Shown: positions 1 to 32,001 of the stretch, piece by piece | Position numbering within the stretch: the stretch's first letter is position 1 | Layout of the letters: each line of letters begins with the position of its first letter | Source of the DNA: Synergistaceae bacterium | GTDB lineage: Bacteria > Synergistota > Synergistia > Synergistales > Aminobacteriaceae | Assembly: GCA_017417365.1 (NCBI GenBank) | Contig: JAFPZI010000082.1 | Span: forward strand, 1 to 32,001 | Direction of reading: 5' to 3' | DNA: 32,001 nt | The notes under the pieces: generated by a model | What the model was told of the DNA's origin: nothing | Database searches by the model: none | Seen by the model: the letters and a program-made list of their open reading frames with translations, nothing else | Position numbers and translations under genes: made by a program

Positions 1-1
1 A

Positions 2-115
2 GTTTTTGAGGCAGTGAGCGGGGACTTGTACTTTGTGGAGGTGGAGGCCTCATTGTCTGAACTTTTGGGGCGCGGGGTGTTCTTTCTTCCCGAAGACGAA
101 GAGGAGGATTTGTGA
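2..115 (+). CDS. 3' end of an unidentified CDS (truncated by window edge)
   Basis: An open frame runs from the window edge to a TGA at 113-115 and encodes at least 37 residues with no internal stop. The last residues are very acidic (FLPEDEEEDL). The stop overlaps the ATG of the next gene (TGATG), which indicates translational coupling and makes this a real gene and an operon member. The visible part is too short to assign a family. Its G-rich third positions match the genes that follow. Confidence 0.6.
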   Translation, partial: VFEAVSGDLYFVEVEASLSELLGRGVFFLPEDEEEDL

Positions 116-1080
116 TGCGAAAAGTTTTCGTGATGATTATTCTGCTGATGGTCTGTGCTCAGGCTCAAGGGGTAATGAGGTTTGACGTGCCCACGAAGAA
201 TACTGCGGCAAGTTCGAGGTTTGAGCTTGATGGAGGGTTGATGGTGGAGTTCTGCGGGATTGTGAGGGACCTGAACGCTGCGGGTGATGTTCGTGAATGT
301 GTGTTCAGTCTGTTCATGGTTACTGCGGAGAAGGATACGCGGCTCGATGTGAAGTCTGAGGCGGTGTTCGACAGTTTCGGGAGGAAGTTCCCCGGGCCTG
401 TTGGAGTGTCTATAGCTGGGAACGGAACGCCCTCCGAGATTATTGGGGAAGTTCCGACTCTTGTGTGGTTTGTGCATAGAGTGCCAGTGAGTGTGAGGGA
501 GCTGCCGAAGTTTTCGCGGATGAAGTTCTGGTTCAACGGCAAAGAAGTAGAACTGCGCGGGGAGTCAGTGCAGTTGTGGGAGGAGTGGACTCGTACGGCC
601 GGGACGAGGAATGAGGCACTTGCAGTGTGGTTGGAGGGGAAGCCGGAGCTTCGGGAGATGTATACGTCGATGAGGAACGCGCCGGACTTGAGCAACGTTG
701 CGGAGTTCGGGGGGCACCACTACAAAGCATACTATGAGCGTATTTCGTGGCACGCGGCCAAGAAGAAGTGTGAGGACTTAGGCGGACACTTGGCCACAAT
801 CACGAGCGCGGAGGAAAATGAATTTGTGCTGGGCATTCTGAATCCCGACAGAAACATTCTCTATTGGCTTGGGGGTTCTGATGATGAGACTGAAGGCCAA
901 TGGCAATGGGTAACAGGTGAGGCGTTCACCTTCACCCTGTGGAACTCTGGCGAACCGAACGGAGGGAGGCGTGAAAGTTTTCTGCAGGTAACCACGTTCT
1001 GGAACAACCGTTGGGGCTGGAACGATGCTACACCTGACGAAAATTCATCGAACGCTTACGTGTGCGAGTGGGACTACTAA
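115..1080 (+). CDS. Secreted protein: unnamed small domain fused to a C-type lectin domain
   Basis: The protein is 321 aa. I chose ATG 115 because AGGAGG lies 7 nt upstream; an in-frame GTG at 112 is less well placed. Residues 1-19 form a signal peptide ending AQAQG, followed by VMRF. Residues about 36-160 resemble the domain that makes up the five genes at 1581-4288: LDG near the start, a FMVTAEKD-like segment, an FDSFGRKF segment, SEIIGEVP, and FNGKEVELR. Residues about 198-321 are a C-type lectin domain with Cys219, the WLGG core, an EPN motif at 280-282, WND at 302-304 and Cys317. EPN plus WND is the calcium and mannose-type ligand site in animal lectins of this fold. The inner cysteine pair is absent. 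It is probably exported to the periplasm or surface; sugar binding is inferred. Confidence 0.85.
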   Translation: MRKVFVMIILLMVCAQAQGVMRFDVPTKNTAASSRFELDGGLMVEFCGIVRDLNAAGDVRECVFSLFMVTAEKDTRLDVKSEAVFDSFGRKFPGPVGVSIAGNGTPSEIIGEVPTLVWFVHRVPVSVRELPKFSRMKFWFNGKEVELRGESVQLWEEWTRTAGTRNEALAVWLEGKPELREMYTSMRNAPDLSNVAEFGGHHYKAYYERISWHAAKKKCEDLGGHLATITSAEENEFVLGILNPDRNILYWLGGSDDETEGQWQWVTGEAFTFTLWNSGEPNGGRRESFLQVTTFWNNRWGWNDATPDENSSNAYVCEWDY

Positions 1081-1092
1081 GGAGGAATCTTT

Positions 1093-1581
1093 ATGAGGAA
1101 TAAACTTTTTGCGGTGATTGTTGTCTTGATGGTGGGCGTTCTTGCTCATGGTGCGGTGAGGTCGGAGGCCTCGAACAAAAGGGGAGCTGCCCGCTTCAGG
1201 GGACACCGCTACATGGTGTTCTACGAGAAACTGAGCTGGCACGATGCCGAGACGAAATGTGAGAGTTTAGGGGGGCACTTGGCGACCATCACGAGCCCTG
1301 AGGAGAATAAATTTGTGCTTGGCCTCCTGAACCCCGACGGAAGGTACGTCTATTGGCTCGGAGGTACCGACGAGGAGACCGAAGGCGTGTGGCAGTGGAT
1401 AACCGGCGAGAAGTTCAGCTTCACCCTGTGGAATGCCGGCGAACCCAACGGAGGGAGTTACGAGAATTACCTGGAGCTGTCCACAGTCTGGAGCGGCCGC
1501 TGGAACTGGAACGACACTATAACCGTTTCCGCGAATGCCTACGTGTGTGAGTGGGACTATTTGATTGAGGAGGAATCTTAA
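1093..1581 (+). CDS. Secreted single-domain C-type lectin-like protein
   Basis: The protein is 162 aa, with AGGAGG placed before ATG 1093. A signal peptide (about residues 1-20, ending LAHG-A) is followed by a short linker and one C-type lectin domain (about 37-156). The domain closely matches the C-terminal half of the preceding gene: Cys56, GGHLATITS, YWLGG, WQWITGE, EPN at 117-119, WND at 139-141 and Cys152. It has only the outer disulfide pair. The EPN/WND pair predicts calcium-dependent binding of mannose-type sugars, which is an inference from animal lectins. The stop overlaps the next start (TAATG). It arose by duplication of the neighbouring lectin half, or the neighbour arose by fusion of such a protein to the unnamed domain. 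Confidence 0.85.
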   Translation: MRNKLFAVIVVLMVGVLAHGAVRSEASNKRGAARFRGHRYMVFYEKLSWHDAETKCESLGGHLATITSPEENKFVLGLLNPDGRYVYWLGGTDEETEGVWQWITGEKFSFTLWNAGEPNGGSYENYLELSTVWSGRWNWNDTITVSANAYVCEWDYLIEEES

Positions 1582-2144
1582 TGCTGAGGAAAATTCTTGC
1601 AGTTGCGTTATTGTTTGGGTTAATCGGGAGTGCAGAGGCCGTAATGATCTTCAGGTCTCAGGAGGAGGGCGGAACTTCATCCGTTAGTCTGCCTGCCTAT
1701 GACAACCCAATGGAGTCCAACGTTGACGAGGGAAGGTTACACGTGAGCTTCAAGGGTATCTTCAGGATTACTGACGGCTACGTGTATGCGTGTTTTGTTG
1801 CGACCCCTGACGAGGACATGGAGATGAATATAGACTGGGACGGGAGCAGGATATTCGACAGTCAGGGGACAATCTTTGAGCTGAGGGACCCTAGCTACTG
1901 GATAGGGAAGAGTCCCGTGAGCCATCGCGAAATAGTGCGTGGAATCCCAATGCCAGTCCTTGTGGGTACTTCGCTCACGACTGAGGAGGCCGGGCAGTTC
2001 CCGATAATAGCGCGTATACGCTTCAAGTGCATGGGGACACAGTTAGAGTTCAGGAACATCAAGGTACGTGATTGGCCGGAGTGGGAGAAGATTCGGGACT
2101 CACTTGGTTTGGCCGTAGCACCGATTGAGCGTCAGGAGCCGTGA
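1581..2144 (+). CDS. Secreted paralogous-family protein, copy 1 (unknown function)
   Basis: The protein is 187 aa with a signal peptide ending GSAEA, followed by VMIF. The mature part carries the family landmarks shared by five consecutive genes: LPAYDNPxE, LHVSFKGIFR, a FVATPDEDM segment, an FDSQG turn, WIG...REIVRGIP, a FPIIARIRF strand and EFRNIKV near the C-terminus. The pattern of alternating hydrophobic strands suggests a beta-sandwich, but I do not recognise a named family. It overlaps the lectin gene before it by one base, and the next gene's ATG overlaps its TGA, so it is translationally coupled on both sides. Export is well supported by the signal peptide; whether it is cargo, adhesin or periplasmic is unknown. 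Confidence 0.8.
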   Translation: MLRKILAVALLFGLIGSAEAVMIFRSQEEGGTSSVSLPAYDNPMESNVDEGRLHVSFKGIFRITDGYVYACFVATPDEDMEMNIDWDGSRIFDSQGTIFELRDPSYWIGKSPVSHREIVRGIPMPVLVGTSLTTEEAGQFPIIARIRFKCMGTQLEFRNIKVRDWPEWEKIRDSLGLAVAPIERQEP

Positions 2145-2695
2145 TGAGCAGGATATTTGCGTTAGTTCTTGTGTGGGCGGTGCTGTGTGGGAGTGCTCAG
2201 GGAGTTATGATATTTTCCCCGTCGGAGCCGCCTCAAGTTCCGGCCAAGACATCGAGGGCTGTGCAGAATGACCCGAGATTGCCGGCGTATGACAACCCGA
2301 TAGAGTCTGACTTAGCGGGAGGGGAATTTCACGTGAGTTTTCTCGCGGTGTCTAAGAAAGATATGGTGCTCAGGGTTGAGAAGGACAATGATATATTTGA
2401 CGGCAGAGGCAGAAAATATCACTGTCCTGATGGGGAACCTCTTCGGGGCAGCGATGGTGCGGATTATGCAGTTTTCACGAATATTGGTAGTGAAGAGACG
2501 CATGACCGTGAAATCATTGCGGGAATCATGACACCCATCGAGTTCCAATTCTTGATGGACCCTGTTTCAGGCGGCACTCTCCCGACAATAGGGCGCGCAC
2601 GTTTCTGCTTCAACGGCGAATGGCTGGAGTTCAGGAACCTCAAAGTCCAAGACTCTTCCCTGTGGAAGGAAATCCGCACCGAACTCGGACTCTGA
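2144..2695 (+). CDS. Secreted paralogous-family protein, copy 2 (unknown function)
   Basis: The protein is 183 aa from ATG 2144, which overlaps the preceding TGA; an in-frame GTG at 2141 would add one residue. A signal peptide ending GSAQG is followed by VMIF. Family landmarks are present: LPAYDNPIESDL, FHVSF, a KKDMVLRV segment, FDGRGRKY, REIIAGI, LPTIGRARFCFNGEW and EFRNLKV. Compared with copies 4 and 5, it has lost about 20 residues between HVSF and the KKDM segment and gained an insert after FDGRGRKY. Its coding strand changes from G-rich to C-rich third positions near base 2560, inside the gene. No named family is recognised. Confidence 0.78.
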   Translation: MSRIFALVLVWAVLCGSAQGVMIFSPSEPPQVPAKTSRAVQNDPRLPAYDNPIESDLAGGEFHVSFLAVSKKDMVLRVEKDNDIFDGRGRKYHCPDGEPLRGSDGADYAVFTNIGSEETHDREIIAGIMTPIEFQFLMDPVSGGTLPTIGRARFCFNGEWLEFRNLKVQDSSLWKEIRTELGL

Positions 2696-2714
2696 GCGCG
2701 AAAGGAGAATCGCA

Positions 2715-3104
2715 ATGACCAGAAAAATTATTATCCTGACAACTATACTCATAGCATCCCTGACCCTATCGCCAGCACAGGCCCGCGACATCCCGTCAGA
2801 CCCATCACTGCCCGCCTGCAACACCCCAATAGAGGCCGACGAAATGCACGACAGCAAGGGCACAAAGTACAGTGAATGGCTCAACACTTGGATAGGCGGA
2901 GAGAATACGGAGAGGCGCGAAATCATTGCGTCAGTGCCGGTGAGGATTATGAAGTGGCTTAGAGTCCCCGTCTCGAAAGCAGGTGAATACCCAACGATTG
3001 CCCGGGTAACCTTCACGTTCAACGACAAACGCTGTCAGTACCGTAACATCAAGGTAGAGGACCGGGACGTTTGGGAAGGCCTCCGAGACCGTGAGGACCT
3101 TTAG
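2715..3104 (+). CDS. Secreted paralogous-family protein, copy 3, internally shortened
   Basis: The protein is 129 aa with AAGGAG upstream of ATG 2715. It has a signal peptide ending SPAQA. The family start (LPACNTPIEAD) passes almost directly into the HDSKGTKY turn, so about 45 residues that hold the LHISFKGVFR and FVATPQNDM strands in copies 4 and 5 are missing. The rest is intact: WIGGENTERREII, YPTIARVTFTFND and QYRNIKVED. The reading frame is preserved, so the gene may still make a short protein, but it could be a decaying copy. Its start region (ATGACCAGAAAA) matches the starts of the next two genes, which points to recent duplication. Confidence 0.72.
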   Translation: MTRKIIILTTILIASLTLSPAQARDIPSDPSLPACNTPIEADEMHDSKGTKYSEWLNTWIGGENTERREIIASVPVRIMKWLRVPVSKAGEYPTIARVTFTFNDKRCQYRNIKVEDRDVWEGLRDREDL

Positions 3105-3119
3105 GAAGGAGAATAATCT

Positions 3120-3680
3120 ATGACCAGAAAACTTTTTGTGATTGCGTTGTTATTCGTGATGATAGCCAGTGTACCAGCGTCGGGAGTTATGGTATTCGGC
3201 AACCCCGAACCCGAACCCGCCCCAAACTCCCCGAGAGTCATCCCCAGCGACCCGAAATTACCCCCCTACGATAACCCTGCGGAGATTGACCTCGACGGCC
3301 CACTACACATCAGCTTCAAGGGAGTCTTCAGGGGTGTGGGCAACAATATGGACCTTATCTGCTTTATATTCGTCGCACTTCCTCAGAATGATATGCGCCT
3401 TCGTCTCGACAGAAGGGACGCTTACGACGGCAAGGGCAGGAAGCTCAACAACTGGCAGAATGTATGGATAGGTGATGAGCGAACAACTGACCGCGAGATT
3501 ATTGGCTATATACCTATAGTTATTTCGAGATGGCTGAAAGTTCCCGCCTCAACTTACGGAGAACTCCCCACGATAGCCCGCGCAGAATTTTGCTTCAACG
3601 GCAAATGGTTTCAGTTCCGCAACATCAAGACCGAAGAATGGTCGGTGTGGCAGGGCATAGCACAAGAATTAGGCCTCTAG
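3120..3680 (+). CDS. Secreted paralogous-family protein, copy 4 (unknown function)
   Basis: The protein is 186 aa, with GAAGGAG before ATG 3120. A signal peptide ending VPASG is followed by VMVFG. It is one of the two most complete family members: a Pro-rich linker, LPPYDNPAEIDLDGPLHI, FKGVFR, FIFVALPQNDMRL, YDGKGRKL, WIGDERTTDREIIGYIP, LPTIARAEFCFNGKW and QFRNIK. The linker probably sets the folded domain away from its N-terminal attachment or cleavage site. It is closest to copy 5 in sequence and in C-rich codon use. No enzyme motif or metal site is visible. The function is unknown; its position between the lectins and the CsgG-family module suggests an exported or surface role. Confidence 0.8.
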   Translation: MTRKLFVIALLFVMIASVPASGVMVFGNPEPEPAPNSPRVIPSDPKLPPYDNPAEIDLDGPLHISFKGVFRGVGNNMDLICFIFVALPQNDMRLRLDRRDAYDGKGRKLNNWQNVWIGDERTTDREIIGYIPIVISRWLKVPASTYGELPTIARAEFCFNGKWFQFRNIKTEEWSVWQGIAQELGL

Positions 3681-3694
3681 GGAGGAGAAGCACA

Positions 3695-4288
3695 ATGACC
3701 AGAAAACTTTTCGTCTTCACTCTGATACTCGTAATGCTCACCTCAAGTTCAGCGTTGGGCGTAATGAGAATCGACACCAGCAGGGGAATCCCAAGAGGCT
3801 CCCTCAACCCTTCACGCACCCTCCCGAGCGACCCCAGACTCCCAGAGTACGACAACCCCACAGAACTCGACCTCGACGGACCTCTACACATCAGCTTCAA
3901 GGGCGTATTCCGTCAGCTCAACGAACAGAAGCAGCCCACAGACTATATAGCGTTCGTGTTCGTTGCGACCCCTCAGAATGATATGCGGCTCGGAGTCGAC
4001 CGCTCAGAACTCTACGACGGCAGCGGCACAAGATTCAACCCCGACGAAATATGGATCGGCCGTGAGCGCACTTCTGAACGCGAAATCATCGGCGGAATCC
4101 CAATGCGAATCTGCGTGTGGTTCAGAGTCCCGCCGGAAGAGTCCGACATCCTCCCAACAGTCGCACGCGTCAACATCACCTTCAACGGCAAGTCTTCCCA
4201 ATACCGCAACATAGTTACTGAGGACGCGTCAATCTGGGAAGGCCTCGCGGAAGAATTGCGCCTCAACAAAAGTCTATTGAGGCCCTAA
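3695..4288 (+). CDS. Secreted paralogous-family protein, copy 5 (unknown function)
   Basis: The protein is 197 aa. I chose ATG 3695 because GGAGGAG lies upstream and a signal peptide (ending SSALG, then VMRI) begins there; the open frame extends back to 3530 but only overlaps the preceding gene. Family landmarks are complete: LPEYDNPTELDLDGPLHI, FKGVFR, FVFVATPQNDMRL, YDGSGTRF, WIGRERTSEREIIGGIP, LPTVARVNITFNGK and QYRNIVTED. It is the last copy in the array. Its third positions are strongly C-rich, unlike copy 1. No catalytic motif is seen. It probably has the same role as copy 4, with sequence divergence mainly in the linker and tail. Confidence 0.8.
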   Translation: MTRKLFVFTLILVMLTSSSALGVMRIDTSRGIPRGSLNPSRTLPSDPRLPEYDNPTELDLDGPLHISFKGVFRQLNEQKQPTDYIAFVFVATPQNDMRLGVDRSELYDGSGTRFNPDEIWIGRERTSEREIIGGIPMRICVWFRVPPEESDILPTVARVNITFNGKSSQYRNIVTEDASIWEGLAEELRLNKSLLRP

Positions 4289-4301
4289 ACTTTGTGCACC
4301 A

Positions 4302-4335
4302 TGCCGGAAAATTCTCAACCTCCGGCAAATCTTTA
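4302..4335 (+). terminator. Weak hairpin between the paralogue array and the LPP20-like gene
   Basis: TGCCGG (4302-4307) pairs with CCGGCA (4322-4327) around a 14-nt loop and is followed by a short, interrupted T-run. It may reduce transcription into the downstream module or protect the 3' end of the array transcript. The stem is only 6 bp, so it is a weak call. Confidence 0.35.
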
Positions 4336-4351
4336 TACAGGAGTGATATTC

Positions 4352-5704
4352 ATGAAGTGTTCTAGTATTTCCCTCAAAGCCTCAACCGTTTTACTGCTCT
4401 TGGCCATGTGCGGAGCCTCGTTCGCAATCAGTGCCGACGACTTCATCCCGCCGGTTCAGGAGGACTCCGCAGCCCGTCGCGCCGAACTCCTCACCGTCAG
4501 CAACGAATCCGCCGTCCACGTCTCACGCAGCGCAAGCCTTGACGCAGAGATCACCGCTGCCCCAACCCTTCAGGACGCAATCAACGCAATCATCGCCAAA
4601 CCCAAACAGGGCTGCCAGTTCGCAGGAGTTACGGGTTACGCTGCCTCAACAATCGTAGCAACAGGCATGGGCACCTACAACCCCAATTACGAAAACGTCA
4701 TGGCCTCACGAATTGAGCAGAGGAACGCCTACGTTGTTGCCTTCATGAGGGCGAAAAGCGAAATGTCCCGCACCTTGTCGGGAATCACAATCGAGGGAGC
4801 GACCTACTTCGAGCAGGACAGCCAGTCAGAGACCACGAGCGCAAAGACCCTCAACAACTTAAGCATGTCCCTCACCGAACGCCTTCACCAGTGGGCGCAG
4901 GCAGTTCTTAGGGGCTACGTTACCTACGCAGTTCAGGACGACGGCAAAGGCAGGGTTTACGTTACCCTAGTGAGTTCCCCGAAGACACGCGGCCAAGTCA
5001 GAAGGGTCAGCGACGGAATAACTGCCACAGACTTACGCAGCGGACTCAACGCGGTTATTGCCGAGATTAAGTCGGGGTTAGTCCCCCCCGTCGGCGGCAG
5101 AATCATCGAGGTACCCGGCACCGGCGAAATTGCTTGGGTAGGTTTCGGCAGCTCAGTAGTCAGGCACGACAACGAACCCGACGTTCAGGCGGAACTTGAG
5201 CTTCAGGCCGAACAGATTGCGGAACTCAGAGCCATTGACGGTCTCGCTGGAATAATCTTAGGCGACACCACACGCTGGGAGGCACACGCAGACGAGTCCA
5301 CGAAGCGTATGATTCAGTCGTTCGAGACCCTGCAGCGTGAGGACCCCACAAGAGGCACTGAGCAGGAGATCCGCGAACTTGAGTCCAGAAGGCGGGAAAT
5401 GCGTAACAGCCTCTCAAGCAGTGAGACAGTCAGCAGCCTACGAAGAGGGACTCTCCCTCCCGGAATTACCCCACAGACCGACATTGACCCAGACGGCTAT
5501 TTTGCCTACGGTATCGCGGTCTACCTCCCCTCAGCGAGCGACAGGGCAGCAGAGGCAAAGCGTGAGATGGACACAACGAGAATAGTCCGTCCCGTCAAGC
5601 CCGCGACTCCCGCCCCAAACGCACCGGCTCCCCAGACCGTCAAGCCCGGCCAGAAGCTAGAGATTAAGAGAGGCCCTTCCGGTGTGGTCGAACAGAGTTT
5701 GTAG
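4352..5704 (+). CDS. Exported protein with two LPP20-like domains
   Basis: The protein is 450 aa. ATG 4352 is preferred: AGGAG precedes it and a signal peptide (ending ASFA) starts there; an upstream in-frame TTG at 4292 would add 20 residues without a signal. Residues about 85-215 hold a GMGTYNPN...A..EQRNAYV.AF..AKSE pattern, and residues about 265-335 hold a second GFGSS...AELELQAEQIAELRA.DGLAG pattern. Both resemble the LPP20/FlgT-N type fold (a G-x-G strand followed by an Ala-rich helix), from memory of the family. A Pro-rich, basic C-terminal tail follows. LPP20-type proteins commonly occur beside CsgG-like outer-membrane components, as here. It overlaps the next gene by 23 bp. Confidence 0.7.
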   Translation: MKCSSISLKASTVLLLLAMCGASFAISADDFIPPVQEDSAARRAELLTVSNESAVHVSRSASLDAEITAAPTLQDAINAIIAKPKQGCQFAGVTGYAASTIVATGMGTYNPNYENVMASRIEQRNAYVVAFMRAKSEMSRTLSGITIEGATYFEQDSQSETTSAKTLNNLSMSLTERLHQWAQAVLRGYVTYAVQDDGKGRVYVTLVSSPKTRGQVRRVSDGITATDLRSGLNAVIAEIKSGLVPPVGGRIIEVPGTGEIAWVGFGSSVVRHDNEPDVQAELELQAEQIAELRAIDGLAGIILGDTTRWEAHADESTKRMIQSFETLQREDPTRGTEQEIRELESRRREMRNSLSSSETVSSLRRGTLPPGITPQTDIDPDGYFAYGIAVYLPSASDRAAEAKREMDTTRIVRPVKPATPAPNAPAPQTVKPGQKLEIKRGPSGVVEQSL

Positions 5705-6572
5705 CGCGTTAATCTGTGTCCTGATTCTCACAGCGTCTCCAGTTTCCGCCAACGGACTTCAGGACGCAGTAAGCTCATTCATCGGGGGAGTTCACTCACT
5801 GCCCGAAGGACTCAGCACGAAGCTCGCCAAGAACCTCGTGAAGACTTCCGGCAGCGTTACGGTCTCAACGGTCAGCGACTCTGGGAACGTTTACGGCCTC
5901 GCAGTTCTCGCGCGAGTTCACGACTCGGAGTCCGACGTTTCCGCAGAACTCGACATAATCACTCAGAACCGGGCGGTCTCCGAAGCGTCATTAAGGCTGG
6001 CGTTTTTCGTGGGACAGGGGGGCGTTGACCGTAAGCTCTTCAGGTATGACGATGCTTTGGGTACGGCCCTGCTCACTCACTACCAGTCGGAGATTCACGC
6101 TCAAGGCTTGAGGGGGCTCCAGACTGTATCAGGAGTGCAGGGTGAATACGTTCTTGGCCTTGCGTGGCTGGACTCACGGACCGCCGGGACTCTCTCGGAC
6201 AACGTCCCAAAGCGCGGGACTCTCGACGACGAATATTGCCGCTTCCTCTACAGGAATCACGCATTGACTCTCTTCGAGGCCGGGAAATTCCGCGAGGCAC
6301 TGCCGGTCTTCAGGAACATTCACGAGTTCAGGTGGTCGGACGTTGATGCGTACCTTGACGCTTCAGAATGCTTCTTACGGACGGCCCAGCCCAAAGAGTG
6401 CGTGAAGTTATTGCGTGAACTCCGTGCAGAACTCGACGCTAAGATGTCCAGCAGGCAGCTTCACAGGGCAGGAAAGTTATTCCGTGAGGCAGGGGACAAA
6501 CAATCAGCGGCTCAGGCACTCAGGGACGCCCGCAAACGTCTTCACGAGGAACAGAGAAAGGGGAGGTATTAA
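5682..6572 (+). CDS. Exported TPR-like protein of the CsgG module
   Basis: The protein is 296 aa from GTG 5682, inside the end of the preceding gene; AGAGAGG lies upstream and a signal peptide (ending SPVSA) follows. Residues about 25-160 have a strand-rich stretch with a GSVTVSTVSD segment, possibly another divergent LPP20/CsgG-like domain. Residues about 185-290 look like helical tetratricopeptide-type repeats (for example YRNHALTLFEAGKFREALPVF and ECFLRTAQPKECVKLLREL). TPR segments usually mediate protein-protein contact, which suggests an assembly or scaffold role in the periplasm. It is followed without a gap by the next gene. The TPR call comes from helix pattern only. Confidence 0.65.
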   Translation: MWSNRVCSALICVLILTASPVSANGLQDAVSSFIGGVHSLPEGLSTKLAKNLVKTSGSVTVSTVSDSGNVYGLAVLARVHDSESDVSAELDIITQNRAVSEASLRLAFFVGQGGVDRKLFRYDDALGTALLTHYQSEIHAQGLRGLQTVSGVQGEYVLGLAWLDSRTAGTLSDNVPKRGTLDDEYCRFLYRNHALTLFEAGKFREALPVFRNIHEFRWSDVDAYLDASECFLRTAQPKECVKLLRELRAELDAKMSSRQLHRAGKLFREAGDKQSAAQALRDARKRLHEEQRKGRY

Positions 6573-7169
6573 TTGCTGAGAAGGTTTGTGTGTATCATTA
6601 TCATTCTGTCAGTCTTCACCGGCACGTCAGAATCTGCAATGCTCAGGAGGGGCAAGCTCTCACCCGGAGGAGGCTCCAGCAACGGCTACGACTCTCAGGG
6701 AGCAATGCCGAGAAGGATTCTCCCTAAGCACGGGGACATAGGCGTAATCGTCGAGGCTCCCGACTACATGCACCAGAGCGCAGCAGAAGCTATGATTATC
6801 CGTGAGCTTGTGAATCACGGTTACAGAGTCGTTGATGAACAGAAGATGAAGCGTATGAAGATGGCGGCGGCAAAAGCTCAGGCGGCACGTTACGCTTTCG
6901 AGGGCAACATAGCGGCACTCCTCAAGGTCAACGGACACTACAGCGCGGCGGCCACAATAGTTGCTCGTGTGAGGGCAAGCTACCCCGTGCGCAACCCTAT
7001 GGGGTCATTGACGGCAACAGCTACGGTAACACTTTTGGCGGTAACTTCCCGCGCAACCAAGCTCGGAGGAGACGTGGCGCAGGGAAAATCCATAGGCTAC
7101 ACAGCAGAAGAGGCCATGCAGAACGCGATCAACAACGCGGTTGAACAGGCACTCTCACAAATATTCTAA
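6573..7169 (+). CDS. Small exported protein of the CsgG module, FlgT-middle-like
   Basis: The protein is 198 aa and begins at TTG 6573, directly after the previous TAA, with GGGGAGG 8 nt upstream. A signal peptide (ending TSESA) is followed by MLRRG and a Gly/Ser linker. The body has a GVIVEAPDYMHQSAAEAMI strand-helix, a GYRVVDEQKMK segment and a C-terminal AEEAMQNAINNAVEQAL helix. This alternation resembles the middle domain of FlgT and related CsgG-fold proteins that sense or bind at the outer membrane; the resemblance is by eye. It is probably a periplasmic partner of the adjoining CsgG-family lipoprotein. Confidence 0.6.
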   Translation: MLRRFVCIIIILSVFTGTSESAMLRRGKLSPGGGSSNGYDSQGAMPRRILPKHGDIGVIVEAPDYMHQSAAEAMIIRELVNHGYRVVDEQKMKRMKMAAAKAQAARYAFEGNIAALLKVNGHYSAAATIVARVRASYPVRNPMGSLTATATVTLLAVTSRATKLGGDVAQGKSIGYTAEEAMQNAINNAVEQALSQIF

Positions 7170-7181
7170 GGAGGAATTGCA

Positions 7182-8624
7182 ATGCGTAAAGTTATCTCGG
7201 TGTTAGTTCTTGCGGTAATGCTCCTGTCTCTGGCTTCATGTGCGGGAGCTAATGATGTGGTGCGTTTGGGAGTTATGAGCTTCGCAAACAGGGCTAACGG
7301 GCTCTCAAACGTTCAGGTTGACGGCATAATGGATGTGTTCGTCCGTGTGCTGGCCAATTCGGATTCTCTTGCAGTGATTGAGCGGGACCGTCTAGGAGCA
7401 ATTGCCCGTGAACACAACTTGAGCATGTCGGGAGTAGTTGACCCAAACATGGCAGTATCCGTAGGACGTTTGGCGGGCTGTGAATACGTACTTCTTGGAG
7501 CAGTAACCAGGTTCAACAAGAGCACGAAAGCTTCAGGGTTCGGCGGACTGTTTGCGCAGGTGAATACTGACGTAGAAGTTACGATAGACGTTAGGGTCCT
7601 CGACACCAAGACCGGCGAAGTAGTGCTGTCAGTCTCCGAGACCGGCCGGGCGAGCAAGAAGGCATCTGCTGTGAGTATCGGTGGAGTGAAGCAGGCTGAA
7701 GACTCCGCCGGTGGGCTTGAGGACGATGCTATACAGGACGCGGTAACGAAACTTGGCCAAAGGGTGCTAGAGGCCACAGTGGGTGAGTATATGCAGGTCC
7801 TAAGCGGGGGCAGCAGTGAAATCACCCTAAGCGTCGGGGCAGTTGCAGGAGCTCACAACGGGAGCATGTACCGGGTTTACGCGGAGGGCAGTGAAGTTCT
7901 TGACATGAGGGGAAGGGTCATAGGCCGCAAGACTAAGACTATAGCAATCGTTCAGGTTACGGAAGTGCAAAACGAGTTCAGCATGGCCCGAGTGATTAAG
8001 AACGGCGGCAATCCCTCACTAATTCGGCGCGGGGACAAGATAAGCCCGATTTCCCCGAGTGAAGCTCAGTCCCTCATCAAGAAGAAGGAGATAGCTACTT
8101 CACGGCCTATGGCGAGCTCGCTTGAGGGTGGCGGAGATGTTGACAGCCGGTTAAGTGACATTGCAGGGGGCCAGACCTACGAGCCGTCAGCACCAGAACC
8201 AGAACCGGACCCGAGCTATTCCCGGTCAGTCGGAGCGTCATCGTTCGGGGATCGTCCTGCGGGGCTCGAGGACAGCTCAACGAACCCCGAGCGAGTTATC
8301 CCGACGTACAGTCTTGCTGAGGGCGAGAAGAGATCAAGAATAACCCTTCACAAGAACCTTCAGAGGGCGGGCAAGACCCGTAATGCCTACAACCGTTACG
8401 CAGAGATGTACAGGACGTATTCAGGGGACTACTTGGCGGCGTATCAGGCAGGAATGATTGCGCAGGCTCTGGGAATGAGGAGCGAGGCGGCGCAGTGGTT
8501 TGACCGTGCGTTGGCTGCGAACCCGAACTATGTTCCGGCACAGGACGCGAAGACCAGTCTTGAGTCGGGTCGTTCTGGAGGGAGGGCTCCTGCGTCGACT
8601 CGTAGGACCAAGAAGCGCAGGTAG
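7182..8624 (+). CDS. CsgG-family outer-membrane lipoprotein with C-terminal TPR
   Basis: The protein is 480 aa with AAGGAGG before ATG 7182. Residues 1-20 are a lipoprotein signal with lipobox LASC (lipidated Cys20). Residues about 27-210 match the CsgG fold: VVRLGVMSFANR, VIERDRLGAIAREH, GRLAGCEYVLLGAVTRF, then VTIDVRVLDTKTGEVVLS. In CsgG, the segment after such a GAVTRF strand and the later SxxETG region carry the membrane-inserting hairpins of a curli-type secretion pore. Here those segments are Gly/Ser-rich and may or may not insert. Residues about 385-465 look like TPR helices, and the tail is basic. CsgG family members also include non-pore lipoproteins, so the export role is inferred. 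It is the last gene before a strong terminator. Confidence 0.8.
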   Translation: MRKVISVLVLAVMLLSLASCAGANDVVRLGVMSFANRANGLSNVQVDGIMDVFVRVLANSDSLAVIERDRLGAIAREHNLSMSGVVDPNMAVSVGRLAGCEYVLLGAVTRFNKSTKASGFGGLFAQVNTDVEVTIDVRVLDTKTGEVVLSVSETGRASKKASAVSIGGVKQAEDSAGGLEDDAIQDAVTKLGQRVLEATVGEYMQVLSGGSSEITLSVGAVAGAHNGSMYRVYAEGSEVLDMRGRVIGRKTKTIAIVQVTEVQNEFSMARVIKNGGNPSLIRRGDKISPISPSEAQSLIKKKEIATSRPMASSLEGGGDVDSRLSDIAGGQTYEPSAPEPEPDPSYSRSVGASSFGDRPAGLEDSSTNPERVIPTYSLAEGEKRSRITLHKNLQRAGKTRNAYNRYAEMYRTYSGDYLAAYQAGMIAQALGMRSEAAQWFDRALAANPNYVPAQDAKTSLESGRSGGRAPASTRRTKKRR

Positions 8625-8658
8625 CAGCTTGTGTGTGTGAATTAGTGAAGAGATTTTC

Positions 8659-8697
8659 CCGGCAGTGATTCGAGAGGGTCATTGCCGGAAATTTTTT
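8659..8697 (+). terminator. Rho-independent terminator of the lectin/CsgG operon
   Basis: CCGGCAGTGA (8659-8668) pairs with TCATTGCCGG (8679-8688) with one G-T pair, a 10-nt loop and a run of six T at 8692-8697. It ends the + strand operon and also lies just past the stop of the - strand yoeB-like gene, so it could serve both. Confidence 0.85.
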
Positions 8698-8702
8698 GTC
8701 CC

Positions 8703-8969
8703 TCAGTGGTCGCCGTAGTGGCCTCCGCACTCAGTTATAGCTACTCGTTCGCTGTCGACGCTGAACACAAGTCTGTGCTTCTTGTCGATTCTGACGCTGG
8801 CTAACCCTGATAAATCATTGCTCAATCTCTCGGGCTTGCCGTACGAACACAAGTACCCGTTGCGCTGAATGTCCTTAATCAGCATGTTCACTCGCTTCAA
8901 TAAAGGCTTCTGTGTCTGTATCTCCAGATAGTCTTCCCAAGCTCCAGCTTCCCAAAATATTCCGCGCAT
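8703..8969 (-). CDS. yoeB: YoeB/Txe-family mRNA interferase toxin
   Basis: The protein is 88 aa from ATG 8969; a GTG at 8978 that overlaps the antitoxin stop would add three residues. It has the full YoeB pattern: W..DY, KR.N.LI.DI.RN, YGKPERL, LSG..S.RID..HRLVF and a C-terminal HYGDH. The catalytic set of YoeB is visible as Glu47, Arg60, His84 and Tyr85. Family members cut mRNA at the ribosomal A site. It sits directly after a RelB/DinJ-like antitoxin gene, forming an antitoxin-first operon. The partner is unusual because YoeB normally pairs with a YefM/Phd-type antitoxin. It probably belongs to a stress or plasmid-style stabilisation module. Confidence 0.9.
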   Translation of the reverse strand: MRGIFWEAGAWEDYLEIQTQKPLLKRVNMLIKDIQRNGYLCSYGKPERLSNDLSGLASVRIDKKHRLVFSVDSERVAITECGGHYGDH

Positions 8970-8974
8970 TGTTC

Positions 8975-9253
8975 TCACTCGTCATTCTCTGTCGTGTAAG
9001 GTTTTTTCTGCATGGCCTGATAACTTTTCCAGCGGCGCAGAATTTCCGCTGCCTCTCTTGGTGTGAATCCGTTGACGTCCAGCGAAGAGATCCGCACTTC
9101 CTGTTTCCTGACAGCTTGGCTCATCAGTGCACTAATCACCGTCGCCACAGGCAGCCCAATATCCTCGCACAGCTGCGCAAACTGCTTCTTCATTTTCGCA
9201 TCAATCGTGATGGTCAATTTTGCCTTCTCTGAATCCTTGACTGCTTTGCTCAT
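8975..9253 (-). CDS. RelB/DinJ-family antitoxin
   Basis: The protein is 92 aa. ATG 9253 follows an exceptionally good ribosome-binding site (GGGAGGTGAT). The N-terminal half (KLTITIDAKMKKQFAQLC and following helices) fits the ribbon-helix-helix DNA-binding fold of RelB/DinJ; the C-terminal half (DVNGFTPREAAEILRRW) is the toxin-wrapping segment. It should neutralise the YoeB-like toxin encoded next and repress their shared promoter, as is known for the family. A TATAAT-like -10 lies at 9279-9284 on this strand, 25 nt before the start, without a good -35. Confidence 0.85.
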   Translation of the reverse strand: MSKAVKDSEKAKLTITIDAKMKKQFAQLCEDIGLPVATVISALMSQAVRKQEVRISSLDVNGFTPREAAEILRRWKSYQAMQKKPYTTENDE

Positions 9254-9278
9254 GAATTATCACCTCCCTTCCCTCTGA

Positions 9279-9284
9279 ATTATA
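9279..9284 (-). promoter_or_regulatory. Candidate -10 box for the relB/yoeB-like pair
   Basis: TATAAT on the - strand lies 25 nt before the antitoxin ATG and just after a terminator T-run. No good -35 is seen at 16-18 nt, and the spacer overlaps the terminator stem. If used, this gives the pair its own short leader. Confidence 0.4.
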
Positions 9285-9291
9285 CGTCCGC

Positions 9292-9330
9292 AAAAAAGCG
9301 GAGCCCCCTCACTCACGAGAAAACTCCGCT
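9292..9330 (-). terminator. Terminator 1 of the duplicated toxin units
   Basis: On the - strand, AGCGGAG and CTCCGCT arms (9324-9330 and 9297-9303) form a perfect 7-bp stem followed by six T. The 70 bases 9292-9361 are identical to 9930-9999. It ends the proximal Gp49-type toxin unit. Confidence 0.85.
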
Positions 9331-9336
9331 CAATTC

Positions 9337-9549
9337 CTACACCGCAGCTACGGCCTCTTCAGCTTCGCCCGGTATCTCGTCAAGGTCATAAATCTCCATG
9401 CCCATATGAATCTCATTCAAGGCATCCATAGCCACACACACAGCATGAGCAATACGAGTGCACTTCTCAACTACAGCTGCTCCCTCCGGCCCTTGAGACC
9501 TCACGTACTCTTCGTATTCGTCCCAAGTATTTACGTCCTTAAGTTCCAT
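9337..9549 (-). CDS. HTH-less HigA-like partner of a Gp49-type toxin, copy A
   Basis: The protein is 70 aa, with its ATG overlapping the toxin stop (TAATG). The N-terminus (WDEYEEYVRSQGPEG) matches the linker that precedes the helix-turn-helix in HigA-type antitoxins that accompany Gp49 toxins. The expected HTH (a LSQRELA...SSVARIE type sequence) is absent. Instead a helix (ALNEIHMGMEIYDLDE) leads into an acidic tail ending EEAVAAV. It is most likely an antitoxin that binds the basic toxin but cannot bind DNA, so autoregulation would be lost. The same architecture occurs in copy B, which argues against random decay of one copy. Confidence 0.65.
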   Translation of the reverse strand: MELKDVNTWDEYEEYVRSQGPEGAAVVEKCTRIAHAVCVAMDALNEIHMGMEIYDLDEIPGEAEEAVAAV

Positions 9550-9911
9550 TACTGTTTAGACCTCCTCACGTATTCATCACGTTCTGCTTTGGCCCGCTCT
9601 ATTTCACGTCTGGGAGTCTTGTCCGTCTTCTTGCGGAAATGGTGAAGCAGAACAAACATATCATCAATATAGCAAAAGTATAGCACTCTATTATGTCCCG
9701 GCCTGAGCTCCCAAATATCCTCGTCAATATGCTTAGTGATATTCGCAGGCAGGTTAGTGCCATGTTCCATGAGCAGGTTTATCTGAGAGAAAATTTGCTC
9801 ATACTGAATACGTGCATCCTTGTTGTTGCCTGACCTTATCCGCAGAGAGTCTATAAAGTCTAACAGCTCGCTTTTACCCTTCTCGTCCTTGTAGAAATCA
9901 ATCCTGTACAC
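9549..9911 (-). CDS. Gp49/HigB-like toxin (RelE superfamily), copy A
   Basis: The protein is 120 aa from GTG 9911. It matches the phage-derived Gp49-like (DUF891) family along its length: YRIDFYKDEKGKSELLDFI, DARIQYEQIFSQINLLMEHG, HIDEDIWELRPGHNRVLYF, VLLHHFRKKTDKTP and a basic C-terminal helix with REIERAKAERDEY. Members are RelE-fold mRNA interferases, usually encoded before their antitoxin, as here. The start lies only 17 nt after the T-run of the upstream terminator, and no promoter is evident in that space. It is a diverged tandem copy of the gene at 10190-10555. Confidence 0.85.
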   Translation of the reverse strand: MYRIDFYKDEKGKSELLDFIDSLRIRSGNNKDARIQYEQIFSQINLLMEHGTNLPANITKHIDEDIWELRPGHNRVLYFCYIDDMFVLLHHFRKKTDKTPRREIERAKAERDEYVRRSKQ

Positions 9912-9928
9912 TCACGCTTCACCCCCAC

Positions 9929-9968
9929 AAAAAAAGCGGAGCCCCCTCACTCACGAGAAAACTCCGCT
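9929..9968 (-). terminator. Terminator 2 of the duplicated toxin units
   Basis: The same AGCGGAG/CTCCGCT stem as terminator 1 (arms 9962-9968 and 9935-9941), followed on the - strand by seven T. It ends the distal toxin unit and lies just before the GTG of toxin copy A. Confidence 0.85.
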
Positions 9969-9974
9969 CAATTC

Positions 9975-10193
9975 CTACACCGCAGCTACGGCCTCTTCAA
10001 CCTCTTCTGCTTCTTCTTCTTCGTCCAAGTTATACAGCTCAAGCCCCATCCCCATTTCGTTCAGGCTGTCGGAAGCAAAGACTATTGCCTTCACTATGCT
10101 GTCCAGCCTCTCCATTTCGGCCCGTGCCTCTGGACTCGTCGACTTAGCATACTCCTCGAAATCGTCCCAAGTCTGTATGTCCTCATACCTCAT
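9975..10193 (-). CDS. HTH-less HigA-like partner of a Gp49-type toxin, copy B
   Basis: The protein is 72 aa, with ATG overlapping the toxin stop (ATGA). WDDFEEYAKSTSPEA matches the conserved pre-HTH linker of HigA-type antitoxins. A helix containing DSLNEMGMGLELYNLDE follows, then a strongly acidic tail (EEEEAEEVEEAVAAV). No helix-turn-helix is encoded before the stop, and the terminator follows at once. It shares the layout of copy A but differs through much of the N-terminal part, so both copies have been kept while diverging. It probably neutralises the adjacent toxin by direct binding. Confidence 0.65.
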   Translation of the reverse strand: MRYEDIQTWDDFEEYAKSTSPEARAEMERLDSIVKAIVFASDSLNEMGMGLELYNLDEEEEAEEVEEAVAAV

Positions 10194-10555
10194 TGATTCT
10201 TATGCCTCCTCACATAATCATCACGTTCTGCTTTGGCCCGCTCTATTTCCTGACGGGGAGTCTTGTCAGTCTTCTTGCGGAAATAATGCAGCAACACAAA
10301 CATATCATCAAGCCAGCAGAAATACAATATTCTATTCTTGCCCGGCCTGAGCTCCCAAATATCTTCGTCGATATGCTTAGTATATTTTGCTGGAAGGCTT
10401 GTCCCCTTCTCACGAAGAAGTCCTATCTGTGAATAGATTTTATCATACTGTATCCGGGCATCCTTATTCGTTCCGGATGAGAGCAGAAGTCCCCTGATAA
10501 AGTCCATCAGCTCGCTTTTACCGTTCTCGTCCGTGTAGAAATCAATCCTGTACAC
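10190..10555 (-). CDS. Gp49/HigB-like toxin (RelE superfamily), copy B
   Basis: The protein is 121 aa from GTG 10555. It has the Gp49-like signature: YRIDFYTDENGKSELMDFI, DARIQYDKIYSQIGLL, HIDEDIWELRPGKNRILYF, FVLLHYFRKKTDKTP and EIERAKAERDDYVRR. Expected activity is ribosome-dependent mRNA cleavage. It begins 16 nt downstream of the terminator that closes the ompM transcription unit. Without an evident promoter of its own, expression may depend on read-through from ompM or on a promoter hidden in the terminator. It is clearly paralogous to copy A. Confidence 0.85.
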   Translation of the reverse strand: MYRIDFYTDENGKSELMDFIRGLLLSSGTNKDARIQYDKIYSQIGLLREKGTSLPAKYTKHIDEDIWELRPGKNRILYFCWLDDMFVLLHYFRKKTDKTPRQEIERAKAERDDYVRRHKNQ

Positions 10556-10571
10556 TCACGCTTCACCCCAC

Positions 10572-10610
10572 AAAAAAAGCGGAGCCCCTCATCTCTGAGA
10601 GAACTCCGCT
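10572..10610 (-). terminator. Terminator 3, downstream of ompM-like gene
   Basis: AGCGGAG/CTCCGCT arms (10604-10610 and 10578-10584) followed by seven T on the - strand. It closes the porin transcript 120 nt after its stop codon. The stem is the same as terminators 1 and 2, with a changed loop. The 119 bases between it and the porin stop contain no gene that I can see. Confidence 0.85.
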
Positions 10611-10729
10611 ATAATTCTGCGTCAATTCTTCCTGAAGTCCTTCACCGATTCCTCCGGCCTCTTCCCCCGAAGATTCATCAAAACCCGCCGAAATCTTCAG
10701 CCAAGAACCTCAAACCTTACTGCCCAAGA

Positions 10730-12328
10730 CTAGAACGTTACCTTCGTCCTGAACCTTACTACGTTATCCTGATCAGCCAATCCAGCACTACGTACGCTAT
10801 CAGGTACATCGTTCTTCACGTGGATGTAGTTCAGACCCATCGTTGTGCTGTCGTTCAGCTGGTACTGAATACCTGCACCAAACTCTGAAGGCTTCACGTC
10901 GTCAGCTCCGCCCCAGCCCTCAACCTTGTAGCCGTAGTAGAACAGGTGCGTCGCGAACTTATCCGTCCACTGCTGGCCAAGTCCAACTCTCCAGTACTTC
11001 GTGTCGTTAGCTACTGCACTACCGCCGAACGTATCCTGGTTGAATGAGCTGTAGAACAACATACCGCCGTTCATTCCTACGAAGCCCTCATCAAACTGGC
11101 CGTACTCGAGCCATACGCTGGTGAACTTCAGGAGCTCCTGCTTCAGATGAAGGATGACTGCCCAGTGGTTCGCGTCGTCCTTGTCGTCAACATCGTACCA
11201 GTGAGGATAGCCCGCTGTGTCGTAGCCGATGTACTCGGAGTTGGTCTTCTGGTGGTAGAAGATTCCCTTGAAGCTGATTGCCTCGTTGAAGTCGAAGCGA
11301 AGGCCCGCGAAAATCGTCCACATGCTGTTGTCTGCGGCACCGTGCCACCTGTTGTCGTCAGTGCTGAAGTACTTGTAGTCAGCGTTGTCGCCGATGAATG
11401 CCTGGCCGCCGATGTCAAACCCGAACTGCTCCGTGAACTGGAACGAACCGCGTGCTAACACCATCCAGTCCTTCGTTGTCCACTTGTTGGGGTGCGCAAC
11501 TGCTACATTGACTACGCCCATTCCGAAGTCCTTCGTGAGGCCTAAGCCGTCCCAAGTCCAGTCGGTAAGGATCTGGTCTCCGTCCCAGCCGCCGGTCATC
11601 GGAAGATCAATCTTGTATGCGCCTTCCCATGCCCAGTTCCAACGACCTACTGTGAGCGTGGTATCCATGAAGAACGGCATATCAACATAGAACCTGTCGA
11701 AGTATGCACCGTTTACGCGGTCGCCGTCAGAGTTTACGCGCGTTGTATTCTCATTACGAAGTCTTGCGCGGAAGAATGCTGTCCTGTCGTTGCCCTCTTC
11801 GTCGGTAACACCCGCGCTGAACGTGCGCTCGAAGAACAGTCTGGCCTCATCGAATGTGATTGAACCGTCGCCGTCACGCCCGAATGCGTCGCCTGCACCG
11901 TTTCCGCTCTGGTTCATAACATCGAGTACCAACGTTCCGTGAATGTGCCAGCCGCCGAGCCTGTCCTCAAGGACCCTGACTCTCTCGTCAAGCTCATCAA
12001 CGCGGACTCCCAGTGCCTCAAGCTCGTCCTTGAACTCAACAACGAGTCTCTTCAGCATCTCTACGTCCTGCTTGCTGGCCTTCGTCATGTCAACAACTGC
12101 GAGTGCTCTGGCAAGTGCTGAAGCCATCTCGTAACGCGTCGTCTGCTGCTGGCCCTTGTACGTACCATCAGGGAATCCTGACAGAATGCCGTGTGCCGCT
12201 AACTGGCCGATTGCATCATATGCCCAGTGATTCATCGGAACGTCCATAAACGGGTTGGTTGCCGAGAATGCCGGGGCCGAAAGTGCTGCTACTGCTACTA
12301 CAGCTAATACTAATGCTAATTTCTTCAT
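10730..12328 (-). CDS. SLH-domain outer-membrane porin, OmpM-like
   Basis: The protein is 532 aa. Signal peptide about 1-22 (ending PAFSA), then one SLH domain (about 26-82, with FMDVPMNHWAYDAIGQL and GFPDGTYKG). A predicted coiled coil (about 85-128, DELEALGVRVDELDERVRVL) is followed by a beta-barrel rich in aromatic strands ending in KVTF with terminal Phe. In Negativicutes and Synergistota such proteins tether the outer membrane to peptidoglycan through the SLH domain and act as abundant porins. GGGGG lies before the ATG. The gene has a long untranslated leader and a strong terminator, as expected for a highly expressed envelope protein. Barrel strand count was not determined. Confidence 0.92.
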   Translation of the reverse strand: MKKLALVLAVVAVAALSAPAFSATNPFMDVPMNHWAYDAIGQLAAHGILSGFPDGTYKGQQQTTRYEMASALARALAVVDMTKASKQDVEMLKRLVVEFKDELEALGVRVDELDERVRVLEDRLGGWHIHGTLVLDVMNQSGNGAGDAFGRDGDGSITFDEARLFFERTFSAGVTDEEGNDRTAFFRARLRNENTTRVNSDGDRVNGAYFDRFYVDMPFFMDTTLTVGRWNWAWEGAYKIDLPMTGGWDGDQILTDWTWDGLGLTKDFGMGVVNVAVAHPNKWTTKDWMVLARGSFQFTEQFGFDIGGQAFIGDNADYKYFSTDDNRWHGAADNSMWTIFAGLRFDFNEAISFKGIFYHQKTNSEYIGYDTAGYPHWYDVDDKDDANHWAVILHLKQELLKFTSVWLEYGQFDEGFVGMNGGMLFYSSFNQDTFGGSAVANDTKYWRVGLGQQWTDKFATHLFYYGYKVEGWGGADDVKPSEFGAGIQYQLNDSTTMGLNYIHVKNDVPDSVRSAGLADQDNVVRFRTKVTF

Positions 12329-12701
12329 TGTAAAATTAACCCCCTTATGAAATTGTCAAACAACTATCGCCTTTACGCACTCAGTCTTTCTATTGCCCTG
12401 AGCCTGCGGGGGTTCGGAAAGTTACCTTGTTTCCTTTCTGTCCCTCTGACAGTTTGTGAGGCTAATATCCGACCTCCTGCGCCCTCCGCCCTGAACTCTT
12501 CCGTAATGCCTGAACGGGGATTCTTGCACCTCATTTCTTCGGCCTCTGGTTAGTAAGTTCTGCGTCGGTTTGACGATATTTCGCTACGTAATTTCCGTAG
12601 GACGGTGCGTATAATACACCAGAATTACGAAATCTGAAATCAGTAGTTTTGCGTATAAAGTTTTGTGGACAACTTGACGATCGGGACTCGCTGCAGCCGG
12701 T
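12329..12701. other. Gene-free stretch: leader of ompM-like gene plus 3' flank of the ACT gene
   Basis: No convincing coding frame is seen in these 373 bases. A candidate promoter at 12611-12639 would give ompM an untranslated leader of about 280 nt. A small inverted repeat (CTACG...CGTAG) lies near 12583-12600. I do not recognise any known riboswitch class. A short open frame on the + strand (12347-12553) has no ribosome-binding site and looks spurious. Confidence 0.5.
12611..12639 (-). promoter_or_regulatory. Candidate sigma-70 promoter for the ompM-like gene
   Basis: On the - strand TTTCAG (12634-12639) and TATTAT (12611-12616) are separated by 17 nt. The -10 is good and the -35 is weak. 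It lies about 280 nt before the ATG. Confidence 0.4.
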
Positions 12702-13157
12702 CTATTCCCCGAAGGCTCTCTTCAGGGTTGCGAGGCCCTCCTGAGCTTTGGTCTTGCTGACGATACATATCGCGCTCTCCTGCGTTGAGTTGATGATCTC
12801 GATGTTGACCTTCACGGAGGCCAGAGCAGCGAAGATTTTCGCCAACGTTCCAGCGGAGTCGCCGGGGGAGTCCAGTTTCACGACGAGTGCAGCTATCTCG
12901 GTCATGAATGAGACCCCTTGACCGCCGACACGTTCGGAGAGTTCCCGGCAGATTGTGATAACGTCGTCGAGTCTGTCCCTGCCGATCAAGAACGACAAGT
13001 CGGACCGTCCTCCGCGCATAGTGTTCTGAGTTGCCATGCTGATGCTTACGGAATGGCTGGAGAGGGTGCTGAAGATTTCCGCAGCTATGCCTGGTACGTT
13101 TGGGAGGCCGAGAAAGACCACGTGAACGCATTCGTCGTTGAAAGTTATTCTGCTCAT
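12702..13157 (-). CDS. Stand-alone double ACT-domain protein (aspartokinase regulatory-like)
   Basis: The protein is 151 aa. ATG 13157 is preferred because AAGGAG lies 8 nt upstream; the open frame extends further but without a better site. Two ACT domains are visible. Residues about 10-75 have LGLPNVPGIAAEIFSTL and SISMATQN, and residues about 88-148 have LDSPGDSAGTLAKIFAAL, then VNIEIINSTQESAICIV. Both closely follow the tandem ACT pair at the C-terminus of aspartate kinases, where they bind lysine or threonine. No kinase domain is present here. It may be a free amino-acid sensor acting on a partner enzyme. It is divergent from the antiporter operon. Confidence 0.8.
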   Translation of the reverse strand: MSRITFNDECVHVVFLGLPNVPGIAAEIFSTLSSHSVSISMATQNTMRGGRSDLSFLIGRDRLDDVITICRELSERVGGQGVSFMTEIAALVVKLDSPGDSAGTLAKIFAALASVKVNIEIINSTQESAICIVSKTKAQEGLATLKRAFGE

Positions 13158-13210
13158 GAAAATATGCTCCTTGCTAAGAATATATGACTGGCAAATTTTA
13201 CAATGCCTTA

Positions 13211-13219
13211 TGCTAAAAT
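13211..13219 (+). promoter_or_regulatory. Candidate extended -10 promoter for the antiporter operon
   Basis: TGCTAAAAT is an extended -10 (TGn plus TAAAAT) about 56 nt before the first antiporter gene. No good -35 is seen, which is usual for extended -10 promoters. The overlapping near-palindrome GCTAAAATTTAAGC (13212-13225) could be an operator in this divergent region. Confidence 0.4.
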
Positions 13220-13274
13220 TTAAGCCGTCTTTCAATCCAGCAGGTTAATTCATTATTGCAGAGGAGGTAATATT

Positions 13275-13751
13275 TTGAGCCTCGTATATTTTGTGTTATG
13301 GGTAATCTTCAACGGCAGGGTTACTGCTGAGATAGTCATTGCCGGAGCAGTAATTTCGCTTGGCCTTGACCTGTTCGTGAAACGCTGTCTGCACATCAGG
13401 TTCACGGGAGCAAATTTCTTGAGGTGCGTTAAGCTGCTGCCTGATGCTGTGTTCTATGGTGTAGTGCTTCTTGTGGAGATAGTGCGGGCCAATGCGGCAA
13501 TAACGAGGTTGGTGCTCGCCCCGAGAATTGAGGTTGAGCCGTGCCTAGTGAAGTTCAGGACACAACTTAAGACTAATGCAGCAAGAGTAGCCCTCGCAAA
13601 CTCAATCACTCTGACTCCCGGGACAATCACCGTGTCTCTTGAGGGAGATGAACTTCTTGTGCATGCCCTGAATCGTGAGATAGCTGCCGGGCTTGAGGGG
13701 AGCATATTCGAGAGACTATTAGCCAGAATGGAGAGGATAGCTGATGCCTGA
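13275..13751 (+). CDS. mnhE: Mrp-type Na+/H+ antiporter subunit E (MnhE/MbhA-like)
   Basis: The protein is 158 aa from TTG 13275 with GAGGAGG 7 nt or so upstream. Two hydrophobic N-terminal segments (LVYFVLWVIFNGRV and EIVIAGAVISLGLDLFV) are followed by a third (LPDAVFYGVVLLVEIVRAN). The cytoplasmic half has the subunit E signature LANSITLTPGTITV and a VHALN element. Subunit E is a membrane-embedded part of the Mrp complex, needed for assembly and cation exchange. It is the first gene of the operon and overlaps the next by 8 bp. Length is normal for the family. Confidence 0.92.
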   Translation: MSLVYFVLWVIFNGRVTAEIVIAGAVISLGLDLFVKRCLHIRFTGANFLRCVKLLPDAVFYGVVLLVEIVRANAAITRLVLAPRIEVEPCLVKFRTQLKTNAARVALANSITLTPGTITVSLEGDELLVHALNREIAAGLEGSIFERLLARMERIADA

Positions 13752-14037
13752 TGTTACGACTGTGCAGAATTTTTTGCTGATAGGGAGCGCAATATTCTTG
13801 TCTGTGTCGATATTCCTGTGTCTGATGAGGGCAGCTTTGGGGCCCCGTTACACGGACAGGATAACGGCAGCGAGCATAATCGGGACGAAGATTATAGTGT
13901 TGATAGCGGTGTTGTCGCTGGTCGTTGGGCAGAGCTACCTTGTGGATATATGCCTGATTTACGCGATAATAAGTTTCTTGTCTGTTGTGGTGCTGGCTCG
14001 TTCTGTGCTGGAGAATAAGGAGGGCAGTGAAGAATGA
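13744..14037 (+). CDS. mnhF: Mrp-type antiporter subunit F (MnhF/MbhB-like)
   Basis: The protein is 97 aa with three predicted membrane helices: FLLIGSAIFLSVSIFLCLM, IGTKIIVLIAVLSLVVGQ and VDICLIYAIISFLSVVVLA. The loop after helix 1 carries the family motif GPRYTDRITAASIIGTK, which includes the conserved Asp-Arg. It is a small hydrophobic Mrp subunit, always with E and G. It overlaps subunits E and G by a few bases on each side. Confidence 0.92.
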   Translation: MPDVTTVQNFLLIGSAIFLSVSIFLCLMRAALGPRYTDRITAASIIGTKIIVLIAVLSLVVGQSYLVDICLIYAIISFLSVVVLARSVLENKEGSEE

Positions 14038-14375
14038 TTCGTGTGGTTATTGCTGGAATGCTGATAGTGTCTGGGCTGTTCACATTGGGGATTGCTACTG
14101 TGGGGATATTCAGGTTCTCGCACATGCTGAACAGGATTCACGTTGCGGCCAAGTGCGATACTTTGGGTGCGTTGCTTGTGATGCTGGGGTTAATCGTGCT
14201 GTCTGGGTGGAACGTGTTTAGCCTGAAGCTGGCACTGGTGATAGTGTTCTTGTGGCTGTGCAACCCTGCGGCGAGTCATTTGGTGGCGCGTGCGGAGGTC
14301 AAGACCAATCCTGAGCTTGGGGAATTGTGCGATTTTGTGGACATGACGGAGGGGAAGGGCAATGCTGACGATTGA
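14034..14375 (+). CDS. mnhG: Mrp-type antiporter subunit G (MnhG/MbhC-like)
   Basis: The protein is 113 aa with three predicted membrane helices. The subunit G signature is clear: GIATVGIFRFSHMLNRIHVA, then AAKCDTLGALLVMLGLIVL, and NPAASHLVARA near the end of the third helix. It normally associates with E and F in a subcomplex. The ATG overlaps the preceding stop, and its 3' end overlaps the next gene by 14 bp. Strong use of TTG/CTG/GTG codons contrasts with subunit C and D genes downstream. Confidence 0.92.
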   Translation: MIRVVIAGMLIVSGLFTLGIATVGIFRFSHMLNRIHVAAKCDTLGALLVMLGLIVLSGWNVFSLKLALVIVFLWLCNPAASHLVARAEVKTNPELGELCDFVDMTEGKGNADD

Positions 14376-14619
14376 GTGGCTGTTGTTGTTGTTCCTGATA
14401 GTGTGTGCGGTTGCGGTGTCGATCTCTAAGAACCTGCTGAACTCGGTAATAATCTTCATGAGCTATAGTTTGGTGATGGCGGTGATATGGGTGTTGCTGA
14501 GGTCTCCTGATTTGGCGATAACTGAAGCGGCGGTTGGTGCGGGGGTAACGAGCGTGTTGTTCTTTCTTGCGTTGAGGAGGATTGGGCAGATGGGGCACAA
14601 GGACGAGGAGGAGAAGTGA
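14362..14619 (+). CDS. MbhD-like antiporter subunit (DUF4040; part of MrpA C-terminus)
   Basis: The protein is 85 aa with three predicted membrane helices. The pattern NLLNSVIIFMSYSLVMAVIWVLLRSPDLAITEAAVGAGVT (written here as key parts: SYSLVMA, PDLAITEAAVG) is the MbhD/DUF4040 signature. In bacterial Mrp systems this segment is usually part of the long C-terminal extension of subunit A. Here it is a separate gene, as in archaeal Mbh complexes. The conserved acidic residues in SPDLAITEAAVG are intact and are thought to lie on the ion path. Confidence 0.88.
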   Translation: MLTIEWLLLLFLIVCAVAVSISKNLLNSVIIFMSYSLVMAVIWVLLRSPDLAITEAAVGAGVTSVLFFLALRRIGQMGHKDEEEK

Positions 14620-14729
14620 TGAATAAGGGTGAAGCTGAACGTGTCGGCTTGTACGATGTTGTTGCTCTGGTGAAGGAAAGACGCAGGGAAATGCGTGAAG
14701 AACAGTCATTGGGATTTTCTGGAGTCTGA
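14619..14729 (+). CDS. Small ORF, 36 aa, possible gene remnant
   Basis: ATG 14619 overlaps the stop of the MbhD-like gene (TGATG) and has GAGGAG upstream, so translation is plausible. It encodes a short charged peptide (KERRREMREEQS in the middle). Directly after its stop, another frame (GTG 14731 to TAG 14778) encodes KNPRIMSASEFLEL. The two parts may once have been one small gene now broken by a frameshift. No family is recognised. Confidence 0.35.
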   Translation: MNKGEAERVGLYDVVALVKERRREMREEQSLGFSGV

Positions 14730-14824
14730 CGTGAAGAATCCCCGAATCATGAGCGCGTCAGAATTTCTTGAACTGTAGGTGGCCAAGTATGACTAACGGG
14801 AAATAACCTAAGGAGGTAATAACC

Positions 14825-15730
14825 ATGTTGAACAGGTTTCACAAGGTAATTGCGTTGTTGGTGGTTGTTATGGTAGTTGGCGGTGCTGTTCCAACGAGGG
14901 CAGCAGGTTTTGGCTTAGAAACTATAGGGAGTGCTGCGCTCGAATGGGCTGTTGGCAAGCTGCTCGACGCTGCATGGGGATACATCACACGTACACCGCT
15001 CGACGAAATGAAGGAACGGGCAGAAAACGGTGATGCACAGGCACAGTACGCACTAGGTTTGATGTACTACACAGGCGAGAAGGTCGCCAAGAATTATACT
15101 GAAGCCCTCAAATGGATTCGCAGAGCCGCAGAGGAGAACGGACACAGGGAAGCGCAATACTTTCTTGGGCTTATGTACGATGAAGGTGTTGGGACTCCGC
15201 AGAATCATTCTGAGGCCGCGAGATGGTATCGTAAAGCTGCTGAACAGGGGGATGCTCAGGCACAATACAATCTGGGGCTTATGTACTACAAAGGTTGGGG
15301 AGTGAAGCAGAATCACGAAGAAGCTGCAAAATGGTTCCACAAAGCTGCTGAACAGGGAGATAATGTCGCACAATACAGTCTGGGGTCTATGTACGAGACC
15401 GGCGATGGGGTGCCACAAGACTACGCAGAAGCCGCGAGGTGGTATCGCAAAGCCGCTGAACAGGAACATGCTGTAGCACAATACAATCTGGGGCTTATGT
15501 ACTACAAAGGCGATGGGGTGCGTCAGGACAAAACAGAGGCCGAGAGATGGTGGCGCAAAGCCGCTGAACAGGGACATGGTCAGGCACAAACCGTGCTGGG
15601 GGCTATGTACTTAGACGGCGAGGGTGTGCCTCAGGATAAGTCAGAGGCCGTCAAGTGGTTACGCAAGGCCGCTCAACAAGGATACTCCGTCGCACAAGAC
15701 GCACTGCGCCAACTCGGCCAAACATGGTAA
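14825..15730 (+). CDS. Exported Sel1-repeat protein
   Basis: The protein is 301 aa with TAAGGAGGT before ATG 14825. A signal peptide (ending VPTRA) precedes a short helical region and six full Sel1-like repeats plus one partial (about 58-297), each with the pattern AQYxLGxMYxxGxGVxQ and EAxxWxRKAAEQG. Sel1 repeats are TPR-like helical pairs that bind other proteins. It has no known role in cation antiport, yet it sits between the MbhD-like and MbhE/MnhB genes in the same orientation. It may have inserted here, or it may be a periplasmic partner expressed with the complex. Confidence 0.9.
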   Translation: MLNRFHKVIALLVVVMVVGGAVPTRAAGFGLETIGSAALEWAVGKLLDAAWGYITRTPLDEMKERAENGDAQAQYALGLMYYTGEKVAKNYTEALKWIRRAAEENGHREAQYFLGLMYDEGVGTPQNHSEAARWYRKAAEQGDAQAQYNLGLMYYKGWGVKQNHEEAAKWFHKAAEQGDNVAQYSLGSMYETGDGVPQDYAEAARWYRKAAEQEHAVAQYNLGLMYYKGDGVRQDKTEAERWWRKAAEQGHGQAQTVLGAMYLDGEGVPQDKSEAVKWLRKAAQQGYSVAQDALRQLGQTW

Positions 15731-15766
15731 CCCCAAAACACTAACACGAAAGGAGACACACATACC

Positions 15767-16768
15767 TTGAACGAAGAACTACGCAACATCTGGACCCAAT
15801 TCTTCAACTGGGTCATGGGCAACGGACCCCGTCCAGAAAACGAAGTCATCCCCCCCGAACCTCCACCTGCCCTGCCCTTCTCGCAAAAACCTACCGACAA
15901 ATTCTCCCGCTTCCACGAGGCCACTCTCAAGGAACGCTACACTCAATGGCTCGAACTACACGGACTCCACCTCTTCTCCGTCATCTACTCAGGCCTAAGC
16001 GTCCTAACCTGCATCGTGATAGTCTCGCTCCTCTTGGCCACTGTCGCAGAACTTCCACCCTTCGGACACGAGCGCAACCCCGCTAACAATGAGGTAATCC
16101 GCCGTTACGTCCAGCACGGAGGGCGCGAAACTGGTGCTCAAAACATAGTCGCAGGCCTCATCCTAGACTATAGAGCCTTCGACACCTTCGGAGAGTCCGC
16201 AGTACTCTTCACCGCCGCTGTCAGCGTACTCATGATTCTCGGGGCCTCACGCAGAAATTCCCTCAAGGACAGCCAGAACCCTCACACTGACCCAGAAGGC
16301 CGCAACTTCTCGCAGAGAGGGCCTCCCGTTATCCGTCATCACCTCCTCAGGAAGGACGACGCTATTCTTCAGGGCGTGGCCTCGCTCTCTATTCCCGTAA
16401 TACTCATGATGGGCTGCGTTGTCGTAATCAATGGGCACCTCTCACCTGGAGGCGGCTTCTCTGGGGGCGCAATCCTCAGCACGGCTCTTATACTCGCGGC
16501 AAATGCTTTCGGCTTCGAGAGAGTTCACAACTTCTTCAACGAACGCACATTCATCGTCTCAAGTTCTACGGCTCTGATGATTTACGCTCTCTCCAAAGGC
16601 TATTCTTTCTTCACAGGAGCTAATCACCTGCACTCAATCATTCCTAAGGGCACAATAGGCGACATCCTCAGCGCAGGCCTCATACTTCCACTGAATATCT
16701 GCGTGGGCCTTATCGTTGCCGGAACTCTTTACGGGTTCTATGCCCTGTTCAGCGAGGGGGATATGTAA
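15767..16768 (+). CDS. MbhE-MnhB fusion antiporter subunit
   Basis: The protein is 333 aa from TTG 15767, with AAGGAG 11 nt upstream. Residues 1-60 are a hydrophilic, Pro-rich extension. Residues about 65-165 contain two membrane helices flanking TGAQNIVAGLILDYRAFD and FGESAVL, the signature of MbhE or the extreme C-terminus of MrpA. Residues about 200-333 are a subunit B domain with four helices and the loop GHLSPGGGFSGGAIL. The two are separate genes in archaeal Mbh operons, and the first is part of subunit A in most bacteria. C-rich third positions contrast sharply with the genes before. The fusion is seen directly in the uninterrupted frame. Confidence 0.85.
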   Translation: MNEELRNIWTQFFNWVMGNGPRPENEVIPPEPPPALPFSQKPTDKFSRFHEATLKERYTQWLELHGLHLFSVIYSGLSVLTCIVIVSLLLATVAELPPFGHERNPANNEVIRRYVQHGGRETGAQNIVAGLILDYRAFDTFGESAVLFTAAVSVLMILGASRRNSLKDSQNPHTDPEGRNFSQRGPPVIRHHLLRKDDAILQGVASLSIPVILMMGCVVVINGHLSPGGGFSGGAILSTALILAANAFGFERVHNFFNERTFIVSSSTALMIYALSKGYSFFTGANHLHSIIPKGTIGDILSAGLILPLNICVGLIVAGTLYGFYALFSEGDM

Positions 16769-16769
16769 C

Positions 16770-17204
16770 ATGCTAGAAAAATTATTGCTCAACCATTACG
16801 AAGCCGCCGCCGTAATCCTCTCTGGTATCGGCCTCACTAACTTACTCCTTCAGCGCAACCTCATCAAGAAGATTATCGGCCTAAACATCATGGATACTGC
16901 GGTGTATCTGTTCTTGGCCGCTAAGGGTTACGTTGAGGGAAGAGCCGCACCCATTCTCCTCGAGGCTCAGGGCGGAGGATGGATAACCAACCCGGACGTT
17001 TACGTCAACCCCGTACCCGCAGGACTGGTCTTGACGGGTATCGTCGTCAGCGTCAGTGTTACGGCGTTCGCTCTGGCACTGACCCTCAAGCTGTACGAAC
17101 ATTACGGGACTCTGAACATTGACGAGGCCCTAATGAAGATGACCGAACAGCAAGAGGAGTTAGAGACCAAGATTTCCGACGCAGAAGAGGACGTGCTCGC
17201 ATGA
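16770..17204 (+). CDS. mnhC: Mrp-type antiporter subunit C (NuoK-like)
   Basis: The protein is 144 aa. ATG 16770 is chosen because GAGGGGG precedes it and it starts just after the previous stop; a longer frame from 16716 lies inside the upstream gene. Three membrane helices are seen: AAAVILSGIGLTNLLLQ, KIIGLNIMDTAVYLFLAA and PAGLVLTGIVVSVSVTAFALAL. The first two and the GLNIMDTAVYLF motif match MnhC, a homologue of complex I subunit NuoK. The tail (about 110-144) is a charged helix, longer than usual. Its end overlaps the next gene by 4 bp. Confidence 0.9.
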   Translation: MLEKLLLNHYEAAAVILSGIGLTNLLLQRNLIKKIIGLNIMDTAVYLFLAAKGYVEGRAAPILLEAQGGGWITNPDVYVNPVPAGLVLTGIVVSVSVTAFALALTLKLYEHYGTLNIDEALMKMTEQQEELETKISDAEEDVLA

Positions 17205-18706
17205 TTAATATGTTCGCGTATAATATCCCGTTCGCTAGCATCTTCCTCATGATGATTGCCGCGATAATTACTCCCCTACTGCCCAACAGAAACAGGCTCC
17301 CAGAAAAATTATCGTGTTACCTCATTGGCACAGTCGGAGTTCTCTCGGCGTATCTGCTCTACACCCTCACGAACTCGGGACAAAGTCTGGCGTTCAACTT
17401 CTCGATGGGACATTTCCCCGCCCCTTGGGGCAACGAGTTACGAGCAGGACCACTTGAGGCAGTGTTGGCGTTGGTGTTCAGCGTCGCAATGTTACTCTCT
17501 CTATTGGGTAACTTCTCGTCAACTCAGGAGGACATTGCTCCGGCTAGGCGAAATATTTTCTGCGTCCTCGTCAATCTCCTCATGGCCTCGCTCTTGGCTC
17601 TCACCTACACTAATGACTTGTTCACTGCTTACGTGTTCATTGAGATCAACACAATTGCTGCGTGTTCGATTGTCGCGGTCAAGGAGGGTGCAGAAACCGT
17701 ACGTGCTGCCCTGCGCTATCTGGTTATGAGCCTCGTAGGGTCGGGATTGGTCATGATTGCGATATGCCTTCTCTATGACTTGACGGGACATCTCTTGATG
17801 CAGAACATGCACGGAGCTATACAGGTCCTCGTAACGACTAAGAGCTACATTATGCCGCTGACGGTCTCACTCGCACTAATCACCGTAGGACTCGCTATAA
17901 AGAGTGCACTTTACCCGTTTGCCTCGTGGCTGCCTGACGCTCACGGAAGCTCAACGAACGCCTCAAGCGCAATTCTCTCGGGGCTCGTCCTGAAGGGGCA
18001 TATCTTCACAATCATCAAGATCTTTTATCGAGTGTTCGGCCTCGACGTTATTCACGCACTCAGGATGGACACGGTGATATTCGCTCTCGGGGTTATCGCA
18101 ATGATTATGGGTTCGGTCCACGCACTCAGGCAGAAGAACGTTAAGAGAATGATTGCGTGGTCTTCGGTCGCTCAGGTCGGGTATATCTTTCTTGGGGTCG
18201 GCCTCAACACAACAGCAGGAATCGCAGCAGCATGCCTACACATAATCGTACATGCCTGCGTAAAACCGATGCTCTTCACAGCCGCCGGAGGTCTCAGCAA
18301 CTCCGCAGGACACAAGAAAGGTCTTCATGCCCTGATGGGAACGTTCTACGTTAATCGCTGGGCGGGATTGGGCCTCATTGCCGGAGCATGTTCAATGATG
18401 GGTGTACCTGCCTTCGCCGGTTTCGCGTCAAAGCTGCGCCTGATGATGGCCTCGTTTGATACTCCTGTTGTGGTCTGGTCGTTGGCAGCATTAGCAACAA
18501 GTTCCGTGTTGAACGCATTGTACTATGTCCCTGCGGTAATAGTTATTCTGACTCACAGCAAGGACGCCCAGAAGAACTTCACCGTACATCCTCCCACAAA
18601 GCTCTACAACTTCTCGATGTGCGTGTTCCTGATTCTGAATTTCTACTTGGGGCTGTTCTGCGTGCCGTTACTGAGGCTCATAACGAGAGGGGTGAACGTA
18701 CTATGA
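17201..18706 (+). CDS. mnhD: Mrp-type antiporter subunit D (NuoL/M/N family)
   Basis: The protein is 501 aa with about 13-14 hydrophobic helices. It has the ion-pumping residues of the family: Glu148 in AYVFIEINTIAACS and Lys234 in LAIKSALYPFASWLPDAHG, followed by SSAILSGLVLK and KRMIAWSSVAQVGYIFLG. These residues form the proton path in antiporter-like subunits. The gene starts with overlapping ATGA and ends overlapping the next ATG in the same way. Codon choice is C-rich through most of the gene and turns to G-rich over the last 200 bases. Confidence 0.9.
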   Translation: MINMFAYNIPFASIFLMMIAAIITPLLPNRNRLPEKLSCYLIGTVGVLSAYLLYTLTNSGQSLAFNFSMGHFPAPWGNELRAGPLEAVLALVFSVAMLLSLLGNFSSTQEDIAPARRNIFCVLVNLLMASLLALTYTNDLFTAYVFIEINTIAACSIVAVKEGAETVRAALRYLVMSLVGSGLVMIAICLLYDLTGHLLMQNMHGAIQVLVTTKSYIMPLTVSLALITVGLAIKSALYPFASWLPDAHGSSTNASSAILSGLVLKGHIFTIIKIFYRVFGLDVIHALRMDTVIFALGVIAMIMGSVHALRQKNVKRMIAWSSVAQVGYIFLGVGLNTTAGIAAACLHIIVHACVKPMLFTAAGGLSNSAGHKKGLHALMGTFYVNRWAGLGLIAGACSMMGVPAFAGFASKLRLMMASFDTPVVVWSLAALATSSVLNALYYVPAVIVILTHSKDAQKNFTVHPPTKLYNFSMCVFLILNFYLGLFCVPLLRLITRGVNVL

Positions 18707-20190
18707 GCAATGCATACTTGACACTTATACCGATATTGTTCCCAATAGTTACGGGGTTTGCGCTGTTCTCTCGTCCGATTTTCGAGGACAGGCACATTTA
18801 CGTCGGGGTAATGACGTTCATAACTGCGGGGATAACTTTTGCTGCGGCCTGCGTAACCAATGAGGAGCTGATAGTGTTATGGAGGTTGACCCCTGCGCTG
18901 TCTATAGCGTTCAGGTTCGACTACCCTGCGAGGGCGTTCGCTTGCCTTGTGTCGTTCATATGGCCTCTGGTTACTCTTTACGCTTTCGAGTACTTGAGGA
19001 GGCGGCCTCCTGTAGATAGGTTTTACGCGTTCTTCCTGTCGACGTTCGGGATATTAATCGGCGTGGCTTGTGCAGCTAACCTCCTGACATTGTACCTGTT
19101 CTATGAGTTAATGACGTTCATGACTCTTCCGCTGGTCATGCACTCACAGCAGAGGGAGGCAATAAGGGCAACGATTTCGTATTTGCTGTACTCACTTGCT
19201 GGGGCGGCAATGGCGTTGGGAGGGTTCTTCTTCTTCCGGGTCTACGGTGTGTCTATGGAGTTCACGCCGGGTGGAGTTCTGGACATGGCGAGGATTACGG
19301 CAGAGCACCATGAAGGAATGTTGAGGGTAGTAACGTTCCTGACGCTCGTTGGGTTTGGGGCGAAGGCTGGGCTTGTGCCTCTTCACGCTTGGCTGCCGAC
19401 CGCACACCCTGTGGCACCGACTCCGGCTAGTGCAGTGCTCTCGGGGTTAATCACGAAGGCCGGAGTAATCGCGATGTTTCGAGTGATCTATTACGTTGTG
19501 GGTGATGAGTTCCTGCGTGGGACTTGGGTGCAGACTGCGATAATCTGCATGGCACTCTTGACGATTTTCACGGGTTCGATGATGGCCTACACAGAGAAGC
19601 ACCTGAAGAAACGTATAGCTTGGTCGAGCGTGAGTCAGGTCTCGTACGTGGTGTTTGCGATGATGCTGCTGAACGCTGACGGTGTGAGGGGTGCTGTGTT
19701 GCAGATAGCGGCACATGCAATGGCTAAGAGCTGCCTGTTCCTGAGCGCGGGAGTGGTTATCTACTTTACGCTTGAGGGGGCGAATTACCACTACGCTGAC
19801 CAGTTACGGGGAGTGGGTAAGGAACTGCCAATAACTATGACGTGTTTTGCTCTGGCTTCGTTGTCGCTGATAGGGCTTCCTGTTACGGGAGGATTTGCGG
19901 CCAAGTGGTACATGTGTTCGGGTGCGCTGGGTCTCGGGACGCTGGGGGTTGTGGGTGTTGGTGTGCTTATGGTGAGTGCGCTGCTGACGGCTGGGTATTT
20001 GCTGCCGATAGTTACGGATGCGTTCTTTCCTGGAGAGGATTACGACTACGCTCGGGTTGTGCCGCTGAAGTTGTCGGTGAACATGAAGATACCGTTGTTG
20101 CTGTTGAGTGCGGGAGCGGTGTTGACGGGGTTATTCGGGGGGTGGATTATGGAATTTGTCGGGAGCAAGTTAATTCCCGTGCTGCTGTAA
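18703..20190 (+). CDS. Second antiporter-like large subunit (MnhD/MnhA N-terminal type)
   Basis: The protein is 495 aa. ATG 18703 overlaps the stop of the preceding gene (ATGA); the open frame reaches back to 18619 but only inside that gene. It has the same core as subunit D: Glu135 in LYLFYELMTFMTLP, Lys221 in GFGAKAGLVPLHAWLPTAHP, SAVLSGLITKAG and KKRIAWSSVSQVSYV. It lacks the long C-terminal part of a full MrpA, whose pieces are encoded separately upstream. It therefore probably takes the place of MrpA as the second pumping subunit. Third positions are strongly G/T-rich. Confidence 0.88.
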   Translation: MSNAYLTLIPILFPIVTGFALFSRPIFEDRHIYVGVMTFITAGITFAAACVTNEELIVLWRLTPALSIAFRFDYPARAFACLVSFIWPLVTLYAFEYLRRRPPVDRFYAFFLSTFGILIGVACAANLLTLYLFYELMTFMTLPLVMHSQQREAIRATISYLLYSLAGAAMALGGFFFFRVYGVSMEFTPGGVLDMARITAEHHEGMLRVVTFLTLVGFGAKAGLVPLHAWLPTAHPVAPTPASAVLSGLITKAGVIAMFRVIYYVVGDEFLRGTWVQTAIICMALLTIFTGSMMAYTEKHLKKRIAWSSVSQVSYVVFAMMLLNADGVRGAVLQIAAHAMAKSCLFLSAGVVIYFTLEGANYHYADQLRGVGKELPITMTCFALASLSLIGLPVTGGFAAKWYMCSGALGLGTLGVVGVGVLMVSALLTAGYLLPIVTDAFFPGEDYDYARVVPLKLSVNMKIPLLLLSAGAVLTGLFGGWIMEFVGSKLIPVLL

Positions 20191-20196
20191 AAGTTT

Positions 20197-20223
20197 GCCC
20201 CTCTTACTTCAGGCAAGGGGGGC
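20197..20223. terminator. Possible convergent terminator hairpin
   Basis: GCCCCT (20197-20202) can pair with AGGGG(GG)C (20216-20223) between the convergent antiporter and glycan operons. On the - strand a short T-rich stretch follows. The stem overlaps the last codons of the glycosyltransferase gene, and the tail is poor. Confidence 0.35.
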
Positions 20224-21009
20224 GTACTTTCCTGCTAATGTCTTCAGAAGGATTCCCATCAGCTCAAAATTACCACTAAATGAACGTATCTTTGTGGGCG
20301 TTTTTCCGTGCTTGGGATATTCCCGCCTCACTGGAATCTCACACACCCTCATTCCCAGCTGAGACGCTCTGACTGATAGATACGCAAGAAGTTCATATGA
20401 CACGAACACATCACGCAGGGGCTTGACGCGCTCATCAATAAGGTAACGCCGTGAATATGCTCTGAAGGCATTTGTAGTATCCGTGAAATGACGGCGTGCC
20501 GCAATAGAGATTAACGGCGCATGAATCAGCCTCACTGACAGCCACCGAAACAGCGGAGTATTCACGGCCTCTCCTCCCTCAATGAATCTTGAGCCTTGTA
20601 CGAAGTCATAACCTTCCCTGAGTTTATCTATGAACTTTGGCACATCCTCAATGCTGTCCTTGTTGTTGCCGTCAATAGTGATGAAGCCCTCATAGCCTCT
20701 CGTGAGCCCCCAGTGAATCCCTGTGCGGAGCTGTGCACCTTGTCTTCCCATGCCTGTCTTCACAAGAAGAGTATTGACCCCAAAGCCCCTGAGCATGGAT
20801 TGATTCAGGCTCCCGTCCTGAGAATTGCCGTCGCAGATAACTATATCAGCAAGTTCATGAACTCCTCTACTGAATGCCCGCTCAAGTTCAAGCCGGATTC
20901 TTATACCCTCATTGAGCACCGGGATCAACAGGCAGTAATCAGACATACGAGGCTTCAGTTCCTCGCAGTCATAATCCGGGACCCCCTTAATGCCGGAATA
21001 ATGCCTCAT
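20209..21009 (-). CDS. Family 2 glycosyltransferase (dolichyl-phosphate mannosyltransferase-like)
   Basis: The protein is 266 aa. It begins with overlapping ATGA after the isomerase gene. The GT-A fold is seen in LLIPVLNEG, IVICDGNSQDGS, then GMGRQGAQLRTGI and GFITIDGNNKDSIEDVP, which takes the place of the usual DxD metal site, and QGSRF. No C-terminal membrane helices are present, so it is probably cytoplasmic or peripheral. The closest types use nucleotide sugars to load polyprenyl phosphate or extend a lipid-linked glycan. It is the last gene of the seven-gene glycan operon. Confidence 0.85.
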   Translation of the reverse strand: MRHYSGIKGVPDYDCEELKPRMSDYCLLIPVLNEGIRIRLELERAFSRGVHELADIVICDGNSQDGSLNQSMLRGFGVNTLLVKTGMGRQGAQLRTGIHWGLTRGYEGFITIDGNNKDSIEDVPKFIDKLREGYDFVQGSRFIEGGEAVNTPLFRWLSVRLIHAPLISIAARRHFTDTTNAFRAYSRRYLIDERVKPLRDVFVSYELLAYLSVRASQLGMRVCEIPVRREYPKHGKTPTKIRSFSGNFELMGILLKTLAGKYAPLA

Positions 21010-21791
21010 GCGAATACCTCCTTCACGTAATTCATGACTCTGACTATTTCAGAAATATCCTGCCGTCTCATCTCGATAGATATGAACTTCCCCCAGCCTG
21101 CCCCCTCAAGGATGCCGCGTAGTACTGCGTGGCCTCTATGCTTTGTTACTGCTGCAAGAGCCGGCTCACTGATATGCACATGATTAACCAGTAAAGAATA
21201 TTTACGCACGAGGCCGAGAGATTCGCCGTTGATTATTACGGTTCCGAAATCGAGATTGAGCCTCAGTGCAGGATGGTTCAGGCGGGTAATAAGCTCTATG
21301 GCTTCCTGAGTCGTGTTGATAAAGTTTGTGCCGTACACAGCAGGATTTGGTTCGAGGGCAATAACCACGCCGTAATACTGTGCATAGTCTGCCGCGTTAA
21401 GCAGGAACTCCTCAATAACTGCCTTGTCTTGGGGAGCCTCAATTCTTCTGTTCTTTGGGCAGCCGAATACGATATTCCGGCAGTCCAGAGCATCAGCAAA
21501 GTTCACAGCTTTATGCATACATTCCTGAAGCTCCCTGCGTTCCTGCGGAGGCCCTGCGATACTTCCTTTCACCCCATAGAAGACGGACTGTATTGACGCA
21601 GCGGACAGACCGTAATTTCTCTTGAGCCTCAGTGCAAATTCTCCTGCCTCACCCAAACAGTCATAGGGCCTCTCAGGGAACAGGCGCGAAGGAGCAATCT
21701 CGAGGCCCGCAAAACCTGAGTCCCGCATGTACCTGAAGACAGTATCGTCAAGTTCAGCAGGCCAGGCGATATTTGACGCACACAGCTTCAT
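21006..21791 (-). CDS. TIM-barrel sugar isomerase/epimerase (AP endonuclease 2 superfamily)
   Basis: The protein is 261 aa. The start overlaps the stop of the epimerase gene (ATGA). Strands and motifs of the xylose-isomerase-like TIM barrel are seen: SGFAGLEIAPSRLFP, IVFGCPKN, VVIALEPNPAVYG with a metal-type Glu, LRLNLDFGT with Asp, HVHISEP with His and FISIEMR with Glu. These residues form the divalent metal site in the family. It probably converts a sugar used in the neighbouring glycan; the substrate cannot be read from sequence. Family members of this length are common beside NAD-dependent epimerases in polysaccharide loci. Confidence 0.8.
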   Translation of the reverse strand: MKLCASNIAWPAELDDTVFRYMRDSGFAGLEIAPSRLFPERPYDCLGEAGEFALRLKRNYGLSAASIQSVFYGVKGSIAGPPQERRELQECMHKAVNFADALDCRNIVFGCPKNRRIEAPQDKAVIEEFLLNAADYAQYYGVVIALEPNPAVYGTNFINTTQEAIELITRLNHPALRLNLDFGTVIINGESLGLVRKYSLLVNHVHISEPALAAVTKHRGHAVLRGILEGAGWGKFISIEMRRQDISEIVRVMNYVKEVFA

Positions 21792-22717
21792 AGACCTGCC
21801 TCCCCCACAAATTCTCTGAGGTCAGCTAGTTCTTGTCCGCAGCTCATAATATAGCCGTTCTTGCCTCCGAACAGCTCATAATGTTTTGTGCGGATGTCGT
21901 AGCTGAATGGGGGCTTGGTGAGCTCGTTGACGAATTTTCTGCCGGTCAGGAAGCGGTATACTTCTGCGGCGGACAGCGGGGGGGTTGCGAGGTTCAGGCG
22001 TTTTAGGCCGCATGATAGGGCTGTGCTGATGTGCTGCCACAAGTACTTCAACGGGTAGAACTGGTAGGCTGAACGGCTGTCTGTGAAGTTCACGGAGCTG
22101 AAACCAAGAGTGCGGAAAATCTGCCTGAGTTTATCTTCCTCTAAGCTTGAGATTTCACGGCACTTCATGAAGCCTCTGCCGTAAGGGGAATAATACTCTG
22201 CCAGTTCTGGAGCACTGCCGGAGAGGACCGTGAATTTCGCCTCCGTCAGTATGGGAGGAATCCTGTGTATTATGTCGTAGATGAAGTTCTTCCGCAGATT
22301 CTTCCCGAACAACGCCGGGAGACGTACTATCAGGCAGCGATGAATATTTCTCTCAGCCCAGCGTTCGAGTGCGAGACGGTTGGCACCATAGGGCAGCAGC
22401 AAGGCTTCATCTATAGCAGTATCCTCCGTGCAGCCTGAGGGGTCAGGGTACACAGCCGCTGTAGAAATCAGCACAAGCTTATGCGGGGCAATGCGGGAGA
22501 TGTTCTGTTCTGCCGCATCAATAATCCTTATGTCCTCGTCAGGGTGTTCGTTGGCCGTGAACATTTCAGAAGGGACTCCGGCATAAACCAGCAAATCTGG
22601 CCGCATATCGTACGCCTCCTTAATGTTTACGGAACTGAAGAGAGCTGAGAATTTGTGCTGCTCTGCAAGATTTGACCCCACGAAGCCAGTACTGCCCACG
22701 AGAAAATCAACAGACAT
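21788..22717 (-). CDS. NAD-dependent sugar epimerase/dehydratase-like protein (SDR)
   Basis: The protein is 309 aa. The NAD-binding Rossmann motif GSTGFVGSN is at residues 8-16, followed by LISTAAVYP (Ser/Thr catalytic region) and PYGANRLALERW. The catalytic Tyr110 is present, but the position of the Lys in YxxxK is Arg114, which is unusual. The C-terminal substrate domain is diverged. It probably changes a nucleotide sugar for the surface glycan, although the Lys-to-Arg change may reduce or change the activity. The start overlaps the end of the acyltransferase gene by 11 bp, with GGAGGAAG upstream. Confidence 0.75.
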   Translation of the reverse strand: MSVDFLVGSTGFVGSNLAEQHKFSALFSSVNIKEAYDMRPDLLVYAGVPSEMFTANEHPDEDIRIIDAAEQNISRIAPHKLVLISTAAVYPDPSGCTEDTAIDEALLLPYGANRLALERWAERNIHRCLIVRLPALFGKNLRKNFIYDIIHRIPPILTEAKFTVLSGSAPELAEYYSPYGRGFMKCREISSLEEDKLRQIFRTLGFSSVNFTDSRSAYQFYPLKYLWQHISTALSCGLKRLNLATPPLSAAEVYRFLTGRKFVNELTKPPFSYDIRTKHYELFGGKNGYIMSCGQELADLREFVGEAGL

Positions 22718-23787
22718 TTATCTTCCTCCTCAATGTAGTAATCAATTCTCCAAGTATTATGCTCACAACAAGCACAAGAATACTCCTCGAGAATACATAC
22801 ATGACAACGCCAGAAGAATGCGTCATATATTCCCTGTTCATGAATATCCTCAGCACAACATACTCTAAAGGGTCATGAAACAGATATATATAGAATGAAT
22901 TGTGTACTAGCAGATGCCGCAAGACTGTATTAGTAAAGCTCGTAAATAGTCTTGAGCATATTATTGCTGATAAGTATGTTAGCGTAATACCTCTCAATAC
23001 GACAAAGAATCTTGCCTCGATAAATAACTGATACTTTCCGGCAAAAATCGATGCTATAGTAAGCAGCAAGAATAATCCTGTAACTTTCTTCAGGCTCCAC
23101 GAATCATAAAATCTTCTCCTGCGCTCGAATACATAACCTAACGAGAACCAAAATATATAATCCAGCCCTCTATGTAGTCCGAATATATCGATAGGAATAC
23201 AATCATGCATAAGACTTATTCCCCCCGAAACTATAAGCAGAATATATACACTGTCCGCATTATTTCTCAGCAAGAACGTTAAGATCAGTGTAAAAGATAC
23301 CGTACACCAGAATAATGCCGCAAGGAACCAAAGATGTCCGCTTTCCTTTCCTGCTAAAAAATTCCTTACAGCTTGTGCAAAATTGTCGTAGGTATAGAAA
23401 TTTCCGACGTACTTAATTGGCAACATAAAGCATAGACCATAGATAAAATATGGTATCAATAATCTCTTCATGTTTGATTCAATTAATATGTCTACCTCCA
23501 CCCCCAACCGCACACACGCCAATGCACGAACGAGATCTTAAAGCCAGCACAGCTCCAGAGAGTACAAAAAATAATGGCATGTGAAAACCATATACCCTTC
23601 CTGATAGACCTCGAAAAAGTTCAAATGGCAGCGAGTAATATACAGCGTGGACATTGCTCGGAAGAACATAATCAACTCCTCCTATTTCTGTGTGAATGCT
23701 CAAATATGAACTATGCCCTATCAACACAAATAATGTCCCAATAACCCTCAGCCAGTCATAAGTTATATTCCGTTCCGAAGTGCGCAT
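22707..23787 (-). pseudogene. Acyltransferase family 3 gene broken by a frameshift
   Basis: Two overlapping frames together give one membrane acyltransferase of about 360 codons. The first (23787 to 23479) has YDWLRVIGTLFVLIGHSSY with the catalytic-type His, and GFHMPLFFVLSGAV. The second (open from about 23535 to 22707) begins near VDILIESNMKRLLIPYFIYG and continues with about eight more membrane helices and LFHDPLEY. In this family these parts follow each other directly. The shift lies between 23479 and 23538, probably at the five-C run 23501-23505. Intact members O-acylate surface sugars. It may be a true pseudogene, a variable site, or an assembly error. Confidence 0.8.
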
Positions 23788-23800
23788 ATTTTCACCTCTG

Positions 23801-24727
23801 TTATACTTTCTTTATGCTCTCGACAAGATAACTCTGCCGGTTCACGAACAGCCTGATAATCAATGTAAGATACTTCATGACAATAGCCAAGACCGCAAAT
23901 ACTCCGGTCAGCCCCATAGTCAGGACAGACATCATTGTGGTCCAGCCGGATACAGGATTCCCTGCGAACCACACAGCTGCCGTATAGACCAGCCCGGTGA
24001 GAGTCGCCAGCATCATCAGCAGCGCTAAATTCAGGCTGAACTTGCAGCCGAAATCCGTATACAGCAGCAAGCTGTCAACCGCCAGCCCGAATTTATCGCG
24101 TTCATTGTTCTGAACAGTCCCATCAAACTCCAGCACAGATAGCTTCAGCCCTATTGACGAATATACTGCCTTCCTGTAGGTAGGACTGACGTAAACCGAG
24201 TGTACCCTGTTCAGCGCACGCCGTGATATTAACGTGAAAGCATTTGTCCTCAGAGGGTAAGCTGAATTGCTGTGGCTGTTGAACGTCCTGTAGAATATCC
24301 TGCTCATGATATTTTCCTTCTTCGGGCATACTGTTACTATATCGCTGCCGTGCATAGCCTCCAGATATGCCTCCCAGACAAGGCCGAAGTCATGCACAGC
24401 TTCAGCAGAGTCGAACTCGTAGACATAATCCCCTATTGACAGGTCAAGCCCGGCATTCATACACTGCTCCCGGCTCTGCCTCACGGACATATTGATTAAG
24501 CTCATGTGCAGCGAGGCAGAATATTGCTCCAGGAGGCCGTGAAGTCTTCTGCTCATGTCCTCATCAATTCCGTTGCACACTGCGATAATCTCATAATGCA
24601 GAAAATGTTCATCAAGGCACTTCAGCAGTTCACGGAAAAACTCCTCACACCCTGAACTGTCCTCATCGATATATACTACTGATGATATGAAGTTTTGCTC
24701 CTTGCGTTCGTCTTGATTATTATTCAT
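23801..24727 (-). CDS. Membrane-anchored family 2 glycosyltransferase-like protein
   Basis: The protein is 308 aa, starting with ATGA overlap after the oxidoreductase gene. The N-terminal 220 residues follow a diverged GT-A layout: FISSVVYIDEDSSGC, HYEIIAVCNG, SREQCMNAGLDLSIGDYVYEFDSA, where EFDSA is in the place of the metal-binding DxD. Two C-terminal membrane helices follow (SLNLALLMMLATLTGLVY and LTMGLTGVFAVLAIVMKYL). This is the layout of polyprenyl-phosphate glycosyltransferases such as GtrB-type enzymes. Loss of a standard DxD leaves the catalytic state uncertain. It is probably at the cytoplasmic membrane, acting in the glycan pathway. Confidence 0.72.
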   Translation of the reverse strand: MNNNQDERKEQNFISSVVYIDEDSSGCEEFFRELLKCLDEHFLHYEIIAVCNGIDEDMSRRLHGLLEQYSASLHMSLINMSVRQSREQCMNAGLDLSIGDYVYEFDSAEAVHDFGLVWEAYLEAMHGSDIVTVCPKKENIMSRIFYRTFNSHSNSAYPLRTNAFTLISRRALNRVHSVYVSPTYRKAVYSSIGLKLSVLEFDGTVQNNERDKFGLAVDSLLLYTDFGCKFSLNLALLMMLATLTGLVYTAAVWFAGNPVSGWTTMMSVLTMGLTGVFAVLAIVMKYLTLIIRLFVNRQSYLVESIKKV

Positions 24728-25842
24728 ACTGATAACACCTCGTCGAGATCGTAAACTGTATTGATCTTCCCGGATAACACGCTGACAAATGCAGGGTCTG
24801 TGCTGTATTGCCGTATAACTGTCGGGCGTGAGTCATCTACTTCGCTGGACTTGAGGATAGGCTTCATGCTGAAGAGGCTTCCGGCATAGCTGAACTCATA
24901 TTCGGGCCTCATATATTTCATGGCAAGCTGGCTCATGTAGGGCCACGCACTCTTAGGCTTTGCAGGACACTCGCTGCAGTTGAAGAGATTTCCCGGAGAA
25001 CACAGGCCGTTAGTCCTCTTCTGGCAGGGGAAAACTGCTGTAGTATCGTAAGAAGTCTCATGAGGGGTGAATGTTACAGAGGTCAAGGAATGCAGGCCTG
25101 TCTTGCCGAAGGGCATGATCGAGAAAAACGGTCCGTCCATAACGGTAAGCCCTATGTCCCTGAGATTCCCGCTGACGGTGCACAGAATAATCTCGCACAG
25201 TTCGTACTTTATCCCGAACGGCTCAAGGCCAAGCAGAGAGTGGATCTCATTGACTGCGGCGTAAGAAGCATTGAGGATGAATGGAGCTTCTGCTGTGAGA
25301 CTTCCTGCCCTGACGCGCCAGACTCTGCCCTCACTGTCTATCCTGTCCACTTGGTGGGAGCAGAGAAGCTCAACGTCCGGGAACCCCTCGAGCTGTTCAA
25401 GGAACCAGTCCCGGAGAATCGCTGCGTCATACGTGTATTCCCGGGTGATGAATGCTCCGCTGCACATTCCGGTCTGAAAGTATTTTTCCGGCATTATAGG
25501 CTCACAAGGAATCCCCGCCCCTCCGCAGAACTTGATGAACTCCTCTGCGTTCGTCCAGCTCAGGGCCGAGCTGGTAGCGTATACCTGAGTGAAATCCGTA
25601 AGGCAGGAGAACCCGAAGTCCTCGCAGAAACGCTCAAAGTAGTACGCGCTCTTCATGGCGGTCGACAGGCTTCGGGGGTAATGGTAGCCCATGTGCACTC
25701 GTGCTTGATTGACGTATGTTGCTCGGGAGAAGGGAGCAGAATCTCGCTCAAGGACTAGGACTTTCTGGCCGAGCCTGCCGCAGAATAGTGCGCTGTACAG
25801 TCCGTAAAGACCTGCACCTATAATTATCTTGTCGTAGTGCAT
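24724..25842 (-). CDS. FAD-dependent oxidoreductase (DAO-like) in a glycan operon
   Basis: The protein is 372 aa. The dinucleotide-binding motif GAGLYG lies at residues 9-14 with strand IIIGAG and an acidic strand end VLVLERD. NQARVHMGYHYPRS near residue 45-58 is typical of a group of FAD oxidoreductases found in LPS and capsule loci. A cluster of four Cys (273, 281, 289, 292; C-x7-C-x7-C-x2-C) may bind metal or an iron-sulfur cluster, which is unusual for plain DAO proteins. The substrate is unknown; a nucleotide sugar or lipid-linked sugar is plausible. The gene overlaps the upstream membrane protein gene by 19 bp. Confidence 0.78.
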   Translation of the reverse strand: MHYDKIIIGAGLYGLYSALFCGRLGQKVLVLERDSAPFSRATYVNQARVHMGYHYPRSLSTAMKSAYYFERFCEDFGFSCLTDFTQVYATSSALSWTNAEEFIKFCGGAGIPCEPIMPEKYFQTGMCSGAFITREYTYDAAILRDWFLEQLEGFPDVELLCSHQVDRIDSEGRVWRVRAGSLTAEAPFILNASYAAVNEIHSLLGLEPFGIKYELCEIILCTVSGNLRDIGLTVMDGPFFSIMPFGKTGLHSLTSVTFTPHETSYDTTAVFPCQKRTNGLCSPGNLFNCSECPAKPKSAWPYMSQLAMKYMRPEYEFSYAGSLFSMKPILKSSEVDDSRPTVIRQYSTDPAFVSVLSGKINTVYDLDEVLSV

Positions 25843-27203
25843 GGCAGAAATATTGCCCGCTTGATGAAGGCCGGGACTGCTTCAGAGAGTGCTGCGCGTT
25901 GTTCTGGGTCAGGCATAAAGACTGCCAGCCTCTGCTTCAGGAACACATACATTGCTGCAGGGATAAACGGCATGTACCACAAGACATAGTTCATGCTTAT
26001 ATGTATATAGCTGTGATTCTTGGCCAAGACAAACCACGATATGCTCGACCAGAACGAGACTGCCAGAAGAATCACATCCCGCTTCACAGAAATATTGTGC
26101 CTGAACTTGGCCGTTATTGTTGAGGCAGAAGACACAAGCAGCATAAGCAGAGCAGGCCAGCCCTCATACTTGAATAAATATCTGGCGAGAGTGCGAATAA
26201 CTGACGCACTTACGGCCTCCCTTATTAAAGTATCATCCGCTAAGTTTTCAGGAAGTCCGTCGGCTGAACCAAATGTACGCCTAAGCACGTCGGTATGATA
26301 TATTTCACTAAGACCGCTTATTACATCCCCTCCGCCCCGGACGTAAGCGTGGAACAATATAGCTCCTGCGAACCCGGCCAGAGCAGACAAGCCTATTCCC
26401 CAAGTCAGGCTGAACATAGTTTTTGCGCGGAGCTTGTCATTGCCGAGACTTGAGAGATATTCCGTCAGAGTAAAAACTATTGCACACATCATCACAGTGC
26501 TTATGTATTCATAGCCGCACCAAGACTTCACGGCTACGCTTAGGGCAATAAGCGGATACATGTACCATCTGACGGAAGGATTGTTCATGCACACGAGGCC
26601 CAGAAGCATAGGCAGAAACCAAGTGAAGGCTGCCCAGTACAAGTTAGGAGAAAAATTTATTATCCACACAGATACCAGACATGCACAGTAGAAACATGAG
26701 GCGAAGAAAATATCATATGCTTTCCTCAGCTCAAAACTTATCCCAGTAAGTATAAGTGCAAGAAGTCCTGCATTCATCAGCCTCAAAATGTAGTAATAAT
26801 ATTTTGGGGGAATGTGAGTCCATTGATACGTCAGGCCCAAATAATACGCGAACCAGCCCTGTGGAGCTATCTGCTGCTTTCTTGTGCCGGCTATCTGCAC
26901 GGTGCGGCTGCCGTAGTCATTGCTATGCCACAAGAGATACATAGTATCATGACCGCCCTGTTCAAGAGTGTTTGCGTACATGCCGTCCCAAACAATACCG
27001 TCGCAGGATAAAAGATTCATTCCGAAATCTGCTTCTGATAAGTCAATACCTATTATTCCGGCAGCCAGCATACTATTGACCCAACGTTCCGAATCGAGCT
27101 GGAATGTTCTATACGTCTGCGAGAAGAAACTTATGCTCATTAATGCAGACAAGAGCAGGAACAGCAGAATTTTTTGCTTAATGTTGATTGTGTGAGTATT
27201 CAT
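25824..27203 (-). CDS. Multispanning membrane protein, possible GT-C glycosyltransferase
   Basis: The protein is 459 aa with AAGGAGGT before ATG 27203. About ten to eleven hydrophobic helices are seen. A large loop after helix 1 (about 30-135, including QLDSERWVNSML and GTRKQQIAPQGWFAYYLG) is probably outside the membrane. The arrangement recalls GT-C glycosyltransferases and O-antigen membrane enzymes, but I do not see a definite DE/DD motif at the usual first-loop position; DSERW (about 37-41) is the nearest. It is the first gene of the glycan operon, starting 24 nt after a terminator-like hairpin. The function is uncertain. Confidence 0.65.
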   Translation of the reverse strand: MNTHTINIKQKILLFLLLSALMSISFFSQTYRTFQLDSERWVNSMLAAGIIGIDLSEADFGMNLLSCDGIVWDGMYANTLEQGGHDTMYLLWHSNDYGSRTVQIAGTRKQQIAPQGWFAYYLGLTYQWTHIPPKYYYYILRLMNAGLLALILTGISFELRKAYDIFFASCFYCACLVSVWIINFSPNLYWAAFTWFLPMLLGLVCMNNPSVRWYMYPLIALSVAVKSWCGYEYISTVMMCAIVFTLTEYLSSLGNDKLRAKTMFSLTWGIGLSALAGFAGAILFHAYVRGGGDVISGLSEIYHTDVLRRTFGSADGLPENLADDTLIREAVSASVIRTLARYLFKYEGWPALLMLLVSSASTITAKFRHNISVKRDVILLAVSFWSSISWFVLAKNHSYIHISMNYVLWYMPFIPAAMYVFLKQRLAVFMPDPEQRAALSEAVPAFIKRAIFLPCTTTR

Positions 27204-27226
27204 GACTTATCTATACCTCCTTGCAC

Positions 27227-27274
27227 AAAAAACCGTGAAGGCTCACAGTCATAATGACCGCAAAACCTTCACGG
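27227..27274 (-). terminator. Strong hairpin terminator or leader attenuator before the glycan operon
   Basis: CCGTGAAGG and CCTTCACGG (27266-27274 and 27233-27241) form a perfect 9-bp stem with a 24-nt loop, followed on the - strand by six T. It ends pepA transcription. Only 23 nt separate the T-run from the first ATG of the glycan operon, so any promoter upstream of it would have to read through the hairpin. Confidence 0.85.
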
Positions 27275-27312
27275 CTGATAATACCTATAGTTAAGTAGGC
27301 TATATTACTTAT

Positions 27313-27323
27313 GGGGGGGGGGG
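27313..27323. repeat. 11-base G homopolymer in the glycan operon leader
   Basis: Eleven consecutive G on the + strand lie between the pepA stop and the terminator. Such tracts change length by replication slippage. A TAATAT-like -10 lies beside it on the - strand, so tract length could change promoter spacing. Confidence 0.9.
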
Positions 27324-27361
27324 TAATAATACGTAGTTACAGGATATTATTGCACTCATAC

Positions 27362-28813
27362 CTACAGCTCCGCGAGATATTCTAGGCACGTCCGCACACC
27401 AAACGCCGTCATGCCCTTAGAGTACACCCCATACTCCTTGTCAGTACTGTCCGGTCCGGCTATGTCCATATGCGCCCAAGCGATCCCCTCACCGACAAAC
27501 TCCTTCAGGAACATCGCCGCAAATATCGCTCCTCCGTACCTCTCCCCGCTGTTCACGAGGTCAGCACAAGGACTCTTCAGCGTCTCAGAAATGTGCTCGT
27601 CCTCAAGCGGCAGCCTCCACAAAGGTTCCCCGCTCAGGTCAGAAGCCTCAAGAATCTTGGCCGCTAGTCCCTCGTCGTTCGAGAACAACCCCGCACGGTA
27701 CTTCCCCAACGCTACCATACACGCTCCCGTCAACGTAGCCATGTCGATAATCACGTCCGGCTCAAGTTCGCTCGCAACACAAAGCGCGTCCGCAAGCACT
27801 AACCTTCCTTCAGCGTCGGTGTTGTCGATCTCTATCGTTTTTCCGTTGCGGGCAGTGATTATGTCGTCCGGCCTGCACGCTGTCCCCGATGGCATGTTCT
27901 CAGCACACGACAGAATCCCGTGTACCTCCACGTTCAGACCCAAAGACGCAGCACCCCTCATCACTCCAAGAACGTTGCACGCCCCGGTCTTGTCGCCCTT
28001 CATCGTGCGCATGAAGCTCGACGGCTTGATGTCCAGTCCCCCGCTGTCGAACGTTATTCCCTTCCCGACTAACGCAACTCGGCACACAGGGTTCTCCGGC
28101 TTGTACGTCAGGTGAATAAGTCTTGGGGGATTCTTTGACCCGCTCCCAACAGCAAGCAGCGCACCAGCCTTCTCGGTCTTCAGCCTCTCCTCGTCCCAGA
28201 CTTCACACTCAAGGCCGCATTCTTCCGCGAGGGATTGAGCCTTCTCCGCCATCGTCTGTGGACATACAGCACACCCGGGCTCATTGGCTGTCTGGCGTGA
28301 AAATATCTGTGAAGCCGCTAGAACTTGCCCCTTAGCGAACTCTTCAGGCTCGTAGTTCTCCGTCAAGACTTCCTCAAGCGCAAAGGGTTCGTAGTCTTCC
28401 CCCTTAGTCTTGTACTTGTCGAATACATAGCCGCACAGTCCCACAGCCTCACCAAGAGTAACAGTGAAGTATTTCTCCGTCTCCGAAGACCCCAGAATCA
28501 CTCGTACGCTCTTGTTGTGCTGACGGCCTATCGTCCTGAGTGAGGGTGTAAGACAATCACGGACCACTGCAGGCTTGAGCTTCCCAGTCTTGCCGAGCCC
28601 GCACAGATACAGATTGCCCTCAACCATAGGAACACGCAAGAGACTACCCTTCTTGCCGGAAAAGTCCTTGCGTGATACCAGAGCCGCTATGATTACCCGA
28701 AGTCCCTCGTCTAGTGCGGAGAGGTTCGGGAGATTCTGTGTGTCCTCCTCAGTCAGAAGAACAAGCACAGAATCAGCCGCGCTTGAAGTCTTCTCCCAAC
28801 GCTTAATCCGCAT
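27362..28813 (-). CDS. pepA: Leucyl aminopeptidase, M17 family
   Basis: The protein is 483 aa, the usual length for M17 aminopeptidases. The C-terminal catalytic domain has the two-zinc site: Lys251 and Asp256 in VGKGITFDSGGLDIKP, Asp274 in MKGDKTGA, and Asp333 with Glu335 in the family signature NTDAEGRL, which also holds Arg337. The N-terminal 160 residues are the variable macro-like domain. It cuts N-terminal residues from peptides in the cytoplasm. The ATG overlaps the last 11 bases of rpmB, so both are read from one transcript. A strong hairpin terminator follows about 90 bases after the stop. Confidence 0.95.
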   Translation of the reverse strand: MRIKRWEKTSSAADSVLVLLTEEDTQNLPNLSALDEGLRVIIAALVSRKDFSGKKGSLLRVPMVEGNLYLCGLGKTGKLKPAVVRDCLTPSLRTIGRQHNKSVRVILGSSETEKYFTVTLGEAVGLCGYVFDKYKTKGEDYEPFALEEVLTENYEPEEFAKGQVLAASQIFSRQTANEPGCAVCPQTMAEKAQSLAEECGLECEVWDEERLKTEKAGALLAVGSGSKNPPRLIHLTYKPENPVCRVALVGKGITFDSGGLDIKPSSFMRTMKGDKTGACNVLGVMRGAASLGLNVEVHGILSCAENMPSGTACRPDDIITARNGKTIEIDNTDAEGRLVLADALCVASELEPDVIIDMATLTGACMVALGKYRAGLFSNDEGLAAKILEASDLSGEPLWRLPLEDEHISETLKSPCADLVNSGERYGGAIFAAMFLKEFVGEGIAWAHMDIAGPDSTDKEYGVYSKGMTAFGVRTCLEYLAEL

Positions 28814-29006
28814 TTACCGCACGCTTCACGTACCCGGAACGCAGACACTTGGTGCAGACTTTCGCCTTAATCGTAGTGCCGTCCCCAGCGTCAATACGGA
28901 CAGTCTGAAGGTTGATCATCCAGCGACGACGAGTATGACGGTTCGAGTGGCTCACAGCGTTACCTGAAGCAGGACCTCTCCCGCAGCATTCACAAAATCT
29001 AGCCAT
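28803..29006 (-). CDS. rpmB: 50S ribosomal protein L28 (zinc-binding form)
   Basis: The protein is 67 aa with GGAGG before ATG 29006. It matches L28: MARFCECCGRGPASGNAVSH, then RRWMINLQTVR and KAKVCTKCLRSGYVKRA. Two Cys pairs (CxxC near residues 5-8 and CTKC near 51-54) mark the zinc-binding C+ form; forms without these cysteines also exist. It is a structural protein of the large ribosomal subunit. It leads a two-gene unit with pepA. An extended -10 promoter lies 43 nt upstream. Confidence 0.95.
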   Translation of the reverse strand: MARFCECCGRGPASGNAVSHSNRHTRRRWMINLQTVRIDAGDGTTIKAKVCTKCLRSGYVKRAVNAD

Positions 29007-29048
29007 AGTAATAAATTCCTCCGTTGTGTGTGAAAAATTATGACTGGT

Positions 29049-29057
29049 ATTATAGCA
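29049..29057 (-). promoter_or_regulatory. Extended -10 promoter of rpmB-pepA
   Basis: TGCTATAAT on the - strand is a perfect -10 with the TGn extension, about 43 nt before the rpmB ATG. A weak TTCAAG lies 18 nt upstream of the -10 hexamer as a possible -35. Confidence 0.7.
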
Positions 29058-29101
29058 TTAAGCTCATTATTCCTTGAATATAACGTGCCCGGCAGCCGCA
29101 A

Positions 29102-29119
29102 AATAGAACATGTTCTATT
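29102..29119. promoter_or_regulatory. Perfect 18-bp palindrome, candidate operator
   Basis: AATAGAACATGTTCTATT is a perfect inverted repeat between the divergent rpmB and carboxylesterase genes. It is of the size bound by dimeric repressors such as TetR or MarR types. It lies about 50 bases upstream of the TATAAT for the esterase. No regulator gene is next to it in this window. Confidence 0.6.
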
Positions 29120-29166
29120 ATTGGGAACTCCCTAAAGTTAGGCAGCCAAACAAGAACGTTACAATG

Positions 29167-29172
29167 TATAAT
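29167..29172 (+). promoter_or_regulatory. Candidate -10 of the carboxylesterase operon
   Basis: TATAAT lies about 36 nt before the chosen ATG 29208. No good -35 is seen at 17 nt, so an activator or weak expression is possible. Confidence 0.45.
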
Positions 29173-29207
29173 ATATTACTCAATTAATGAGTAGTAAGGA
29201 GCTTAGA

Positions 29208-30698
29208 ATGATAAAGACAGAAAGCGGTTATGTGTCAGGCTTCAAGACTAATGACGGTCTCGTAAGCATCTTCAAAGGTATTCCTTATGCCTCCCCTCCC
29301 ACAGGCCACCTAAGGTGGAAGGCCCCCCAAAAATGCTCCTCTTGGTCAGGTGTACGCGATTGTTCCCAGTTCTCCAGCAGTGCAATACAGCTCCCTCAAG
29401 CACCCTTCCTCATGTGGACTGAAGAATTTATCATCGACACCTCAAAAGGTTACTCCGAAGACTGCCTAACACTCAATATATATTGCCCTGCAGACGTTGA
29501 CGTTAAGGACAAACCCGTAATCGTGTATTTTCACGGCGGGAGCTTCATCTCCGGCGGCAGTTCGTGCGAAGTTTACGACGGTGAACAGCTCGCCAGGCGC
29601 GGAGTAATCTTCATCACGGCCAATTTCCGCGTGGGGCTTCTCGGACTTCTTGCAGGGTCTGCCCTCTCTGCGGAGAACCCCGACAAGATTTCAGGCAACT
29701 ATCAGCTTCTCGACCAAATTGCAGTCCTGAAGTGGGTCAAGAATAACATTGCGGCTTTCGGAGGAGACCCCGAGAACGTTACGATTATGGGGCAGTCCTC
29801 AGGATGTGCTGCGGTGTGTTCGCTGTCAGTCTCACCTATGGCCAAGAACTTATTCAAGCGAGTTTTCGCCATAAGCCACGCAACTTTCAACATGCCGACC
29901 TCATACACTCAGGACGAAGAGGGAAATATGATTATGACGAGCATTTACCACACTCTGTCCGACTGCGAGCGTGAGGGCGATAAAATCATCGGCGGCAACC
30001 TCGAGGCTCTGCGCTCAATGTCGACTGATGACCTCCTCAAGTTACCGATCTTCCACCCGTACTGCATTGACGGCCGCGTTCTGACGGGAACATTCAGGCA
30101 GGGTGTAGAGGCTGGGCTAAGTGATGACTATGACTTCATAGTTACTTACACGAGCAATGACCCAATGCTATTTATGCTCATGAAGGACATGGCCGGCCCG
30201 GAGGACTATGAACGTGCAATGCGGAGCTGTTTCGGGGAAATTGCTGACCGTGCAATCAAGCTCTACCCCCTCAAGGGAAATTATCAGGAGTTCGTGGCCT
30301 CAGTCGCTAAGGACAGGTACACAGCAAGTGCTATGATGTTCGCCTCACTCAGGAAGAACTCCAACACTTGGCTTGCCGAATTTGCACAAGTTACGCCCGG
30401 CCCTGAGTCCAAGCAATGGGGAGCTTTCCACACTTCGGATGTGCCCTATTGGCTGGATTACTTCACCGACAAGCGTAAAGACTTCTGGCGCAAGGAAGAT
30501 TACTCACTTGGCAAAGAATTAGTTGCACGTCTGGCAGCATTCGCCAAGACCGGCAGACCAGAAGCCGAGAATTTAGCCTCGTGGACACCGTCGGACGGGA
30601 GCAGTATCTTCGTGATAGATTCAGGGTCAATGCATGAGGTACGGCCTCTCAGCGACGAAAAATATCAATTATGGAGGGATTTCTATTGCGTGAATTAG
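29208..30698 (+). CDS. Type B carboxylesterase
   Basis: The protein is 496 aa. ATG 29208 is chosen because AAGGAG lies 7 nt upstream; ATG 29187 is in frame but has no such site. The alpha/beta-hydrolase of the type B family is seen in FKGIPYASPPTGHLRWKAP, SEDCLTLNIY, VYFHGGSF (oxyanion hole) and MGQSSGC with nucleophile Ser197, where GESAG is more common. The catalytic His408 is in GAFHTSDVPYW. The acid residue is less clear: TSNDPMLF near residue 315 is in place of the usual NxDEG, so the acid may be Asp318. No signal peptide is seen, so it is probably cytoplasmic. Its 3' end overlaps the next gene by 13 bp. Confidence 0.88.
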   Translation: MIKTESGYVSGFKTNDGLVSIFKGIPYASPPTGHLRWKAPQKCSSWSGVRDCSQFSSSAIQLPQAPFLMWTEEFIIDTSKGYSEDCLTLNIYCPADVDVKDKPVIVYFHGGSFISGGSSCEVYDGEQLARRGVIFITANFRVGLLGLLAGSALSAENPDKISGNYQLLDQIAVLKWVKNNIAAFGGDPENVTIMGQSSGCAAVCSLSVSPMAKNLFKRVFAISHATFNMPTSYTQDEEGNMIMTSIYHTLSDCEREGDKIIGGNLEALRSMSTDDLLKLPIFHPYCIDGRVLTGTFRQGVEAGLSDDYDFIVTYTSNDPMLFMLMKDMAGPEDYERAMRSCFGEIADRAIKLYPLKGNYQEFVASVAKDRYTASAMMFASLRKNSNTWLAEFAQVTPGPESKQWGAFHTSDVPYWLDYFTDKRKDFWRKEDYSLGKELVARLAAFAKTGRPEAENLASWTPSDGSSIFVIDSGSMHEVRPLSDEKYQLWRDFYCVN

Positions 30699-31990
30699 GC
30701 GCGTCGGATAAATATTTCTACTACACTTCATCCGGTAAAGGCTCAACAATGGATATACGCCTGCCGGTTACGTTCAAGTCTCCCGTGAATCGTGAGGCGT
30801 TGATTACTGCGGCTAATGAGGCGTTAAGGCTCTTCCCTGAGTTCTCAGCTAGGCCCGTCCTGAAGGGTGAGGTTCTTCACTACGAGGACAACGACAAGCC
30901 CGCAGTGTTATTGCCGTTGTCTTCGCGGTATGACTTCGGCAGTGATGACATGAACGGCTACCTGTTCTGCTTCCAGTATGACCCGTCGGATGAACGCAAG
31001 GTAGTCTTCTCCGTGTATCACGGTCTCTCAGACTGGAACGGCCTCTTCAGGTTCATCAAGACGATATTTTGCCGCTATGCCGTTCACGTTAAGGGACTGC
31101 CTGATGATTACTTCAAGGGAGTTATACGCTCACAGCCGCCAGCAAGAGAAGAGTGGGAGACTGAAGCCAACCTGAACCCTTACGAAGTTTACGGCAAGCA
31201 GGGAGTGAAACCGTCCTACAAGCCGGAAATCAGCGGAGAAGTCTTCTCACCGTCAGAGGATTTCTACGGATTTGACTACCCTTCAGCACGTCATATCCGC
31301 CTGACAATGAGCACTCAGCAATACCTCAAGGCCGCTCACACCCACAATGCCAGCTTTATACCGTTCCTGCTGTACGTGTCCTCAAGCGCAATGAGGGAAG
31401 CCTACAACACCGACAAGACGATATTAACCATGCTTCCTGCTGACCTCCGCAAAGTCTTTGACACGGACTGCATAGTAAATTTCTCTGACTCCGTGTTCCT
31501 CCCGTCGAGCCTCGAACAGCACAGCGCACCAATAGAGGAACAGTGCCGGAGATACCGCGAGATTCTGACGCAGACAAGAAAGCCGGAGAATTACGCGGGA
31601 TTCCTCTACGACAAAGCCCAGACGGTAAGAGCCTTTGAGGCCGCTCCAGAAGGGATTGTGGCCAAGAGCCGAGAGAACACCTCACAGACTGCGGAAATCC
31701 TCAAGCAGATGACTTACGGCATAACTTATCCGGGAATTATGGACATGCCTGAAGGCGCGGATGACTTGATAGATGATATTGTCATGGAGTCTCCGTTCGG
31801 TGTGTCCCTGATTCTCGTTACGGCTTTCCACGACCGCCTGAGCATTTGTTCTATCCAGAGGTTTGACGGCGACAAGATAGTTAATGCATTATGCCGGAAG
31901 CTGAGTTCTTGCGGGATTAAGGCAGAAATCACTTGCAACGAGCTGGTTGAACAGAACGTTATGAACCTCGAGAGGCTAAAGAGGATCTGA
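30686..31990 (+). CDS. Condensation-domain-like acyltransferase (CoA-dependent acyltransferase superfamily)
   Basis: The protein is 434 aa. TTG 30686 is preferred: an ATG at 30671 is in frame, but GGAGGG within its own first codons lies 7 nt before the TTG. The H-x-x-x-D motif HGLSD is at residues 112-116, in the place of the HHxxxDG of condensation domains, PapA-type and alcohol acyltransferases. A second half with LPADLRKVFDTD recalls the DFGWG-side region in layout only. No carrier protein or adenylation domain is next to it. It may transfer an acyl group to an alcohol or amine, with the overlapping esterase acting in the reverse sense. The substrate is unknown. Confidence 0.7.
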   Translation: MRELGASDKYFYYTSSGKGSTMDIRLPVTFKSPVNREALITAANEALRLFPEFSARPVLKGEVLHYEDNDKPAVLLPLSSRYDFGSDDMNGYLFCFQYDPSDERKVVFSVYHGLSDWNGLFRFIKTIFCRYAVHVKGLPDDYFKGVIRSQPPAREEWETEANLNPYEVYGKQGVKPSYKPEISGEVFSPSEDFYGFDYPSARHIRLTMSTQQYLKAAHTHNASFIPFLLYVSSSAMREAYNTDKTILTMLPADLRKVFDTDCIVNFSDSVFLPSSLEQHSAPIEEQCRRYREILTQTRKPENYAGFLYDKAQTVRAFEAAPEGIVAKSRENTSQTAEILKQMTYGITYPGIMDMPEGADDLIDDIVMESPFGVSLILVTAFHDRLSICSIQRFDGDKIVNALCRKLSSCGIKAEITCNELVEQNVMNLERLKRI

Positions 31991-32001
31991 CAATAAATTT
32001 A

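Follow-up and report, generated by a model that had tools for sequence, protein, structure and literature searches.

A putatively composite cell-envelope operon of Synergistaceae combining CsgG/FlgT/FlgP-type, C-type lectin and lpp-tpr genes

The curli exporter CsgG (PDB 4uv2, 4uv3, 6si7) and the holdfast anchor HfaB resemble the locus described here in the CsgG domain and in its position at the end of a surface-protein operon, and a lipobox can be read in the window copy; it differs from them in its extra FlgT_C-like and TPR domains and in the presence of several CsgG paralogues per genome. The flagellar FlgO/FlgP/FlgT rings (H-ring of Vibrio, basal disk of Campylobacter) have LPP20/FlgP-like, FlgT_N-like and FlgT_C-like domains in common with the locus, but the set in the window does not lie beside flagellar genes and a CsgG-type subunit has been added. 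FlgP, Lpp20 and FlgT have a common SHS2-like fold, which serves outer-membrane-associated rings and carries an insertion in the ring-forming members (PMC12222027); the solved lipoprotein 9hmf is an entry cited in the same Campylobacter motor paper. The C-type lectins DC-SIGN and the mannose receptor share a Lectin_C domain with EPN and WND motifs with the products of lec1 and lec2, whereas the latter are bacterial, have two of the usual four cysteines and, in the case of lec1, are fused to a second domain, named par below. No publication on the modules described here was found in literature searches.

The window, i.e., the whole stretch of DNA that was analysed (32,001 nucleotides), is the entire contig C245 from the genome (G000) of an uncultured Synergistaceae bacterium of the rumen. 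The list of open reading frames places 11 genes on the + strand at 112(115)-8624, with neighbours overlapping or separated by no more than 63 bp, and a hydrophobic signal peptide was read by eye at the start of each. An intrinsic terminator at 8659-8688 (annotated as 8659-8696; + strand, 13-bp stem, z=-5.9) closes the operon; the only other + strand candidate was a weak 5-bp stem at 1538. Both the eleven-gene set with signal peptides and the single closing terminator proposed in the first-pass annotation were thus confirmed. Of the extent that it gave, 115-8624, the genes stood but the operon start did not, because a further contig from this genome, C253, shares an overlap with the beginning of the window, identical at 356 of 366 bases, and contributes three upstream genes, so that the operon extends beyond the window. 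The 97% identity in this overlap (L141) suggests that the assembly mixes strains. The extended order, read from C253 and the window, is u547, u393, u157, lec1, lec2, par1-par5, lpp, tpr, flgt, csgg. The order is identical in a second species (G005), which carries three lectin, four par and two csgg genes; as it is kept at about 60% protein identity, the gene set is not a product of chance, and the earlier description of a real conserved operon was borne out. The relatives used for comparison are Synergistaceae, a family that includes Fretibacterium fastidiosum (G048); most are uncultured, and many come from goat and deer rumen.

Five genes, u547, u393, u157, flgt and csgg, termed module A, encode LPP20/FlgP-like, FlgT_N-like, FlgP-like, FlgT-like and CsgG+FlgT_C+TPR proteins, respectively. 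The gene for the small secreted FlgP/LPP20-like protein u157 reaches the window with its 3′ end (1-114, + strand); the remainder lies on C253, and the start of lec1 follows. The profile of the u157/u547 type matched 9hmf at 5.7e-14 and FlgP (8z5n) at 0.015, and u393 matched FlgT_N at 1.4e-5. The product of flgt (6573-7169, + strand) has a FlgT/CsgG-type periplasmic domain, on which Pfam returned CsgG alone, at 0.027, so that the previous label "FlgT-middle-like" holds only loosely. The CsgG-family label given to csgg (7182-8624, + strand) held up, with a Pfam match to the CsgG domain PF03783 at E=3.2e-25, and its profile matched the structures of CsgG (4uv2, 1.7e-6) and FlgT (3w1e, 0.0018); a FlgT_C-like domain and TPR are also present. 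The alignment to CsgG covers the stretch of the first hairpin, the second hairpin lying beyond it, and the lipobox read in the window copy (LASC) is not a constant feature of the aligned CsgG sequences. The HfaB model reached 17.5 of 300 bits on csgg, far below its cut-off, a scan of the genome contigs with csgg found no relative, and no Pfam or NCBIfam match to a curlin-type subunit, CsgE or CsgF was generated by the ten operon proteins scanned (par3 left out). Weak similarity of csgg to LpoB (E=1.4e-4, just under the cut-off) raises the alternative that these are LpoB-like periplasmic regulators of peptidoglycan synthesis that form no channel. We regard this as the least credible explanation, given the far better CsgG score, the additional FlgT_C and TPR domains, and the recurrent proximity to genes for secreted proteins and secretion ATPases.

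CsgG-like matches, some of them partial, were present in 75 of 101 genomes, and most other relatives carry the order u547-u393/m480-(u157)-flgt-(short csgg)-csgg without lectin or par genes. The FlgP, FlgT_N and FlgT_C-like domains, together with FliF in the window genome, would suit an accessory ring of the flagellum, similar to the H-ring or the basal disk, in which the lectins would then have no part. No flagellar gene adjoins the set, however, and CsgG-type matches were found without FliF in four genomes (G043, G048, G086, G093) and FliF without CsgG-type matches in others (G060, G061, G067-G070, G078). In view of this double dissociation the flagellar explanation was rejected as very improbable, and module A, though it resembles flagellar outer-membrane ring proteins, has a distribution that does not depend on flagella.

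The par genes, lpp and tpr are referred to as module B. Its conserved core protein is encoded by lpp (4352-5704, + strand), and the constant partner of lpp, tpr (5682-6572, + strand), encodes a secreted protein with TPR-like repeats at the C-terminus, whose earlier TPR-like label agrees with a weak Pfam TPR match. The label "LPP20-like" of lpp finds some weak similarity on its side, but the window copy generated no Pfam match, one of 20 relatives matched Pfam LPP20 (at 0.032), and the comparison with 9hmf gave 0.033. Because the hhalign comparison with an LPP20/FlgP-like profile fell from 55% with 11 rows to 5% with a broader set, and that with the FlgT_N profile gave 12%, the label is weakly supported and is kept as tentative. 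The structure model of lpp was poor (pLDDT 54.5) and generated nothing significant in Foldseek; the best matches, to Tip-alpha (E=0.2), were discarded as evidence given the poor model. Homologues of lpp were fetched from Synergistaceae, Planctomycetota, Desulfobulbus, Desulfovibrio, one betaproteobacterial bin and, among the Gammaproteobacteria, Halochromatium, Contendobacter and Competibacteraceae. In Synergistaceae tpr adjoins lpp in 22 of 23 loci, the remaining locus stopping at a contig edge; outside the family it does so in nearly all loci, with FlgT_N-like neighbours in most. From its distribution, lpp-tpr is a widespread unnamed pair, also present in Planctomycetota and Proteobacteria, and the unnamed envelope module par-lpp-tpr gives a handle on this pair, spread over several phyla. 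In two other genera (L124, 12588-17183; L125, 13021-17556), par-lpp-tpr adjoins a TPR protein and a TPR-CHAT protein of about 1.5 kaa (CHAT 3.5e-47); in L125, a segment resembling a signal peptide was read close to the start of the latter. The genes of 1511-1531 aa beside par-lpp in G045 and G050, considered as EssC, proved to encode TPR-CHAT proteins.

Upstream of lpp lie the lectin and par genes, all on the + strand. Both lec1 (112(115)-1080) and lec2 (1093-1581) encode C-type lectins with a signal peptide, a Lectin_C domain (Pfam, E=3.8e-16 and 1.9e-17) and EPN and WND motifs, the motifs being absent from two of the three lectins of G005. The par genes (par1, 1581-2144; par2, 2141-2695; par4, 3120-3680; par5, 3695-4288) encode secreted paralogues; par3 (2715-3104) is shorter, the central strands being absent from it in the alignment. 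Among the conserved residues are E117, R145 and W168 of par1. As one N-terminal beta-sandwich domain (par) is common to lectin and paralogue proteins, they constitute one family; the domain is N-terminal in lec1 and in each of the three G005 lectins and is missing from lec2. The par domain was modelled with high confidence in lec1 (residues 31-180, > 80 in every block of ten) and is predicted to be a beta-sandwich, and we assign no named fold beyond that. In Foldseek, the par half of the lec1 model generated weak matches to Ig-like and GH123 structures only and no close solved relative, and the other half matched lectins. The lectin-fused par domains of both species formed one clade, in which lec1 of the window pairs with a G005 lectin. 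By Lectin_C, this genus stands alone among 39 genera; the domain occurs in 22 of 101 genomes, elsewhere mostly on large proteins. In G046 (L146, 8735-9895), a par domain precedes what reads by eye as two PDZ-like repeats. As it is fused to a lectin in one case and to PDZ-like repeats, a different cargo, in the other, the par domain seems to behave as an interchangeable carrier domain.

Of the 23 lpp loci in Synergistaceae, 11, covering eight genera, have a par gene no more than 3 kb from lpp (the window, G005, G046, G048, G045, G050, G052, G110, G116, G120, L173), and five, covering three lineages, have CsgG no more than 7 kb from it (the window, G005, G023, G110, L178). The chance probabilities of these linkages, 1e-16 and 5e-4, are rough, with guessed background rates and relatedness ignored. 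In G023 the order is u547-u393-u157-lpp-tpr-flgt-csgg, and lectin and par genes are absent. Because of this arrangement, and as most relatives have the ring genes without lectin or par, the operon is judged from gene order to be composite, with module B inserted into module A between u157 and flgt. The linkage of CsgG and lpp recurs in two further lineages, L178 and G110, the latter of another genus than the window. Lectin or par genes adjoin CsgG in two of 101 genomes (G000 and G005), and one par gene lies near CsgG in G110, outside the 101-genome set; the link between lectins and CsgG is thus rare and confined to one genus. The coupling of lectins and paralogues to CsgG proposed in the first-pass annotation was therefore upheld in part, for par beside lpp and for the recurrent CsgG+lpp linkage, but not for lectin or par beside CsgG. 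As for conservation, the full set was kept in G005, but module A stands alone in most relatives. That the CsgG set might be found mostly alone, an outcome which the first-pass annotation named as speaking against its proposal, is half the case, at 75 genomes with CsgG-like matches against two with lectin or par beside CsgG.

We propose, with a probability of roughly 45%, that the locus is a composite cell-envelope operon that exports or anchors the par and lectin proteins via a CsgG/FlgT/FlgP-type ring. Module A would build a stack of rings, FlgP/FlgT-type ones lying beneath CsgG-type subunits that sit at or in the outer membrane, and module B would be an additional envelope module, of wider distribution, that was inserted into it. 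The par and par-lectin proteins would reach the periplasm via Sec and dock through the common par domain on a scaffold of lpp, tpr and ring, and the ring would either release them or retain them on the cell surface; there, the C-type lectin domains may attach to glycans of the host or of plants in a calcium-dependent manner. We infer from this that the products could act in adhesion and glycan capture, a possible route by which a rumen bacterium comes to carry lectins of animal type on its surface. That the genes share an operon is no proof that their products touch, and the occurrence of lectin or par beside CsgG in only two genomes speaks against composite export, as do the poor lpp model with its weak LPP20 relationship, the variable lipobox and the two G005 lectins that lack EPN and WND. 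It is rather doubtful, but the next explanation to weigh, that the genes are merely co-transcribed, the ring set having its own job and the lectin and par proteins being independent secreted or periplasmic proteins. Most relatives do carry module A without lectin or par, and many par genes lie apart from both the CsgG and lpp modules (L133-L140; G017, G022, G027, G016, G038 and others). Simple co-transcription is at odds with a par-lpp-tpr linkage that spans eight genera, with the renewed meeting of modules A and B in G110 and L178, and with a layout kept between species at about 60% protein identity.

The strongest support for module A as an exit is located outside the window, in a sister module linked to type VII secretion. 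EssC orthologues (> 500 bits) were found in 16 of 101 genomes, two of which (G008 and G019) were excluded from the count as the contig ends at essC. In all 14 readable loci, which come from three genera, the EssC operon is immediately preceded on its own strand by FlgT-like and/or CsgG genes, across a gap of up to about 4 kb. Typically the order is m480-flgt-short csgg-csgg-essC-yukD-WXG100 genes; G010 and G011 have only m480 and flgt upstream of essC, and some contigs end before the WXG100 genes. The sister module thus shares an operon with the T7SSb components EssC, YukD and WXG100 in the genus of the window and two others; we know of no CsgG/FlgT-type part in a described T7SS. Pfam matches in G027 were 6e-12 for WXG100 and 3e-7 for YukD. 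The three genera have an outer membrane, and BamA was present in 58 of 61 genomes. T7SSb-like operons follow FlgT-like and CsgG genes in L059 (5430-14983; C242 of the window genome) and L058 (9126-19830), and further such loci are L023, L047, L051, L052, L057, L062, L063, L181-L184 and L187. The contig of L059 also encodes a papain-family protease with C-type lectin and Lectin_like domains (1-2010).

As this paralogous A module abuts the type VII operon in every readable locus, an exit role of the ring fits, and the sister module is, by its gene neighbourhood, a candidate outer-membrane exit of a diderm type VII system. A wider version, about which we are more tentative than about the composite operon, is a portable CsgG/FlgT/FlgP-type outer-membrane exit that has been plugged both onto Sec-exported lectin and par proteins and onto a type VII machine; if true, a shared exit gate would explain type VII secretion across a true outer membrane. 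WXG100 genes have been described beside FtsK/SpoIIIE-family genes in some Gram-negatives, unconfirmed as secretion systems (PMC10765036). In L178 (213-7954), m480-flgt-csgg-lpp-tpr is followed by a 927-aa FtsK/SpoIIIE-domain protein, a possible translocation ATPase, which PADLOC matched to ATPase models; the six window proteins scanned generated no PADLOC match. The ring set of the window might also serve the type VII system in trans, with the lectin and par proteins as surface accessories of that machine. The arrangement in L178 is consistent with this, as is the window genome, in which C242 carries EssC, YukD and a sister A module, and C189 a second EssC piece adjoined by WXG100-like genes. 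We nevertheless consider service in trans unlikely: the type VII operon already has its own A module, the window operon contains no EssC or WXG100 gene, and G023, a genome that is only 64% complete, combines module A with lpp-tpr and yielded no full EssC.

Downstream of the operon, the - strand of the window carries at 8703-10555 a YoeB-like toxin gene adjoining a likely antitoxin gene, followed by a Gp49/HigB-like gene that is present twice, with a small partner gene beside each copy; these are likely tandem toxin-antitoxin pairs. At 10730-12328, on the same strand, lies a gene whose product has an SLH domain at its N-terminus and is likely to serve as an outer-envelope anchor.
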